From positions 2,074,001 to 2,138,000 of the forward strand of contig NC_022792.1 in NCBI RefSeq assembly GCF_000504085.1: a stretch of DNA of 64,000 bases. The letters run 5' to 3'. Origin of the DNA: Pseudothermotoga elfii DSM 9442 = NBRC 107921. GTDB lineage: Bacteria > Thermotogota > Thermotogae > Thermotogales > DSM-5069. Below the pieces are notes generated by a model. It was not told the origin of the DNA. It made no database searches and saw nothing but the letters and a program-made list of their open reading frames with translations. The translations under genes were made by a program, and so were the position numbers. Shown in pieces: positions 1-64,000 of this stretch (position 1 is the first letter of the stretch; every line of letters begins with the position of its first letter).

Positions 1-399
1 AAAACTGTTTCTGTAATTTACATCGATTTAATGGGTTTCAAGAAAATCAACGATCAATATGGCCACAGTACAGGTGACAAAGTGTTATCGGTTGTTGCAA
101 AAAGGCTCAAAAAGTGTATGAGAAAAAGCGATTTCGTTGCCAGATTGGGCGGAGATGAATTCGTTTTTCTCCTGCCAGGTACGCCTGCCCGGCTGGCAGT
201 TAAATTGATTGAGCGTGTTATAGAGCAAATAGAAACTCCTATAATTCAGGAGGGAAAAAAGCTTAAAATATCTGCAAACGCCGGTATAGCAGAATATCCC
301 AAAGACGGAGGATATTTTGAAAAAATCCTCCGCAACGCTGATAGAGCTATGTACCATGCAAAATTTCAAAAACTAACTTATTGCATCTTTGAAAGCTGA
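1..399 (+). CDS. GGDEF domain protein, C-terminal part (diguanylate cyclase)
   Basis: Only the C-terminal catalytic domain is in the window; the reading frame is open from base 1, so the gene begins upstream. The domain shows the metal-binding D of a DLMGFKKIND segment, the active-site RLGGDEF, and an RKSD inhibitory-site motif (RxxD) exactly five residues before GGDEF. GGDEF proteins with these residues make cyclic di-GMP from two GTP and are usually product-inhibited through RxxD, so the visible part looks catalytically competent. The N-terminal sensory domain cannot be seen. The last 22 bases overlap the 3' end of the convergent psuG gene. An HD-GYP protein at 19508-20380 could degrade the product. 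Confidence 0.9.
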   Translation, partial: KTVSVIYIDLMGFKKINDQYGHSTGDKVLSVVAKRLKKCMRKSDFVARLGGDEFVFLLPGTPARLAVKLIERVIEQIETPIIQEGKKLKISANAGIAEYPKDGGYFEKILRNADRAMYHAKFQKLTYCIFES

Positions 400-1232
400 T
401 TCAATATTTCACAGGCAACCTTAACATTGTTTTTCAGAAGTTCGACATTACTCCTAACAGTTTTTCCTTTCGAATAATGAGCCAGCCTCGACAAAAGAAA
501 TGGAGTAACACCTTTACCCTTCACAGAAGATGCATCAAGGTCATGCTCAGATAGTCTGTACCATTCTTCAAATTGTTCAACCTCAATTGCATGTTCGTCA
601 GGTATGGGATTGAAAACAAGAACTGCACCGGGTAGATTAAATTTCTCTTTGAATAAAAAAATAGATGCAATCTCTTCAAAACTGTCAACTCTATTAATGT
701 GTATGCTGGTGGATTTACAGTAGAAAGCCGGTAGCTCATCAGTTTTATAGCCAACAACAGTTATTTGAAATGTCTCCAGCATTTCAACAGTAGATCTCAA
801 ATCCAGTATTGATTTAGGACCAGCGCTGACTACTATCATTCTGGTTCTGGAGAGTTCGGCTAAATCCTGAGAAACATCCCATTGATCTATTTTGTGAACT
901 CCTCCTATTCCACCTGTTGCAAAAACTTTTATATTGTTCAAATGTGCAATGCGCATTGTAGCGCTCACTGTCGTTGCAGCCCACATTTTTTTAGCAAGTG
1001 CAAATGGAATTTCTGCGGTTCCTATTTTTAAAACATCTTTTCTCGAAGCAATTTGAACAATCTCCTCCCTGCTTAACCCAACTTTTATCTGACCAGCAAT
1101 TATTCCTATAGTCTTTGCAGAACATCCAGTTTCAGCTGCAAGCTCTTCAAGCTCAACAGCTGTATCAATATTGATTGGAAATGGCAATCCATGGGCGATA
1201 ACGGTCGACTCTAAAGCCAGAATTTTCTCCAT
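378..1232 (-). CDS. psuG: Pseudouridine-5'-phosphate glycosidase
   Basis: The product, about 284 residues, matches the PsuG/IndA family: an N-terminal ALESTVIAHGLP segment, a conserved GIIAGQIKVGL stretch, and the central FATGGIGGVHK loop. The family reversibly splits pseudouridine 5'-phosphate into uracil and ribose 5-phosphate, the second step of pseudouridine salvage. In-frame ATG codons occur at 1244, 1235 and 1232; I favour 1232 because GGTGA lies five bases before it, but 1235 or 1244 are possible. It is the last gene of a tight minus-strand operon: LacI regulator, EamA transporter, nitroreductase, psuG. The usual partner, pseudouridine kinase (PsuK), is absent from this window. The 3' end overlaps the convergent GGDEF gene by 22 bases. 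Confidence 0.9.
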   Translation of the reverse strand: MEKILALESTVIAHGLPFPINIDTAVELEELAAETGCSAKTIGIIAGQIKVGLSREEIVQIASRKDVLKIGTAEIPFALAKKMWAATTVSATMRIAHLNNIKVFATGGIGGVHKIDQWDVSQDLAELSRTRMIVVSAGPKSILDLRSTVEMLETFQITVVGYKTDELPAFYCKSTSIHINRVDSFEEIASIFLFKEKFNLPGAVLVFNPIPDEHAIEVEQFEEWYRLSEHDLDASSVKGKGVTPFLLSRLAHYSKGKTVRSNVELLKNNVKVACEILNQLSKMQ

Positions 1233-1237
1233 CATTC

Positions 1238-1738
1238 TCACCATCTTTCGAAATGCAATCTGTCTTTTCGAAATCTATCAACAGTGCCTGGTTTTTCAGC
1301 AGGATATCCAATTGGTATCAGTGAAAATGCTACAATATCTTTAGGAAGACCGAGGAATTTACGAAAACTTTCTACTCTTAATTCGTCAGGATATATACCA
1401 CACCAAACAGCACCGAGCCCAAGTTCGGCAGCCCTGAGAAGAATATTTTCCGTAGCAGCTGCGCAATCTTGAACCCAGAACCCGGGATATTTTACCGAAG
1501 ACAAATCCGCGCAAACAATTACTGCGACAGGAGCACTAATTACTGATTTTGCATAGGGATGTATCTCTGCTATCTTTTCTTTCGTGCTTTGATTTTTAAT
1601 CACGACAAAGTGCCACGGCTGTTCATTACCAGCAGATGGCGCATGCATCGCCGCTCTGATAATTTCCAAAATTGTATCCTCGCTTACATCGCGGGGTTGA
1701 AATTTTCTAACGCTTCTTCTTGCGTATATTATACTCAT
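1238..1738 (-). CDS. Nitroreductase family protein
   Basis: A 166-residue FMN-dependent nitroreductase-fold protein. Family marks are the N-terminal IIYARRSVRKF segment (FMN phosphate contact), AAMHAPSAGNEQPWHFVVI, and a C-terminal GYPAEKPG region. Such enzymes reduce nitro compounds, quinones or other acceptors with NAD(P)H; the substrate here is unknown. The start at 1738 follows GGAGGTGATTGAA; the in-frame GTG at 1747 lies inside that ribosome site and is unlikely. It is translationally linked to the EamA gene upstream (whose stop lies in the same ribosome site) and to psuG downstream. The short length suggests the minimal nitroreductase subfamily rather than the NfsA type. Confidence 0.85.
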   Translation of the reverse strand: MSIIYARRSVRKFQPRDVSEDTILEIIRAAMHAPSAGNEQPWHFVVIKNQSTKEKIAEIHPYAKSVISAPVAVIVCADLSSVKYPGFWVQDCAAATENILLRAAELGLGAVWCGIYPDELRVESFRKFLGLPKDIVAFSLIPIGYPAEKPGTVDRFRKDRLHFERW

Positions 1739-1739
1739 T

Positions 1740-2585
1740 TCAATCACCTCCAGAATCTCTTTTATAAGCTATCCCAAAAATTATCGCACAGATAAGCAAA
1801 ATCATACCAGAGATCTGTAAAAACGAGAGTTTCTCTGAGAGTATTAAAAATGAAAAAATAGCCGCGAAAACTGGTTCCCCAACATAGATCAAAGCAGATA
1901 CATTAGATCCTACTTCCTTTTGAAATTTTAACTGGACCCAGAGAGCAAAAATAGTTGCCAGAAGAGCTGAGAATACCATCGCAAAAATGAATTCCATGCT
2001 AATTTTCAGGCCTCCACCGAGAGGTGTTAAACAAAGATTAATCAACGCTGTTAAAAGAAACTGTGGTGCGATAAGCGAGATCTCATCAACGTCAGACCTT
2101 TTCGTAAAATGAGTTATCAAAACAACATGAATTGCAAAGCTGACTGCACATACAAGTGTGAGTAAATCTCCTATATTAAAAGGATCTCTGGATGGATCAT
2201 TTAACATATAAAGCCCAAAAATAGAAACAAGGAAGGTAAGAAATTGAATTAACGTTGGTTTGATCATTTCCACAATATAAGAAAAAAATGGTACAAGCGG
2301 GATATACAGTGATGTGATGAAACCACTCTTTGTGGAACTGGTAATCTTCAAACCACTCGTCTGAGAAGCATAAGCTATTGCTAGAAACAAACCAAGAATC
2401 AATCCTTTTCCCCAACTTGGCTTTTTTCTGAAAAACAACAGGCTCAAAAAGAACGAGACAATGAATCTGAGAAAATTGTAAAAAAAAGGATTTGCACCGT
2501 CTAAAGCTATTTTTTGAACAGGGAAAGTCAAACCCCAGATCATTGTTACGGTAAAAAGCAGTGTGATAGCTTGAATTTTCTTCAT
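1740..2585 (-). CDS. EamA/DMT family permease
   Basis: A 281-residue integral membrane protein with about ten hydrophobic segments arranged as two repeats, as expected of the drug/metabolite transporter (EamA, RhaT-like) family. The N-terminal segment TMIWGLTFPVQKIAL is typical of the first EamA repeat, and a QLKFQKEVGSNVSALIYVGEPVFAAIFSF segment marks the second. These proteins export or exchange small metabolites; substrate specificity cannot be read from sequence. The ATG overlaps the LacI-family gene stop (ATGA type), so the two are co-translated. Being in an operon with psuG and a nitroreductase, it may move a nucleoside, a nucleobase or a breakdown product; this is inference only. Confidence 0.85.
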   Translation of the reverse strand: MKKIQAITLLFTVTMIWGLTFPVQKIALDGANPFFYNFLRFIVSFFLSLLFFRKKPSWGKGLILGLFLAIAYASQTSGLKITSSTKSGFITSLYIPLVPFFSYIVEMIKPTLIQFLTFLVSIFGLYMLNDPSRDPFNIGDLLTLVCAVSFAIHVVLITHFTKRSDVDEISLIAPQFLLTALINLCLTPLGGGLKISMEFIFAMVFSALLATIFALWVQLKFQKEVGSNVSALIYVGEPVFAAIFSFLILSEKLSFLQISGMILLICAIIFGIAYKRDSGGD

Positions 2586-3472
2586 ATGCTGCTCTCTCTC
2601 TTGATCACCTGGCCTTTGTAAACAATTCTTTTAGGAACCTTCTCACCATTGAGAATCTTCAAAAGGACACTGGCACACATCTTTCCAATCGATCTGTTAA
2701 AATATTCTACCGTCGTCAGAGATGGAATTACTAATTGAGAAATTGTCAAATTCCCATGCCCTACTATTGAAACTTCCTCTGGTATCCTTACTCCTTCAAT
2801 TTTCAAAGCTTCTATAAGCCTGACCGCAATAACGTCATCAACACAAAAAACGACATCCGAAAGTCGTGAAAACTTGTTTAGAAAATCACCTTCATTCTCA
2901 AGCAAAATAACATCGTAATCTTCAATTCCGCCGTGAAACATAGCCTTCAAAAAAGCTGCGTACAATTTACATGTTTTGTAATCTTTAAGCCCTGTGGAAA
3001 GTAAAGTGTATGACCGCTTTCCATTCTTGAGGAAAAAATCAGTTAATTCTTTGTAAGCATGAAAATAATCGAAAACCACTGAACAATTATCGAAATCACT
3101 ACCGACTGTTATATTTATCTTACCTTCGCAATTATCTTTATCAGAAATCAGCACCACAATATCTGCAACAGAATCTTCGGTGCTTTTACCCACACTAACA
3201 AAAATTTCCTTATCTTCAAATGCTTCTATCAAGCCATCAAGTACTCTTAAATAAGGTTCTTCCCAAATTGGAATAGCAACATGAACCTGAGTTATTCTTT
3301 TTCTAAATTGTCGCGCAAATTTACTTGGTTGAAACCCTGTTTCTCTTATAGCATTGAGGACTCTTTCTCTCAAACTATCATCTACATTACCTTTTTCATT
3401 CAAAACGCGCGAAACAGTTGACACAGATACACCAGCAATCTCAGCTATATCTTTTATCGTGATTTTTTTCAA
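2582..3472 (-). CDS. LacI family transcriptional regulator
   Basis: A 296-residue regulator. Residues 3-50 form a classic LacI helix-turn-helix (IKDIAEIAGVSVSTVSRVLN) with the hinge-helix region following. The rest resembles a periplasmic-binding-protein-like effector domain, somewhat shorter than the usual 330-340 residues. The TTG start follows GGGGGGAT at a suitable distance. It heads the operon with the EamA transporter, nitroreductase and psuG, so it probably controls that operon in response to a small ligand, possibly a nucleoside or sugar phosphate. I saw no clear operator: only 24 bases separate it from the upstream YugP-like gene, so its promoter must be further upstream. Confidence 0.92.
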   Translation of the reverse strand: MKKITIKDIAEIAGVSVSTVSRVLNEKGNVDDSLRERVLNAIRETGFQPSKFARQFRKRITQVHVAIPIWEEPYLRVLDGLIEAFEDKEIFVSVGKSTEDSVADIVVLISDKDNCEGKINITVGSDFDNCSVVFDYFHAYKELTDFFLKNGKRSYTLLSTGLKDYKTCKLYAAFLKAMFHGGIEDYDVILLENEGDFLNKFSRLSDVVFCVDDVIAVRLIEALKIEGVRIPEEVSIVGHGNLTISQLVIPSLTTVEYFNRSIGKMCASVLLKILNGEKVPKRIVYKGQVIKRESSI

Positions 3473-3496
3473 AATAATCCCCCCACGGCTCCTTTT

Positions 3497-4186
3497 TTAA
3501 TCTCTCCTTCCAAAAACTCCCGCGATAAGTAACATCCTTAGAAGTTGCAATACAGCCATTGCAGTAGAAGCAACGTAGGTCAGAGCAGCTGCACTCAAAA
3601 CTTTTCTCACGCCTTTAAGCTCTTCTTCCGGCATCATTACATTTTCTCCCAGTAATTTCAAAGCTTTCTTGCTCGCATCATATTCAACAGGCAATGTTAC
3701 CAAACTGAACAGAACAGCTAAGGAGAACAGCACAATTCCAAATCTTAGCATTGCCGGCAGCGCAAATAATAATCCCATGATGAAAAATATCCATGCTAAG
3801 GAAGAACCCACGCTTGCAACTGGAGCAAGAATAGTTCTGAAGACAAGCAGAGGATTTTTCTCTGCATGTTGAATAGCATGCCCTATTTCATGGGCTACAA
3901 CACCAAGCGCAGCGACAGAACTACTTCCGTAAGTTGAAGAAGAAAGTCTGACTACTTTTGTACGCGGGTCATAATGGTCAGTCAAATGACCCGGCATCGC
4001 TTCAACTCTGGCATCATAAATACCAGCTGAATCAAGAAGTCTCATTGCAAGCTGACTTCCTGTAAAATTTGTAGTTGATCTGACTTGAGAATAATGTGAA
4101 AAAGCGCTCTGGACCTTGACCTGTGCCCAGATTGCGAGTAATAGAGCCGGTATTAATAACAAAAACGTCGGATCGTAGAAGAACAT
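3497..4186 (-). CDS. Membrane zinc metallopeptidase, YugP family
   Basis: A 229-residue protein of the YugP (DUF2268-independent 'neutral zinc metallopeptidase') type. An N-terminal membrane helix (about residues 3-20) is followed by a short linker. Then comes a VAHEIGHAIQH zinc site of HExxH form, three hydrophobic segments, and a segment with VEYDASKKAL, where the third ligand is expected. The family is membrane-anchored and its natural substrates are unknown. The ATG follows GGAGGTGGTAAT. The gene lies between DUF1015 and the LacI regulator on the same strand, with no terminator visible, so it may share the upstream transcript. Confidence 0.85.
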   Translation of the reverse strand: MFFYDPTFLLLIPALLLAIWAQVKVQSAFSHYSQVRSTTNFTGSQLAMRLLDSAGIYDARVEAMPGHLTDHYDPRTKVVRLSSSTYGSSSVAALGVVAHEIGHAIQHAEKNPLLVFRTILAPVASVGSSLAWIFFIMGLLFALPAMLRFGIVLFSLAVLFSLVTLPVEYDASKKALKLLGENVMMPEEELKGVRKVLSAAALTYVASTAMAVLQLLRMLLIAGVFGRRD

Positions 4187-4231
4187 ATTACCACCTCCTG
4201 ATAATTCGACTTTTCACACATTATGTTTGGT

Positions 4232-5470
4232 TCAAATTAAGTGAATAAACAGGCCACTTTTCAATTTTGGCTCGAACCATGTCGACTTCGGAGGCATGAT
4301 AAAGCCAAAATCCGAAATTTTCATAAGATCCTCAACAGATGTTGGATAAAGAGCAAACGCCACAGAAAATCCTTTTTTATCAACATAATTCTCCAGCATT
4401 CTCAACCCGTAAATACCTCCGACAAACTCTATACGCTTATCTGTTCTTGGATCGTCTATACCAAGGATTGGCTTCAAAACAAACTCCTGAAGAATTGAAA
4501 CATCGAGAGATCTGACAGGATCCGACTCATTAATTAAACCTTCTTTAAGTCTCAAAATGTACCACTTTCCACCTATATACATACCAAACTCGTGTTTTTT
4601 AACAGGTTTGTAAGGTGAATGAGGGGCAAGGGAAAGATCAAAAATATTCTCAAGACTTGAAATAAAATGCTGAACTGTCAATCCGTTCAAATCTCTGATT
4701 ACTCTGTTGTAATCGTATATCTTCAGATGTTTGTGTGGAAACAAGACACCAAGAAAGTAATTATATTCTTCATCAGGTTTAAAGGGGCTCGTTTCCTGTC
4801 TCAAAATTTGTGCCACTCTAACAGCGGAAGCTGCTCTGTGATGACCATCGGCAATATAGAAACTATCCACACCCTCAAAGGCTTTCTTGATTAATTCAAC
4901 TGATTGTCTATCTTTCACAACATATACCGTTTGCCTTATACCATCTTCGTCTGTAAAATCATACTCGGGTTCACCTTGAGCAAATCTTTCTATGAGAGAA
5001 TCCAATTTTTCCGAAGACCTGTACATAAGAAAAACAGGCCCAGTTTGTGCTTTCAAGTGGTATATATGTTTTGCTCTTTCATCTTCTTTTTCTTTGCGGG
5101 TCAGTTCGTGCTTTTTGATTTTGTTGTTGAGATAATCATCAACATGGAATGTTGCGACAAGACCTATTTGGATATGGTCCTTTCCGGTTTGTTTATATAT
5201 ATAAAAACACTCTGTCTCATCCTGAATCAAAATACCTGAAGAAATCATTTCTGAAAGTATTTCCCTGGCTTTTTGCAAAACTTCAGAAGAACTTGGCTCC
5301 ATATCTTTATCAAAATTTATCTCGGGTTTTGTAACTCTGTAAAATGTATAAGGATTCAACTTAAGAACTTCTTTTGCTTCCCGAGAATCTACAACATCGT
5401 ATGGTTTTGCAGCAACTGATGAAGCAAATTCCTTTTTTGGCCTGACTGCCCTGAAAGGTTTAACAACCAT
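4232..5470 (-). CDS. DUF1015 family protein
   Basis: A 412-residue soluble protein matching DUF1015. Family features seen are the N-terminal PFRAVRP segment, an early PYDVVDSREAKEVLKLNPYTFYRV region, and the central FYIADGHHRAASA motif. The family is widespread in bacteria and archaea; its biochemical function is not something I can assign from sequence. The HHR-containing motif is the most conserved part and probably lies in the active site. The ATG is preceded by GGGAGGTAGAGAAAA. The gene starts 11 bases inside the 3' end of ybeY, so translation is likely coupled to the phoH-HD-ybeY string. Confidence 0.85.
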   Translation of the reverse strand: MVVKPFRAVRPKKEFASSVAAKPYDVVDSREAKEVLKLNPYTFYRVTKPEINFDKDMEPSSSEVLQKAREILSEMISSGILIQDETECFYIYKQTGKDHIQIGLVATFHVDDYLNNKIKKHELTRKEKEDERAKHIYHLKAQTGPVFLMYRSSEKLDSLIERFAQGEPEYDFTDEDGIRQTVYVVKDRQSVELIKKAFEGVDSFYIADGHHRAASAVRVAQILRQETSPFKPDEEYNYFLGVLFPHKHLKIYDYNRVIRDLNGLTVQHFISSLENIFDLSLAPHSPYKPVKKHEFGMYIGGKWYILRLKEGLINESDPVRSLDVSILQEFVLKPILGIDDPRTDKRIEFVGGIYGLRMLENYVDKKGFSVAFALYPTSVEDLMKISDFGFIMPPKSTWFEPKLKSGLFIHLI

Positions 5471-5879
5471 TTTTCTCTACCTCCCTGAGATATTTTTCCT
5501 GCCTGTGAAACATTTCTTGAGACTTGTTATCCACAAATTCATGATCATAACCACACAAATGAAGGCAGGCGTGTATTAACACACGAAAAAGCTCAATTTC
5601 ATATCTCTGGGAATACTTGCTCGCATTTTTTTCCACCTGTGACGGGCATATAAAGATTTCCCCAAAAGATTCTTCTTCGTAAAAGAAGGTCAAAACATCA
5701 GTAGGCGAATCAATTTTCCTGTATTCTCTATTGAGATTTCTCATACGTCTTTCTCCAATAAATACAAGGCTCACGTCAATATTTTTATCCTCATTTTTCA
5801 AAACCATGCTAATAACTTGCTTGATCTTTTTTTGATCGATCTTCGTTCTCGTTTTGTTGACCAAGTGAATCTTCGGCAA
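5460..5879 (-). CDS. ybeY: Endoribonuclease / rRNA maturation factor YbeY
   Basis: A 139-residue YbeY (UPF0054) protein. The zinc motif HxxxHxxxxxH is present as HACLHLCGYDH near residue 109, preceded by the conserved SPTDVLTF stretch. YbeY is a metal-dependent ribonuclease involved in 16S rRNA 3' maturation and ribosome quality control. The TTG start at 5879 is supported by GAAGGTG seven bases upstream, inside the previous gene. The gene overlaps the HD-domain gene by 71 bases in a different frame, a large overlap for co-directional genes, but both sequences keep family features there. The phoH-HD-ybeY order is a conserved bacterial arrangement. Confidence 0.93.
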   Translation of the reverse strand: MPKIHLVNKTRTKIDQKKIKQVISMVLKNEDKNIDVSLVFIGERRMRNLNREYRKIDSPTDVLTFFYEEESFGEIFICPSQVEKNASKYSQRYEIELFRVLIHACLHLCGYDHEFVDNKSQEMFHRQEKYLREVEKNGC

Positions 5880-7236
5880 GATTGATCACCTTCTTTATCT
5901 CTTCTTTTGGATACTCAATGCGCGAGCGAAACATACTAAACAGAACTTTCGTAAACTCTTCTGCTATAGCCTCAAGATCTTTCAAGGTTAATCCAGACTC
6001 ATCAAGTTCTCTCTCGTTATATATACCTGAAATAACTTCCTCAACCATGGTTTTTATTCGCCCGGCTGTCGGATTTTTCATACTTCTGGCAGCAGCTTCA
6101 ACGGCATCCGCCAACATTATTATACCGGCTTCTTTGAATTGAGGTTTGGGCCCGGAATAACGAAATTCATTTTCACTGAGTTCTTCTCCCATATCCTTTG
6201 ACTTGTGATAGAAATATTTTTGCACCCGAGTTCCATGATGCTGAGGTATAACATCCTGAATAAGCAAAGGAAGCCTATTTCTCTTTGCCATTTCTATGCC
6301 AGATTTAACATGATCCTGGATTATTAGATGGCTCAACTTGGGATTTAGCTCATCGTGAGGATTCTTCTCGTAGATATTTTCTGTATAAAAATAAGGTCTT
6401 TTCGATTTACCTATGTCATGAAAGTAAGCGGCTGTTCTTGCAAGAATCGCATTTGCCCCTATCCTTTGCGCAGCAGCTTCAGCAAGGTTTGCAACCATCG
6501 ATGAATGGTAATAAGTTCCAGGTGCTCTCAACGAAAGAAGTTTTAGCAAAGAATTGTTTAAATTGCTGAGTTCCATTAAGTCAACATTTGAATATATCAT
6601 ACTCGCGTATTCGATAAATGGAAGCACGCCTATACTGACAATTGAAAAAACGATTGGTATAAAAAGAATCACCAAACTTTCCATTAAATTGATATCTACT
6701 CTGTGCAATTCTATATGGAAGAGATAAAAAATCATCGAGAAAAGCGCCACAAAAAGTGCCGATCTTGCAACATGCATTCTCTTCTGAATTCGTGAACCAA
6801 GCAAAGCGGTGAGTAAAGAATTTGTCAAAATGAAAGCAAAACCCAGAGCGTCAAGATTGAAAACTAAGGAGAAGATAATTGCGAAAAATATGGAAGTAAC
6901 TATTGCTATTTCAACATCAAAAAGGAGTACCAGAAGAGTGATGGGAATAAAAAAAGGTGATGCATATAATCCTATCTCTCTAACAATTATTTTTGCGAGA
7001 AAAAAACCAAATAAGGTTATCGAGTAAAACAAATAAAAATACGACCTGTGAAGATTAAATGGTCTTTTATCCATTTTTGGTCTTATCAAGGCAAACCAGA
7101 TCAGCGAAGCTACGACATAACCATTTAAAAAAAGGGATATATTAGAGAGATATGGAATCTTGAGAAGAAAAAAACCTGCCAGAACCACAGCAAAATCAAT
7201 CAGATTTTGCCTGATGAAATCAATGATCTTTTTCAT
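5809..7236 (-). CDS. Membrane HD-domain phosphohydrolase, PgpH-like
   Basis: A 475-residue protein with about seven hydrophobic segments between residues 10 and 210, followed by a cytoplasmic HD domain: YHSSMVANLAEAA near 243, AAYFHDIGK with the HD pair at 273-274, and QHHGTRV further on. This matches the 7TM-HD family, whose best studied member PgpH hydrolyses cyclic di-AMP. Unlike typical members of about 700 residues, it lacks the large extracellular HDED domain, since the first membrane segment begins at residue 10. ATG follows GAGAGGAACAGGC. It sits between phoH and ybeY, as in many bacteria. Substrate is inferred, not shown. Confidence 0.85.
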   Translation of the reverse strand: MKKIIDFIRQNLIDFAVVLAGFFLLKIPYLSNISLFLNGYVVASLIWFALIRPKMDKRPFNLHRSYFYLFYSITLFGFFLAKIIVREIGLYASPFFIPITLLVLLFDVEIAIVTSIFFAIIFSLVFNLDALGFAFILTNSLLTALLGSRIQKRMHVARSALFVALFSMIFYLFHIELHRVDINLMESLVILFIPIVFSIVSIGVLPFIEYASMIYSNVDLMELSNLNNSLLKLLSLRAPGTYYHSSMVANLAEAAAQRIGANAILARTAAYFHDIGKSKRPYFYTENIYEKNPHDELNPKLSHLIIQDHVKSGIEMAKRNRLPLLIQDVIPQHHGTRVQKYFYHKSKDMGEELSENEFRYSGPKPQFKEAGIIMLADAVEAAARSMKNPTAGRIKTMVEEVISGIYNERELDESGLTLKDLEAIAEEFTKVLFSMFRSRIEYPKEEIKKVINLAEDSLGQQNENEDRSKKDQASY

Positions 7237-8221
7237 GCCTGTTCCTCTCGTAGTTTTCGTAAGCTTTTATTATATTTTTTACTATAGGATGTCTTACAAC
7301 GTCAAGATCAGTAAGATACACAAAAGCTATGCCTTCAACACCCTTGAGAATCTCTTCACACTCGATGAGCCCAGAGTTTCCTTTGTCTATGTCTATCTGA
7401 GTAACATCGCCTGTGATAACTGCTTTTGAGCTGAATCCAATCCTTGTTAAAAACATCTTCATCTGCTGATGAGTTGTATTTTGTGCCTCGTCGAGAATAA
7501 CAAAGCAGTTGTTCAGAGTCCTTCCTCTCATGAAAGCCAGCGGAGCGATCTCCACTATGCCTTTCTGGCGATAGCTGTAAAATTTTTCTGCGGGCATCAT
7601 ATCCATGATAGCATCGTAAATCGGTCTTAAATAGGGATCGACTTTTTCAACCAGATCTCCTGGCAAAAACCCCAATCTCTCACCAGCTTCAACAGCAGGT
7701 CTTGTAAGTATGATTCTCTGAACGGCTCCCGATCTAAGGTAATCCAGGGCCATGGCTACAGCGAGATATGTCTTTCCGGTGCCAGCAGGTCCTATTGCAA
7801 AAACAACGTCATGCTTTTTCATTGCTTCAACGTATTCTTTCTGACCTCTTGTCTTTGGGCGAATCTTCCCAGCAAGCAAAACTTCCTGATGATCAATATC
7901 TACAGTTCCACCCCAAGCTGTATAGAAATCAACCAAAGATTCAAACTCTCCCCAATCCATCACATATCCCTTCTTGGCTGCCGTAACAACCTGAGAGAGT
8001 ATATTTTCTACTGTCTCAACAACAGAATTGTCACTCCCGGCAACCGTTATTTTCTTGTCAAAAACTTCGATGTTAACTGAGAATTTTTTCCTTAAAAACC
8101 TTAGCCTGTTATCATATTGCCCGAGAACGACCACCATATCGACATTGTCTGGAACTTCAACTATTTTTGATACCAGCTTTAAATCACCTCCAAAGTATAT
8201 AATATCACCCTTGTTGGTCAA
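7220..8221 (-). CDS. phoH: PhoH-like ATPase
   Basis: A 333-residue PhoH-family P-loop ATPase. Walker A is [15 protein letters not shown], Walker [11 protein letters not shown], with the conserved [19 protein letters not shown] and ITGDVTQID segments. An N-terminal KH-like region precedes the ATPase. The cellular role is unsettled; the family is often linked to RNA metabolism and neighbours ybeY. The given start is TTG at 8221, overlapping the rpoD stop. However, the only strong ribosome site, GGAGGTG, lies downstream at 8191-8185 and would fit an in-frame CTG at 8176; both are possible. The next in-frame ATG is at codon 29. Confidence 0.92.
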
Positions 8222-9395
8222 GCAATGATATCAAAGATTTAAGGTACTTGCTCCTTGAAGGATGTCTGAGCTTTCTCAACGCCTTAACCTCTATCTGTCT
8301 GATTCTTTCTCTGGTAACATTGAAATACTGTCCCACTTCCTCAAGTGTCTTGGCTTTTCCATCAAGTAATCCATACCTCATTTTGAGCACCATTGCTTCT
8401 CTCGGGTTAAGTGTCTTTAAAACCTTTTCAAGTTCTTCGCGCATCAGCATTCTCATAGCTTCTTTCTTTGGAGAGGTTATGTTCTCGTCAGCCACAAAAT
8501 CTCCCACGGTAGAATCCTCATCTTCGCCCACAGGAGCCTCAAGCGAAACTGTTTCTTTGGATGCTTGAAGGATCTCTTCAACTTTATCCACCGGTTTATC
8601 CATAAGTTTTGCAAGTTCCTCTAACGAAGGCTGTTCACCGTGTTTTTGATAGTATTCTCTGGTAATTCTGTTAAGCTTGTTTATGGTTTCAACCATATGA
8701 ACAGGTATCCTTATGGTTCTTGCCTGATCAGCTATCGCCCTCGTAATTGCCTGTCTAATCCACCAGGTCGCATAAGTGCTGAATTTGTAACCTTTTTTCC
8801 AGTCAAATTTTTCTACCGCTTTCAGAAGACCGATATTTCCTTCCTGAATCAGATCAAGAAAAGGTAATCCTCTGCCGATATATCTTTTTGCAATACTCAC
8901 TACAAGCCGCAGATTCGATTCAATGAGCTTTTCTTTTGCCCTTTTATTGCCTATTTGGGCACGTCTCGCAAGTTCTCTTTCCTGTGAAGGTGTCAGCAAG
9001 GGTATTTTTCCTATTTCTCGCAGGTACATCTTTATAGGATCTTTCAGAGCAACGTTGTCATATATTTCCGGTCCTTCTTCCAGCAAACTTGGAATTTCTG
9101 ATTCCACATCCTCATCTATCTCTTCGATTGGTTCTGTATCCTGTATGTTGATCTTGTTTTTTTCCAATTCTTCATATATATGCTCTATCAAAGAAGTATC
9201 AAATCCATCATAATCAGGTGGAAAAGCCTTATCTATGTCATCATATGTTATAAAACCTTTCTTCTTTCCAGTTTTTATAAGATTCCTCACTCTCTTCTCA
9301 ATTTCCTCGCCTGTTAATGCTTTTCTCCGAGCAGATTTTTCTTTCCCTTCATCATCTTCAAGCTCTTCTTCCAGCTGCTTTTTTTCATGCTCCAC
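8205..9395 (-). CDS. rpoD: Primary RNA polymerase sigma factor
   Basis: A 396-residue sigma-70 primary factor. It has a short acidic region 1.1, then regions 1.2-2 ([49 protein letters not shown]), the -10 recognition helix ([19 protein letters not shown]), region 3, and region 4 with [23 protein letters not shown] at 9395 is chosen because GGAGGTG lies six bases upstream; an ATG at 9416 in the same frame has no such site. It overlaps the 3' end of dnaG by 11 bases, so the two are coupled. This is a dnaG-rpoD macromolecular synthesis operon without rpsU next to it. Confidence 0.96.
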
Positions 9396-11067
9396 TTTGA
9401 CCACCTCCGGTCCCATTCAAGGAAGAAATCAACCTCAGTCTTTCTCTCAAAAGGTTTGCCCTTTCTCTTTCATCCTTGCAAATTGCAAGTTTACTGTCTA
9501 TCTGTGACAAACGCTTTTCAATTGATTTTCTAATAAAATTTTTTTTGATATCTTCAAAAATCTTGAGAGAGTCGCCAGGAGGTATTTTTGACATGACATC
9601 GAAAATATATTTTCTTGTTTCTTCATCAAACTCCGATAGATCAAGGTTATTTTCCAAAAGATCAAGGATTTCAGCTGTTTGTTCTCTGATAAGCGATCTG
9701 TCAATTTTCGATATTTCTCTTCTCAAATCTTCCCGGGTTATGTACAAGTAAATCAGATAATCCTCATCTGAAGGGAGGTTGGTTTTAACAAACTTTGTCC
9801 TCTGAATTGCCTTTGATTTGAAATATTCAGATAGCTGGGCGGTGGATAACCTCGTTTTTGAAGAAATTATTCTTAACAAATTTTCGTATCTCTCTATTTT
9901 TTTCAAGCTGAGCATCAAACGTGTCCAGGGTCTCAACTGCATCAAAAATCTTTCTGTTCCAGAAGTAGTTGAAAGCTCAAATTGTTTTGAATAAAACTCA
10001 ACAATATACTCTTCAAAAGGCAATGCTTTCTTCAGTGTATCTTTCAACATATCAGCACCGCTTTTTCTCAGAACTTCATCAGGATCTTTTTCCTTAAATT
10101 GAGCAATAGCAACATCAAAATCGTTCTCTAAAAAGATTTTCAATGTAGACATAGTAGCTCTCTTACCAGCATCATCGCTATCGAAACACAATATAATGTT
10201 CTTTGTCAGTGGCTTTAATTTCATCAAATGAATCTCTGAAAGGCTTGTACCAAGAGTTGCAACAGCGTTGGTTACACCTATCCGGTGAAAAGCTATCGCA
10301 TCAAAATAACCCTCTGTTACTACAACAAAATCCACCCCCTTGATAGCCTTTTTTGCTTTATCGAACATGAACAGCACAGAACGTTTTGAAAAATACGGTG
10401 TTTCTGGAGAGTTCAAATATTTTGGCTCACGATTTGAGACAGTCCTACCACCGAAGGCTACAATACGGCCAAAATCATCTTTGATTGGTATGATTATCCT
10501 GTTTTCGAATGTATCTACATAACCGCTCTCAACTTTTCTCATCAAACCATACCTGATCGCTTTCGAAAATTTAAGAGACAGTTTTGAAGCAACTTCATAA
10601 GCTATTTTTGATCCACCCGGGCAGTACCCAAATTCGTATTCCTCTATTTCCCGATCATTAAAACCTCTATCAAAAAAATATTGAACAACCTCGCTGTTTT
10701 TGCGAAGACAATTTCTATATTCTGTATGAACTCTAAAGAGATATTCAACATATTCATCTTTTCCGGATTGAGAGGAAGAAAATTTTACCTCAATACCAGC
10801 TTGCCTTCCAAGTTTCTGCAAAGCCTCCTGAAAAGAAATGTGCTCTATTTCCTGAATAAATTTGATCACATCACCAGATGCTCCACAACCAAAACAATGA
10901 TAAAGCTTAAGGGTCGGATTAACATGAAACGATGGTGTTTTCTCGCTATGAAAAGGACATAATCCTCTGTAATTTGACCCTACTTTTTGCAAAGATACAT
11001 ATTGCGAGATAACCTGTACTATATCTACAGAGTTTTTAATCCTTTCAATCTGTTCCTTACTCACCAT
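9385..11067 (-). CDS. dnaG: DNA primase
   Basis: A 560-residue bacterial primase. The N-terminal CHC2 zinc finger is visible ([11 protein letters not shown], then [11 protein letters not shown]), followed by the RNA polymerase core with its TOPRIM domain ([27 protein letters not shown]). The C-terminal part would bind helicase. The start is fixed at ATG 11067 because an in-frame TAA lies four codons upstream. It has no ribosome site of its own; instead the start overlaps the stop of a 14-codon upstream ORF that has a strong AGGAGG. The overlap with rpoD at the 3' end continues the coupling. Confidence 0.96.
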
Positions 11068-11105
11068 TGCAAGAAATTAATCCGGAAGAAAATTCTCAAG
11101 CTCAT
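11061..11105 (-). CDS. Possible 14-codon leader ORF coupled to dnaG
   Basis: ATG at 11105 is preceded by AGGAGG three bases away and followed by 13 more sense codons ([14 protein letters not shown]) and TGA. The last two codons, TGG TGA, overlap the dnaG ATG in another frame (CAATGGTGA). dnaG itself lacks a Shine-Dalgarno, so ribosomes probably load on this short ORF and reinitiate at dnaG. The spacing of three bases is short, which is the main weakness. I cannot tell whether the peptide has a function or only the act of translation matters. Confidence 0.5.
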   Translation of the reverse strand: MSLRIFFRINFLQW

Positions 11106-11188
11106 ATTCCTCCTGAAGGAAAGAAAAATAGAGTTGCGAGGTCTTATGCCAGAGTAATTAGACCTTCTTAAGATTACGGTGGTTCAAC

Positions 11189-11212
11189 CCGGGGCATAAA
11201 AAATTGCCCCGG
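11189..11212 (-). terminator. Hairpin downstream of rpsI
   Basis: CCGGGGCA (11189-11196) and TGCCCCGG (11205-11212) form a perfect 8-bp GC-rich stem around an 8-base loop, nine bases past the rpsI stop. No T tract follows on the minus strand, so it may be a weak terminator, a processing site, or an RNA end stabiliser separating ribosomal protein genes from dnaG-rpoD. Confidence 0.5.
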
Positions 11213-11220
11213 AGAATGAA

Positions 11221-11625
11221 TTAACGTTTTGAGTATTGAGGAGCTCTTCGAGCTTTTCTCAGACCGTATTTCTTTCTTTCTACCATTCGGGGATCTCTCG
11301 AAAGCATACCATGAGATTTCAAAACAGGCTTGAACGACGTATCCATCTTAATAAGTGCTCGAGCCAGTGCAAGTCTCACTGCGCCGGCCTGTCCTGAAAG
11401 GCCTCCACCCTCAACCCTTACAAAAACATCAAGCTTGCCATCGTTGTTTGTAACAACGAGCGGTTCGAAGGCATGCCTTGCTCTCACACGATCTTTAAAA
11501 TATTCCTCTGCAGAGGCAAAAATTTTATCATTTATAGTCAATTTCCCATTCCCAGAAACTATATAAACCCGTGCAACAGACGTCTTTCTTCTACCCAGAC
11601 CATTAAAAATAGCCTTATCCATCAT
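11221..11625 (-). CDS. rpsI: 30S ribosomal protein S9
   Basis: A 134-residue S9 protein with the hallmark GLGRRKTSVARV near the N terminus, GGGLSGQAGAVRLALARAL in the middle and the basic C terminus RKKYGLRKARRAPQYSKR that reaches the P-site tRNA. Two adjacent ATG codons (11625 and 11622) both follow GGGAGGGTGA. It is the second gene of the standard rplM-rpsI pair, 11 bases after rplM. A GC-rich hairpin follows the stop. Confidence 0.97.
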   Translation of the reverse strand: MMDKAIFNGLGRRKTSVARVYIVSGNGKLTINDKIFASAEEYFKDRVRARHAFEPLVVTNNDGKLDVFVRVEGGGLSGQAGAVRLALARALIKMDTSFKPVLKSHGMLSRDPRMVERKKYGLRKARRAPQYSKR

Positions 11626-11636
11626 TCACCCTCCCA

Positions 11637-12080
11637 TTAAAATTCTAAAGGTTGCGGTTTCTGAGCCTCGTGTGGATGTGAGTCTGATGCATATACTTTC
11701 AAACGCTTCAAATATTTGGTGCCGAGAGCTGCTTTAGGTAACATTCTTTTAACTGCCAGATATATTAGCCTCTCTGGATGCTTTTCAAGAAGCTGTCTGG
11801 CCGTCAATTGTTTCAACCCTCCAGGGTAACCTGAATAATGGTAATACATTTTTTTATCGAGTTTTTTTCCGGTTAAAAGTACTTTGTCTGCATTTATGAC
11901 CACCACGTAGTTACCATTGTCTACACCAGGGAAAAAGGTTGGCTCATTTTTTCCCATAAGATATTTCGCTATCTGGCTGGCCAATCTACCAAGAACTTTT
12001 CCTGAAGCATCAACAACAAACCACTTTTTTCCTGCTTCTCTAACAATCGATGTTCTCTGTATAGGAAAAGGTCGTGCCAT
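11637..12080 (-). CDS. rplM: 50S ribosomal protein L13
   Basis: A 147-residue L13 protein showing [22 protein letters not shown], the [17 protein letters not shown] segment and the [17 protein letters not shown]-terminal region. L13 is an early assembly protein of the large subunit. ATG is preceded by GAGGAGGAATCAAT. It follows rpmA by 12 bases and precedes rpsI; the combined run rplU-prp-rpmA-rplM-rpsI forms one ribosomal protein cluster. Confidence 0.97.
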
Positions 12081-12092
12081 ATTGATTCCTCC

Positions 12093-12362
12093 TCATTCTT
12101 GGGTTATGACATCAACGAACTTTCTATTTCTTTTCACATGAAACTTCACAATACCATCTTTCAAAGCAAAAAGGGTAAAATCTCTACCACAACCAACATT
12201 TTTCCCCGGATGTATTTTTGTTCCTCTCTGCCTCACCAGAATATTTCCCGAAATGACTTTTTGCCCATCTCCCACTTTAACACCCAGGTATTTCGGGTTG
12301 CTGTCCCTTCCATTAGTGCTTCCACTTTTCCTATGAGCAAACAACTGTATGTCGATTCGCAT
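12093..12362 (-). CDS. rpmA: 50S ribosomal protein L27 (with cleavable N-terminal extension)
   Basis: An 89-residue L27. The mature part begins [13 protein letters not shown] and continues with the conserved [24 protein letters not shown] and [11 protein letters not shown]. Ahead of it is an eight-residue extension, MRIDIQLF, resembling the F-A site that the Prp protease cuts in Firmicutes and related groups. The matching protease gene prp lies immediately upstream and overlaps by 32 bases. Cleavage exposes the N terminus that reaches the peptidyl transferase centre. The ATG follows GGAGGTGAAAGAAG. Confidence 0.97.
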
Positions 12363-12669
12363 CTTCTTTCACCTCCAAAGAAATGTTTCTCGGGTACTGA
12401 CTTTGTAAATCTTCAATACTTTCTTTGAATTCAGATAAAACGACATTTGAAAAATTATCGATATTGTTTAAAGCGACTTCCAGTAAGCCTTCCTGCCTGG
12501 CAACTATTCTGGCACCACAATGTTTTACAAGCATCTTGGCAGTATGCTGAGACAACGCACTGATAGCGGCACAAACTATATCCTTACCTTTGACATCAAA
12601 ATTACTGTGTCCGTTAATTTTGAAGCCGCTGTAGCCACCCTTAAAGGTATAAAAAACGATCTTTATCAT
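12331..12669 (-). CDS. prp: Ribosomal-processing cysteine protease Prp
   Basis: A 112-residue protein of the Prp (YsxB, DUF464) family. The catalytic pair is visible as His21 in INGHSNF and Cys33 in [13 protein letters not shown], with the expected spacing. Prp removes the N-terminal extension of L27, and the substrate gene rpmA is directly downstream with an extension of the right form. The start ATG overlaps the rplU stop (ATGA), and the 3' end overlaps rpmA by 32 bases, so all three are co-translated. The rplU-prp-rpmA order is the classic one. Confidence 0.93.
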
Positions 12670-12989
12670 GATGTTTTTTCAATTTCTATTTTGTCGATTT
12701 TGACAAGACTAAACCATTGCCTGTGACCACGCTCACGTCGGTAATTCTTTCTTGGCCTGTATTTCACAACAACAACTTTTCGTGCCCTTTCATGCGACAG
12801 AACCGTTCCCTTAACTGTGCATCCCTCCACATAAGGCTGCCCTATTTTCACAGTTCCATCGGTTGAAAGGTGCAAAATTCTCTCAAAAACTACCTGCTCT
12901 CCCTGTTTAACTGACAGCTTTTCAACAGCAATGGTGTCTCCTTCAGAAACTTTGTACTGCTTTCCACCAGTCTCAATAATAGCGTACAC
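12666..12989 (-). CDS. rplU: 50S ribosomal protein L21
   Basis: A 107-residue L21: MYAIIETGGKQYKVSEGD at the N terminus, and the C-terminal VVVKYRPRKNYRRERGHRQWFSLVKID that binds 23S rRNA. The GTG start lies five bases after AAGGAGGTG. It is the first gene of the ribosomal run. The preceding 100 bases can fold into a nested stem structure whose last arm ends just before the ribosome site, suggesting control of this gene by its leader. Confidence 0.97.
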   Translation of the reverse strand: MYAIIETGGKQYKVSEGDTIAVEKLSVKQGEQVVFERILHLSTDGTVKIGQPYVEGCTVKGTVLSHERARKVVVVKYRPRKNYRRERGHRQWFSLVKIDKIEIEKTS

Positions 12990-13006
12990 AGATTCACCTC
13001 CTTAGT

Positions 13007-13093
13007 AAACAGGCACCAAAAAACGTAGCTCCGGAGTCCCTTTGGAGCATTTAAAGACGTTTCTCGAGTGCTTGTGTAAATACTTGCCTGTTT
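13007..13093 (-). promoter_or_regulatory. Structured rplU leader (L21-leader-like element)
   Basis: Three nested complementary pairs are seen. An outer 9-bp pair joins 13085-13093 with 13007-13015 (AAACAGGCA / TGCCTGTTT). A 6-bp pair joins 13057-13062 with 13021-13026 (AAACGT / ACGTTT). An inner 5-bp pair joins 13044-13048 with 13028-13032 (GCTCC / GGAGC). The outer 3' arm ends six bases before the rplU Shine-Dalgarno. L21 leaders controlling rplU are known in other bacteria; whether this belongs to that class is inference. Confidence 0.5.
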
Positions 13094-13102
13094 ATTGTAT
13101 CA
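13094..13102 (-). promoter_or_regulatory. Candidate extended -10 promoter for rplU operon
   Basis: TGATACAAT on the minus strand is an extended -10 motif, but no good -35 lies 16-18 bases upstream. If used, transcription would begin within the outer leader arm, leaving that stem incomplete. A second minus-strand -10, TATAAT at 13171-13176, with a weak TTTATA at 13195-13200 (18-base spacer), would include the whole leader. I cannot choose between them from sequence. Confidence 0.35.
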
Positions 13103-13233
13103 TCAATCATGTTACGACTTTGAAAATTTAGATTTACACTCTTCTCTCTATGTGTGTGTACAAAGCATATATTATAAACTCACAATTGATAAAATATAAA
13201 ATCCTACTTTCAAATTTTTTTGGAGGTGATGAG

Positions 13234-13752
13234 ATGTACTTGGCAATAACACTCATAATTGCTGGGTTTTGTTTAGTTTTCTTTGGGGCAAAATTCTTCT
13301 TTGGTATATTATTTGCCGCGTTTGGAATATACATACTTGTATCATTACTATCGGTCTACAAAAAAGCTCAAAAACGTGCGGAGCAGAACAAAAAAAATAT
13401 TGAAGAGCGCTTTCGGGGGAAACTCGATCAGGAAGATATTGAATGGCTCAAAGATATGATAACTCCTCCCATAGGTAGAAAATTTCTCATAATGGTCAAC
13501 GAAGAGAATTCAACGAATGTCAAAATATCGATCCCTTTATCAATAGTAATAGTTTTAAAGCCTTTTTTGAAAGCCTTATCCCCTATGCTGCGAAAGTCCA
13601 TCAAAGACAAGATTTCTATTGAAATTGAAGAAAAATATTATACCCTCATTGAAGATATGATAATTACTTCATTAGATGAATTGATGAGCTTTTCGGGTGA
13701 TTTTATTAAAGTTGAGAGTAAAGGAACTACTGTAAGGGTTGGCATTGTGTGA
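13234..13752 (+). CDS. Membrane-anchored protein of DUF2089/SHOCT-like module
   Basis: A 172-residue protein of unknown function. Residues 1-40 hold two hydrophobic segments (a hairpin or two membrane helices), then a charged helical linker (KKAQKRAEQNKKNIEERF), then a C-terminal domain ending GDFIKVESKGTTVRVGIV. This last domain resembles the C-terminal domain of the third gene of the same operon (GDIINVTGSDGTTVRIFVD), both preceded by an IP(L/V)S motif. ATG at 13234 follows GGAGGTGATGAG; upstream in-frame codons lack such a site. The gene starts 10 bases before the next gene (13763). Its context suggests a membrane partner of a small regulatory system. Confidence 0.7.
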   Translation: MYLAITLIIAGFCLVFFGAKFFFGILFAAFGIYILVSLLSVYKKAQKRAEQNKKNIEERFRGKLDQEDIEWLKDMITPPIGRKFLIMVNEENSTNVKISIPLSIVIVLKPFLKALSPMLRKSIKDKISIEIEEKYYTLIEDMIITSLDELMSFSGDFIKVESKGTTVRVGIV

Positions 13753-13762
13753 AGGTGAAAAA

Positions 13763-14134
13763 ATGATCGAATTCCAATCTAAATGTCCAGTTTGCGGCGG
13801 CAGGGTAATCATAACTTCATATAAATGTGTGAGTTGCAACAGCAAAGTCGAAGGTTCCTTTCAACCAAATGAATTTTCAAGATTGTCCTCCGAGGATTTG
13901 GAGTTTCTGAGATTGTACTTGAAAAACAGAGGAAATCTGACAAAAGTAGCTGAGAAATTGAAAATATCTTATCCGACAGCCCATTCGTATTTTAGCAGAC
14001 TTCTGAAAAATCTCGGTTATTCTGTTCAGGAAGAATCTCGATATTCTTCAATTCTCGAAAAATTGGAAAAAGGAGAGATCGATTTTTCGACAGCGATCTC
14101 TTTGATAAAAAACAGCGGGGAGGAAAAAATATGA
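13763..14134 (+). CDS. DUF2089 family zinc-ribbon/HTH protein
   Basis: A 123-residue protein matching DUF2089. An N-terminal zinc ribbon with two CxxC pairs (CPVCGG and CVSCNS, residues 7-28) is followed by a helix-turn-helix that resembles sigma region 4 or LuxR-type helices (NLTKVAEKLKISYPTAHSYFSRLLKNLGY). A C-terminal segment (LEKLEKGEIDFSTAISLIKN) looks like the short SHOCT-like helical motif. The family is presumed to bind DNA; its targets are unknown. The ATG at 13763 follows GAAGGTGAAAA. The stop overlaps the start of the third gene (ATGA), so the three genes form a co-translated operon. Confidence 0.8.
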   Translation: MIEFQSKCPVCGGRVIITSYKCVSCNSKVEGSFQPNEFSRLSSEDLEFLRLYLKNRGNLTKVAEKLKISYPTAHSYFSRLLKNLGYSVQEESRYSSILEKLEKGEIDFSTAISLIKNSGEEKI

Positions 14135-14511
14135 GAGAAGAACTTATGAGGATTATGAATCTGGTAAAAGATGGTAAGCTCACTCCTGAGCAAGCTATTG
14201 AGCTTGCTGAAGGTATGGGCATCTTTTCCGAAACAAGCAATTTTCAAAAACCGAAAGAAGGGAAGAAAAAACTGCTGTATATTCAAGTAAGAAGCGCAGA
14301 TGGAGACAAGGTAGATATGAAAATACCAGTTTCTCTTGCTCAGACAATGAAACTCATGTTACCCTCTTTGAAAAAGAATGTACCAAATGTTGATCTTGAT
14401 CTGGTATCTGATCAAATAGACGAAGCGTTGAAAAACCTGTCTGATCTTGAGGGAGATATAATAAATGTTACTGGTTCTGATGGCACCACCGTACGCATCT
14501 TTGTCGATTGA
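14131..14511 (+). CDS. SHOCT-like domain protein
   Basis: A 126-residue protein with an N-terminal SHOCT-like helical motif (NLVKDGKLTPEQAIELAEGM), a linker, and a C-terminal domain that begins VDMKIPVSLAQTMK and ends GDIINVTGSDGTTVRIFVD. The C-terminal domain is similar to that of the membrane protein two genes upstream, so the two may be paralogous or bind the same partner. Proteins of this kind often sit next to DUF2089 genes; no function is established that I can cite. No membrane segment. The gene is followed by valS after a 44-base gap. Confidence 0.75.
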   Translation: MREELMRIMNLVKDGKLTPEQAIELAEGMGIFSETSNFQKPKEGKKKLLYIQVRSADGDKVDMKIPVSLAQTMKLMLPSLKKNVPNVDLDLVSDQIDEALKNLSDLEGDIINVTGSDGTTVRIFVD

Positions 14512-14555
14512 ATTGTGGTAAAATCATTGAAAAATCTATCTGGAGGTGTAATTCA

Positions 14556-17141
14556 ATGAATCTTGGTACACGTTACAGCCCGGAGCAGATAGAAAAAAAA
14601 TGGTATGAAAGATGGGTAGAAAAAGGTTATTTCGCGCCAAAAGGCAGTGGTATACCCTTTGTAATTGTTATACCACCTCCAAACATAACGGGACGAATCC
14701 ATATGGGACACGCCCTGAATATCACTTTGCAGGACATATTAGTAAGATACAAAAGAATGCGTGGTTTTGATACATTGTGGGTGCCGGGTGAAGATCATGC
14801 CGGCATAGCTACTCAAAATGCCGTTGAAAGATATCTCGAGAGCCAGGGAAAAAGCAGAGAGCAGCTTGGTAGAGAAAAATTCATCGAAATAGTCTGGGAA
14901 TGGGCAAAAAAATATAGAAAGGAGATACGTCAGCAAATAGAGACACTCGGTGCTTCCGTAGACTGGTCTCGAGAAAGATTTACTCTGGATGATGGTTTAT
15001 CAAAAGCTGTCAGAAAAGTTTTCGTAGATCTGTACAACCGTGGCCTGATATACAGGGGAAAATATATGGTCAACTGGTGTCCAAGATGTCAAACTGTCTT
15101 GTCAGACGAAGAAGTTGAGCACATAGAAGAGTCTGCAAAACTCTATTATGTGAAATATCCATTCTCGGGAAGCAATGAATATATAGTGATTGCAACTACA
15201 AGACCGGAAACAATGCTCGGCGATGTTGCAGTCGCAGTTAACCCGGAAGATGAAAGATACAAGAATATATCTGGAAAAACTGTTGTTCTTCCTCTGATGA
15301 ACAGAGAGATACCAATCATAACTGATAGTTATGTGGACCCTGAATTTGGTACGGGTGCTGTAAAGATAACCCCAGCTCATGATCCCAATGATTTTGATAT
15401 AGCAAAAAGACATTCTCTACAATTTATAGAAATCTTTGACAACGAGGCGAAAATAAATGAAAACGGCGGAAAATATGCTGGCCTCGATAGGTATCAAGCG
15501 CGGAAAGCTGTTTTAGAAGATCTTGAGAAAGCTGGGTTTTTACTCAAAGTGGAGAATATAAACCACGCCGTTGGGCATTGTTATCGATGCGACTCTGTGA
15601 TAGAACCAAGAATTATGGACCAATGGTTTGTAAGTATGAAATCTCTCTCAAAAAGGGCTATTGAAGCTGTTGAAAACGAAGAAATTCGTTTTGTTCCTGA
15701 AAGATGGAAAAAGGTTTATCTCCACTGGATGTACAATATTCGCGACTGGTGTATAAGCAGACAACTCTGGTGGGGTCATAGAGTACCGGTGTGGTACTGC
15801 AAAAACTGCAATGAAACGATAGTATCTGAAATAGATATTGAAGAATGTCCAAAATGCGGCTCAAAGTCTATCGAGCAAGATGAAGATGTACTCGATACAT
15901 GGTTTTCATCTGCTCTCTGGCCTTTTTCAACACTGGGATGGCCTGAGAAAACAGAAGATCTTGAAAAATACTATCCAACATCTGTTCTGGTAACAGGATT
16001 CGACATAATCTTCTTCTGGGTTGCCAGAATGATTATCATGGGTTATCAGTTTATGCAAAAAAAACCCTTTACAGATGTATACATACACCAGCTTATCCGA
16101 GATAAACACGGTAGAAAAATGAGCAAATCACTTGGTAACGGGATAGATCCAATAGATATGTCTGAAAAATATGGAACGGATCCTGTCAGGTTCACACTCG
16201 CAATCTTTGCAGCCCAGGGAAGTGACATAAAACTTGATGAAAGATACTTTGATACCTACAGAAAATTTGCCAACAAGATATGGAATGCAGCAAGATTTGT
16301 CCTGATAAATTTAGACAATTATAAACCCCAACCGCTGAATGAACTCTCCCTTGCAGATAGATGGATTCTTTCAAAGCTCCAGAAAGTTATCTCGGTAGTA
16401 AGTGATGCGATTGAAAAATACGAATTCAACATCGCTGCCAGGTCGCTGTACGAATTCTTCTGGAATGAGTTTTGTGACTGGTACATAGAATCTTCGAAGC
16501 TTGTTCTCAATAGTGAAAAGAAAGCAATCACACAGAATGTTCTGGTAAAAGTTCTTGATACAAGCCTCAGACTCTTACATCCATTCATGCCATTTTTGAG
16601 TGAAGAGCTGTGGCAAAACTTGCCAGTACATGGCGAATCGATAGTTATTTCAGATTGGCCAGAGGTTGATGTGACACTAATTAACGAAGAGGCAGAAAAG
16701 AATTTTGAAAAACTGGTTCAAATAATCAGGGGAATAAGAAATGTAAAAGCAGAAATGAACATTCCTCCAAAAAGAAATACGAAAGTCTACATATATGGTG
16801 AAACACTTTGTAAAGAGGAAAGCTCTTACATAGAACATCTTTCGGGTGCTCAAATAAGTTATGTGAAAGAGAAACCAGCTTGCTGTGCCACAGCTTTTGT
16901 TTCTGAAAATCAGCATGTATACGTTGATGTGGCTGGCCTGAATCTTCAATCTGAGATCAAAAGATTGATGAAAAACATAGAAAAATTGCAAAAAGAAAGA
17001 GAATGGCAGCTTAAAAAGCTCTCTGATGATAAATTTCTTTCCAATGCACCAGAAGAAGCTATTTCAGAAGCACGTCAAAAGCTTTCTGAGATAGAAGATC
17101 GGCTCAAAATACTCAATCAAATACTGGGTGATCTGATGTGA
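14556..17141 (+). CDS. valS: Valyl-tRNA synthetase
   Basis: An 861-residue class I synthetase. The HIGH signature is HMGH in PPPNITGRIHMGHALN, and the KMSKS loop is KHGRKMSKSLGNGIDP. An editing domain includes TTRPETMLGDVAVAVNP, and a C-terminal coiled coil (LQSEIKRLMKNIEKLQKERE) is typical of ValRS. Two CxxC pairs (CPRC; CKNC and CPKC) suggest bound zinc. It charges tRNA-Val with valine and edits threonine. ATG at 14556 follows TGGAGGTGTAATTCA; an upstream in-frame start would overlap the previous gene. It is followed directly by folC, an order also found in Bacillus. Confidence 0.97.
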   Translation: MNLGTRYSPEQIEKKWYERWVEKGYFAPKGSGIPFVIVIPPPNITGRIHMGHALNITLQDILVRYKRMRGFDTLWVPGEDHAGIATQNAVERYLESQGKSREQLGREKFIEIVWEWAKKYRKEIRQQIETLGASVDWSRERFTLDDGLSKAVRKVFVDLYNRGLIYRGKYMVNWCPRCQTVLSDEEVEHIEESAKLYYVKYPFSGSNEYIVIATTRPETMLGDVAVAVNPEDERYKNISGKTVVLPLMNREIPIITDSYVDPEFGTGAVKITPAHDPNDFDIAKRHSLQFIEIFDNEAKINENGGKYAGLDRYQARKAVLEDLEKAGFLLKVENINHAVGHCYRCDSVIEPRIMDQWFVSMKSLSKRAIEAVENEEIRFVPERWKKVYLHWMYNIRDWCISRQLWWGHRVPVWYCKNCNETIVSEIDIEECPKCGSKSIEQDEDVLDTWFSSALWPFSTLGWPEKTEDLEKYYPTSVLVTGFDIIFFWVARMIIMGYQFMQKKPFTDVYIHQLIRDKHGRKMSKSLGNGIDPIDMSEKYGTDPVRFTLAIFAAQGSDIKLDERYFDTYRKFANKIWNAARFVLINLDNYKPQPLNELSLADRWILSKLQKVISVVSDAIEKYEFNIAARSLYEFFWNEFCDWYIESSKLVLNSEKKAITQNVLVKVLDTSLRLLHPFMPFLSEELWQNLPVHGESIVISDWPEVDVTLINEEAEKNFEKLVQIIRGIRNVKAEMNIPPKRNTKVYIYGETLCKEESSYIEHLSGAQISYVKEKPACCATAFVSENQHVYVDVAGLNLQSEIKRLMKNIEKLQKEREWQLKKLSDDKFLSNAPEEAISEARQKLSEIEDRLKILNQILGDLM

Positions 17142-18463
17142 CATACCTGAAAATGCTCGAATATCTTTACAAAGAAAGACCTTCAGGGAAAATCACACTT
17201 GGACTTGATAGAATTCAGAAACTGTGCGAGAGACTTGGCAATCCTCAAAATGTATTCAAAAGCGCTCATATAGCAGGTACCAATGGAAAAGGATCAGTTA
17301 CACGATTTTTGAGCTGGCTTTTTATAGAACATGGATTAAAAACAGCTGCCTATTATTCACCACATCTGACATCCTTCAAAGAACGTATACTGGTGGATGA
17401 AAAATTCATAACTGATGAAACTATGCTGAATGCTTTTCATGAAGTTCAACAGGCAGCGATAGAGCTCGACAAAGAAGGAGAACAATCGAAACCAAGTTTT
17501 TTTGAATTCACCACGGCAATGGCTTTTTGCGTATACAGAGATATGAAAACTCAGGCAGCTTCGATAGAAGTCGGGCTTGGAGGACGATTCGACGCAACAA
17601 ATGTACTTACCCCAGAAGTGAGCGTTATCGTAACTGTCGGATTTGATCACATGCACATACTGGGAAACACTCTTGAAAAAATCGCTTTTGAGAAAGCCGG
17701 AATAATCAAGGAAAATATCCCGGTGGTTTGTGGAGAAACTAACGAAATTCCCTTAAACGTCATAAATCAAGTAGCGCACTTAAAAAACAGTTCTGTATAT
17801 CTCCTGGGAAAAGATTTCTACTACGACAACGAAAAACTTTTTCTTTCGAACAATACCTTTGATTTTCACAGCGATATCATCGAGCTCAAAGATTTGAAAA
17901 TCTCCTTAAATGGTGCACACCAGTTTCTCAACGCCTCTGTAGCGCTTCAAGCATTTTTGATTTTTGCTCAAAGAAATAATATAAAGATAGATAAACTCAG
18001 GATAAGAAGTGCTTTGAGCAAGACCACCATGCCAGGAAGGTTTGAAGTCGTTGGTGAAAAACCAAAGGTGATATTTGATGGAGCGCATAACCTTTCTGCT
18101 GCACTTGTTTTGAGAAAATCTATAAAAGATTATCTTGAGGATGAAAAAATTGCTGCTGTGATAGGTATAGTTGATGATAAAGATAAAAGAAGTATTTTGA
18201 CTCAGATTGCGCCCATGTTTGATAGGATAGTTGTTACAAGACCTTTCTCCCACAGGGCACAAAATACTCAGGAAACTTTTCAAATCACCAGGGAAATAAA
18301 CGCAAACACGATCCTTGAACCTGATCCGATAAAAGCTTACGAAATATTGAAATCAGATGGGTATGAAACAATTATCGTTACAGGGTCTCTGTACTTAGTT
18401 GGATATCTGAGGGATTACATAATGGACGGGCAGCTTGATCCAGAGTGGATAATTGCGAGGTGA
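17138..18463 (+). CDS. folC: Folylpolyglutamate synthase / dihydrofolate synthase
   Basis: A 441-residue Mur-ligase-family enzyme. The P-loop is HIAGTNGKGSVTRFLSWLF (about residue 42), with FFEFTTAMAF, GLGGRFDATN and the DGAHN signature. FolC adds glutamate to (dihydro)folate or dihydropteroate using ATP. The GTG start overlaps the valS stop (GTGA), showing translational coupling. Its 3' end overlaps nothing essential in ruvA if ruvA starts at its TTG codon (18469). Whether this enzyme is mono- or bifunctional cannot be decided from sequence. Confidence 0.94.
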   Translation: MTYLKMLEYLYKERPSGKITLGLDRIQKLCERLGNPQNVFKSAHIAGTNGKGSVTRFLSWLFIEHGLKTAAYYSPHLTSFKERILVDEKFITDETMLNAFHEVQQAAIELDKEGEQSKPSFFEFTTAMAFCVYRDMKTQAASIEVGLGGRFDATNVLTPEVSVIVTVGFDHMHILGNTLEKIAFEKAGIIKENIPVVCGETNEIPLNVINQVAHLKNSSVYLLGKDFYYDNEKLFLSNNTFDFHSDIIELKDLKISLNGAHQFLNASVALQAFLIFAQRNNIKIDKLRIRSALSKTTMPGRFEVVGEKPKVIFDGAHNLSAALVLRKSIKDYLEDEKIAAVIGIVDDKDKRSILTQIAPMFDRIVVTRPFSHRAQNTQETFQITREINANTILEPDPIKAYEILKSDGYETIIVTGSLYLVGYLRDYIMDGQLDPEWIIAR

Positions 18464-18468
18464 ATACT

Positions 18469-19035
18469 TTGCTGGTGGGAGTTAAAGGCACAGTTCATAG
18501 TAAAAATGGTAGCAGTGTAATACTTGAAATCAATGGTTTTTTGATAAAAATTCTCTGTGACATTGAAACACTTGAAAAAGCACAGATAGGGCAGACAGTT
18601 CAGTTGCATACACATCTTGAATTCAGCCAGGAAGGAATAACAATTTATGGTTTTCTGAGCAAAGAAAGACTCTATGTTTTTGAAAAAATTCTGAAAGTCT
18701 CAAAAATAGGTCCAAAAACTGCTTTGAGAATTGTTTCAACCTCTGAACCAGAAGAATTAGTGCATTTGATAATTTCTCAGGATGTCGAAAAACTATCCAG
18801 ATTTCCAGGTATCGGTAAAAAAACAGCCGAGAGGCTTATAGCGGAATTAAAAGACGAAGAATTTGAAATAAAATCTGATTATTCAAAAGAGTTGTCAGAT
18901 GCAATCGATGCACTTGTCGCCCTCGGATTTGGTAAGATAGAATCAAGAGAGGCTGCAAAGAGCGTCTACCATTCTTCGAAGAAGGCAGAACAAATAGTCA
19001 AAGAAGCCCTTAAAATGCTTTCTAAGAAGGTGTGA
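18469..19035 (+). CDS. ruvA: Holliday junction DNA helicase subunit RuvA
   Basis: A 188-residue RuvA: an N-terminal OB fold (VGVKGTVHSKNGSSVILEINGF), two helix-hairpin-helix motifs (SKIGPKTALRIV and FPGIGKKTAERLIAELKD), and a C-terminal domain III (AIDALVALGFGKIESREA) that contacts RuvB. RuvA binds four-way junctions and directs RuvB branch migration. TTG at 18469 lies six bases after GAGGTG; an in-frame GTG at 18445 would sit inside folC without a site. ruvB is not in the window. Confidence 0.95.
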   Translation: MLVGVKGTVHSKNGSSVILEINGFLIKILCDIETLEKAQIGQTVQLHTHLEFSQEGITIYGFLSKERLYVFEKILKVSKIGPKTALRIVSTSEPEELVHLIISQDVEKLSRFPGIGKKTAERLIAELKDEEFEIKSDYSKELSDAIDALVALGFGKIESREAAKSVYHSSKKAEQIVKEALKMLSKKV

Positions 19036-19039
19036 TTTT

Positions 19040-19525
19040 GTGAATGTCCTTAGTGCTGGTCTGGAAAATCCGATACTTGGTTATAAACTCGATCCAGGTG
19101 AACCGGGGCTTTCTCATTCAGCTCCGGCAAGCAGAAGTATCTTGCGCGTAGTTTCACAGGAAATAAGCAACTGGCTCGCATTTGAGAGGGAGGCCGCCAA
19201 AAACGGTGGAATAATAATTCATGGCGGGATCAATCTTGATTTAAGAAGAAAAGGGTCTTTTCTTGCAGCAGTCGCAGGTAAAACGACTGCATGGATATAT
19301 TACCCTAACGGCGAAAAAGTTCAGGATAATTCCAACGAGTACAAAGACCAGTTGAGAAAACAAATTCGAGAGCTCGAAAACAAGCTGGAAGCAGCTATCA
19401 ACAGTCATGAAAAAGAAAAAATAGAACAGCAGCTCAATTTTCTGAAACTCATGTTGAACATGCCGGCAAAACTGATTGAAGATCTGTTAAAACCCTTTGG
19501 AATATTCTTAGATGTCTTCGCTTGA
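19040..19525 (+). CDS. Conserved-looking hypothetical protein
   Basis: A 161-residue protein I do not recognise. It has no signal peptide or membrane segment. The N-terminal half is glycine- and hydrophobic-rich (NGGIIIHGGINLDL, GSFLAAVAGKTTAWIYYPNGEKV) and looks like beta structure. Residues about 98-145 form a charged helical region (KDQLRKQIRELENKLEAAI), probably a coiled coil. The GTG start follows AAGGTG seven bases upstream, four bases after ruvA, so it belongs to the valS-folC-ruvA operon. Its 3' end overlaps the convergent HD-GYP gene by 18 bases. A structural or regulatory role is possible; function unknown. Confidence 0.65.
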   Translation: MNVLSAGLENPILGYKLDPGEPGLSHSAPASRSILRVVSQEISNWLAFEREAAKNGGIIIHGGINLDLRRKGSFLAAVAGKTTAWIYYPNGEKVQDNSNEYKDQLRKQIRELENKLEAAINSHEKEKIEQQLNFLKLMLNMPAKLIEDLLKPFGIFLDVFA

Positions 19526-20380
19526 CTCCATAACCTTAACAAATACATCCACAATTTCTGGATCGAACATACGTGAGCTTTGATCTATTATCATTTTCAA
19601 CGCATCGCTTTTACTCTTTGGACCAACACCCCATTCCGACGTTATAAAATGAGTCAGCTCGTCATAATAATCGCAAACAGCTATTATTCTTGCAAAAAGT
19701 GGTATATCTTCGCCTTTCAAACCGTCTGGATAACCCTGTCCATCCCATCTTTCATGATGAGATCTCACTGCAGGAACCAGGTCCCAGAGAAATTCTATCG
19801 TTGAAAGATAGATAGCACCCATCAATGCGTGATCTTTTGGCATGCTTTCCAAAGTCCTTATTCTGGTTGGAGTGAACATCATCAATTGTTCAATACCTAT
19901 CTTTCCTACATCATGCAACATGCTTGCTTCTGTGAGAGAAAGAATATCTTCTTCGCTCAACCTTAACTCTGTTCCAATTTTTTTCGCGAGCTTAGCAACT
20001 CTCTGAGAATGGCTGAATCCGTTTTTGTCTTCAACCTCCATCAGAACAATCATAGCCTGGAGAATACCACTTATAACCCTTCGTGCCCATTTTGTGCTCG
20101 TCAATCCAGCGCTGGTAGCATCTTTTTCGACGTAAGATTTTGCAAATGCCCATAAAGATTTGTAATTTTCTTCTGCATTTTCAAAATTGGCAATTAATTT
20201 ACCTTCATCGTAAAATTTGGCAGAAGAACCTGAAAAAACTATCTGAGGTATCCTGGAATCTGTCAAGGAATCTGTTAAAAGGAGCTGAGGAGAATTCTTC
20301 CCCTCAGCAGCTTCCATTTTTTCGAAAAACTCAATTATATTTTTATTCACCTTTCCCAGAACGGTAAAAACCACATTCAT
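19508..20380 (-). CDS. HD-GYP domain protein (cyclic di-GMP phosphodiesterase-like)
   Basis: A 290-residue protein with a C-terminal HD-GYP domain. Seen are [13 protein letters not shown], the [13 protein letters not shown] metal motif, and the signature [25 protein letters not shown]. Such domains hydrolyse cyclic di-GMP to pGpG or GMP. The N-terminal 115 residues do not resemble a known sensor domain; they contain a short predicted alpha/beta region. The ATG overlaps the thrS stop, so it is co-translated with a tRNA synthetase, an unusual partner. The GGDEF protein at 1-399 could supply the substrate. Confidence 0.9.
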
Positions 20381-22293
20381 TCCTCCATCAAATTTTTCAA
20401 CGAACGCGTCGCAATTTCCTCAGTTATTTTTTCCAGAACCAACTTTACTGGCTTGCTTCCGAAGTCACTGCCCCTTGTTCTGACAGAAACAGCTTCTGAA
20501 TCAGCTTCTCTGTCTCCAACAACAAGCATGTAAGGTATTTTCATAGATTGCGCATCTCTTATTTTATACCCAACTGTCTCGCGTCGTGCATCTATTTTCA
20601 CCCTTACACCGTTTTTAACAAATTCACTTTTTACCTTCTCAGCATATTCAAAATGTCTGTCAGCAATCGGTATTATAATCACCTGAACAGGTGCCAGCCA
20701 TGTCGGAAATGCTCCCGCGTAATGCTCGATAAGTATTCCTAAAAACCTTTCTAAGCTTCCGTAAATAGCTCTATGTATCATGACAGGTTGTTGATATTTT
20801 CCATCCATACTGGTATAAACAAGCCCAAATCTCTGTGGCATAAGGAAATCAAGCTGAATAGTTGCACATTGCCAGGTTCTACCTATCGAATCTCTTACAT
20901 GGAAATCTATTTTTGGTCCATAAAACGCACCTTCTTTTTCTTTCACAACATACTGTAATCCAACTGATTCCATAGCTTTTCTCAGGGCCTCTGTTGCTTT
21001 CTCCCAGGTTGCTTCGTCCCCCATATGATCCTCAGGCATCGTGCTCAGTTCGGCAGAATAGTCAAAACCAAACTGCGAATATATCCTGTGAACAAGATTT
21101 ATCACACCTGCTATTTCATTTTCCACCTGATCTATTCTGCAGAATATGTGTGCATCATCCTGAGTGAAACTTCTCACACGAAATAGCCCATGCAAAACAC
21201 CGCTCCGTTCATACCGGTGAACTTTTCCAAACTCAAAAAATCTCACGGGAAGATCTCTATAGGAAACCGGTTTGTTTTTGTACACAAGTATATGGCCAGG
21301 ACAATTCATTGGTTTAATGGCGAATTGCTGCTCTTCTTTTGTAGTGAAATACATATTTTCTTTATAGTGTTCCCAGTGCCCCGACATCCTCCAGAGCTTT
21401 TCACTCATGACAAGTGGGGTCATAACTTCTTCATAACCATATTCAATGTGCAGCTGCCTGGAAAATTCCATAAGCTCTTTGAGAATAACTGTCCCGTTTG
21501 GCGTAAAAACTGGCATACCAGCAGCCACATCAAAATCAATAAAGAAAATATCAAGTGCAGGGCCAAGCTTTCTGTGGTCTCTTTTTCTGGCCTCTTCGAG
21601 GAGGTCAAGGTAATTTTTCAATTCTTCCTGCCTTAAAAATGCTGTGCCATAAACTCTTTGAAGCATCGGATTTTTTTCATCACCTTTCCAGTATGCTCCA
21701 GAAACAGAAAGTAACTTGAAGTGTTTAACCATGCCTGTGGAAGGCATATGTGGTCCCCTGCACAGATCGACGAAATCGCCCTGTTTGAATAAAGTCACTT
21801 TATTATCCTGTATCTCTTTCAAAAGCTCGACCTTGTACGGCTGGTCTTTTTCAGTCATAAAAGATATAGCATCATCTTTGCTCATTTCAATACGCTCAAC
21901 AGGAATATTCTGTTCGATTATTTTCTTCATCTCTTCTTCTATCCTTGATAAATCTTCTTCAGTTATTTTTCCATTTAATATCTCAAAATCATAGTAAAAG
22001 CCGTTTTCAATCGCTGGACCTATGCCAAGCCTGACATTCTTCTTCCCATAGACATTCATAACTGCCTGAGCCAAAATGTGAGACATAGTGTGCCTGTAAA
22101 CTTCAGGCGCAAGCTCGTGAAACAAATCAACAAATTCTACCTCTCCATCACTATCTATCGTTGATCTCAGGTCTATTAATTTACCGTTAAAAACTGCGGC
22201 AATAACTTCATCAGAACGAATAATTTCTCGAATCTGGACCGGTTTTTCTGATATAAACTCTCCATCGTTTTTTATTTTCACTTTAATGGGCAC
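20377..22293 (-). CDS. thrS: Threonyl-tRNA synthetase
   Basis: A 638-residue class II synthetase with the full bacterial layout. It has an N-terminal TGS domain (residues 1-62), the editing domain with [12 protein letters not shown], and a catalytic core with [13 protein letters not shown] (motif 2), CPGHILVY and the [19 protein letters not shown] motif 3. The C-terminal anticodon-binding domain includes [26 protein letters not shown] start at 22293 follows GGAGGTG by five bases. Divergent from the SLBB gene across a 107-base gap. I saw no T-box leader in the upstream sequence. Confidence 0.97.
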
Positions 22294-22400
22294 AAAATCA
22301 CCTCCTGGATACTTTCTTAAATATTACCACATTTTCCAACGCTGCCTGTATTCAACAAAGTGATATCATATGAAGAGAAAGTAAATCGAGAGGTGATTGA
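22294..22400. other. Divergent intergenic region thrS / SLBB gene
   Basis: A 107-base divergent gap. On the plus strand TGATATCAT at 22361-22369 fits an extended -10 without a clear -35 and might serve the SLBB gene. On the minus strand TAATAT followed by TTTAAG lies upstream of thrS, again without a convincing -35. No strong inverted repeat or riboswitch-like structure was found. Confidence 0.35.
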
Positions 22401-25214
22401 ATGCGGAAAGGTTTTCTTTTATTGATTTTATTTCTCTCATGTTTGATTTTTGCCGAATACACTTTAAGAACAGGAGATATCGTAAGAATCGAGGTTTTCG
22501 CCTATCCGGAGATGACAAAAGATTGTCTTGTAGACAGTGATGGGTACATCTCTTACGCTGGTGTAGGAAGAATAAAAGTTGAAGGGATGACGCTGTCAGA
22601 TATTGAAAAAATAGCAAGTGAAAAAATAGCCAAATTAATTCCCAACCCGAGCGTCACTGTTTCACTTATTTCTTACGCACCGAGATATATTTACATTCAG
22701 GGAATAACGAATAGAAGAATAGATATTGGTATAAACCCTGTAACTCTCAGCCAAGTTATCTCAACTGTTGGTTCAAATGGGAATTTCAACATCGATTCCA
22801 TAGATCTTGAAAATATAAGAATTTTCAGAAGAGAAGAAAGTTTTATCGTTAATCTTTCGGCTTTTTACGAAGGTTCAATTGAAGCAGATGTGCCTGTTTT
22901 TGAAGGAGATATTATTTATATACCTTCTAAAAGTCCTATCAGCAATGTAAAAGTTCTTGGGGCAGTGAAAAACCCTTCCTCATTTTCTTATATAAAAGGA
23001 ATGACCTTGGCTGGAGTTATATCTCTCGCCGGAGGGGTTATTACAAATGTTGGTGATCTGAGAAATGTTTACCTCAGCAGAAATGGCACTGTGCAAAAAA
23101 TAGATTTGGAAGCAATCCTGACGGGTAAAAACAACGATTTGGAGCTCAAACCGGGTGATCAGATTTATGTTCCAAAAATAGATTTGAGATACGCCTATGT
23201 GACCGGATTTGTTGCAAAACCGGGTATTTACGAATTTATGGAAGATGAGCCCATCACACTAAAACGATTAATAGCAAAGGCTGGTGGTGTGCAAGCAGAA
23301 TTGAAATACATTGAAAAAATAACTGTCACTCAAAGCACCGCAAAGAAAGATTACTCCCCATCAGTACTTTCGGAAGGTGAAGATATTTTGCTTGAATCTG
23401 GTGCTTACGTGGATGTTGTAAAAAAGCAGGAGAGATTTGTTTATGTTCTGGGACTTGTGAAAAACCAGGGCAGAATTGATTTTCAACCGGAAGAATCAAT
23501 GAAATTGAGCGTGTTGATTGCAAAAGCTGGTGGATTTGATTCTCCGCAGGTTGAAAAAGGTGGAACAATAAAGATATACAGAGACGGTTCATGGTATGAA
23601 ATACAGGCATCTACGATAAAAGAAAAAGATATCGATTTGGAGCCAGCAGATTTAGTGAGAGTTGAATATCAGGAGTTTTACGTTTATGTTGTTGGAAATC
23701 TTGCAACGTCCGGAAAAATAATCTTTGAACCAGAAGAACCAAAGAAGCTGTCCACTCTGATCAACAAGGTTGGTCAGATTAGTGAACAGACTTTCGAATC
23801 TATTCAGTTAATTCAGCCCGGGCAAACACAAACCACCGTGCTCAAAATACACGACGTTTTAGATGGATTAAAAGATGAAGATTTGCAAAATGGTGCAACA
23901 GTTGTTTTTAAACTAAGGGAAGGAAGATATGTTTACTTTATAGGTGATCTTTCTCAATTCATAACTTTCAATTTTGATGAGAAAATCACGCTAAAAAGAG
24001 CTCTTTCGAAAGCTAACCTGAATCTTGATCTGGTTGAACAGCTGTGCAGAGTATCGAGAAACAGTGAAGAGCCCATCCAGCTTGAGCCCGATATAGTTCT
24101 TGAAAGTGGAGATATCATCAAGGTGACGCTCAAAAAGCCAGCGCGGGTGAGTGTTCTCGGAAGAGTTAAAGTGCCTGGTCAGGTGGTTTTCGAAGTCAAC
24201 GAAAGATCCACCTTGAGGAACGCCATAGCGAAATGTGGTGGTTTTATAACCGAACCAACTGAAATTTTTGTTTCAGACAAAGTCATAGTTTATTCAGAAG
24301 GTAAGAGACATTTGTTCAGTGTAGATCAGGTTGAATCAGAAGAGTTCAACTTTTTCCTGAAAGATGGGGACTTTGTCTATGTAACAGAAAAGTCACCCCA
24401 TTATGTTTTTGTGTTTGGAGATGCTGTGAAAAACGAAAAAATCCTGCTATCTCATAACGAAGAATTCAAATTATCAACTGTTCTTGGAAAGATAACACTT
24501 GTCAACGACGCCCGCCAGGTACATGTTATTTACCCTACAAACGAATCAACGCTTGTTTCGCTAAAAGATATCCAGATAAAGAAAGCAGACCTCGATCTGA
24601 TAGATGGAACCTTCATTGTGATAGAAAAAGATTTAGAAAGTTATATTTATGTACTTGGCATGGTTAAAAATCCTGGGGGGTATTACATATCTGACAGGCA
24701 GATAACAGCCTTAGAGGCCTTGAGCCTATCTGGTGGCATAAGTGACTGGGGATCTTATAACCAGATTATTCTGAAACGTGGAAATGAAAGCAAAACAATA
24801 AACGCGGCGGATCCAATAGTTTTGAACAGCATTTCTGTGAAAGCTGGTGATATACTTTATGTACCGCCAATAGAATCAAATGTCGTTTATGTACTCGGTC
24901 AGGTTTCAAAGCCTGGACTGGTTAGAATAGATCAATACTCAACTGTGATGGATGCAATCATGAAATGCGGAGGTTTCACAACACGAGCGATCGCATCCAG
25001 GGTTTATCTCTTCAAAGGTGGTCCAACTGGAGAGCCGGTACTCTGCGATCTGTCCGGGACTTTGAAAGGAAAGTCTGTCGCAAGCAACCCCAATGTTTCG
25101 CCGGGTGATGTAATCTTTGTTCCTGATAATCCTCTAATGAATATAGTTGATATGATTCCAATAATTCAGAATCTGATCAGCATAATAAGCGGTGTACAGG
25201 GGATGGTTCAATGA
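22401..25214 (+). CDS. Multi-SLBB polysaccharide export-type protein
   Basis: A 937-residue secreted or envelope protein. Residues 1-18 form a signal peptide (RKGFLLLILFLSCLIFA). Residues 20-95 match the polysaccharide export (Wza/PES) domain (LRTGDIVRIEVFAYPEM ... GRIKVEGMTLSDIEK). The rest is a tandem of about ten SLBB-like units, each with a V(L/T/V)G.V..PG opening and a (K)AGG(F/V) end. The C terminus is hydrophobic. A Wza-type protein usually has one to three SLBB units, so this is unusually long and may span a wide periplasm under the toga. It starts the long plus-strand run; nagA overlaps its stop (ATGA). Confidence 0.85.
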   Translation: MRKGFLLLILFLSCLIFAEYTLRTGDIVRIEVFAYPEMTKDCLVDSDGYISYAGVGRIKVEGMTLSDIEKIASEKIAKLIPNPSVTVSLISYAPRYIYIQGITNRRIDIGINPVTLSQVISTVGSNGNFNIDSIDLENIRIFRREESFIVNLSAFYEGSIEADVPVFEGDIIYIPSKSPISNVKVLGAVKNPSSFSYIKGMTLAGVISLAGGVITNVGDLRNVYLSRNGTVQKIDLEAILTGKNNDLELKPGDQIYVPKIDLRYAYVTGFVAKPGIYEFMEDEPITLKRLIAKAGGVQAELKYIEKITVTQSTAKKDYSPSVLSEGEDILLESGAYVDVVKKQERFVYVLGLVKNQGRIDFQPEESMKLSVLIAKAGGFDSPQVEKGGTIKIYRDGSWYEIQASTIKEKDIDLEPADLVRVEYQEFYVYVVGNLATSGKIIFEPEEPKKLSTLINKVGQISEQTFESIQLIQPGQTQTTVLKIHDVLDGLKDEDLQNGATVVFKLREGRYVYFIGDLSQFITFNFDEKITLKRALSKANLNLDLVEQLCRVSRNSEEPIQLEPDIVLESGDIIKVTLKKPARVSVLGRVKVPGQVVFEVNERSTLRNAIAKCGGFITEPTEIFVSDKVIVYSEGKRHLFSVDQVESEEFNFFLKDGDFVYVTEKSPHYVFVFGDAVKNEKILLSHNEEFKLSTVLGKITLVNDARQVHVIYPTNESTLVSLKDIQIKKADLDLIDGTFIVIEKDLESYIYVLGMVKNPGGYYISDRQITALEALSLSGGISDWGSYNQIILKRGNESKTINAADPIVLNSISVKAGDILYVPPIESNVVYVLGQVSKPGLVRIDQYSTVMDAIMKCGGFTTRAIASRVYLFKGGPTGEPVLCDLSGTLKGKSVASNPNVSPGDVIFVPDNPLMNIVDMIPIIQNLISIISGVQGMVQ

Positions 25215-26338
25215 AAATCAGGGCAAAAAGGGCTATTACACCAAGCAGAATTCTTGAAGATAAGATTATAACGATTGAAAACGGGGTCATACAATCTGTT
25301 TCATCTTCCGGATTGAAAGCTGATTTCACATATCCGATAATTGCACCCGGTTATATCGATAGCCATACGCACGGCGCAATTGGTATAGATGCAATGAGTG
25401 CTACTGTTGAAGATTTTGAAAAACTTTCTATGTTTTATGCAAAACATGGTGTGACAACTTTTTTAGTAACAACTGTTTCAGATAAATTCGAAAAGCTGTC
25501 ATCTGTTGCCGAGACCGTGAGAAAATCAATGCGAACGAAACTCCCTGGATCAAAAATAGGTGGTCTTTATGTAGAGGGGCCATATTTGAATCCCTCGAAA
25601 AAAGGGGCACATAAAGAAGAATTGTTGAAAAATCCAGATCTTGAAGAGCTATCCAGATTCGTTGAGAAATTCAGAGAAATTACAAAAATCTTTGCCATAG
25701 CTCCAGAACTTAAAAACGCTGCAGTGGCGATTAAATTTCTTAGAAAAAATGGCATAATACCTACTATTGCCCACACAGATGCAACTTACGAACAAACTGT
25801 TCAAGCAATAGAAATTGGCGCAACAAGGGCTACTCATGTATTTAATGCAATGAAAAGTTTTTCTCACAGAGAACCTGGTGTTGTGGGCGCTGCTTTAACG
25901 GAGAAAAATGTTTACTGTGAAGTAATATGTGACCTTGTGCACCTTCATCCTGCCACTGTAAAGTTGATTATCAATGCTAAAGGCCCGAATAAGACGGTTC
26001 TGGTCACTGATTCAATGGCTGCAACAGGATTAGAAGACGGAGAATACTCCTTAGGAGAGCTTAAAGTAGTTGTAAAGGGAAAAATAGCGCGCTTGAAGGG
26101 AGAAAACAATCTTGCTGGAAGTACTCTAACACTCGATCAGGCAGTGAGAAATGTTGTTTTCAACCTTGGATATACTGAAAAGGAAGCTATAATTATGGCA
26201 ACGCTGACACCTGCGAGAGCGAGTAAACTCAATGCCGGAATTATTAAAGAGGGAAAAACAGCAGATTTAGTTGCCCTTGATGAAGAATTGAATGTTGTTG
26301 CAACTTTTGTCTCCGGAGAAAGAGTATATTCAGCCTAA
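25211..26338 (+). CDS. nagA: N-acetylglucosamine-6-phosphate deacetylase
   Basis: A 375-residue amidohydrolase of the NagA family: metal site HTHGAIGIDAMSAT, GLYVEGPYLNPSKKGAHK with the catalytic-side E, HTDATYEQ, THVFNAMKSFSHREPGVVGA and VTDSMAATGL with the catalytic Asp. It removes acetate from GlcNAc-6-phosphate in amino sugar and wall recycling. The ATG overlaps the SLBB gene stop, so the two are co-translated; nagB is not nearby. Binding of one or two metals cannot be decided from sequence. Confidence 0.94.
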   Translation: MKIRAKRAITPSRILEDKIITIENGVIQSVSSSGLKADFTYPIIAPGYIDSHTHGAIGIDAMSATVEDFEKLSMFYAKHGVTTFLVTTVSDKFEKLSSVAETVRKSMRTKLPGSKIGGLYVEGPYLNPSKKGAHKEELLKNPDLEELSRFVEKFREITKIFAIAPELKNAAVAIKFLRKNGIIPTIAHTDATYEQTVQAIEIGATRATHVFNAMKSFSHREPGVVGAALTEKNVYCEVICDLVHLHPATVKLIINAKGPNKTVLVTDSMAATGLEDGEYSLGELKVVVKGKIARLKGENNLAGSTLTLDQAVRNVVFNLGYTEKEAIIMATLTPARASKLNAGIIKEGKTADLVALDEELNVVATFVSGERVYSA

Positions 26339-26353
26339 CGGGAGGTGTCGGGC

Positions 26354-29300
26354 TTGAAGCTTGTCAGTATGGCACTTAGTGGTTTCAAATCCTTTGCCCG
26401 ACCTACAAAGTTATTTTTTGCTGATGGAATAACAGCGATAATAGGACCAAATGGTGGTGGAAAATCAAACATAGTTGATGCCATAAGATGGGTGTTTGGT
26501 GAGCAGTCTATGAAACAACTCAGAGCAGAGGAAAAGTACGATGTTATTTTCGCAGGTTCCAGCAAAATACCTGCTGCAACAAGTGCATATGTTGAATTGT
26601 CCTTTGAGAACGAAGATGAAAAACTTGTGGTTTCAAGACTGCTGACATCTGATGGAAAAAATCAATATATGCTTAATGGTGAAGTTGTTCGCCTGAAAGA
26701 TATCCATGAGAAATTTATGGGGACAGGCATAGGCAAGGAATTCTATTCCATAGCCGGGCAAGGACAGATAGAAAGGATAGTAAACGCTTCACCAGAAGAA
26801 CTCAGATTATTGCTCGAAGAAGCAGCTGGTACAGCCTTCTACAGGGAAAGAAAAAAAGAATCCCTTGCGCGACTTGAAATTGTCAATAACAATTTAGCGC
26901 GCGTTCAGGATATATTGTACGAACTGGACAGACAGAGAAAATCCCTTTATTTGAAAGCAAAAAGAGCAGAGCGCTATCGAGAATACAGCTCACGTTTGGA
27001 AAACGTAAAAAAGCTTTATTACGGGAATATTCTCAAAAAAGAGATAAAGAGATTAAACCACCTGAGTAACCAACAAGAAGAAACCACCGAAAAGATAAAG
27101 AATCTACAGAAAGAACTTGTAGGCGTGGAAACAAACTGGTCTGCTCTAAAACAGGAATTCGCCAACGTTGATAGAGAGATAGAAAACTTTACAAATTTGC
27201 TCGAGGATTATAAAAAGCGTCAGACGACTTTGATTGAGTTGAGAGAAATGTACACCAAGAGATTAAATGAAAGAGAAAACAAGTTCGTCGAGATGACTAC
27301 AAGACTTGATTCAATAAACGAGCAAATTGAATCTATTGAAAAAAGAAGCGAAGAATTAAATCTTATTTTCAAAGCTCTGATGGAAGAAATAAATACAAAA
27401 GAGAAGATGTTGCAGGACGTCGAAGAAAGACGTAACCAGCTGATCTCAAGGTATTCAGAAAAGGAAAAAGAACTACTCTCATTGAAGGAAAAAAGCGATT
27501 TAATACAAAAAAAGAAATTGTCTCTGGAAAATGAACTTTCAAGAATCGAAGATGCTTTAGAAGATATTTCAAAAAGAATTTCGATGGTTGATACACAACT
27601 CAATTTGAAATCACAAAGGCTCTATGGACTTCAACAGGAACTTGGAGCGCTCCTGGAGAAAATGAAAAACGCCGGCGACAAGGAATCCCAGCTTGCACAG
27701 GAACTTCAGTTGATCAGAGAGAGATTGAAGGAGCTCTCAAGCGAAAAGAGGGCCACTGCTGACCAGCTCGACAATGTAAGACGCATGCTGAGATCTCTGG
27801 ATGAAGAGGAATCAAGGATCAAATACCGAATTCAAACCTACGAAGGATACACAAGGTCTGTAAGGGCAATATTCGCCAAAAAAGCCGAGGCACCATTTGA
27901 TGGTATTTACGATGTGGTTGGAAATCTGATAAATTTTCCACCAGATTATACAAAAGCCATAGAGGTGCTTCTTGGAGGGGCTGTCCAGCATGTAGTGGTG
28001 GATAACGCAGAGACGGCAAAAAAAGTGATAGAATGGCTCAGTTCCGAGAAAATAGGCCGGGCAACTTTTTTACCTCTTGATCTAATAGAGTCCCATTTCA
28101 GTGGAATGAGAGACATAGAACGTCATCCAGGATTTGTTGGATATGCTGCGCAGGTGGTTAGAGTTAATGAAAAATTCAGTGCTTTGCCTGGATACCTTTT
28201 TGGGAACGATATAATAGTAAAAAACCTTGAAGACGCGGTGGATATCAAAAAACGTTATAGAGTTAGATGTCGTATAGCAACGCTGAAAGGAGAAATAATA
28301 GGTCAACATGGATCTATAACAGGCGGAGAGGTAGAATTAGAAAGATCAGACTCACTCGTTAAGAGAAAGATCAGACTTTCAGAAATAGCAAACCAGAGAC
28401 GTGAGCTTTCTTCGCTGGAAAAATTGCACGAGCAAAAAATTAATCAGATAGAAGAAGAAACCAGATCACTTTTGAATCAGGAAAGAGTAGTGGAGAGAGA
28501 ACTGACAAATGCCATTGCTGAAGGCAGCTCAACAAGAAGAATGGTTGAAGAATTGAATAAAACTGTCGAAGAACTGAACAAAGAGATAGAGTCAATGGAC
28601 CAGCTTCGCAGGAATTATGCCATAAAATCCGAAGGAATGAGAAGCCGAAGAGAACAGATTATTTCTGAATTAAGCGATTTATCTAACCAGATTGGAATAT
28701 ACGAAGAAGAGTTAAAAAAATTCGATGAACAACTATCTCACGAAAGAAATATCCTTGAGGAGATTTCGACGCAATTCTCAGAATTGAAGGCAGAACTTAC
28801 GAATTTGCTGGAAAGAAGAGTTCATTATGAATCAGAGCTGAGAAAGCTGAAAGATGAAAAGCAAAAGTTAAGTGAAGAATCTACCCAGCTGAATTCACAA
28901 ATAAAGGAAATTGAGGGGGAAATAGACCGATTAAAGCAGATATTGCTTGATAATCAGAGAGAAATAGAGACAATCAAGAAAGAAACAGAAAACCTTTTTG
29001 AAACTATGAAAATGCAGAGGAGCGACAAAGATCAGAAATTTAATAAACTTAACGAACTGGAGAAAAAAATGCAGCAGATGAAAGAAGACAGAGAAAAATT
29101 AAGAGATTATTTGCATCATTTAGAATTATCGATTCAGGAGAGTCAGGCAAAAATAGATCAGCTGATAAATGAAGTGGATAGAGAAACCGCTATGAATACC
29201 GAGGAACTGTCAGGAGATGTGCTCGAATCACTGAAAAATGAGCTTGAAGATCTTCAAAACAAAATAAAATATCTCGGGCCGGTTGACGTAACAGCAATAG

Positions 29301-29881
29301 ATGAATTTAATCAGGTGGAGCAGAAGTTCAACGATTTAACTATGCAAAAAAAAGATCTCCAGGATGCGCAGGAGAAGATAATTAATCTTGTAAAGCGTAC
29401 AGACGAGGAAGCACGTAACAAATTGCTCGATATCTATGAACAAGTCAACACGAAGTTTAATTATTTTATATCCCTTCTTTTCAGCGGGGGAGAGGGAGAG
29501 ATAAAACTTGAACCAGGTAAAGATATACTCGAAGCAGGTGTGGAAATATCTGTGCGCAAACCTGGAAAAAGGATACAGAAGTTACAACTACTCTCAGGCG
29601 GTGAGAAAGCCCTCGTTGGAATAGCCTTGCTGTTTTCCTTGCTTGAAGTCAAACCAAGTCCATTCTATGTTCTGGATGAGATAGATGCTCCACTTGATGA
29701 ATTCAATGCCGAAAGATTCAAAAGACTTCTTGAGGATGGATCGAAGAAAGCGCAGTTCTTAATAATCACGCATAATAAAGTAGTTATGGAATGTGCCGAT
29801 CTGTTACAGGGAATAACAATGATAGATGGCGTCTCAAATGTTCTGCCCGTTGAAGTTGAAAACATGGCTGTCAGGGAGTGA
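26354..29881 (+). CDS. smc: Chromosome segregation protein SMC
   Basis: An 1175-residue SMC protein. It has an N-terminal Walker A (GPNGGGKSNIVDAI), long coiled coils (about residues 165-485 and 665-990), a hinge domain between them (FDGIYDVVGNLINFPPDYTKAIEVLLGGAVQHVV), and a C-terminal ABC signature LLSGGEKALVGIALLFSLL with Walker B FYVLDEIDAPLD. It organises and condenses the chromosome with ScpA and ScpB, which are not in this window. TTG at 26354 is chosen because the in-frame GTG at 26345 is part of the GGGAGGTG ribosome site itself. The Walker A reads GGGKS where GSGKS is commoner. Confidence 0.95.
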   Translation: MKLVSMALSGFKSFARPTKLFFADGITAIIGPNGGGKSNIVDAIRWVFGEQSMKQLRAEEKYDVIFAGSSKIPAATSAYVELSFENEDEKLVVSRLLTSDGKNQYMLNGEVVRLKDIHEKFMGTGIGKEFYSIAGQGQIERIVNASPEELRLLLEEAAGTAFYRERKKESLARLEIVNNNLARVQDILYELDRQRKSLYLKAKRAERYREYSSRLENVKKLYYGNILKKEIKRLNHLSNQQEETTEKIKNLQKELVGVETNWSALKQEFANVDREIENFTNLLEDYKKRQTTLIELREMYTKRLNERENKFVEMTTRLDSINEQIESIEKRSEELNLIFKALMEEINTKEKMLQDVEERRNQLISRYSEKEKELLSLKEKSDLIQKKKLSLENELSRIEDALEDISKRISMVDTQLNLKSQRLYGLQQELGALLEKMKNAGDKESQLAQELQLIRERLKELSSEKRATADQLDNVRRMLRSLDEEESRIKYRIQTYEGYTRSVRAIFAKKAEAPFDGIYDVVGNLINFPPDYTKAIEVLLGGAVQHVVVDNAETAKKVIEWLSSEKIGRATFLPLDLIESHFSGMRDIERHPGFVGYAAQVVRVNEKFSALPGYLFGNDIIVKNLEDAVDIKKRYRVRCRIATLKGEIIGQHGSITGGEVELERSDSLVKRKIRLSEIANQRRELSSLEKLHEQKINQIEEETRSLLNQERVVERELTNAIAEGSSTRRMVEELNKTVEELNKEIESMDQLRRNYAIKSEGMRSRREQIISELSDLSNQIGIYEEELKKFDEQLSHERNILEEISTQFSELKAELTNLLERRVHYESELRKLKDEKQKLSEESTQLNSQIKEIEGEIDRLKQILLDNQREIETIKKETENLFETMKMQRSDKDQKFNKLNELEKKMQQMKEDREKLRDYLHHLELSIQESQAKIDQLINEVDRETAMNTEELSGDVLESLKNELEDLQNKIKYLGPVDVTAIDEFNQVEQKFNDLTMQKKDLQDAQEKIINLVKRTDEEARNKLLDIYEQVNTKFNYFISLLFSGGEGEIKLEPGKDILEAGVEISVRKPGKRIQKLQLLSGGEKALVGIALLFSLLEVKPSPFYVLDEIDAPLDEFNAERFKRLLEDGSKKAQFLIITHNKVVMECADLLQGITMIDGVSNVLPVEVENMAVRE

Positions 29882-30417
29882 AGAAGTTGTCGGAAAAGTT
29901 GTTGAGCAGACAGGAAATTTTTAGAGGGAAGATACTCACTCTTTGTGTTGATGAAGTTCTGCTGGAAAACAATAAAAAATCAGTGCGAGAAGTGGTTTAT
30001 CACCCTGGTGCTGTTGCAATATTACCAATTTTGAATGATGGATGCATAATTCTCGTCAAACAGTTCAGATACCCTATAGGTAGAGAACTCTTAGAAGTTC
30101 CTGCTGGAAAACTGGATCGTAACGAAGACCCATTAAGCTGTGCTAAACGAGAATTAGAAGAAGAAACTGGTTATAAATCTGAATCGCTTGAGTATTTCGG
30201 AAGCATATATACAACCCCGGGATTTTCGAACGAGCAAATACATCTGTATGTTGCAACAAATTTGACAAAAGGACATCAAAATCCGGATGAAGACGAGTTG
30301 CTATACATTTCTGTGGTTCATCAAGAAAAAGCTATCTCGATGTGCTTTAACGGCGAAATCGTTGACGCAAAAACAATCGCCCTCATTATGTTAGCGCACA
30401 AAAAAGGAGTGATTTAA
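29878..30417 (+). CDS. Nudix hydrolase (ADP-ribose pyrophosphatase type)
   Basis: A 179-residue Nudix protein with the full box GKLDRNEDPLSCAKRELEEETGY (G-x5-E-x7-REUxEExGU) near residue 78. The preceding VVYHPGAVAILPILNDG and VKQFRYPIGRELLEVPAGK are typical of the ADP-ribose pyrophosphatase (NudF) group. It likely hydrolyses ADP-ribose or a similar nucleoside diphosphate sugar. GTG start overlaps the smc stop (GTGA). It is followed after one base by the gene at 30419. The exact substrate is not certain. Confidence 0.88.
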   Translation: MKKLSEKLLSRQEIFRGKILTLCVDEVLLENNKKSVREVVYHPGAVAILPILNDGCIILVKQFRYPIGRELLEVPAGKLDRNEDPLSCAKRELEEETGYKSESLEYFGSIYTTPGFSNEQIHLYVATNLTKGHQNPDEDELLYISVVHQEKAISMCFNGEIVDAKTIALIMLAHKKGVI

Positions 30418-30418
30418 T

Positions 30419-30997
30419 ATGGTAAAAGTCACCGTGGACGGAAAAGAGTCTGTTTTCAATGTTTCAGATTTTGAAAATTTTGGAAAACTTTACGATGAAT
30501 TATCACCGAAGGGCAAGGTTCTCAAACATCTGATTATCAACAATGTTGAGATTCCTGCTCAGAAAGTCTCAGAATTGAGAAATTCAACTTTAGAAGAAGA
30601 TACAAATATAATTATGGAATTTGTTACTCCCTCAGAATACCTTGTGGAAATTCTTCCTGGAGTCATAGACTATGTGAAAACAGCTGTAAAACTCTTACCG
30701 AACGTCGCCGAATCTTTAAGATATGGTCAAACGAAATCTTTTAAAGACATAGAAAGTCTTTCAGATAGCATATCTGCCCTTGACAGCCTCAGACAGAGTA
30801 TTCGCAAAATAACTGTAGTACCAGAGCCAGACACAACAGATGTGTTATCAAGATTAAGAAATTTTTTGAAATGTCTTGAAAAGCAAGACAAAGAAGATAT
30901 TGCCAACGCTGTTGAAAATGATTTGCCAATCGTGTTAAAGTTTTACCAAGAATTTTTTCAAAAAACCCTTGAGAAACTTCGGGAGGAAGGAACATGA
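30419..30997 (+). CDS. Hypothetical protein upstream of fliS
   Basis: A 192-residue soluble protein I do not recognise. The first 65 residues look like a small beta-grasp-type domain (VKVTVDGKESVFNVSDF ... LIINNVEIP), the rest is mostly helical (DYVKTAVKLLPNVAESLRYG; LSDSISALDSLRQSIRKI; LRNFLKCLEKQDKEDIANAVENDL). The ATG is at 30419. The stop overlaps the fliS start by 4 bases, so it is co-translated with the flagellin chaperone. This may indicate a flagellar export or assembly partner, but no residue proves it. Confidence 0.65.
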   Translation: MVKVTVDGKESVFNVSDFENFGKLYDELSPKGKVLKHLIINNVEIPAQKVSELRNSTLEEDTNIIMEFVTPSEYLVEILPGVIDYVKTAVKLLPNVAESLRYGQTKSFKDIESLSDSISALDSLRQSIRKITVVPEPDTTDVLSRLRNFLKCLEKQDKEDIANAVENDLPIVLKFYQEFFQKTLEKLREEGT

Positions 30998-31398
30998 AAG
31001 ATTCTTATATAGAAAATTCTGTAAAAACAGCCAGCCCGGCAAAGCTCGTTGAAATGCTTTACGAAAAAGGAATAGAGGTTCTCAAAGATGCAAAGGGATT
31101 TTTCAAAGAAAATAATTTTATCGCAGCAAATGAAAAAATTAAGAGAGCTCAAGATATAATAACTGAACTGAACATATCTCTGGATATGGAAAAAGGTGGC
31201 GAGATCGCAAAATCGCTCAGATCCCTGTACAATTATATGTATAGAACATTGATAGAATCAAATTTAAAAAAAGATATTCAGAAACTCGACGAAGTGATTT
31301 ACTATTTTGAGCAGCTTCTGGACGTATGGAAGACTGCGATGAAATCTACAACAGTCAAACCAAATGAAAACGATCATCACCTGAATATCTCCATATAG
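30994..31398 (+). CDS. fliS: Flagellar export chaperone FliS
   Basis: A 134-residue four-helix protein of the FliS family: N-terminal SYIENSVKTASPAKLVEMLYEKGIEVLKDA, then IKRAQDIITELNISLDMEKGGEIAKSLRSLYNYMYRTLIES. FliS binds the disordered C terminus of flagellin in the cytoplasm and prevents premature polymerisation. No other flagellar gene is present, but the organism is evidently flagellated or has a flagellar gene set. The start is coupled to the hypothetical gene before it, and the stop is followed by an 18-base gap to an acetyltransferase. Confidence 0.9.
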   Translation: MKDSYIENSVKTASPAKLVEMLYEKGIEVLKDAKGFFKENNFIAANEKIKRAQDIITELNISLDMEKGGEIAKSLRSLYNYMYRTLIESNLKKDIQKLDEVIYYFEQLLDVWKTAMKSTTVKPNENDHHLNISI

Positions 31399-31416
31399 GT
31401 TAGAGGTGGTGGAATA

Positions 31417-32262
31417 ATGGAATCTGTCAAGTTGTTGACAGAGTTTTCGATTGTCAAATTTCTCAGCCTCGTTAACGAGGTTTTTAGCGATTACCCTGTG
31501 CCGGTTAACTGGGATACATTCAGTTTTAACCTCGATGCACGTGAAAATTCTATCTCCATGGAGAATTCATTTATATTTTTAAAAGATGACGAACCAGCTG
31601 GCTTTATAGTATGTTGTGTCAGAAAGGATAAGGGAAGAATAGATTCCATGGGTGTGATAAAAAGCGAAAGAGGAAGCGGACTCGCTTACAGAATGCTTGA
31701 ACATGCACTCGAAGCTTTGCGCTGGAAAAAAGTCAGAACCGTAACGCTCGAAGTACTTGAAAGTGAGCTGAGAGCTGTCAGATTTTATGAGAAAAACGGA
31801 TTCAGAATTTCGCGAAAACTCTTCACAATGATAAAAGAAATTCAGCACCCCACGACAAATGTAAACTTTCTAAAAGTAGATCCAAGATGGATCCATCAAG
31901 CTTCTGTAGAAGCCATGATATCTCTTCAACGCAATCCAAACTGGCAACGTGAACCTGCAACACTTCTGCTTGCTGGCAACAGGTACAAAACAGCAAGAAC
32001 GACATTAATGAGAACCGTTGGTTATGTAGTATGGGGTTCAACAGAAAAAAGCGTATTTATAGTGGATTGTGCCCCATTGAAGCAACCAGAGATTTATGAT
32101 CGTCTGCTCAATGAAGCAGTCAATTTCGTCTGTGCAACTGAAGGGAAAAACATATGCACAATTGCAAATGTACCAGAAAACGACCCGATGTTTTCAGCAG
32201 CAACAAACAACGAATTCAAAAAAGTTTTAACTCAACTTGAGATGACATTACATCTCTATTGA
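31417..32262 (+). CDS. GNAT family acetyltransferase
   Basis: A 281-residue protein. Residues about 45-145 form a GNAT domain: FIVCCVRKDKGRIDSMGVIKSERGSGLAYRMLEHAL shows the acetyl-CoA-binding (R/Q)-x-x-G-x-G/A pattern (ERGSGLA), followed by LEVLESELRAVRFYEKNGFR. The C-terminal 130 residues are an additional domain of unknown role, containing GNRYKTARTTLMRTVGYVVWGS. The ATG follows GAGGTGGTGGAATA. The substrate is not apparent; the neighbours (fliS, a 2-hydroxyacid dehydrogenase) do not point to one. Confidence 0.82.
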   Translation: MESVKLLTEFSIVKFLSLVNEVFSDYPVPVNWDTFSFNLDARENSISMENSFIFLKDDEPAGFIVCCVRKDKGRIDSMGVIKSERGSGLAYRMLEHALEALRWKKVRTVTLEVLESELRAVRFYEKNGFRISRKLFTMIKEIQHPTTNVNFLKVDPRWIHQASVEAMISLQRNPNWQREPATLLLAGNRYKTARTTLMRTVGYVVWGSTEKSVFIVDCAPLKQPEIYDRLLNEAVNFVCATEGKNICTIANVPENDPMFSAATNNEFKKVLTQLEMTLHLY

Positions 32263-32274
32263 GAGGTGAACTAA

Positions 32275-33249
32275 GTGTTAGTGTTGTTTTTAAACAAAAC
32301 AAACAAACACTGGGTAGAGAGAATAGAAGAATTTAGACTTAAATTTCCAGAAATTGCTTTCGAAGGCTATTTTTCTTCACCTGACGCACGCTCTTTGATA
32401 AAAGAAGCAAATATAGTGATTGCAGCAAGGCTAACTGAAGAAGAAATCCTTTCAGCAAAAAACTTGCAGGTGATAATTGTACCCATGGCAGGTGTCAATG
32501 CACTCAATTGGGAGGCAATAAATAAAAGGGGAATAATGGTAAGCAACTGTCATGAAAATGCACCTGCAGTTGCAGAAAGAGCCATGGCTCTGGCTCTTTC
32601 ACTGCTTGGAAGGATAGTTGAATTCGACCAGGATTTAAGATATGGCGTGTGGCATGGCTATTCCGTCGGTTCACCGGAGCAGGATTACTGGACTTCTCTT
32701 AGAAACAAAACTGTATGCATAGTTGGTATGGGACATATCGGAAAAGAAATTTCAAAGCTCCTGCATCCTTTTAATTGCAAAATAATATCGGTTAGAAAAT
32801 CCGCACCTTTTGAGCATTCCTGCGTGACATCCAATATTGATTGGGCTATTGAACAGAGCGATTTGATTTTTATAACAGTTCCGTTGACCAGGGAAACCAG
32901 AAATCTTCTCAATCGCGAAAGGCTGTACAAAATGAAGGGAAAATACCTTGTAAATATATCAAGAGGCGAAGTGATTGACGAAAAAGCACTTTTTGAAGTT
33001 CTCAAAGAAAATATTCTTGCCGGCGCAGCTATTGATACATGGTATCAATATCCAAAATCACCAGACGAAATTGTGCTGCCAAGCAGATATCCACTGAATA
33101 CACTTAAAAATGTCATATTTTCACCGCACGTCGGTGGATATACTATCGACGGAGTAACTGGCTTGATGAATGAAACACTTTTCATACTGGAGGAATATCT
33201 GAAAAGAGGAAAACTAATAAATCAGGTTGATCCAGGAAAGGAGTATTGA
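32275..33249 (+). CDS. D-isomer-specific 2-hydroxyacid dehydrogenase
   Basis: A 324-residue NAD-dependent dehydrogenase of the SerA/PdxB/GyaR group. Seen are the Rossmann motif VCIVGMGHIGKEI, the catalytic arginine in NISRGEVIDEKAL, and the catalytic histidine in FSPHVGGYT. The N-terminal part contains the family substrate domain (VIVPMAGVNALNWEAIN). Such enzymes act on D-2-hydroxyacids, glyoxylate or phosphoglycerate; the substrate here cannot be decided. The GTG start at 32275 follows GAGGTGAACTAA. It sits between an acetyltransferase and a queuosine-precursor transporter. Confidence 0.88.
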   Translation: MLVLFLNKTNKHWVERIEEFRLKFPEIAFEGYFSSPDARSLIKEANIVIAARLTEEEILSAKNLQVIIVPMAGVNALNWEAINKRGIMVSNCHENAPAVAERAMALALSLLGRIVEFDQDLRYGVWHGYSVGSPEQDYWTSLRNKTVCIVGMGHIGKEISKLLHPFNCKIISVRKSAPFEHSCVTSNIDWAIEQSDLIFITVPLTRETRNLLNRERLYKMKGKYLVNISRGEVIDEKALFEVLKENILAGAAIDTWYQYPKSPDEIVLPSRYPLNTLKNVIFSPHVGGYTIDGVTGLMNETLFILEEYLKRGKLINQVDPGKEY

Positions 33250-33252
33250 AAA

Positions 33253-33951
33253 ATGCTCAGCAATGAAATAATATGGTTTGCAGAAATAGCAATCGTCCTT
33301 GGAAGCTCAATATTAGCTTTCAGGATATTCGGTAAATATGGATTGTACACAGTTGTGGTCACAACAACTATTGTATGCAATCTCCAGGTAGTGAAACTTG
33401 TCGAACTTTTCGGCTTAACCGCCACACTTGGTAACGTTGTGTACGGTGCAAGCTTTTTTGCAACAGATCTTTTAAGCGAATTATATGGAAAAAAGGAAGC
33501 GCAGAAGGCTGTTTGGCTTGGGTTTACCTCTCTTCTCTTGACCACCATCTGGATGCAGATTAGCCTTTGGTACAGAGCATCTGCAGCTGATTTAGCAGAT
33601 CCACATCTCAAATCAATATTCACTCTAATGCCGAGAATAGCTATTGGGAGCTTATCTGCATATCTTGTCTCCCAGCATCACGATGTGTGGGCTTACCACA
33701 TGTGGAAAAAATTGACAAAAAACAGGCATCTCTGGCTCAGAAACAACCTCTCAACTATGGTGTCCCAGGCTATCGATACACTAGTTTTTTGCATCATAGC
33801 ATTTCTTGGCATATATAACGCAAAAACTTTCACAAGCATTGTTTTTACAACATATGTACTGAAATGGCTTGTGGCTGTTTGTGACACTCCATTTATTTAT
33901 TTGGCTGTGAGAATAAGCAAGGTGAAAAGCAGTGAGCAAGAACTTTGCTGA
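33253..33951 (+). CDS. Queuosine precursor transporter, YhhQ/VUT family
   Basis: A 232-residue membrane protein with about six hydrophobic segments. The stretch GNVVYGASFFATDLLSELYGKKEAQKAVWLGF is the characteristic VUT (YhhQ) family signature, and later YLVSQHHDVWAYHMWKKLT and WLRNNLSTMVSQAIDTLVF also match. YhhQ-type transporters import queuine precursors (preQ0 or preQ1) for tRNA modification. The ATG follows AGGAGTATTGAAAA. It is co-directional with the MreD-like gene, whose start overlaps its last codons. Confidence 0.88.
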   Translation: MLSNEIIWFAEIAIVLGSSILAFRIFGKYGLYTVVVTTTIVCNLQVVKLVELFGLTATLGNVVYGASFFATDLLSELYGKKEAQKAVWLGFTSLLLTTIWMQISLWYRASAADLADPHLKSIFTLMPRIAIGSLSAYLVSQHHDVWAYHMWKKLTKNRHLWLRNNLSTMVSQAIDTLVFCIIAFLGIYNAKTFTSIVFTTYVLKWLVAVCDTPFIYLAVRISKVKSSEQELC

Positions 33952-34336
33952 AAAATACCTGATCTATATTGTCTCAATCCTTGTTTTGGCCTTCGATGGT
34001 GCATATTTTGACGTATTTCCTCTGATAATCCCTTACATGGCTTTGGAATATCTCAAATTTAGCAAAATTGCTGATTCTTTAAGAGTCCTGGTGATTTTAA
34101 CAATTCACTCTTCTTTGTGCTTTCAGAGAATAAATTTCATCTATGTATTAATTTTCGCAACTTACATATCTTTTATAATTATAAGAGAATATTTTCTCAA
34201 GCCGTTTCTACCATTTCTCATATACATCTTTTCTATTGGTTTGCTAACAATAGTAGCTGATTCCTGCTGGATAACGAGCCTGATTTTAACAACTTCGTCA
34301 CTGTTCTTATGGAGGAACAAACTTGAAAAGGCTTAA
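33932..34336 (+). CDS. Small membrane protein, possible MreD
   Basis: A 134-residue, strongly hydrophobic protein with four or five predicted membrane helices and few charged residues except near the termini. It begins inside the transporter gene and overlaps the PBP2 gene by 14 bases. MreD, a small cell-shape membrane protein, often precedes the PBP2 gene in this order, so that identity is likely by context. I cannot recognise a diagnostic motif. The GTG start follows AAGGTGAAAAGCA. Confidence 0.55.
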   Translation: MSKNFAEKYLIYIVSILVLAFDGAYFDVFPLIIPYMALEYLKFSKIADSLRVLVILTIHSSLCFQRINFIYVLIFATYISFIIIREYFLKPFLPFLIYIFSIGLLTIVADSCWITSLILTTSSLFLWRNKLEKA

Positions 34337-35978
34337 AGTGATTGTTTATCTAATGGCGACCATTCCGTTTTTGATATTGCTGGCAAGGGCATTTGTGTTG
34401 CAAATTTTGCAACGCGAGTCACATCGCGAATATGTAGATTCTTTGAAGGTATATGTACGACAAATAGAAGCACCGCGCGGTAAAATTCTAACCAATGATG
34501 GATCACCAATTGCATGGGATGAAGAAGTACTGGTGGCACGTTCAACTGGACTAATGGACCCCAGCTCAGTGGAAGAAGTCGTTGGCCCAGAAAGAAAATT
34601 AAAACTCCTGCTTGGTGAAGAAATCATCGTAACAGAAGCTGAAGCAATAAAACTTCAAAAAACAGGTGTTCTTATATCCAGAAAATATATCAGAAAATAC
34701 AGCAACCTTGCACCTCACGTTGTCGGATATATAGACATAGACAGAAAAGGAATGTCCGGTGTAGAAAAAGAATATGACTCCTACCTCAGAGGAACAAACG
34801 GTTACGAACTGATAAGTATCTCGCCTTCTGGTAAAACATTTGGGAGATTTTTACAGGCAGCTCCTATAGCCGGTAACAATTTGATACTGACAATAGATTC
34901 AAAAATACAAGATTACGTTCAAAAACTTTTAAAAGAATCAAATTACACCGGTACCATAATTGTCCAGGCTTCTGATGGTTCAATACTTGCTATGGCTTCA
35001 AATCCGGACTTTGACCCAAATTTGTTTGTAAACTCTATGGATCGAAGACAATGGAATGAAATTTCAAACAATCCACAAAGCCCACTTTTAAACAGAGCGA
35101 TATCTGCAACATATCCACCCGGGTCTGTTATAAAACCACTGTATGCCATCGCCTACCTTGAAGAGGGTCTTGATTTAACTAAAACTGTAAATTGCAAGGG
35201 ATACTTTGAGTTTGTTGGAAATTCTGGAAATGTTCTGGGAACTTACAGAGATTGGTATGTATCTGGCCATGGCGAAACTGATTTAAAAAAAGCTTTGAGG
35301 GTCTCATGCAATGTTTTCTTTTACAATCTGGCTCTGGAACTCGGTATAGAGAAAATGAAGCAATTTGCAAATTTGTTCATGCTGGACCAGTTAACCGGGG
35401 TGGATCTACCTGGAGAGCGCACCGGTTTGTTTCCAGATCCATCCTGGAAATCCAGAGTGTATAATCAACCCTGGTATCCCGGAGATACAATTCTGTGCGG
35501 AATAGGGCAGAGTTTTATAAATCTTACTCCAATTGAAGTGCTGAATTTTTTCAACGCAATAGCGAATGATGGTACATGTTACCAGCCTCATGTACTTCAA
35601 CTCATTTCCAATCAACAGGGAGAAAAGATTGTCAGATATGAAAAAAACGCCTCATATAAAGTTCCTCTAAAAGACACAACGATAGACTTCTTAAAAGATT
35701 CTTTAAAAGAAGTAGTTGAATCAAATGGCAATCATTCCGAAGAAGGAACAGCTTACCAAGCCTTTAAAGGGCTAAATATTGACGTGGCAGGCAAAACAGG
35801 CACAGCAGAAACCGGTAAGCAGGGAGAAAAATCCCATTCATGGTTTGTAGGGTTCTCACCAGTGAAAAATCCCGAGATAATAGTACTCGTTATGCTTGAA
35901 AAAGCTGGCGGCGGAGGAGAAGCAGCAGCCCCACTGGCAAGGAAGGTGTTCGAGTTTTGGATGAACAATCGAAAATAA
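34323..35978 (+). CDS. mrdA: Penicillin-binding protein 2
   Basis: A 551-residue class B transpeptidase of the PBP2 family. It has one N-terminal membrane helix (about residues 5-25), the dimerisation domain (IEAPRGKILTNDGSPIA), and the penicillin-binding motifs SVIK (PPGSVIKPLYAIAYL), SCN (RVSCNVFFYNLAL) and KTGTAE (AGKTGTAETGK). It cross-links peptidoglycan during elongation and shape maintenance. The TTG start lies four bases after GGAGGAAC. The order MreD-like then mrdA supports the assignment to PBP2 rather than PBP3. Confidence 0.93.
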   Translation: MKRLKVIVYLMATIPFLILLARAFVLQILQRESHREYVDSLKVYVRQIEAPRGKILTNDGSPIAWDEEVLVARSTGLMDPSSVEEVVGPERKLKLLLGEEIIVTEAEAIKLQKTGVLISRKYIRKYSNLAPHVVGYIDIDRKGMSGVEKEYDSYLRGTNGYELISISPSGKTFGRFLQAAPIAGNNLILTIDSKIQDYVQKLLKESNYTGTIIVQASDGSILAMASNPDFDPNLFVNSMDRRQWNEISNNPQSPLLNRAISATYPPGSVIKPLYAIAYLEEGLDLTKTVNCKGYFEFVGNSGNVLGTYRDWYVSGHGETDLKKALRVSCNVFFYNLALELGIEKMKQFANLFMLDQLTGVDLPGERTGLFPDPSWKSRVYNQPWYPGDTILCGIGQSFINLTPIEVLNFFNAIANDGTCYQPHVLQLISNQQGEKIVRYEKNASYKVPLKDTTIDFLKDSLKEVVESNGNHSEEGTAYQAFKGLNIDVAGKTGTAETGKQGEKSHSWFVGFSPVKNPEIIVLVMLEKAGGGGEAAAPLARKVFEFWMNNRK

Positions 35979-37756
35979 TGAGATTTTTGAATGATTTTCT
36001 AAATGAAGTTGAGAAACCATCCAGGTACATAGGTGGTGAGCTAAATCAGATATTAAAAAACCCAGAAGATGTTAAGTTAAGAATTGGTTTGCTTTTTCCA
36101 GACGTTTACGAAATCGGAATGTCAAACCTTGGTTTACTCATAATATATTACGTTCTGAACAGCATTCACGATGTCTGGGCAGAGAGGGCTTTTCTTCCCT
36201 GGATTGACATGATAAACTTGATGCGCACAAAAAATATAGAACTGTTCACACATGAATCAAAGACGCCATTGCGAAATCTTGATATGATAGGTATCTCGCT
36301 TCAATATGAGCTGTCATATACAAATGTGTTGTGGGCACTTAATCTGTCAAAGATACCGATTATTGCTGAAGAACGCAGAGAAAATGACCCGATCATCGTA
36401 GCTGGCGGGCCTTGTACAGTAAACCCTGAGGTTATCGCGCCTGTCTTTGACGCAATAGTGATAGGTGACGGCGAAGAAGTAGCAGTCGAGATTGCATATA
36501 GACTAATAGAAACAAAAAATCTCCCCAGGCAAGAAAAACTCAGATCACTCTCAAAGATTAAAGGCGTTTACGTGCCAATATTCTATGTAGATTCCACACC
36601 ACCTTTTCCTTCAGATAAAGATATTCCAGAAAAAATATCTCGAAGAACGATTCCTGATCTGAACAAATCTGTTCTTCCACCAAACAGAATTATTCCACAT
36701 GCCCAGATCGTCCACGACAGAATCGTTGTAGAAGCAATGAGAGGCTGTACGAGAGGATGTAGATTTTGTCAGGCCGGAATGATATATAGACCAGTCAGAG
36801 AAAAATTTTCCGAAACGATGTTGAAAGAATCTTTCTCTGCTCTGTTATGCACAGGATACGAAGAACTTGCTCTATTATCACTCTCAACAGCTGATCACAG
36901 CAATATCGAAGCAATACTCAGTAAATTAAAAGAACTCCTCAAAGATTCCTGCACCTCAATTTCAATGCCTTCAACCAGGCTTGACGCTTTCGCGCTTGCA
37001 ATGGCTAACGTTATGAGCAATGTCAGGCGAGCTGGCCTGACATTTGCTCCTGAAGCCGGGACGCAAAGGTTGAGAAATGTGATAAACAAAAATATATCCG
37101 AAGAAGATTACGTGAAAACTCTCGAAACAGCCAGAAAATCCGGCTGGAACAGAATAAAACTATATTTCATGATAGGTCTCCCAACAGAAACAGATAAAGA
37201 TTTATCAGGAATAATTGAGATGGCAAACATAGCCCGAAAAATCGGATTTAAAAAAATAAATATCTCAATCTCGAATTTCATACCAAAACCACATACCCCA
37301 TTCCAATTTTCCGAGCAAAAACCCGTTTCTTATATAAAACACGCCCAAAGAATATTAACACAGGCAAGAAAATTTGCAAACATTAGCTTTCACGATCCAG
37401 AAATGAGTTTAATCGAAGGTTTGATTTCCAGAGGAGATAGGAGTGTTTTTAAAACACTAATAAATGCTTTCAAAAATGGCGCAATTTTTGACGACTGGGA
37501 CAACATGTTTAACCTCGACCACTGGCAAAAAGCAATTGAAAGCTCAAAAATTGATCCAAATGAATATCTCAGGCCAAGAAGATTCGACGAGAGCCTTCCA
37601 TGGGATCACATCGATACAGGTATCAGAAAACAGTTTTTAATTGAAGAATATCAGAAAGCTCTCAGCGGCTTACCAACACAAGATTGCAGATGGAGCAGTT
37701 GTTCGAATTGCGGTGTGTGCAACAAATATTTGAAAAATCTGCTGGAGGATAGATAA
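35957..37756 (+). CDS. Radical SAM protein, TIGR03960-type
   Basis: A 599-residue radical SAM protein. The iron-sulphur motif CxxxCxxC is clear (MRGCTRGCRFCQAGMIYRP, about residue 262), preceded by a cobalamin-binding-like N-terminal domain (LRIGLLFPDVYEIGMSNLGLLIIYYVLN ... VAGGPCTVNPEV). The C terminus ends with cysteine-rich CRWSSCSNCGVC. This matches the family often called TIGR03960, of unknown substrate, frequently near tRNA or ribosome genes. TTG at 35957 is eight bases after GGAAGGTG, inside mrdA; the alternative ATG at 35978 has no site. Function is not established. Confidence 0.88.
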   Translation: MDEQSKIMRFLNDFLNEVEKPSRYIGGELNQILKNPEDVKLRIGLLFPDVYEIGMSNLGLLIIYYVLNSIHDVWAERAFLPWIDMINLMRTKNIELFTHESKTPLRNLDMIGISLQYELSYTNVLWALNLSKIPIIAEERRENDPIIVAGGPCTVNPEVIAPVFDAIVIGDGEEVAVEIAYRLIETKNLPRQEKLRSLSKIKGVYVPIFYVDSTPPFPSDKDIPEKISRRTIPDLNKSVLPPNRIIPHAQIVHDRIVVEAMRGCTRGCRFCQAGMIYRPVREKFSETMLKESFSALLCTGYEELALLSLSTADHSNIEAILSKLKELLKDSCTSISMPSTRLDAFALAMANVMSNVRRAGLTFAPEAGTQRLRNVINKNISEEDYVKTLETARKSGWNRIKLYFMIGLPTETDKDLSGIIEMANIARKIGFKKINISISNFIPKPHTPFQFSEQKPVSYIKHAQRILTQARKFANISFHDPEMSLIEGLISRGDRSVFKTLINAFKNGAIFDDWDNMFNLDHWQKAIESSKIDPNEYLRPRRFDESLPWDHIDTGIRKQFLIEEYQKALSGLPTQDCRWSSCSNCGVCNKYLKNLLEDR

Positions 37757-37758
37757 AC

Positions 37759-38373
37759 TTGAATTTTTTCCATATTTTGCTTGTTCTGGCAGGCATTATA
37801 TTAATTCAAAAACTGTCAGGATTGTTTCCTCTGAACAGAATAGTAGTGATGTCGTTTTTTCAGATTTCATATTCACTCGTTGTTTTTGCTATTTTGAGAG
37901 TTTCCTACACCTTTCAGATCAACTTGAAGGGTTTTCTGAGTTTTTTCATTATTTTTACAATAATGATCCTGCTCGGTAATCTTCTAAAAGCAAGTCAGAT
38001 GAGAATTTACAAAAAGATATCACTTCAGGAATTTTTAACACTGGGCATCGTTCTTCCGTTCTCGGAAGAATTAATATTCAGAGGCGTGATCCTATTTCTT
38101 GTGCCCAATAGCTTGGTCAACGCAACTATTTTTTCTCTTGTTCATGGTGTAAACATATTTTCGAAAATCGAATCATTTTCTATATTCAACTTTGTCTACA
38201 GATTTATCGTGGGATACATCTTTGCAAATTCCGTTCTCAAAACCCAAAGCTTATTTTCTGCGGTTGTATGTCATATAATCAACAACCTTGTTGGCTTGCT
38301 GATTTTATCGAGATCTGAACATATACCCAAAAAAAGCACAGATACTGCTGAGCGTAAAAACAGTGAGAAGTGA
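37759..38373 (+). CDS. CPBP family intramembrane metalloprotease
   Basis: A 204-residue membrane protein with about six hydrophobic segments. The CPBP (Abi) motifs are present: SEELIFRGVIL (EExxxR), SLVHGVN, and CHIINNLVG. These glutamate- and histidine-containing sites define prenyl-protease-like membrane proteases; many are involved in peptide maturation or unknown processing. The TTG start lies eight bases after GGAGGAT, just past the radical SAM stop. Its last 69 bases overlap the convergent gene at 38305-38664. Both genes look genuine, so the overlap deserves attention. Confidence 0.8.
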   Translation: MNFFHILLVLAGIILIQKLSGLFPLNRIVVMSFFQISYSLVVFAILRVSYTFQINLKGFLSFFIIFTIMILLGNLLKASQMRIYKKISLQEFLTLGIVLPFSEELIFRGVILFLVPNSLVNATIFSLVHGVNIFSKIESFSIFNFVYRFIVGYIFANSVLKTQSLFSAVVCHIINNLVGLLILSRSEHIPKKSTDTAERKNSEK

Positions 38374-38664
38374 TATTGATATCATCCGCAGTGTGATTAT
38401 CTGAACCAATCCTTCTACAGATTCTCTAATGTAATAACTCATTAAGAAATAACTGATGATACCTGATACAATAAAAGAAGTAACAACAACAAAAAGCGTC
38501 CTGGAGAAAGACTCGATTGAATTTCCAACAAACCAAGAAATAATGGCTACGAAAACCCACATCAGCGCAGATGGAAAAGGAGAAAACTTTCCAAGTACAA
38601 GTTCAAATATCACGGCATGATATAGGAAAGTCATAACAATTATGAAAAACAAGACTTTCTTCAT
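38305..38664 (-). CDS. Small four-helix membrane protein
   Basis: A 119-residue hydrophobic protein with four predicted membrane helices (for instance VLFFIIVMTFLYHAVIFEL and TLFVVVTSFIVSGIISYFL). ATG at 38664 follows GAGGTGAACATAAA and overlaps the stop of the gene upstream (ATGA). I do not recognise it. It is the last gene of the operon after the ABC transporter ATPase. Its 3' end overlaps the CPBP protease gene by 69 bases on the other strand. Confidence 0.6.
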   Translation of the reverse strand: MKKVLFFIIVMTFLYHAVIFELVLGKFSPFPSALMWVFVAIISWFVGNSIESFSRTLFVVVTSFIVSGIISYFLMSYYIRESVEGLVQIITLRMISISLLTVFTLSSICAFFGYMFRSR

Positions 38665-39095
38665 TTTATGTTCACCTCTATGGGAATAGCCAGGCTCATC
38701 GACAGCCACAACCACCTGATCTTAACATTGGAATATCCAACAACATTCCATTCTGACGAAATCAATACGTCTTTTGACTGTGTTTCAAATGAAGCTTGCA
38801 TTTTTCCATTCAAAGAATTTGCTATAAGTTGAAGTGTATTACCTCTCTTATCATAAAAATATATTTGATAATCAAGAGGCATGACCTTAAAGCGATCTGG
38901 AGGTATTATATTCACCTCTCCGCGAATAAGATTTTGAGAAAAGACAATGTTGCAGTTAACAGTTGTCTCTGAAAGTTTTTTGACATAACCTCTGTATACA
39001 AAAACCCCGGCAGCGTAATTAAACGCTACCAGGATTAGAGATATCCACAGAAATAACTTTTTTCTTATACTACCTTGCCTCCCCACTGACGACAT
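38661..39095 (-). CDS. Membrane-anchored hypothetical protein
   Basis: A 144-residue protein with one N-terminal membrane helix (LFLWISLILVAFNYAAGVFVY) followed by an extracytoplasmic domain with predicted beta strands (YQIYFYDKRGNTLQLIANSLNG; VLISSEWNVVGYSNVKIRWLWLS). No known domain is recognised. It overlaps the 3' end of the ABC ATPase gene (26 bases if ATG 39095 is used). The downstream membrane gene starts at its stop. The ribosome site GGGGAGG lies after this ATG, so the start could be a few codons later, though no standard codon sits there. Confidence 0.55.
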   Translation of the reverse strand: MSSVGRQGSIRKKLFLWISLILVAFNYAAGVFVYRGYVKKLSETTVNCNIVFSQNLIRGEVNIIPPDRFKVMPLDYQIYFYDKRGNTLQLIANSLNGKMQASFETQSKDVLISSEWNVVGYSNVKIRWLWLSMSLAIPIEVNIK

Positions 39096-40239
39096 AACAA
39101 GCCACCTTATGTTTTGGCGCAACTTCTGTTAAAGGAGGATGATTATTTTTCTCACAATATTCAACAGCGTAAGGACATCTGTCGAAAAACCTGCAGCGTT
39201 TCGGCGGGTTTATTGGTTTTGGCACACTTCCTTTTATGTTTGGCTCTCCTCTTTTCTGTTCTGGATCTGGTATAGGAACCGCGGTTAGCAGTGCTTTCGT
39301 ATACGGATGAAGAGGGTTTTGCAGTACTTCTTCCGTTGGGCCAGTCTCAACTATTTTTCCAAGATACATAACTGCTATATCGTTACTCATATATCTTGCC
39401 ACTGCAAGATCATGTGTTATGTAGAGATAACTCATGTTGTGCTCTTCGGCAAGTTTCATCATTAATTTCATAACACCTGTTCGAATAGAAACATCAAGCA
39501 TTGAAGTCGGTTCGTCGGCCACAACAAAAGTTGGATTAAGTATTAGTGCCCTTGCAATTGCAACCCTTTGCCTCTGACCGCCCGAAAGTTCGTGTGGAAA
39601 TCTAAACATAAAAGTTTCCGGAGGAGTCAATCCAACATCAGCAAGCATAGCAGCTACTCTGTCTTCCCGTTCTTTTAGATTGCCTATTTCGTGAATATTC
39701 AACGGCTCTGATACTATATCAAAAATAGTCAACCTTGGATTCAAAGACTCATATGGGTCCTGAAAGATCATCTGAACTCTTTTACGCAACTGCCAGATTC
39801 TCTCCCGACGATTTTCAACAAACTCTGAAACAAACTTTGCTCCGTTTTTGCCAAGTGAAAGAAATCTGTCAGCGTAGATCTTGTCAAGTCCGTTTATCTT
39901 TCTAAGTTCATCGTCATTCATCTGCGAGAATCTGTTTACATATGTTTTCTCAATATAATGCTTCGCTTTATTTTCATTTTCAAAAAGCAGCGGAGTTACA
40001 TCTTCCTGTTCCACAACAACTCTTCCATCTGTCGGTTCTTCCAGACCAACAAGCACTTTCCCGGTTGTTGTCTTTCCACACCCACTTTCTCCCACCAGCG
40101 CGAGCGATTCACCTTTCTTAATCTCTATGGAAATATCATCAACAGCATGAACAAAATATCTAACCTTACCGAAAATTCTTCTTTCAGCAGGAAAGTATTT
40201 TCTCAGGCTTTCTATTTTCAAAACAGTTTCATTCTGCAT
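39070..40239 (-). CDS. Opp/Dpp-type ABC transporter ATPase (OppF-like) with insertion
   Basis: A 389-residue ATPase. Walker A is ALVGESGCGKTTTGK (about residue 47), the Q loop QMIFQDPYESLNP, the signature ELSGGQRQRVAIARAL, Walker B FVVADEPTSMLD, and the C-terminal oligopeptide-transporter domain with cysteines (CRFFDRCPYAVEYC). Between Walker A and the Q loop there is an extra stretch of about 65 residues (83-150, including RFSQMNDDELRKINGLDKIY) that is absent from typical OppF. ATG at 40239 overlaps the upstream ATPase gene by 11 bases. It is part of the five-gene import system with the binding protein at 43458-45290. Confidence 0.9.
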   Translation of the reverse strand: MQNETVLKIESLRKYFPAERRIFGKVRYFVHAVDDISIEIKKGESLALVGESGCGKTTTGKVLVGLEEPTDGRVVVEQEDVTPLLFENENKAKHYIEKTYVNRFSQMNDDELRKINGLDKIYADRFLSLGKNGAKFVSEFVENRRERIWQLRKRVQMIFQDPYESLNPRLTIFDIVSEPLNIHEIGNLKEREDRVAAMLADVGLTPPETFMFRFPHELSGGQRQRVAIARALILNPTFVVADEPTSMLDVSIRTGVMKLMMKLAEEHNMSYLYITHDLAVARYMSNDIAVMYLGKIVETGPTEEVLQNPLHPYTKALLTAVPIPDPEQKRGEPNIKGSVPKPINPPKRCRFFDRCPYAVEYCEKNNHPPLTEVAPKHKVACYVVSGEAR

Positions 40240-41233
40240 AGAATTGCACCACCTCTCCAGGCTGAACAGGGTGATGGCATGCCACAAAATGCCCTTTCTC
40301 AATTTCAACATATAGCGGCTCTTCATTCTCGCACTTCTTATCAGCTTTGGGGCATCTTGGAGCAAACCTGCACCCCTTGGGGGGGTTGAGCAAATTTGGC
40401 GGTTCTCCGGGTATCGTAACAAGATCTGTTTTTTCGCCGACAGTACTTGGAAACGCGTGCATCAGACCATACGTGTATGGATGCATGGGCCTTTTGAATA
40501 TCGTAACTGAATCGGCAAGTTCTGCAAATTTTCCAGCGTACATAACCGCTATTTTATCGCTAACTTCTGCAATAACAGCTATATCGTGAGAAATGTAAAT
40601 CATTGCCATATTAAGTTTCTTTTGAATAATACGTATTTCTTTCAAGATTCTATCCTGAACAATCACATCCAATGCAGTGGTAGGTTCGTCAGCAATGATC
40701 ACCCTTGGGTCACATGAAAGTGCCATAGCAATTACAGCACGCTGTTTCATACCACCACTGTATTGGTGAGGGTACTGATCCATTCTTGACGGATCTAAAC
40801 CCACAAGTTCGAAAAGCTGGGCAACTTTTTCTCTTGCTTTATCCACTGGTACTTCAGGATAATGGTTCTGTATTGCCTCAACTATCTGATCTCCTACTCT
40901 GTAAACTGGGTTAAGAGAATTCATAGCCGCCTGAAAAATCATAGATACACCACGCCATCTATATTTTCTCATTTCAGACTCAGGAAGTGAAACCAGATCA
41001 ACTGGACCATTACCCATATCAAAAAGAACCTTTCCAGCTTTAAACTCGGCATTGTCTGGAAGAAGCCTCAGCACAGTCATCGATATTGATGTCTTTCCAC
41101 AACCTGATTCACCTACTATTCCCAAACTTTCTCCAGCGTCAAGATCAAAGTTTATACCATCGACAGCCTTCACATAACCCATTTTTGTTTTGTAATACAT
41201 CTTCAAGTCTTTCACAGAAAGTAGCAACTTCAT
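40229..41233 (-). CDS. Opp/Dpp-type ABC transporter ATPase (OppD-like)
   Basis: An ATPase of about 334 residues: Walker A GIVGESGCGKTSISMT, Q loop MIFQAAMNSLNPVY, signature YSGGMKQRAVIAMAL, Walker B VIIADEPTTALDV, and the C-terminal cysteine motif CRFAPRCPKADKKC. It pairs with the OppF-like protein to drive import by ATP hydrolysis. The ATG at 41233 overlaps the permease stop (TGATG), but GAGGTG directly abuts it; the in-frame TTG at 41227 would have a better six-base spacing. Either start may be used. Confidence 0.92.
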   Translation of the reverse strand: MKLLLSVKDLKMYYKTKMGYVKAVDGINFDLDAGESLGIVGESGCGKTSISMTVLRLLPDNAEFKAGKVLFDMGNGPVDLVSLPESEMRKYRWRGVSMIFQAAMNSLNPVYRVGDQIVEAIQNHYPEVPVDKAREKVAQLFELVGLDPSRMDQYPHQYSGGMKQRAVIAMALSCDPRVIIADEPTTALDVIVQDRILKEIRIIQKKLNMAMIYISHDIAVIAEVSDKIAVMYAGKFAELADSVTIFKRPMHPYTYGLMHAFPSTVGEKTDLVTIPGEPPNLLNPPKGCRFAPRCPKADKKCENEEPLYVEIEKGHFVACHHPVQPGEVVQFYAE

Positions 41234-42216
41234 CACCTCTTTCTGAGTCTTGGGTTAACTATTTCTTCCAAACCTCTACCAAGGAAATAAAAAGCTGAAC
41301 AAAGCAAAGTTATACAGGCGCCGGCCGGGACCCATAGCCACCAGAAAGTTCCTATGCTTGCACCCATCAGATAACCTGACGATTCAGCCATTTGAATTAT
41401 TACTCCCCAGCTCATTCTTATATTGGCAAGCCCTAAAAATGACAGAGTAGCTTCTGTAAAAATGGCCCCCGTGACATTCAACATCATATACAGAAATGAC
41501 AGCGGAAGAATATTGGGGATAATGTGCTTGAAAATTATATAAGCATCGCTTGCGCCGGCAGATTTCGCGGCCTCTATGAACGGTCTGACTTTGACCGTAA
41601 GTGCCTGAGCCTTGAGAACCAGTGTTATCGAGCCAAATCCAGATAGCAGGCCTATAATAACAGCCAGTCTGAAAAGTGTTAAATCGATAAAGGCACTCAA
41701 AACCATCAATAAAGCCAAACTTGGAAAAAGCATTACAATGTCAGCAAGCCTCATAAAGAAAGTATCTATAACCCCGCCATAATAAGCAGAACTTGCTCCG
41801 ATTATCGTACCTATAACAACCGTTATCAGTGCTGCTGTTATACCAAGAACAAACTCACGTGGGGTACTGTACATAACCATCGACAATATATCTCTACCAA
41901 GTGGATCCGTACCAAGTGGGTGTCTTAAAGATGGTGGTGACGGATGACTGATTACTTCTGGGTCGAACCCGACAATCGGGTCGTAAGGTAGGAAAGTCTG
42001 ATAACCATATGGGTCATCTTTCCAGAAAATATTTTTCATCACAACTGGATAAAGAGGATAGATCAAACCAAAAATCGCAAAAAAGATTATCACACCAAGC
42101 CCAAAAACTGCAAGTTTCCTTTCTTTAAACAGTTCCCAGTTGGTTTTGAACGATCTCAACCACAACTTGAAACGTATCTTCCACAATGGTTCCTTTATCA
42201 CTGCTTCAACCATCAT
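41233..42216 (-). CDS. ABC transporter permease, OppC-like
   Basis: A 327-residue permease. Features of the DppC/OppC type are the N-terminal cytoplasmic segment, first membrane helix (AVFGLGVIIFFAIFGLIYPLY), the HPLGTDPLGRDILS motif, and the EAA loop EAAKSAGASDAYIIFKHIIPNI. Five or six membrane helices are expected. ATG at 42216 follows GAGGAGTGAT; the upstream in-frame codons lie inside the OppB gene. It forms the transmembrane channel with the OppB-like protein. Confidence 0.9.
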   Translation of the reverse strand: MMVEAVIKEPLWKIRFKLWLRSFKTNWELFKERKLAVFGLGVIIFFAIFGLIYPLYPVVMKNIFWKDDPYGYQTFLPYDPIVGFDPEVISHPSPPSLRHPLGTDPLGRDILSMVMYSTPREFVLGITAALITVVIGTIIGASSAYYGGVIDTFFMRLADIVMLFPSLALLMVLSAFIDLTLFRLAVIIGLLSGFGSITLVLKAQALTVKVRPFIEAAKSAGASDAYIIFKHIIPNILPLSFLYMMLNVTGAIFTEATLSFLGLANIRMSWGVIIQMAESSGYLMGASIGTFWWLWVPAGACITLLCSAFYFLGRGLEEIVNPRLRKR

Positions 42217-42224
42217 ATCACTCC

Positions 42225-43376
42225 TCAGTACCTGATTCTCGGATCTAAGAAGGCATACAATATGTCGGCCACAAGATGCGCAACCAAAACAAAAACGCCC
42301 GTAAAGACAAGACAACCAATCAGCAGTGGACTGTCCTGCTGGTTAAGTGCTTCAAGGTAAAGCCTTCCTAATCCAGGCCACGAGAACATCGTTTCTGTGA
42401 TTATTCCTCCGCCTATGGTGAACCCAAGACTTATCACAAAGTTAGTTACAAGCGGCAAAAGTGCGTTCCTCGCTGCGTGTTTATCTCTCACTACCTTATC
42501 TGGCAGCCCCTTCGCTTTTGCTGTAGTTATATAGTCCTCTCTTATAACATCAAGCATGGTATCACGCATGACAAGCATACTACCGGCAAATGTGTAAAGA
42601 GTCAAAGTAATAACTGGCAAAACCATATGCTTTATAATATCCCAGGCATAAGTACCCTTGCCTGAGGAAATCCATATCAAAATTGAAATCAGAACAGCGC
42701 CTGCTAAGGATGTATAGAGTAAAGTTTTCTTGGCGGGTATCGTCTTGAGTCTTTGAGAAATTATCGCCGCAATTAAAAATACAACCAGGAAAATAAATGC
42801 ATTCAACATTAATTTTAAGAAAACATCCTGTGCTGAAAACGGGACATCTCTCCATAAATTCGGTTCAATAAACTGATTCAAAGGCAGTATTCCCAGGATA
42901 ACCCCAAAGAGCCATATATTGAATATAGCCAGAAGGGGAAGAAATATTGTCCAAAAGATAATTCCAGTAAAGGTCGTTACCTTGTCAGCAATCTTGCCTC
43001 TGCTCCACGCTGCCTTTTTTCCCAGATTATATCCAAGTGCGTAAGAGACCAGTGTTGCTGTCACAAAAAGGAAAACAGTTCTTGGCAATCTTTCCATTAT
43101 AAGTGTGGTGACTTTTCTGGGAAAGTAGGAAAAAGAAACTCCAAGATCCAGTACCAGGAAATTTTTCATGTAATACAGATATCTTGTAAAAACAGGCTTA
43201 TCAAAACCAAACTGTCTTTTGAGGTTTTCTCTTATTTCAGGAGTGATCTTCGGATTCATCAAATATTTATCGAGGAAACTACCAGGTAGAGCCTCCATTA
43301 ACCAGAAAACAATTGTTACATAAATAAACAGGAGTATAACTATCTGCACTATTCTCTCGCTAAGAAATCTGACCAC
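42225..43376 (-). CDS. ABC transporter permease, OppB-like (long form)
   Basis: A 383-residue permease of the DppB/OppB type. The N terminus carries membrane helix FLSERIVQIVILLFIYVTIVFW, and the C-terminal half the EAA loop YITTAKAKGLPDKVVRDKHAARNALLPL and the GGGIITETMFSWPGLGRL motif. Usual length is about 310-330 residues; the extra length comes from a central region with two extra hydrophobic segments (LNAFIFLVVFLIAAII and LLYTSLAGAVLISILIWI). It is the first permease gene after the binding protein and the hairpin at 43405-43431. Confidence 0.88.
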   Translation of the reverse strand: MVRFLSERIVQIVILLFIYVTIVFWLMEALPGSFLDKYLMNPKITPEIRENLKRQFGFDKPVFTRYLYYMKNFLVLDLGVSFSYFPRKVTTLIMERLPRTVFLFVTATLVSYALGYNLGKKAAWSRGKIADKVTTFTGIIFWTIFLPLLAIFNIWLFGVILGILPLNQFIEPNLWRDVPFSAQDVFLKLMLNAFIFLVVFLIAAIISQRLKTIPAKKTLLYTSLAGAVLISILIWISSGKGTYAWDIIKHMVLPVITLTLYTFAGSMLVMRDTMLDVIREDYITTAKAKGLPDKVVRDKHAARNALLPLVTNFVISLGFTIGGGIITETMFSWPGLGRLYLEALNQQDSPLLIGCLVFTGVFVLVAHLVADILYAFLDPRIRY

Positions 43377-43404
43377 TTTCTACCTCCTCCTCAGCTGTCA
43401 AAAT

Positions 43405-43431
43405 CCAACCGCCCCATCAGGGGGCGGTTGG
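43405..43431 (-). terminator. Hairpin between binding-protein and permease genes
   Basis: CCAACCGCCCC (43405-43415) pairs with GGGGCGGTTGG (43421-43431) around a 5-base loop: a perfect 11-bp stem. On the minus strand it is followed by ATTTTG, a weak T run. It lies 26 bases after the binding-protein stop, a position where partial terminators or mRNA-stabilising stems keep binding protein above transporter levels. Confidence 0.65.
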
Positions 43432-43457
43432 TAAATAAGGTAAGCCAAAGTTTTCTA

Positions 43458-45290
43458 TCACTCAGCAGCTTTGACCAAAGTAGGTGTGCCGTATACATAC
43501 TGCAAACCAGAAAGTGTCTTCTCATATGGGAAAACAACTTGATCTGACCTGTAAGCCTCTGTTACTGGCGTATCAAACAGAACAAGATATGGAAGGTCTT
43601 CTGCCAGGATTTCTTGAAGTTTGAAGGAAAGTTCTCTTGCCTTGTTTATATCAGAAGCCGCAAGGAATTCATCAGCAAGTTTGTCAAATTCTGGATTGTT
43701 GTAACCCGCAGCATTGAAATCTCCCACACCAGAGCGTCTGCTGTGGAAGAAATCTGCAACATGATCTGGATAGTAGCCAAGACTCCAACCAAGCATGTAA
43801 ATATCAAAATTAAATGGTTCGTCAAAAACTCTCTGAACAATCAGGTTGAAATCAACCAAATTAGCCTTAATTGGAATACCAATCTCATTTGCCCATCTTT
43901 CAATGTAAAGTGCCATAGTGGCTCTCATAGGATCATAACCAGCACCCGGGGCAAGAAGTTCAATCTGCTCAATTCTCTGCCCGTCTGGTCCAATCAAGCC
44001 TCTACCCTGTCTGACAACATTGTTACCTTCTATCTTTGGTTCAACTACCCATCTGAAACCTGCTTTTTTCAACAGATCAATCGCGAGTTTCCTTCTATCG
44101 CCGGAGCTCAGACCATATCCTGGAGACAGTTTTTCAACATTCGGATTGTACCAGAAGGTATTTCCAGAAGGAACAACGCCATACTGTGGAAATGCCTGTC
44201 CACCAAGAACTCTCGAAGTGAGGAATTCACGATCTACCAGAGCAGCTATTGCCTGTCTGAATTCTTTTATGTTCATTGGAAATCTTCTCATGTTGAAGCA
44301 CATATACCTGAATCCATTGACACTATTCTTTATGATCTTTACATTTGCTATCTTTGCAAGCTGATCTTCTTCACCTTTTTGCAAACCGAGCGAATTGAAT
44401 ATGAAGCTTACATCTCCGTTTATTAAAGCCGTAATAGCTGCCGACCTGTTTAGATACATTCTGTAAACGATATTCTCAACATATGGACCAGTCACGAGCT
44501 CAAGTTCTTTCTCGCCAGCAGCCTCTCCATAACCCGTCCATACAAAACCTGTATTTGGATTCTCAATTTTCACTGCTCCATTTTTGTAGAGGGTTAGAAC
44601 ACTTCCTTTATCATAGTAGTCATCTCTTGCCTCAATTTCTATAAATGCTCCTTTTTCCCATCTCTTGAAAGCAAATGCACCAAGGATTGGCTCATCAGAT
44701 GTGTCGTAGTTGTAAATTGTCTGAAGAGGATTTCCAGTTTTGAAAGCCTCTTCGATCTTCGGTTCCCAATACTTTTTCTGCAGAATTGGTACCATCAGCG
44801 CACCAAAGTTTGCTTTTGCAAGGCTTGGCTGAGTGAAATAAGCTTTAACTGTGAAATCATCAACTTTTTCTGCCTTCACGAAATAATCCTTGTCAATATA
44901 ACTCGCCCAGTTTCCACCTAGACCGTAATCAGTTATCAGCTTTCTCACTGTGTTCAAAGTCCAGACCACATCATCTGCGGTAAACTGAGTTCCATCAGAC
45001 CACACAGCATCTGTTCTAAGTTTTACAGTATAAACCCACAAATCTCCCTCTTGGACAATTTCTGGCAGGTCTGCTGCGAGACTCGGTACCCAGTCAAATC
45101 TGACATCAGAATAGGAGTAAAGACCAGGATATCTTGGTGACAGCACATACCCTGTCCAGACAGTTGCGTTCGGTCCAAGATAATCCCATATGTTCAAAGA
45201 TATGGGCTCCTGCAAAAACGCCCAGTTAACAGTTTGTGCGAAAGCGAAAGCCGCGACAACAAGTAGCATCAAAGCAAGGAATTTCTTCAT
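43458..45290 (-). CDS. ABC transporter substrate-binding protein, family 5
   Basis: A 610-residue secreted binding protein (SBP family 5, OppA-like). Residues 1-18 form a signal peptide (KKFLALMLLVVAAFAFA), followed by NWAFLQEPISLNIWDY and the family-typical WVYTVKLRTDAVWSDGTQFTADDVVWTL. In Thermotogales such proteins may bind peptides or oligosaccharides, so the ligand is not decided. ATG at 45290 follows GGGAGGT by seven bases; the in-frame GTG at 45296 lies too close to that site. A consensus promoter precedes it. The gene heads the transporter operon. Confidence 0.93.
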   Translation of the reverse strand: MKKFLALMLLVVAAFAFAQTVNWAFLQEPISLNIWDYLGPNATVWTGYVLSPRYPGLYSYSDVRFDWVPSLAADLPEIVQEGDLWVYTVKLRTDAVWSDGTQFTADDVVWTLNTVRKLITDYGLGGNWASYIDKDYFVKAEKVDDFTVKAYFTQPSLAKANFGALMVPILQKKYWEPKIEEAFKTGNPLQTIYNYDTSDEPILGAFAFKRWEKGAFIEIEARDDYYDKGSVLTLYKNGAVKIENPNTGFVWTGYGEAAGEKELELVTGPYVENIVYRMYLNRSAAITALINGDVSFIFNSLGLQKGEEDQLAKIANVKIIKNSVNGFRYMCFNMRRFPMNIKEFRQAIAALVDREFLTSRVLGGQAFPQYGVVPSGNTFWYNPNVEKLSPGYGLSSGDRRKLAIDLLKKAGFRWVVEPKIEGNNVVRQGRGLIGPDGQRIEQIELLAPGAGYDPMRATMALYIERWANEIGIPIKANLVDFNLIVQRVFDEPFNFDIYMLGWSLGYYPDHVADFFHSRRSGVGDFNAAGYNNPEFDKLADEFLAASDINKARELSFKLQEILAEDLPYLVLFDTPVTEAYRSDQVVFPYEKTLSGLQYVYGTPTLVKAAE

Positions 45291-45325
45291 TCCCACTACC
45301 TCCCTTCATAGGATAGTCTAAACCG

Positions 45326-45354
45326 ATTATACAATCTGTTACATAATCAGTCAA
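45326..45354 (-). promoter_or_regulatory. Sigma-70 promoter of the ABC transporter operon
   Basis: On the minus strand TTGACT (45349-45354) and TATAAT (45326-45331) are separated by exactly 17 bases, 36 bases upstream of the binding-protein start. This is the strongest promoter in the window. It lies in the short gap between kbl and the transporter operon. Confidence 0.85.
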
Positions 45355-45373
45355 ATTGCTATACCCAAGCGCC

Positions 45374-46609
45374 TCACGACCATCTATATTTTCTGTACTT
45401 TCTCAAAATTTCCAATACATAATCGATATCGTAATCAGTGTGGTCTGCATTTATCTGAAATCTTATAGTTTCATCCCCTTTCGGTACTACAGGATAATTC
45501 AGACCAGTAGCTAAAATGCCGTTATCAAGTAGATATTTCACAATATCCAATGTTCTTCTGGTGTCTCTAACAAGCAAGGGAACTATCGGATGCTCACTGG
45601 CAATAGTCTCATATCCTGCTTCAGATAAGCCTTTTCTGAATCTCTCCGCAAGCTCCCTTAAATGTTTCAACCTCATCTCACCTTCTTCGCTATCCAGAAT
45701 TTCCAACACTCTAAGCGCACACGCTGCTTCAGCAGGTGTTATAGGATTGGAATAAATATAGGTAATCGCCTTTTCTCTGAGATAGGTGGTTAGAGTTTCA
45801 TTTGAAACTACATAGCCGCCATTAACCCCAAAAGCTTTTCCAAGAGTTCCTATCAGGATGTCTGCCATCGCACCCGTCATCTCTTCGGTACCACGACCTG
45901 TTGAACCGAAAGCTCCAACACCATGAGAATCGTCAACAATTGTTATTATATTTTCCTCAAAATTGCTATCATAGTGGTTGACAATCTCCGCTATCCGATG
46001 CAGTGGAGCATAGTCTCCCCTCATGCTGAACACACCATCTGTTACAATAATCAATCTCCTGGCTCTGCCAGTACTATTTCTAATCTTTTCTTCGAGATCT
46101 TCCATATCCAAATGCTTATAAACAAATTTGTCTTTCGGTCTGGAAAGTTTTATTGCGTTGATAATGCAGTTATGGTTGAGTTCATCACTGATAATAATTG
46201 TTTCATCTGTTACAAGTGAAGAAATCACGCCTATAACAGTTACATAAGCTGCGCTGTATATCATTGCATCTTCTCTTGAATGAAATTGTGCGAGTTTTTT
46301 TTCAAGTTCCCTGTGTGGAAAATAAGTTCCACTGATGAATCTAACGGCTCCGGGGCCAACACCATATTTTCTTGCAGCTTCTTCCTCAATTTTGATGATT
46401 TCATCTTTCAGAGACATCCCAAGATAAGAATTGGAATTCATTCTTATAAATTCTCTATCACCATAACCTTTCAGTAAAAATCTTGGTCCTTTTTTACCCT
46501 GTGGTTTTTTCACATCAACAATTACGAATTCTTTGCCCTTCGCTCTCCCTTCCATCGAGAGCCGCTCAAGTTCATCTCTCAGGACACCTGTGATCCTTGA
46601 TAAAGGCAT
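45374..46609 (-). CDS. kbl: Glycine C-acetyltransferase (2-amino-3-ketobutyrate CoA ligase)
   Basis: A 411-residue PLP-dependent alpha-oxoamine synthase. Seen are the substrate loop NSYLGMSLKDEIIK, the VTDGVFSMRGDYAPL segment, DDSHGVGAFGSTGRGT, and the Schiff-base lysine in GTLGKAFGVNGGY. It splits 2-amino-3-oxobutyrate with CoA to glycine and acetyl-CoA. The divergent neighbour tdh makes that substrate from threonine, which supports this identity over serine palmitoyltransferase or BioF. ATG follows GGAGGTGTAACA. Confidence 0.9.
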   Translation of the reverse strand: MPLSRITGVLRDELERLSMEGRAKGKEFVIVDVKKPQGKKGPRFLLKGYGDREFIRMNSNSYLGMSLKDEIIKIEEEAARKYGVGPGAVRFISGTYFPHRELEKKLAQFHSREDAMIYSAAYVTVIGVISSLVTDETIIISDELNHNCIINAIKLSRPKDKFVYKHLDMEDLEEKIRNSTGRARRLIIVTDGVFSMRGDYAPLHRIAEIVNHYDSNFEENIITIVDDSHGVGAFGSTGRGTEEMTGAMADILIGTLGKAFGVNGGYVVSNETLTTYLREKAITYIYSNPITPAEAACALRVLEILDSEEGEMRLKHLRELAERFRKGLSEAGYETIASEHPIVPLLVRDTRRTLDIVKYLLDNGILATGLNYPVVPKGDETIRFQINADHTDYDIDYVLEILRKYRKYRWS

Positions 46610-46732
46610 TGTTACACCTCCTTTTGTATTTGCACATTTATTTTACAACATCCTCAAAATTAACCGAACAAATGATTTTGAATTTCCATAACATTTGAGG
46701 TAAGCTCTTTTTTGTGGCAGGGAGGGATGATT
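46610..46732. promoter_or_regulatory. Divergent kbl / tdh control region
   Basis: A 123-base gap. For tdh, TTGAAT with a 17-base spacer and TAAGCT is a poor candidate promoter. For kbl, TAAAAT lies about 17 bases after a weak TTCGGT on the minus strand. No clear operator palindrome was found, so the two genes may be controlled together by a factor I cannot identify. Confidence 0.3.
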
Positions 46733-47767
46733 ATGAAAGCCATAACAAAAACACACATGGCGGCAGGATTGAAAATGAAAGATATTCCAGAACCTTCGAA
46801 CTTGAAACCAACAGAAGTTCTGGTAAAGGTTAGAAAAGTTTCAATATGCGGCTCTGACGTACATATTTATAAATGGGACGACTGGGCACAGAAACATATT
46901 AAACCACCAATGACAGTGGGGCATGAATTTGCTGGAATAGTTGAAGCTGTCGGAGAAGCTGTAACAATGGTAAAAGTAGGAGATTATGTTGCGGCAGAAA
47001 CACATATACCATGTCAGCACTGTTATCAATGCAAAACTAACCGTATGCATATATGCAAAGATATGAAGATTCTCGGCGTGGATATAGATGGTGCTTTCGC
47101 AGAATATGTCAGGGTACCAGAGATTGTCCTGTGGAAAGTTTCGAAAGAGATACCAGAAGAATTTGCATCTGTTATGGAACCATTTGGAAATGCTGTACAT
47201 ACAGCACTTGTTGAAGATTTGACAGGTAAAACAGTTCTTATAACCGGTGTTGGTCCAATAGGAGCTATGGCAATCCAGGTTGCAAAAGCTTCTGGTGCTT
47301 CACTGGTGATAGCTTCAGAAATAAAACCCTTCAGAAAGAACCTTGCAAAAATAAACGGCGCAGATGTCGTAATAGATCCAAGAGAAGAGAATCTGACTCA
47401 AAAAGTGATGAAATTGACAGGTGGAGATGGCGTAGACATTTTGCTTGAAATGTCTGGCAGCAGCACAGCACTTGAACAGGGATTACAGAGCCTCACCAGA
47501 GGTGGCAGTGCCTCTATACTCGGTGTTTTCAGTACCAGAATTCAGATTCCCATAGATGAACTCATAACTTTCAAAGGTATAAAGCTTTTTGGAATAACTG
47601 GCAGAAAAATGTTCGAAACATGGAGAATAGCTGACCAGTTATTGAAAAGCAAAAAGATAGACCTTTCGAAAGTAGTTACACACATGATTTCTTTTAAAGA
47701 CTGGGAAAAAGGTTTTGAATTAATGTTGAATGGTGAATGTGGAAAAGTGGTTATGAGTGTAGAATGA
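46733..47767 (+). CDS. tdh: L-threonine 3-dehydrogenase
   Basis: A 344-residue zinc alcohol dehydrogenase family protein. Catalytic zinc ligands lie in SICGSDVHIY (Cys) and VGHEFAGIVE (His, Glu). Structural zinc cysteines are visible in CQHCYQCKTNRMHIC, and the Rossmann segment is VLITGVGPIGAMA. It oxidises L-threonine with NAD+ to 2-amino-3-oxobutyrate, which kbl cleaves. ATG at 46733 follows GGGAGGGATGATT. The stop lies inside a 12-bp hairpin shared with the convergent fakA-like gene. Related polyol dehydrogenases are an alternative, but the kbl neighbour favours threonine. Confidence 0.92.
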   Translation: MKAITKTHMAAGLKMKDIPEPSNLKPTEVLVKVRKVSICGSDVHIYKWDDWAQKHIKPPMTVGHEFAGIVEAVGEAVTMVKVGDYVAAETHIPCQHCYQCKTNRMHICKDMKILGVDIDGAFAEYVRVPEIVLWKVSKEIPEEFASVMEPFGNAVHTALVEDLTGKTVLITGVGPIGAMAIQVAKASGASLVIASEIKPFRKNLAKINGADVVIDPREENLTQKVMKLTGGDGVDILLEMSGSSTALEQGLQSLTRGGSASILGVFSTRIQIPIDELITFKGIKLFGITGRKMFETWRIADQLLKSKKIDLSKVVTHMISFKDWEKGFELMLNGECGKVVMSVE

Positions 47768-47789
47768 GGGGATTTTTCCCCTCATTCTA
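47760..47789. terminator. Bidirectional hairpin between tdh and fakA-like gene
   Basis: TAGAATGAGGGG (47760-47771) pairs perfectly with CCCCTCATTCTA (47778-47789) around a 6-base loop. Each arm includes the stop codon of one convergent gene, in the same GAATGA context. There is no T tract after either arm, but the loop is T-rich on the plus strand and A-rich on the minus. It may stop transcription from both sides. Confidence 0.65.
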
Positions 47790-49395
47790 TCATTAGAAGA
47801 TAAGGATAATGCGGCTGACCTCCGTCATGAATATCAATCTGAACCTCATCTATAACCTTTTCTAAGGATTCTTTTATTGCATTTACTTCTTCATCGACAG
47901 CATCCTGCCCAGTAAATATCGTCACTACCTCTTTACCGCGCAGATCAAGCGCTGTTAAAGCTCTATTTAATGCCTGCTTAAGTGACAAACCATGGGAAAT
48001 CAATTTTTTACCTCTCATTACCATATACTCACCTTTTTTGATTTTTGTTCCATTGTGTCTTGCATCTCGCACAGCTCTGGTAATACTCAAAGGTATGATA
48101 TATTTTGCCGCTTCGATGAATTTTTCTCTAAGTCTGTCAAGCTCTTCGTTTGGATCAAAACTCATCATAGATGATATGCATTCCTGAACGGTCTGGGTTG
48201 GAATTACGATAACATTTTTGCCTTTTGTATTTTCCGCGGCTTGCTTTGCCGCCAGGAAAATGTTAGGGTTGTTTGGAAACAGAAAAATTATCTCTGCGTT
48301 CACTCTATCTATCGCAAATTTCAAATCTGCCGTGCTTGGATTCATAGTCTGGCCACCACGCACAACCTGATCAACGCCGAGATTTTTCAAAATTTCAGAA
48401 ATTCCATGACCTGGAGAAACAGCCACAAAACCATATTTTCTGGGTGGTTCGCTGTTCTGACCAACCAGATGCTCATGCTGAAGTTTCATATTGTCTATTT
48501 TTACTTTCAATATTTCTCCATATTTCAGGGCTTCTTCAATAACAACTCCGGGATTGTTAGTATGAACATGGGTCTTAAGAACATTCTCATCACAAACTAC
48601 CACGGCGGAATCTCCTATTCCTTCCAAAAAGAGCTTGAGGTCACCTACTTTTCCAGATTGAAAATCATCGTAGCACTTTATCATTAATTCTGTGCAATAT
48701 TGATAGACAAGCTCCTGAGCGGGAATCTCAACAACTACTTCTCCTTCTGTGTTCGTCATAACCTCAAGATTTACTTCTTTTTCTCCCTCAGCGATAGCCA
48801 GAAAGCCTTTAAAGATATAATAAAGGCCTTTTGCCCCAGCATCAACAACACCAGCTTCTTTGAGGGCAGGAAGCAAATTCGGTGTATCCCTGACTGTTTG
48901 TTCGCTCACTTTAACTACCCATTTGAGAACCTGTTCTATACTTTCCGCATCGACAATTTCTTCGGACTTTTCATCAAGTCTCCTTAAAACTGTTAGAATG
49001 GTGCCTTCAACTGGTCTCATCACAGCTTTGTAAGCAACGGCACGTGCAGATGAGATCATTCGTAAAATGTCTTTTGGCTGAAGAGTTCTTTTTTTACCAC
49101 AGTATTCAGCGAATCCTCTGAATATCTGCGACAGTATAACCCCGGAATTTCCACGGGCTCCCATAAGTGTTCCATTTCTTATTGATTCCATTATTGTCTG
49201 CAAACTATGCTCGTTCTTCCCCAGCTGGTCAAGGTACTTGCAACCTTCTTTCATTGTCGCAAGCATGTTCGAGCCAGTATCTCCGTCAGGCACGGGAAAA
49301 ACATTCAGTGCATTGAGCTCATCAACATGAATGGCAAGTTGCTCGGTGGCCTTTTGAAACGCAAGCCTCATAAATTTCCCATTCACTTTTTCCAA
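47782..49395 (-). CDS. DAK2/DegV fusion protein, YloV/FakA-like
   Basis: A 537-residue protein with an N-terminal DhaL-like kinase domain (ALNVFPVPDGDTGSNMLAT, MGARGNSGVILSQIFRG), a middle region, and a C-terminal DegV-like part (GFVAVSPGHGISEIL). This is the architecture of FakA (YloV), the kinase that phosphorylates fatty acids held by FakB. The TTG start at 49395 follows GAGGAGGTG by six bases; the GTG at 49404 is part of that site. The Asp23-family gene lies just upstream, as yloU-yloV in Bacillus. No fakB is present here. Confidence 0.88.
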   Translation of the reverse strand: MEKVNGKFMRLAFQKATEQLAIHVDELNALNVFPVPDGDTGSNMLATMKEGCKYLDQLGKNEHSLQTIMESIRNGTLMGARGNSGVILSQIFRGFAEYCGKKRTLQPKDILRMISSARAVAYKAVMRPVEGTILTVLRRLDEKSEEIVDAESIEQVLKWVVKVSEQTVRDTPNLLPALKEAGVVDAGAKGLYYIFKGFLAIAEGEKEVNLEVMTNTEGEVVVEIPAQELVYQYCTELMIKCYDDFQSGKVGDLKLFLEGIGDSAVVVCDENVLKTHVHTNNPGVVIEEALKYGEILKVKIDNMKLQHEHLVGQNSEPPRKYGFVAVSPGHGISEILKNLGVDQVVRGGQTMNPSTADLKFAIDRVNAEIIFLFPNNPNIFLAAKQAAENTKGKNVIVIPTQTVQECISSMMSFDPNEELDRLREKFIEAAKYIIPLSITRAVRDARHNGTKIKKGEYMVMRGKKLISHGLSLKQALNRALTALDLRGKEVVTIFTGQDAVDEEVNAIKESLEKVIDEVQIDIHDGGQPHYPYLLMIE

Positions 49396-49408
49396 GATCC
49401 GCACCTCC

Positions 49409-49741
49409 TCAGCGGATCCCCGTCACGTGTACGTTGACTTCGATATCTTCACAGCCGCCAATTGTTTTCAAAACATGTGTAACATTTTCAATTATGTTTT
49501 TGGCCACTTCTGAAACTTTTACACCATATTCAAGCTCAATATAAAGGTCAACAAGCACCTTGCCAGTGTCAAGTTCCTCCACTTTGATTCTCTCTTCCTC
49601 TTTTTCACCAAAAAGCTTTCCAAAGAAACTATCTGAAGATATGTTAACGGGGCCGTAAGTCTGAACGGTTGCTATATAAGCAAGTTTTTTTAATGCTTTA
49701 AGGCTTATCTCCAGTTCACCATAATCAAGTCTTATTACCAT
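49409..49741 (-). CDS. Asp23/Gls24 family protein
   Basis: A 110-residue protein of the Asp23/YloU family. The N-terminal helix-strand GELEISLKALKKLAYIATVQTYGPVNISSD and the C-terminal LEYGVKVSEVAKNIIENVTHVLKTIGGCEDIEVNVHVTG are typical. In Firmicutes these proteins are linked to envelope or alkaline stress; the role here is unknown. The gene starts seven bases inside the end of dxs and precedes the fakA-like gene, keeping the yloU-yloV pairing. Confidence 0.88.
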   Translation of the reverse strand: MVIRLDYGELEISLKALKKLAYIATVQTYGPVNISSDSFFGKLFGEKEEERIKVEELDTGKVLVDLYIELEYGVKVSEVAKNIIENVTHVLKTIGGCEDIEVNVHVTGIR

Positions 49742-51594
49742 GCATAAACCTCCTTCTTTAAAAATGATATCACACTTTCGAAAATGCCTTCAGAATCGAG
49801 TTTGCAGAGTTTCAACAATTCTTCTCTCGACCCATGCGAAACAAATTTTTCCGCCACCCCCATAGTAAGAACAGATCTTTTGTAGCCGTGTTTAATGAGA
49901 AATGAAATCACACTCTCCCCGAAACCACCGTTTATATATCCTTCTTCTAATGTGACTATGGCGTCATGGGCATCGGCAATTTTCATGAGAGATTTTTCAT
50001 CAAGAGGTTTTACGCACCTGACGTAAACAATCGTTGGGTCAAGAGAGGCAAGTTTTCGTGTATTTTCAAGTAAAGTCCCGGCCGCAAGAACAGCTATTTT
50101 TCCGTTCCCGGTTCTGACAGTTTCCCAATTAAATATATCGAGAACCGTTGATTCATCCCAGAGTTTCTCAAAATTTGCTTCTCTGGAATCTCTTGGATAT
50201 CTTACCGAAACAACACCTGATACATCTTTTTCAACGATAGAACGCAGTATGGAAATCAGCTCTACTAAGTTTGATGGGGTGAAAATTTTTGATCCTGGTA
50301 TCGTCCTGAATAAACAAATGTCGTTAAGTCCGTGATGCGTAGGGCCATCTTCGCCAACTAATCCCGATCTGTCAACGGCAAACACTACATTCAAATTTTG
50401 CAGGGCAACATCGTGGAAAATCTGATCGTAGGCTCTTTGAAGAAAAGAGGAATAAATCGCAACAAAGGGCCTATATCCCATTGTAGCAAGACCAGCCGCG
50501 AAAGTAACGCAAGATTGTTCTGTTATGCCAAGATCAGCAAATCTTTCCGGAAAAATCTGCGAAAATTTTCTTAAGCCAGTACCATCTGGCATTGCAGCAG
50601 TTATGGCGAATATTTTGTCGTTTTTCTGCGAAATCCTAACTAACGTTTCTCCGAAAACTTCGCTGTAAGACATATGATTTTTCTTTGCCAAAGGCTCGCC
50701 AGTATTCAAATTAAACTTCGGCGCGCTGTGAAAAACTATACAGTTATTTTCTGCTGGTTCATAGCCTCTGCCTTTTTGAGTAATCAAGTGAACCACAACT
50801 GGATAATCATAGTTTTTTATCCTTTCAAAAAGCTTTTTCATCAGCTCTATATCATGACCATCTATTGGCCCTATGTGCTTTATGCCCAGAGACTCAAAAA
50901 AATCGAATCCAGAGATAAATAATTTAACACCCTCACGCAGCCTTCTCAATTCATCTTCAAGGTTTTTTCCAACCTCAGTACCTTCAAGCATTTTTTTCAC
51001 AAGACCTTTAAATTTTACATATGCAGGATTTGTCCTTATTTTTGCAAAAGTTTCTGACAGGGCTCCAACGTTCTGGGCAATGGACATGCCATTGTCGTTA
51101 AGGATTATTTTCAATCTGGAATTCTGGCCCTTTATCTGATTCAAGCTTTCTAAAGCTTCTCCATTCGTTAAGGCTCCATCTCCTATAACAACCAGAACAT
51201 TTTTCATTTCTTTTTTTAATCTGAGTGCCCTTTCTATCCCAAGAGCTGCGGCTATTGATGTACCAGCATGACCTGCACCAAATCTGTCAAAAATAGATTC
51301 TTTCAGTGTTGTATATCCACTGATTCCACCCAATTGTCTTAGTGATGAGAAACTTTCCCACCTATCCAGCAGTAATTTATGGGTGTAGCACTGGTGGGAT
51401 GTATCCCATATAATAACGTTTTCTCTCGGGTCGAAAACACTGTAAAGCGCAAGCGTGAGGTCTACTACACCCAGATTGGATGCCAGATGACCTCCATTTT
51501 TTGAAACGACCTCGATTATACGACGCCTGATCTGCCGGGCCATTTCTTCAAGTTTTGTTGCATCTGCTCCAACAACATCATCAATATTCAACAT
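49735..51594 (-). CDS. dxs: 1-deoxy-D-xylulose-5-phosphate synthase
   Basis: A 619-residue thiamine-diphosphate enzyme. Features are NGGHLASNLGVVDLTLAL, VVIGDGALTNGEALE (metal and ThDP site), IGPIDGHDIE, and VFAVDRSGLVGEDGPTHHG in the pyrimidine domain. It joins pyruvate and glyceraldehyde 3-phosphate, the first step of the MEP route to isoprenoids. The start overlaps the xseB gene by 14 bases, a known xse-dxs linkage. The organism therefore probably uses the MEP pathway. Confidence 0.95.
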   Translation of the reverse strand: MLNIDDVVGADATKLEEMARQIRRRIIEVVSKNGGHLASNLGVVDLTLALYSVFDPRENVIIWDTSHQCYTHKLLLDRWESFSSLRQLGGISGYTTLKESIFDRFGAGHAGTSIAAALGIERALRLKKEMKNVLVVIGDGALTNGEALESLNQIKGQNSRLKIILNDNGMSIAQNVGALSETFAKIRTNPAYVKFKGLVKKMLEGTEVGKNLEDELRRLREGVKLFISGFDFFESLGIKHIGPIDGHDIELMKKLFERIKNYDYPVVVHLITQKGRGYEPAENNCIVFHSAPKFNLNTGEPLAKKNHMSYSEVFGETLVRISQKNDKIFAITAAMPDGTGLRKFSQIFPERFADLGITEQSCVTFAAGLATMGYRPFVAIYSSFLQRAYDQIFHDVALQNLNVVFAVDRSGLVGEDGPTHHGLNDICLFRTIPGSKIFTPSNLVELISILRSIVEKDVSGVVSVRYPRDSREANFEKLWDESTVLDIFNWETVRTGNGKIAVLAAGTLLENTRKLASLDPTIVYVRCVKPLDEKSLMKIADAHDAIVTLEEGYINGGFGESVISFLIKHGYKRSVLTMGVAEKFVSHGSREELLKLCKLDSEGIFESVISFLKKEVYAW

Positions 51595-51790
51595 TTTCGT
51601 CTTCCCTATTCTGCATTTTCAAATAAATGTCTTGAACCTTGAGTTTAGCATCTTCAAGCGCTTGATGCAACTTTCTGTATATTTCTGCACCCTTCTCGTA
51701 TAGCATAAAAGCTTCATCAAAAGAAAGATCTTCTGATTCCAATCTAATTACTATAGACTCAAGCTCTCTGATCATCTCATCTATTTTCAC
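51581..51790 (-). CDS. xseB: Exodeoxyribonuclease VII small subunit
   Basis: A 69-residue helical protein with the XseB pattern: IDEMIRELESIVIRLESEDLSFDEAFMLYEKGAEIYRKLHQALEDAKLKVQ. It forms the coiled-coil arms of exonuclease VII together with XseA. It overlaps xseA by 4 bases (ATGA) and dxs by 14 bases, so all three are co-translated. Confidence 0.93.
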   Translation of the reverse strand: MKIDEMIRELESIVIRLESEDLSFDEAFMLYEKGAEIYRKLHQALEDAKLKVQDIYLKMQNREDENVEY

Positions 51791-52965
51791 TTTACAACCA
51801 CCTTTACAACTCCATCAAAAAATCTCATGGAAATCTCGTCTTTTTCCCTTAAAATAGAAGAACTTTTGACCCACTTTCCGTCTTTTTCAACTATTACGTA
51901 TCCCTTCTTCAAAAGTTCGACTGGGTTCAGTGAAAAAAGTTTAGTACCAGCAGAACTCAATTTTTTCTCATAAGAAAACATTTGCCTTTGCATTAAAGCG
52001 AATGCCTTTTCTTTCATGCTGTCAATTGAACTATGCGTCCTCAAAATTTGACTCATCATGGACTGAAAAAGAGATTTATTTGAGCTTTCAATTTGCTGCG
52101 AAAAAGACTCAATTTTTTTCCTTATTGACAGATTCATTCTCTGCATCAATTCCAAAAAATGCATTCTGATTTCCGAAAGATTCGGTACAGCAGCTTGAGC
52201 AGCAGCAGTAGGGGTATGAGCCGAATAATCAGCAACCAGATCAATGAAAACTGTGTCTATTTGATGGCCAACCCCTGTAATAACTGGATGACGAAGTTTG
52301 TATACAGCTCTTACAATATCTTCGTCGTTGAAAAGCCATAAATCATCTCTGGATCCACCGCCTCTTGTTATTATAACAACATCTACATCTGATTCATTTA
52401 CATCATTCAAAGCTCTCAATAAACTGCCTTTAGCATCTTCGCCCTGAACACCTGTGTGATATAAAAAGATTTCAACAAGCGGGTATCTGTCACTTATCGT
52501 TCGCAAAACATCCTGATATGCTGCTGAATTTCTCGAGGTTATCAAGCCTATTTTCGACGGATATTCCGGCAGGGGACGCTTTGGTTTATCAAAAATACCC
52601 TCAGCAACAAGTCTTTCATAGCTCTCTTTCATTCTCAGAAAAAGGGTGCCTCGCTCGGGAAGAATCTTCGCCTGCCTGCATATTAATCTATACTGACCAC
52701 GAGGAGCGTAAACTTTAATCTGGCCCGCAACCTGAGCTATTCGTCCGTCACTTAACCCGAAACTTCTATAAGCTCCCCCGAAAAATACACATCCAATAGT
52801 TGTGAACTCATCTTTTAAATAAAAGAACAGATGCCCATTTCTTTCTTTTAAATCGGCTATTTCCCCAACTACCTGGATATCACTGAGATACTGATCCTGG
52901 TCTATAAGAGCCTCTATATAATATGTAACCTCACTGACAGTATAAATTTTATCCACTATCTTCAC
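51787..52965 (-). CDS. xseA: Exodeoxyribonuclease VII large subunit
   Basis: A 392-residue XseA: an N-terminal OB fold (VVGEIADLKERNGHLFFYLKDEFTTIGCVFFGG), the catalytic core with SRNSAAYQDVLRTISDRYP, and VVIITRGGGSRDDLWLFND, then HPVITGVGHQIDTVFIDLVADYSAHTPTAAA. The C-terminal half contains a helical region. The enzyme degrades single-stranded DNA from both ends. The 5' end overlaps the MutS-like gene by 17 bases. Confidence 0.95.
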   Translation of the reverse strand: MKIVDKIYTVSEVTYYIEALIDQDQYLSDIQVVGEIADLKERNGHLFFYLKDEFTTIGCVFFGGAYRSFGLSDGRIAQVAGQIKVYAPRGQYRLICRQAKILPERGTLFLRMKESYERLVAEGIFDKPKRPLPEYPSKIGLITSRNSAAYQDVLRTISDRYPLVEIFLYHTGVQGEDAKGSLLRALNDVNESDVDVVIITRGGGSRDDLWLFNDEDIVRAVYKLRHPVITGVGHQIDTVFIDLVADYSAHTPTAAAQAAVPNLSEIRMHFLELMQRMNLSIRKKIESFSQQIESSNKSLFQSMMSQILRTHSSIDSMKEKAFALMQRQMFSYEKKLSSAGTKLFSLNPVELLKKGYVIVEKDGKWVKSSSILREKDEISMRFFDGVVKVVVK

Positions 52966-54454
52966 CTTTCCTCAAAAAATTCTCGGCGGCTTCTACAATC
53001 TTTTCACTTAATCCCAGCTTTTTTGCAAGAAGAAGTGCCATTTTCTGGTTAGATTTAATATCTTTTTCTATAGAGTAGTCTATCATTCTATGCGGGTCAT
53101 CTGCATCGAAATTCTTAATTTTTCCACACATATAAACTCTGGAAGCAATTTTCACAACCTCCGGATAATGCGAGGTGAAAAGAAAGTAATCATCAGAGTC
53201 ATTCAAGCATTTTACAGCGGCAACCGCAAGAGCTTCTCCCTCAACAGGGTTAGTCGTTGAACCAAATTCATCTATCAACACAAACTTCTTTCCTGGTAGT
53301 GATAGAATGTTGTTAAATGAAACTATCTCCGATGCAAAAGAACTGAGTCCCACTCCATCGCCTCTTGAAACATATCTTACAAAACCAAGAACAGGGCAGC
53401 TGAAAGTATCTGCAGGAATTGGGAAACCCATATGAAAGAGAATCACGAAACACCCTATGGTTCTAAGCACAGTTGTTTTGCCGCCCATGTTTGGTCCATA
53501 CAAAACTGTTATTCCTCTGTTTATCTCTATATCCACCGGATAATACTGATAATCATTCTTCTCACAAAATTCCTTTACCGGTGGATATCTTCCTGATTTT
53601 ACAATTATTTTTTCACTAATTTCTGGCTGGCAACATTTGTACAAAAAGAAAAAGTCGTATCTGCACAAATCAAGATCAATTTGTTCAACAGTCATTTCAC
53701 ATACTTTCAGAACCTCAAAAAATTCTCCAGCAATTTTTTCAAGCTCGCTGAGAAGGTGTTGTTCTTCGCTTGTCATAAACTCTTCTATTTTGTTCAATCT
53801 ATCAGCCAATTTTAGCATCTCTCCGGTTGGCTTAAGTTTCAGATGATATCTCCCTGCAGACCTTCTTACCACCTCTGCAAAATCCTTTTCGATAATATCT
53901 TTTGCCACATTCTCGTCGCAAGTAAATTCATCATCCGGTAATTTTATCGAGAACTCACTCTCGATCTCTTGAATCAATCTGGATTTCGCGTTTTCCAATT
54001 CTTTTGAAATTAAAAGATGATCTTTTCTTAAACTCAGCATCTTTTCAGATCTTAGATTGAACCCTTCTTGATCCCCTGTCAAATCAGACAATTTTACCCA
54101 CAAATCACTCAGATCGGGAAAAAACCATATATCTCTTCCAAGATCTGCAAGCTCTCTACAGTGGTAAACAAATCTCTTTAGTCGAGCAAAATCACCCACG
54201 GTTTTGAAACCATAGTTCATCTGCTGATCTATACTGCCCATGCGCAACAGGTGCTGTTTAATTATCTGAACCTTACGACTATCCATATTAAAAACTTTGA
54301 CCAATCTTTCCCAGTGCTTTTGAAAATCCTCTCCATTTTTAATCAGACATTTCATACCGTCCAAAGATTTTTTCCCATACTCAGTCAAAGGATTCACCTT
54401 AGAAAGCAATTGATCCAGCATTACAAACCTCAACGTATCACGATCAACAAACAA
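52949..54454 (-). CDS. MutS-related ATPase lacking mismatch-binding domain
   Basis: A 501-residue protein with a helical lever-like N-terminal region and a MutS ATPase domain. Walker A is LYGPNMGGKTTVLRTIG, the following LFHMGFPIPADTF and YVSRGDGVGLSSFASEI match the family, and Walker B is FVLIDEFGSTTNPVEG, with FTSHYPEV. It lacks an N-terminal mismatch domain and a C-terminal Smr nuclease, so it is neither MutS1 nor MutS2. TTG at 54454 follows GGGAGGT by seven bases. Its role in repair or another DNA-related process is unknown. Confidence 0.82.
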   Translation of the reverse strand: MFVDRDTLRFVMLDQLLSKVNPLTEYGKKSLDGMKCLIKNGEDFQKHWERLVKVFNMDSRKVQIIKQHLLRMGSIDQQMNYGFKTVGDFARLKRFVYHCRELADLGRDIWFFPDLSDLWVKLSDLTGDQEGFNLRSEKMLSLRKDHLLISKELENAKSRLIQEIESEFSIKLPDDEFTCDENVAKDIIEKDFAEVVRRSAGRYHLKLKPTGEMLKLADRLNKIEEFMTSEEQHLLSELEKIAGEFFEVLKVCEMTVEQIDLDLCRYDFFFLYKCCQPEISEKIIVKSGRYPPVKEFCEKNDYQYYPVDIEINRGITVLYGPNMGGKTTVLRTIGCFVILFHMGFPIPADTFSCPVLGFVRYVSRGDGVGLSSFASEIVSFNNILSLPGKKFVLIDEFGSTTNPVEGEALAVAAVKCLNDSDDYFLFTSHYPEVVKIASRVYMCGKIKNFDADDPHRMIDYSIEKDIKSNQKMALLLAKKLGLSEKIVEAAENFLRKGEDSG

Positions 54455-54478
54455 ATGAACTACCTCCCAGGTAAAAAC

Positions 54479-54517
54479 ATTATACCAGCAGAAAACTGGG
54501 AGACATGCTCCTGGTAT
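54479..54517 (-). promoter_or_regulatory. Extended -10 promoter with overlapping inverted repeat
   Basis: TGGTATAAT (54479-54487) on the minus strand is an extended -10 for the MutS-like gene. It lies within a 7-bp inverted repeat ATACCAG (54482-54488) / CTGGTAT (54511-54517), which also encloses GGAG/CTCC arms (54499-54502, 54508-54511). This could be an operator, or a stem in the hppA-derived transcript. The -35 is weak. Confidence 0.45.
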
Positions 54518-54535
54518 CCAAAAATGCCCAAAAAG

Positions 54536-56584
54536 TCAGGCAATTATGAGCAAAATAAGTGGGGCAAGGACTTCCGCTACAAGTGACATAACTGTTATCA
54601 TTGTGTTTAGTGAAGGACCAGCCGTATCTTTAAACGGATCACCTACGGTGTCTCCGACGACAGCCGCCTTGTGTGCATCTGATCCTTTTCCTCCATGGTG
54701 ACCTTCTTCAATGTACTTCTTTGCATTATCCCATGATCCACCGGAATTTGCCATGAAAAGTGCAAATATGATTCCAGTAACTATGCTTCCGGCCAAAAAT
54801 CCTGCAAGAGCCTCTTTACCAAACACAGCTAAAGTTAGAACTGGTGCAATTATTGAGAGAACACCCGGTAATATCAATTCTTTCAGTGCGCCAGCTGTTG
54901 CTATATCAACACATTTTGCATAATCTGGATTTGCTTTACCTTCCATCAAACCCGGTATTTCTCGAAATTGCCTCCTGATCTCTTCAATCATTCTTTCAGA
55001 ATTTCTCCCTACAGATAAAATCAAAAGAGCAGAAAGTAATGGTGGCATCACAGCACCTATGAAGATGCCCGCGATAACTTTTGGGGAAATCAAATCAAGA
55101 CTTTGAATATCTACCAGATGCGTATAGGCTGCAAAAAGAGCCAGAACAGTCAAAGCCGCTGAACCAATTGCAAAACCTTTTGTTATAGCCTTAGAGGTGT
55201 TTCCTGCTGCATCAAGCATATCTGTTATTGCTACGACATCATCACCCAAACCAGACTGTTCTGCCACTCCTTTTGCATTGTCAGATATGGGGCCATATGC
55301 ATCAGCAGAGATTATCATGCCAACTATTGAAAGCATTCCAAGCGCAGCATTTGCAACACCGTAGAATGGGTCCACAGAAAAAATTTTCGCTATATACCAG
55401 GCAACAATTGTAGCTGCAGAGATGCACAGGACAGGTGGCGCCACACTCACAAGCCCATAAGAAAATCCAGTAAGTATGTTTATAGCAGCTCCAGTGGTGG
55501 AGGCCTCAGCAACCTGCTTTGTTGGTTTTTTTTCAATAGAAGTGAAATAATCAGAGGTTAATCCTATGATTACACCAGCAGCAAGACCAGAAACTGTTGG
55601 AAGAAAAACACCAAGCCATCTTGAACCTTCCAGGCCAGAAAAACGGGTAATTAAGAATAAAAGAACTACAAAAATAAAGCAGGTTGAAAAAGTTCCCATA
55701 TTCAGCGCTCTGCCCGGACTTTTTTTAATACTTCTGGTTACAAAAACAAGTCCTATAATGGATGAAAAGAGGCCCACAGAAGCTATCAAAAGAGGCAGAG
55801 TGGTGAGAATACCTCCTCCAAGCTCTGAACCAATTATCATCGTTGCAATAATGCTGGCAATATACGAATCTGTCAAATCCGCACCCATACCGGCAACATC
55901 TCCTACATTGTCCCCCACATTATCTGCTATTACAGCCGGGTTTCTTGGATCATCTTCGGGTATTCCAAGTTCAATTTTTCCAACAAGATCAGCACTTATG
56001 TCAGCAGTCTTGGTATAAATACCTCCACCAGCTTTCGCAAACAGCGCAAGAGCACTCGCTCCAAAACTGAAACCCAAGATCACACTTGCCGCATCGGAAT
56101 CACTCCAGCCAAACCCCATTTTGAAAATGAAAAACAACACCACAATACCCAGCAGCGACACGCCTACTACAAACAATCCCATAACAGCCCCTCCATAAAA
56201 CGCAATCGGGAAAGCTGCTTTTAAGCCTCTTTGTGCTGCCGCCGCTACTCTTACATTTGTTTCAACTGCGGCTCTCATACCAACATAAGCAGCTATTGTG
56301 GTGCATACAGAACCCAGTACATAAGAGATAGCCATACTCACACCCATGATCGGATTTTTCAAAAAACCACTGACCATTCCTATAATGAAAGCCATTATCA
56401 CAACAAAAACAGCAAGAGTCCTGTTTTGTCTTCTAAGATAAGCGAGAGCCCCCTCTTTAATAGAAAAGGATATCTTTCTCATTTTCTCTGTTCCGGAATC
56501 TTTTTTCATGATATATCCGAAAAGCCCGAGCGCAAGTAAAATGGAACCAATCCCAGCCGCCAAACTTAAAAAAAACCAGCTCAT
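54536..56584 (-). CDS. hppA: Membrane pyrophosphatase, probably K+-independent
   Basis: A 682-residue ion pump of the H+/Na+-pyrophosphatase family, with about 16 membrane helices. Substrate-binding segments are [22 protein letters not shown] and [18 protein letters not shown], with a third near the C terminus ([23 protein letters not shown]). The residue pair deciding K+ dependence lies in [10 protein letters not shown] (461-470): Lys465 and Thr468 match the K+-independent class. Such enzymes normally pump protons using PPi hydrolysis. Its pumped ion is inferred. It is followed by the MutS-like gene after an 81-base gap. Confidence 0.93.
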
Positions 56585-56611
56585 TCAACCACCCCCCATT
56601 TTAAATATACA

Positions 56612-57916
56612 TCAAAGTACGAACACATTTTCCCCCTTCAATCCAAAATTTTTTAGAATATTTTTTGTATCAAATACTAATCTACAATTTTCTACAAGCA
56701 TCCTGTAATCAATTTTGTTTTTATGAGCTGTTGTGATAATGGCTATGTCTGCCCATTTGCAGAGGTCCTCCGTCAACTCATGTGTACTTATTTCTACATT
56801 ATTAAAGAGAAATCTTTCCACATATGGATCTACAACTATCGTGCTGGCTTTATTTTTTTCAAGGTGCTCCAGAACTTTAAGAGCAGGTGATTCTCTTACA
56901 TCATCTATGTCTCCTTTGTAAGCTATGCCAAGCAGAAGTACTTTCGCACCATTCATACATTTCCTTTTTTCATTTAAAAGTTGCATAGCCCTCTGAACAA
57001 CATACTGTGGCATATAATCATTTATTTCACCAGCTAATTCAATTAACCTTGTGTGATAATCATATTCTCTTGCTTTGTAGGTCAGGTAAAACGGATCAAT
57101 GGGTATACAGTGCCCACCTACTCCCGGACCAGGATAAAAAGGCATAAAACCAAATGGTTTTGTTGAAGCAGCTTCTATCACTTCCCAGATATTTATTCCC
57201 ATTTTTTCAGCAACAATTGCCATCTCATTTATCAAAGCAATATTTACTATTCTGAAAGTATTTTCCAGAATCTTAGACATCTCAGCCTCTTTCGGCGATG
57301 AGACAACAAAGACGGGTGCCTCGAGCACATTTTCGTACAAAATCCTTGCGATTTCTGTTGATGCAGAACCAACACCCCCGACAACTTTCGGCGTGTTCTT
57401 CGTCTTGTAAATGAGATTACCTGGATCCACTCTCTCCGGGCTAAAGGCAAGATAAAAATCTTCTCCGCATTTCAATCCGGTTTCCTCCAAAATAGGTTTC
57501 AAAACTTCTTCTGTTGTCCCGGGATAAGTAGTCGATTCTAAAACTATTAACATCTCTTTATGTAATCTTTTTGATATCTCTTTTGCAGTGTTAATAACAT
57601 ATGTTAAGTCTGGCTGCTTGAATTTATCAAGTGGTGTTGGAACACATATGGTCGCGATATCGCAATTGTGGAGTTCATCAAAATTGGTGGTTGCGGTTAA
57701 TTTTCCACTCTTTGCAAGAATTTGAAGGTCCTCTGTCACCACATCGCCAATGTAATTCTGACCTTGATTCACCATGTTAACTCTCTTTTGTTGAATATCA
57801 AAACCTATCACTTTGAAACCTGCTTTGGCCTTTTCAACAGCAAGTGGAAGACCTACATATCCGAGGCCTATCACACCAATAACAGCTGTCCTGTTGAGAA
57901 TCTTTTCTTTTAGCAT
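56612..57916 (-). CDS. UDP-N-acetylhexosamine 6-dehydrogenase (WecC/WbpA type)
   Basis: A 434-residue nucleotide-sugar dehydrogenase. Features are the Rossmann motif VIGVIGLGYVGLPLAVEKAK, STTYPGTTEEV, the YLAFSPERVDPGN segment, and the catalytic cysteine in GPGVGGHCIPIDPFYL. The GGHCIPIDP form is typical of UDP-N-acetyl-glucosamine or -mannosamine dehydrogenases rather than UDP-glucose dehydrogenase. It oxidises C6 twice with NAD+ to a uronate. Its start overlaps the DegT aminotransferase gene by 7 bases, suggesting a shared sugar pathway. Confidence 0.88.
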   Translation of the reverse strand: MLKEKILNRTAVIGVIGLGYVGLPLAVEKAKAGFKVIGFDIQQKRVNMVNQGQNYIGDVVTEDLQILAKSGKLTATTNFDELHNCDIATICVPTPLDKFKQPDLTYVINTAKEISKRLHKEMLIVLESTTYPGTTEEVLKPILEETGLKCGEDFYLAFSPERVDPGNLIYKTKNTPKVVGGVGSASTEIARILYENVLEAPVFVVSSPKEAEMSKILENTFRIVNIALINEMAIVAEKMGINIWEVIEAASTKPFGFMPFYPGPGVGGHCIPIDPFYLTYKAREYDYHTRLIELAGEINDYMPQYVVQRAMQLLNEKRKCMNGAKVLLLGIAYKGDIDDVRESPALKVLEHLEKNKASTIVVDPYVERFLFNNVEISTHELTEDLCKWADIAIITTAHKNKIDYRMLVENCRLVFDTKNILKNFGLKGENVFVL

Positions 57917-59064
57917 TTTCTCGCCTCCTTGAAATACTCACCGATGCATTTAACAACATATTCCACTTCAGTGATGCTGATCTCCGGGAAAATTGGCAAT
58001 GCGAGCACTTCTTGACATGCCTGATCTGTATTTTCAAGTATCTTCGAACCAAATCTCGAGAAACATTTTTGCCTGTGCATACCAAGTGGATAATAAACAG
58101 CTGTTTCAACACCCCTGGTTTTCAAATATTCTCTTAATCTATCTCTGTGTCCTGCTTTAACCTTGACAACGTATTGATGAAATATACACGTGAAATCACC
58201 AGTAACACGGGGCGTCTCTAAAAATTCTATGCTCAAAGAATTTATCATCTCGGTATAATTCCTGGCTATCTTAATTCTCTTTTCATGATATTCATCAAGA
58301 TACTTTAATTTTATCCTCAATACAGCAGCTTGAATTTCATCAAGTCTGCTATTTATTCCCTCCATTTCATGAAAATACTTGACCTTTGCCCCATGAACTC
58401 TAAAAACTCGACAAAAATCATTTGTATCATCATTGTTTGTTAAAATCATTCCACCGTCGCCGTATGCACCAAGATTTTTGGTGGGGAAAAAAGAGAGAAT
58501 AGACGCATCCCCAACAGTGCCACTTTTCCTGATCGTGCCATCTGAATATACCCATTTAGAGCCGATTGATTGTGCGCAATCTTCAAGTATTTTTACACCA
58601 TAATTACGTTTAATCTTTTCCAGTCTTTCCAAATCGACAGTTCTTCCAAAAAGATGAACAGGTATAACTGCCTTTATTTTTTCTCGATTTGGATGAGTCG
58701 TCAGGATTTCTTCTACCCTATCAAGGTCAATGTTAAAGCTTTTTCTATCAATATCTGCAAAAACAGGAACAGCTCCATTTCTTGTTATGCAACTCACTGT
58801 TGCAAAAAATGTAAAAGGTGTCGTGATAACGTAATCACCATCACCTATTCCTATTGCTTTCGCTGCAATATATAACGCATCAGAGCCGTTTCCAACACCT
58901 ATAGCATGTTTCACATTAAGATAATCACATACTTCTCTCTCAAACTGTTTCACATTCTCTCCCATGATCAATTTTCCAGATCTAAAAACGCCATCTATCG
59001 CCTGCAAAATTTCACTTTTCAAAGTATCATACTGTCTCGTCATATCAAAAAGTGGCACATGCAT
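57910..59064 (-). CDS. DegT/DnrJ/EryC1 family aminotransferase
   Basis: A 384-residue PLP-dependent sugar aminotransferase. Features are the N-terminal VPLFDMTRQYDTLKSEI, the GVGNGSDALYIAAKAIGIG segment, VIPVHLFGRTVDLE, EDCAQSIGSKW, and the Schiff-base lysine in SFFPTKNLGAYGDGGM. It transfers an amino group to a keto-sugar nucleotide. With the WbpA-like dehydrogenase it may contribute to an amino uronic acid (WbpE-like) in a surface polysaccharide; the other pathway genes are not here. The start is 5 bases after the regulator gene stop. Confidence 0.88.
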   Translation of the reverse strand: MHVPLFDMTRQYDTLKSEILQAIDGVFRSGKLIMGENVKQFEREVCDYLNVKHAIGVGNGSDALYIAAKAIGIGDGDYVITTPFTFFATVSCITRNGAVPVFADIDRKSFNIDLDRVEEILTTHPNREKIKAVIPVHLFGRTVDLERLEKIKRNYGVKILEDCAQSIGSKWVYSDGTIRKSGTVGDASILSFFPTKNLGAYGDGGMILTNNDDTNDFCRVFRVHGAKVKYFHEMEGINSRLDEIQAAVLRIKLKYLDEYHEKRIKIARNYTEMINSLSIEFLETPRVTGDFTCIFHQYVVKVKAGHRDRLREYLKTRGVETAVYYPLGMHRQKCFSRFGSKILENTDQACQEVLALPIFPEISITEVEYVVKCIGEYFKEARKC

Positions 59065-59068
59065 TTTT

Positions 59069-59710
59069 TCACTCCTCTCTTTTCAAAGAAACTCGCCCAT
59101 CTGTTTGAACACTGAAAATGTAGATATTTTTCATCCCATGACTTCTCGCCTTTGCCGATATTTTCCCGGCATGCCTGAAAGATGCTATTAGAACCGCATC
59201 ATATATATCGGCAGCGAGTTTATCCGGGGAAATAATCTTAATTCCATTCAGAACTGTCCCATGCTTTGAATTATCATCATCCACAAAACAAACTATTTGG
59301 ATTCTCTCTGTCTTCAAAATGTCAAGTAATGTTTCACCCACAACACCAGCACCATAAAGAACAATCTTTTGAATCCCATTTTTAAAAAGTTCTTCTGCTA
59401 CGCTCATAAAAACAAGCCTTGAATTCGAATAAAGCTTTGCTACCTCCCTTAGATATGAAACTGCAAGATATTGCAATCTGTATATTCCATTTTGTGTGAT
59501 GAAATAATTCATTTTTCTTCTGTTGGGACCAATTTTGTCTATAAGACCCTTTTTTTCAAAAAGCATCAGATATTTATTGACCATAGATGGTGCTATACCG
59601 GCAATTTTAGCCAGTTCTTGCTGAGTAATGTCGCTTTTCGAAAAAATCTCTTTCAGCAGAACATATTCCCTGAAAAGAATACCGGGTTCAAAAAAAGAAA
59701 ATTTGTCCAT
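59069..59710 (-). CDS. Winged-helix / Rossmann-domain regulator of sugar cluster
   Basis: A 213-residue protein with two domains. Residues 1-90 form a MarR-like winged helix (ITQQELAKIAGIAPSMVNKYLMLFEKKGLIDKIG). Residues about 112-205 form a Rossmann-like domain (IQKIVLYGAGVVGETLLDIL and IVCFVDDDNSKHGTVLNGIKIISPDKL), which resembles the N-terminal domain of CapD/FlaA1 nucleotide-sugar enzymes. The ATG at 59710 is preferred over GTG 59719. The gene precedes the sugar genes, so it may regulate them by sensing a nucleotide sugar or dinucleotide. It could also be an enzyme-linked protein of unknown role. Confidence 0.78.
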   Translation of the reverse strand: MDKFSFFEPGILFREYVLLKEIFSKSDITQQELAKIAGIAPSMVNKYLMLFEKKGLIDKIGPNRRKMNYFITQNGIYRLQYLAVSYLREVAKLYSNSRLVFMSVAEELFKNGIQKIVLYGAGVVGETLLDILKTERIQIVCFVDDDNSKHGTVLNGIKIISPDKLAADIYDAVLIASFRHAGKISAKARSHGMKNIYIFSVQTDGRVSLKREE

Positions 59711-59727
59711 ATCAATCACTCACTGAA

Positions 59728-59749
59728 TGAATTATACTATATATATTCA
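59728..59749 (-). promoter_or_regulatory. TATAAT promoter with inverted repeat before regulator
   Basis: On the minus strand TATAAT (59731-59736) lies within an imperfect repeat flanked by TGAAT and ATTCA (59728-59732, 59745-59749). The -35 is weak. The overlap of repeat and -10 would suit autoregulation by the winged-helix protein, but this is inference. Confidence 0.4.
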
Positions 59750-59767
59750 CAAAATTCCTGAAAATCA

Positions 59768-60991
59768 TCAAATCAGATTCAGGTAAATCCAGTAAACAAC
59801 CACATTGAGGGCAGTTATTATTATTCCTGGCTTAAAAAACTCGCCGAATGTTATATGAATACCATTCTTCTCAGCATTTTGGACAATTATAACGTTGCTC
59901 GCGGCACCAAGAATAGTTAGATTTCCAGCAACCGTACTTCCGGCAGCAAGTGCGCTCAAAATCAGATCATTTGAGTTTTTGAAGAATGTTAAGAAAAGAA
60001 CCACAAACGGGACATTAGATATGAACTGGCTGATGATCACACTAACAGAAAGTATGTGAGGTATGCTGGAAAGATTAATCAGAGAAATATATCTCTGGAA
60101 AAAACCACTGTTCCAGACAGATTTCATAACCACAAACATCGAAACAAAAAACATAATTGTTTCCCAATCGAGAGAGCGAATGATCTTAAATCTTTTCTTG
60201 CTGAACAGAATAACTGGTGTAGCTGCTATGAGAGAAGTATAACTCAGTTCTAAAAATTCCTTTCCGAGAAGAGTTCCAATAATCCTGGCAAATATCATCC
60301 CGATAAGAATTAGCATAGAAATTCTGGAAAGATATGCCAGGTCAACATCTTTAAGTCCATCTGCAGCATGGTCTAAGTCTAAATTTTTGAAAAATTTTCC
60401 ATAAATTAATCTGATAACCAAATAAACAAACAGCATATTCAAAATCGTTGGCAGAAAAAGATATTTTGCGAAAGCAATAAACGGACTTTTCATGGAACTA
60501 CCAAGTGCGATAAGGAGATTTTGAGGATTTCCTATTGGACTCATTACACTACCGGTAGTTATACCAAAAGCAAGTGAAAGTAACAGAATCTTCGGATTAA
60601 TCCCATTTCTTTTGGAAAGATGTATCATAAGAGGCGTTCCAACAACGGCTATCGTATCATTTGTCAAAAGTGCGGAAAGAAAACCGCTTATAAAGATAAC
60701 CATAAAGATCAAACCGTTCACAGTTTTCACTTTACCGAAAATGGTGCAGGACAAATAACCCAGATATCCACTTTCTCTCATTGCTTCCCCGATTATAAAC
60801 ATACCAACAAGGAATACTACGACATCAAAATTGATTGACATAACTGCGTCTACAGGCGAAATTTGGTTTGTGGCAACCAAAAACAATGCTGCTACGGACA
60901 TTATTTGCCATATCTTCAAAGTCACATTTCTAAATTTTCTCATTGCTATGAGTGTAAAAACTGTTATAAGCACAACCAAAGATATATTCAT
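59768..60991 (-). CDS. Ion permease, NhaD/ArsB (SLC13-like) family
   Basis: A 407-residue membrane protein with about eleven helices. The motif VFLVGMFIIGEAMRESG, the two family repeats (SALLTNDTIAVVGTPLMIHLSKRNG; ISNVPFVVLFLTFFKNSN), and SPIGNPQNLLIALG are typical of the ion transporter superfamily (ArsB, NhaD, CitMHS). Specific ion (arsenite, sodium/proton, or a carboxylate) cannot be decided. The ATG pair at 60991 follows GGTGCTGATTTG. The nearest operon is the second Opp transporter, separated by about 85 bases. Confidence 0.82.
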   Translation of the reverse strand: MNISLVVLITVFTLIAMRKFRNVTLKIWQIMSVAALFLVATNQISPVDAVMSINFDVVVFLVGMFIIGEAMRESGYLGYLSCTIFGKVKTVNGLIFMVIFISGFLSALLTNDTIAVVGTPLMIHLSKRNGINPKILLLSLAFGITTGSVMSPIGNPQNLLIALGSSMKSPFIAFAKYLFLPTILNMLFVYLVIRLIYGKFFKNLDLDHAADGLKDVDLAYLSRISMLILIGMIFARIIGTLLGKEFLELSYTSLIAATPVILFSKKRFKIIRSLDWETIMFFVSMFVVMKSVWNSGFFQRYISLINLSSIPHILSVSVIISQFISNVPFVVLFLTFFKNSNDLILSALAAGSTVAGNLTILGAASNVIIVQNAEKNGIHITFGEFFKPGIIITALNVVVYWIYLNLI

Positions 60992-61066
60992 CAAATCAGC
61001 ACCAAATGAATTCTATATTTTGATCTTTTTTGAAAGATTAATATTCAATGTGCAAAAATTAATTTG

Positions 61067-61082
61067 ATGTGAAAAATCACAT
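61067..61082 (-). terminator. Short hairpin at the end of the Opp operon
   Basis: ATGTGA (61067-61072) and TCACAT (61077-61082) form a 6-bp stem with a 4-base loop, including the stop codon of the OppF-like gene. A T-rich stretch (TTAATTTTT) follows on the minus strand about 10 bases later. Weak intrinsic terminator candidate. Confidence 0.4.
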
Positions 61083-62015
61083 GTACAAAACGCAACTTAC
61101 TTTCCTTTCATCAATTTGAACGGTCCCCGTGAAAGTCGAGCATTCTTTTCTGGCATACGGACACCTCATTCTAAAAGAGCATCCTTCAGGGGGGGATATC
61201 AAATCCGGGGGTTCGCCCGTCTCTCCCAGCTTTAAACCTGATCTATCTGGATCTGGTGCTGCTGATCTCAGCAATTTTGTATATGGATGAAGAGGATTGT
61301 CAACAATCTGCTGGGCATTTCCTTCTTCAACAATCTGGCCAGCATACATAACGGCTATCCGATCCGAAATATACTTCGCCGATGCCAAATCATGTGTGAC
61401 GTGGATCATCGAGATCTCATAATCATCGCGCAATCTCAACAATAAATTGAGAATTGATGCCTTTATTGATACATCAAGCATCGAAGTCGGTTCATCGGCA
61501 AGAATTATTTTTGGCTTTGTTATAATTGACCTTGCAATTACAACTCTCTGTCTCTGGCCACCAGATAATTCGTGCGGGTATTTATCAAGAGAATCAAGTG
61601 GTAATTCAACTTCTCTGAGTACTTCTCCCAAACGCTCTTCAACACCTGATATTTTAAATATCTCAAGTGGCCTTTTAAGAAATTGCCTTATTTTTTTAAC
61701 AGGATTCAATGCTGAAAAAGGGTCTTGGAAAATCATCTGGACATTTTTTCTATATTCAAGTTCTTCAGATCTTGACATTTTTCTGCAGAGCTCTCTGCCA
61801 AGTACAAACAACCTACCAGAATCATGTGTATAAATCCTTGCAACAATTCTCAAAAAAGTGGTCTTGCCAGAACCGCTTTCACCAACAATTGATAATATTT
61901 CTCCCTGCTCTAATTTAAGATTTACCCGCCTCAGTGCGTGAACTTTATGAATCTTAAATCCTTTTCTAACGGTAAAGTTTTTGACAATCTCATTAGCTGT
62001 CAGTACAGATGACAA
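61077..62015 (-). CDS. Opp/Dpp-type ABC transporter ATPase (OppF-like)
   Basis: A 312-residue ATPase: Walker A SIVGESGSGKTTFLR, Q loop QMIFQDPFSALNPVK, signature ELSGGQRQRVVIARSI, Walker B IILADEPTSMLDVS, and the C-terminal cysteine motif CSFRMRCPYARKEC. No insertion like that of the first system. TTG at 62015 follows AGGTGGGTTTC; the GTG at 62024 lies inside the ribosome site. It is the last gene of the second Opp cluster. Confidence 0.9.
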   Translation of the reverse strand: MSSVLTANEIVKNFTVRKGFKIHKVHALRRVNLKLEQGEILSIVGESGSGKTTFLRIVARIYTHDSGRLFVLGRELCRKMSRSEELEYRKNVQMIFQDPFSALNPVKKIRQFLKRPLEIFKISGVEERLGEVLREVELPLDSLDKYPHELSGGQRQRVVIARSIITKPKIILADEPTSMLDVSIKASILNLLLRLRDDYEISMIHVTHDLASAKYISDRIAVMYAGQIVEEGNAQQIVDNPLHPYTKLLRSAAPDPDRSGLKLGETGEPPDLISPPEGCSFRMRCPYARKECSTFTGTVQIDERKVSCVLYM

Positions 62016-62944
62016 GAAACCCACCTGCCTCGGTCAACCTCTTTGTACTCAGGATGCTCATGAAAGCATATTTTCTTTCTAAAATCACATCGTTCATAAA
62101 AAGGGCATCCGGTTATGTGTTCTGAGAGATCTGGCGGTCTTCCTGGGATACTTTTGTATTCTTTTATCTGTCCAGAAATACTCGGTACAGCTACAATCAA
62201 ACCTCTGGTGTATGGATGAAGGGGATTTTCGTATACCGCAGCTGTACCCCCATATTCCACTATTTCTCCGGCATACATTATAGCTATATGCCTGGATATT
62301 TCGAGCAGCAACGATATATCATGTGTGACAAAAATAGATGAAAACCTCTTCTCTCTCTGAAGTTCAAAGATTTTTTCCAGAATGCTTCTCTGTACAACTA
62401 CATCGAGAGCTGTGGTTGGCTCATCGAAAACTATCAATTTTGGTGAAAGTGATAGAGCCATCGCTATAACAACCCTCTGTCGCATGCCCCCAGAAAGTTG
62501 ATGAGGGTAACTATCCATGCGATCCACAGGAATACCTACTAATTGCAAAACCTTTTCAACTGTTCTATAGGCATCGTGTTTACTCACTCTGGTATGACGA
62601 ATCACCGCATCGGCTATTTGATCCTTTATTTTCATAACCGGATTGAGTGAGTTCATCGAGCTCTGTGGAACAAAAGAAAACTCCTTCCAACGAACCTTAG
62701 AAAGGGCTTCATCGGACAGTTCGAATATGTTAATCCCGTTAATTATAACCTTTCCAGACTCAATATACCCCGGACTCTTTAACAGTCTCAACATAGCTAA
62801 AACAAGCGTGGATTTTCCACAACCAGATTCACCCGCAATACCCAAAAAATCTTCATCGTATATCCTTAAAGTAACGTTATTAACCGCCTTAACCACTTTT
62901 TTTCTAAATCGATAGCCTGCTTTAAGATTTAAAACCTCCACCAT
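62000..62944 (-). CDS. Opp/Dpp-type ABC transporter ATPase (OppD-like)
   Basis: A 314-residue ATPase: Walker A GIAGESGCGKSTLVLAM, Q loop FVPQSSMNSLNPV, signature LSGGMRQRVVIAMAL, Walker B LIVFDEPTTALDVV, and the C-terminal motif CPFYERCDFRKKIC. ATG at 62944 follows GAAGGTGATCGAA; the GTG at 62953 is within the site. Overlaps its partner by 16 bases. Confidence 0.92.
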   Translation of the reverse strand: MVEVLNLKAGYRFRKKVVKAVNNVTLRIYDEDFLGIAGESGCGKSTLVLAMLRLLKSPGYIESGKVIINGINIFELSDEALSKVRWKEFSFVPQSSMNSLNPVMKIKDQIADAVIRHTRVSKHDAYRTVEKVLQLVGIPVDRMDSYPHQLSGGMRQRVVIAMALSLSPKLIVFDEPTTALDVVVQRSILEKIFELQREKRFSSIFVTHDISLLLEISRHIAIMYAGEIVEYGGTAAVYENPLHPYTRGLIVAVPSISGQIKEYKSIPGRPPDLSEHITGCPFYERCDFRKKICFHEHPEYKEVDRGRWVSCHLY

Positions 62945-62955
62945 TTCGATCACCT

Positions 62956-63768
62956 TCAGCGCCCTCTGAGTCTTGGGTTAGTCATCTCGTCCAGTGAAAA
63001 ATTCAAAAGAGCAAATGCTGTTCCAAGAAGAACTATAGACAATCCCGGAGCAAGAACCCAGGCCCACATACCGTTCAACAGTGCATTAGCACTTTGAGCC
63101 CAGTAAAGCATTGTACCCCATGAGATTCTACTTACATCACCAAGCCCAAGGAATGACAACGACGCTTCTCCAATAATGGCGTACAGCACAGAACCAAAAA
63201 AGTTCGAAGCTATCAATGACAGCATGTTTGGAAATATCTCGAAAAACACTATTCTGATGTTTTTCTCGCCTATTATTTTTGCTGCCGTTACAAATTCTCT
63301 ATTTTTCATTGAAAGCATCTGTGATCTTATTACTCTTGCTCCGCCACCCCAGCCAGTTAATGCAATCACTATGATAACTGTCCAGAAACTTCTCACCCTT
63401 ATATATGAAGAAATTACAATCATCAACGGAATACCCGGTATGACCAGAAACACGTCAGTTATTGTCGAAAGAATCCGATCAACTATTCCGCCGTAATAAC
63501 CTGATGTCATGCCAAAAAAGGTAGATATCCCCGTCATTAAAAATCCTGTCAAAATGCCTATCAACAGTGAAAGCCTCGTTCCGTGAATGAGCTGTGAAAA
63601 AATATCTCTACCCAATCTATCTGTTCCAAGGAAATGCAGTTTAGATGGTTTTTCATAGGGTAGATCAACAATATCGTTAGGATTATAAGGAGCTATATAC
63701 GGAGCAAGTAAAGCTATTGTTAGAAAAAATAGTATTATGCCAGCGCCAATCCATGTTTTAATATTCAA
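62956..63768 (-). CDS. ABC transporter permease, OppC-like
   Basis: A 271-residue permease. The N-terminal helix WIGAGIILFFLTIALLAPYIAPY, the LHFLGTDRLGRDIFSQLIHG segment and the EAA-type loop FVTAAKIIGEKNIRIVFFEIFPNM identify the DppC type. TTG at 63768 follows GAGGGGGTAGTATT; an ATG at 63810 would lie deep in the OppB gene. It pairs with the truncated OppB. Confidence 0.9.
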   Translation of the reverse strand: MNIKTWIGAGIILFFLTIALLAPYIAPYNPNDIVDLPYEKPSKLHFLGTDRLGRDIFSQLIHGTRLSLLIGILTGFLMTGISTFFGMTSGYYGGIVDRILSTITDVFLVIPGIPLMIVISSYIRVRSFWTVIIVIALTGWGGGARVIRSQMLSMKNREFVTAAKIIGEKNIRIVFFEIFPNMLSLIASNFFGSVLYAIIGEASLSFLGLGDVSRISWGTMLYWAQSANALLNGMWAWVLAPGLSIVLLGTAFALLNFSLDEMTNPRLRGR

Positions 63769-63772
63769 AATA

Positions 63773-64000
63773 CTACCCCCTCGCTCTCGGATCAAGGGAA
63801 ATGTAGACAAAATCCATCAATAGATTTGCGCCTAATACCGAAAGTGAGATAAAAAAGAATATAGCTTGAATCAGAGGATAGTCCTGACTGACAGCAGCTC
63901 TGTAAAGCTGATATCCCACTCCTGGATACGAAAAAACAATTTCTGTCAGAAGTGCACCACTCACAACAAAGCCAAGGGATAATCCAAAAGCTGTTATACT
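63773..64000 (-). CDS. ABC transporter permease, OppB-like, C-terminal part
   Basis: Only the last 75 codons are in the window; the frame is open to base 64000, so the gene continues beyond. The visible part shows TAFGLSLGFVVSGALLTEIVFSYPGVGYQLYRAA, the permease motif, followed by a membrane helix (LIQAIFFFISLSVLGANLLMDF) and the typical C-terminal DPRARG. The start, and any binding protein, lie outside the window. Confidence 0.88.
   Translation of the reverse strand, partial: SITAFGLSLGFVVSGALLTEIVFSYPGVGYQLYRAAVSQDYPLIQAIFFFISLSVLGANLLMDFVYISLDPRARG

Follow-up and report, generated by a model that had tools for sequence, protein, structure and literature searches.

The window, the whole 64,000-nucleotide stretch of DNA analyzed here, contains three small tandem genes on the plus strand, designated G1, G2, and G3, which are flanked by the divergent rplU and by valS. 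Their open reading frames and Pfam matches agreed with the first-pass annotation, which had described three adjoining genes for a membrane-anchored protein, a zinc-ribbon/HTH protein, and a SHOCT-like protein. The C-terminal domain common to G1 and G3 is called DOM below. The features of the locus are as follows.

12990-13233, no strand: divergent intergenic region between rplU and G1, with rplU (L21) on the minus strand.
13234-13752, plus strand: G1, 172 aa, with an N-terminal hydrophobic anchor (residues 1-39), a basic linker, and a C-terminal DOM (about residues 81-172).
13474-13752, plus strand: DOM copy in G1, GRKFLIMV...IPLS...GDFIKVESKGTTVRVGIV, supported by a profile-profile match to the G3 copy and by a whole-genome match.
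13763-14134, plus strand: G2, 123 aa, a DUF2089 protein with a zinc ribbon (CPVC...CVSC), an HTH, and a C-terminal SHOCT-like hairpin.
14131-14511, plus strand: G3, 126 aa, with an N-terminal SHOCT-like hairpin (residues 3-29) and a C-terminal DOM (about residues 46-126).
14266-14511, plus strand: DOM copy in G3, KKLLYIQVR...IPVS...GDIINVTGSDGTTVRIFVD, supported by a profile-profile match to the G1 copy.
14556-17141, plus strand: valS (Pfam tRNA-synt_1), downstream of G3 on the same strand.

G2 and G3 overlap at ATGA, G1 and G2 are 10 bp apart, and 44 bp separate G3 from valS. This three-gene form of about 1.3 kb is predicted to encode one DNA-binding protein and two partners with the same domain family. 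A valS-sized long ORF also lies 3' of G3 in every examined relative from the family of the window (f1), so the adjacency of valS is probably synteny and not a part of the system. The same arrangement, with rplU adjoining in the window, could be read as tying the genes functionally to valS and to the ribosomal-protein operon, with the DOM proteins acting in translation or other house-keeping. However, DOM pairs have other neighbours in genus g20 and outside Thermotogota, and we consider such a role very improbable.

G2 belongs to the DUF2089 family, matching PF09862 (DUF2089-HTH; E 9.3e-18) and PF22747 (Zn_ribbon_DUF2089; E 8.6e-14) with 64.1 and 51.8 bits against curated scores of 33.4 and 27.6, respectively. 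Among 13 Thermotogota homologues of G2, 17 columns were invariant, and all four cysteines were among them. The SHOCT-like helix noted earlier in this HTH protein corresponds to a C-terminal match to SHOCT-like PF22746 (E 3.5e-5), which at 23.7 bits falls below the Pfam curated score of 27. The N-terminal 27 residues of G3 matched the same model, SHOCT-like_DUF2089-C, above its cut-off (E 4.3e-8, 32.9 bits vs 27), whereas the model ends before DOM. PF22746 was matched by 52 of 52 G3 homologues and was their one recurrent Pfam family; the single invariant residue in this set was the proline of the IP[LV]S motif.

The N-terminus of G1 consists of 39 hydrophobic residues followed by K/R-rich KKAQKR, in keeping with the proposed membrane anchoring of the first protein, and probably forms a hairpin. 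According to the positive-inside rule, basic residues beside a membrane segment mark the cytoplasmic side, which predicts a cytoplasmic C-terminus for G1. The protein had no Pfam or NCBIfam match; its N-terminus is plainly hydrophobic, and no Pfam match identified it as a partner with LiaI-LiaF-TM, PspC, or B-box.

To compare the C-terminal domains, 12 G1 and 19 G3 proteins were aligned, each family on its own, and the two profiles were then matched with hhalign. The domains matched at 96.9% with E 1.4e-10 and a score of 55.8; among the controls, 200 column shuffles reached at most 20.6, a reversed alignment 16.5, and the G1 N-terminus 10.6. A G3-only profile run over the whole genome (2.17 Mb) with a cut-off of E <= 0.001 gave G1 as the sole other match (E 7e-5), and the same profile also recovered G1 in several relatives. 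On these sequence comparisons, the DOM copies of G1 and G3 are homologous, beyond chance. The common domain had been proposed in the first-pass annotation with statistical similarity as the test set beforehand, and it stood. At the thresholds used, DOM matched nothing in Pfam, NCBIfam, or PDB, and no credible relative emerged when the G1 and G3 profiles were searched against PDB sequences. AlphaFold (AF2) models were poor (pTM 0.28 for G3 and 0.36 for G1); in these low-confidence models both copies were predicted to fold as strand-strand-helix(es)-strand-strand (bb-aa-bb), and PDB fold searches with them gave no resembling structure. The paired DOM was absent from the part of the text of PMC11237479 available to us. 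DOM is unnamed in the libraries used and is the most novel part of the operon: it points to a conserved domain missing from those libraries, with a partner rule in which one copy has a SHOCT-like hairpin and the other has none.

Within Thermotogota, DUF2089 was found in 98 of 103 genomes and G3 profile matches in 46. DUF2089 also occurs in many anaerobes, and the literature found contained no member with a demonstrated function. G1 was present in 18 of the 103 genomes, eleven from the family of the window and seven from one genus of another family, and was adjoined by G3 at the locus in all 18. The DUF2089 gene stood between them in 13; in the other five, all of one genus (g3), it was missing from the locus and G1 directly adjoined G3. 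Each of these five genomes carries one DUF2089 elsewhere, which lies in a Toastrack-type operon in all three of the five whose locus was read. Since the pair persists there, DUF2089 is not an obligatory neighbour. The expected co-occurrence therefore held throughout for G1 and G3 and in 13 genomes for all three genes, and the unit, contrary to what had been suggested, is not strictly self-contained.

Two arrangements elsewhere in the phylum were also seen. In another Thermotogota family, a multi-TM protein of 189 aa is encoded just before the SHOCT+DOM gene (L063:2660-3229); it has an apparent first half of DOM and is possibly a third membrane-DOM lineage. Families f2 and f3 of the order have, as the partner of DUF2089, a fusion between a SHOCT-like hairpin and a glycine-rich, bactofilin-like repeat protein (L121:3925-4425, L122:5379-6455), which stands where Toastrack or DOM would be.

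To survey other phyla, named loci were gathered with a DUF2089 alignment, giving the best 80 of at least 573 loci, a set biased to near relatives. In these best 80, a SHOCT+DOM gene was found in 52 operons, a Toastrack gene in 24, and both in 9, and at least 64 DUF2089 operons had a second SHOCT-bearing protein. Ten more SHOCT matches among the 952 remaining ORFs came from loci where the partner had been missed or the operon clipped by the automatic call. A second, SHOCT-less DOM gene lay beside SHOCT+DOM or DUF2089 in about 30 of the same best 80, mostly from Clostridia. This count includes a divergent Lachnospiraceae/Acetobacterium type, which matched the Clostridium type at 93% and the G3 and G1 profiles at 45% and 24%, and which is counted as DOM because of the intermediate Clostridium family and its fixed gene position. 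The gene order seen in the window, DOM, DUF2089, and SHOCT+DOM, is repeated in two loci from Clostridia (L177 and L195). The pairing thus recurs elsewhere, as the first-pass annotation had stated, both within Thermotogota and as DOM pairs with DUF2089 in Clostridia; the three-gene unit is real, conserved, and wider than was stated there.

In phylogenetic analysis, the G1 proteins formed a single clade (support 100/100). In the larger tree, G3 of the G1-bearing genomes grouped with Clostridiaceae G3 having a second DOM gene and not with G3 of Toastrack-bearing Thermotogota; the smaller tree gave no resolution. In the DOM tree, G1 and the clostridial SHOCT-less copies grouped with a support of 65/64, the tree being too short to decide on a single duplication. 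We tentatively suggest, with some way to go before we would call it probable, that DOM is a widely spread hetero-pairing domain whose two copies are unlike, one carrying SHOCT and the other lacking it and sometimes anchored in the membrane. Together with DUF2089, the pair would then define a one-component class of membrane stress regulators that is separate, independent of Toastrack, and common to Thermotogota and Clostridia.

Genes with membrane-related products adjoin DOM in other genomes. In a Dictyoglomus (Dictyoglomaceae) locus, L167, a LiaF-TM domain (PF22570, 4e-10) is fused to SHOCT+DOM directly 3' of DUF2089. Like G1, this is a membrane-anchored DOM protein directly beside DUF2089, but it is a single fusion with a recognised LiaF-TM, whereas G1 has no SHOCT and its anchor is unrelated or unrecognised. 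A PF04020 holin-like gene follows the DOM pair in Acetobacterium, Anaerocolumna, Kineothrix, and Mobilisporobacter (Lachnospiraceae included) and in Desulforamulus; PF04020 is the family of YvlD/LiaZ (PMC11601895). As a separate observation, an MFS transporter or a similar-sized gene comes after the DUF2089/DOM genes in L182, L187, L189, L198, and L211, which are from several Clostridia and one Bipolaricaulota contig; Pfam bears out the transporter in L182, L187, and L211.

The tightness of the G1-G3 linkage, which outlasts the loss of DUF2089, would suit a membrane scaffold or repair unit, that is, a G1-G3 complex with a structural role at the membrane, such as has been proposed for Toastrack/PspA-type proteins, with DUF2089 setting only the expression of its own operon. 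The holin-like and LiaF-TM neighbours are consistent with such a unit, as is the proposal, in the part of PMC11237479 available to us, that SHOCT-like domains bring proteins to the membrane. However, DUF2089 stands beside SHOCT partners almost always and in several phyla, more than autoregulation needs, and we judge a purely structural unit rather unlikely.

The first-pass annotation had instead suggested that G1 and G3 are rivals, a tethered and a soluble antagonist binding the same DUF2089 surface via the common DOM. The presence of DOM in both proteins and the position of DUF2089 between their genes in 13 genomes would fit such competition, but G1 lacks the SHOCT-like hairpin common to G2 and G3, and G1 and G3 stay paired where DUF2089 has left the locus. 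Moreover, many DUF2089 operons have a SHOCT-Toastrack protein in place of a DOM gene, so DOM is not the general DUF2089 contact and is less likely to be the one that this competition requires. Nothing specific shows G1 and G3 competing for the HTH protein, and we regard antagonism of this kind as improbable.

Operons of DUF2089, as a ZnR-HTH-SHOCT protein, with Toastrack have been described and placed with the PSP/Lia envelope stress systems (Ravi et al., 2024, PMC11237479); in the part of that paper available to us, they are predicted to act like the lia operon, conveying membrane signals to transcription. The earlier statement that the mechanism is undescribed was therefore too strong. The locus in the window resembles the operons in that part of the paper in its zinc ribbon-HTH-SHOCT-like DUF2089 protein, SHOCT-bearing partner, membrane-associated partner, and small size, and it differs in having a membrane-anchored DOM paralogue instead of Toastrack, PspC, or a LiaF-TM recognised by Pfam. 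No Toastrack (DUF4097) was found among G1-G3 or valS; elsewhere in the genome, this module is accompanied by a classical DUF2089-Toastrack operon (L116, G000:C1:817500-827500). The latter encodes, in order, DUF2089, a 71 aa protein, Toastrack with a SHOCT-like end (DUF4097, E 4e-25; SHOCT-like end, E 2.7e-6), DUF2207, and an outer membrane efflux protein. At the locus itself, G1-G2-G3 and then valS, there was no gene for PspA/LiaH, LiaF, LiaRS, PspC, or a two-component system.

A further comparison is with LiaX/YvlB of liaXYZ/yvlABCD, known from the enterococcal daptomycin response and from B. subtilis. The likeness lies in the SHOCT-like N-terminus, members of the G3 family weakly resembling the start of the NCBIfam LiaX model (E below 0.01 for 18 of the 52, with 7e-5 the lowest), and in the YvlD/LiaZ-type holin adjoining clostridial DOM pairs. 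In contrast, G3 has no Toastrack, and the locus in the window has no two-component system or PspC gene. G3 itself, at 126 aa, was ruled out as a LiaX/YvlB protein, scoring 16.9 bits against the NF038025 cut-off of 350 and lacking the Toastrack C-terminus. The operon is best read, from its predicted proteins, as a Toastrack-less, cut-down variant of the known DUF2089 envelope-stress operon type, experimentally uncharacterised.

DOM is common to G1 and G3 and the SHOCT-like hairpin to G2 and G3, whereas G1 and G2 have no part in common, so that G3 looks like a link rather than a rival of G1. We infer that G1-G2-G3 may be a compact operon for membrane-to-DNA regulation, a DUF2089 variant without Toastrack and with a G1-G3-G2 chain, a reading that we hold to be nearly as probable as not. 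Speaking for it are the DOM homology, the constant G1-G3 pairing, the recurrence of paired DOM genes and of SHOCT-bearing partners with DUF2089 in other genomes, the LiaF-TM fusion and YvlD/LiaZ-type neighbours, and the published prediction for DUF2089/Toastrack operons; the five loci lacking DUF2089, the absence of Toastrack, PspC, LiaF-TM, and two-component genes at this locus, and the poor AlphaFold models speak against it. In this chain, G1 would be an inner-membrane protein whose DOM faces the cytoplasm, and G3 would pair with it as a DOM-DOM heteromer. The SHOCT-like hairpin of G3, of the same family as the C-terminal one of G2, would connect the G1-G3 complex to G2. Membrane perturbation, the putative signal, would alter the complex such that G2 is freed, held, or activated, the direction of control being left to any of these, and G2 would regulate its own operon and envelope genes as presumed targets. 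One canonical SHOCT domain (PF09851) showed no self-association in a laboratory test (PMC3581485), and when SHOCT-SHOCT co-variation was examined by a partial Mantel (distance-matrix) test, all domain pairs came out positive, so the test singled out none and discriminates nothing. With these two results, the chain keeps the status of an inference. The operon would be a very small system for studying the kinase-free passage of membrane state to transcription.

Directly 5' of the G1 ribosome site, an AT-rich block (ATTATAA...TTGATAAAATATAAA) was kept in an alignment of six relatives and is a candidate promoter/operator; consensus promoter and terminator scans gave nothing above chance. On the other side of the intergenic region, the rplU (L21) 5' leader (12985-13090, minus strand) contains a long hairpin that matched no Rfam family. 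This hairpin was kept in six relatives with two-sided changes at three pairs, and it is possibly a ribosomal-protein leader.
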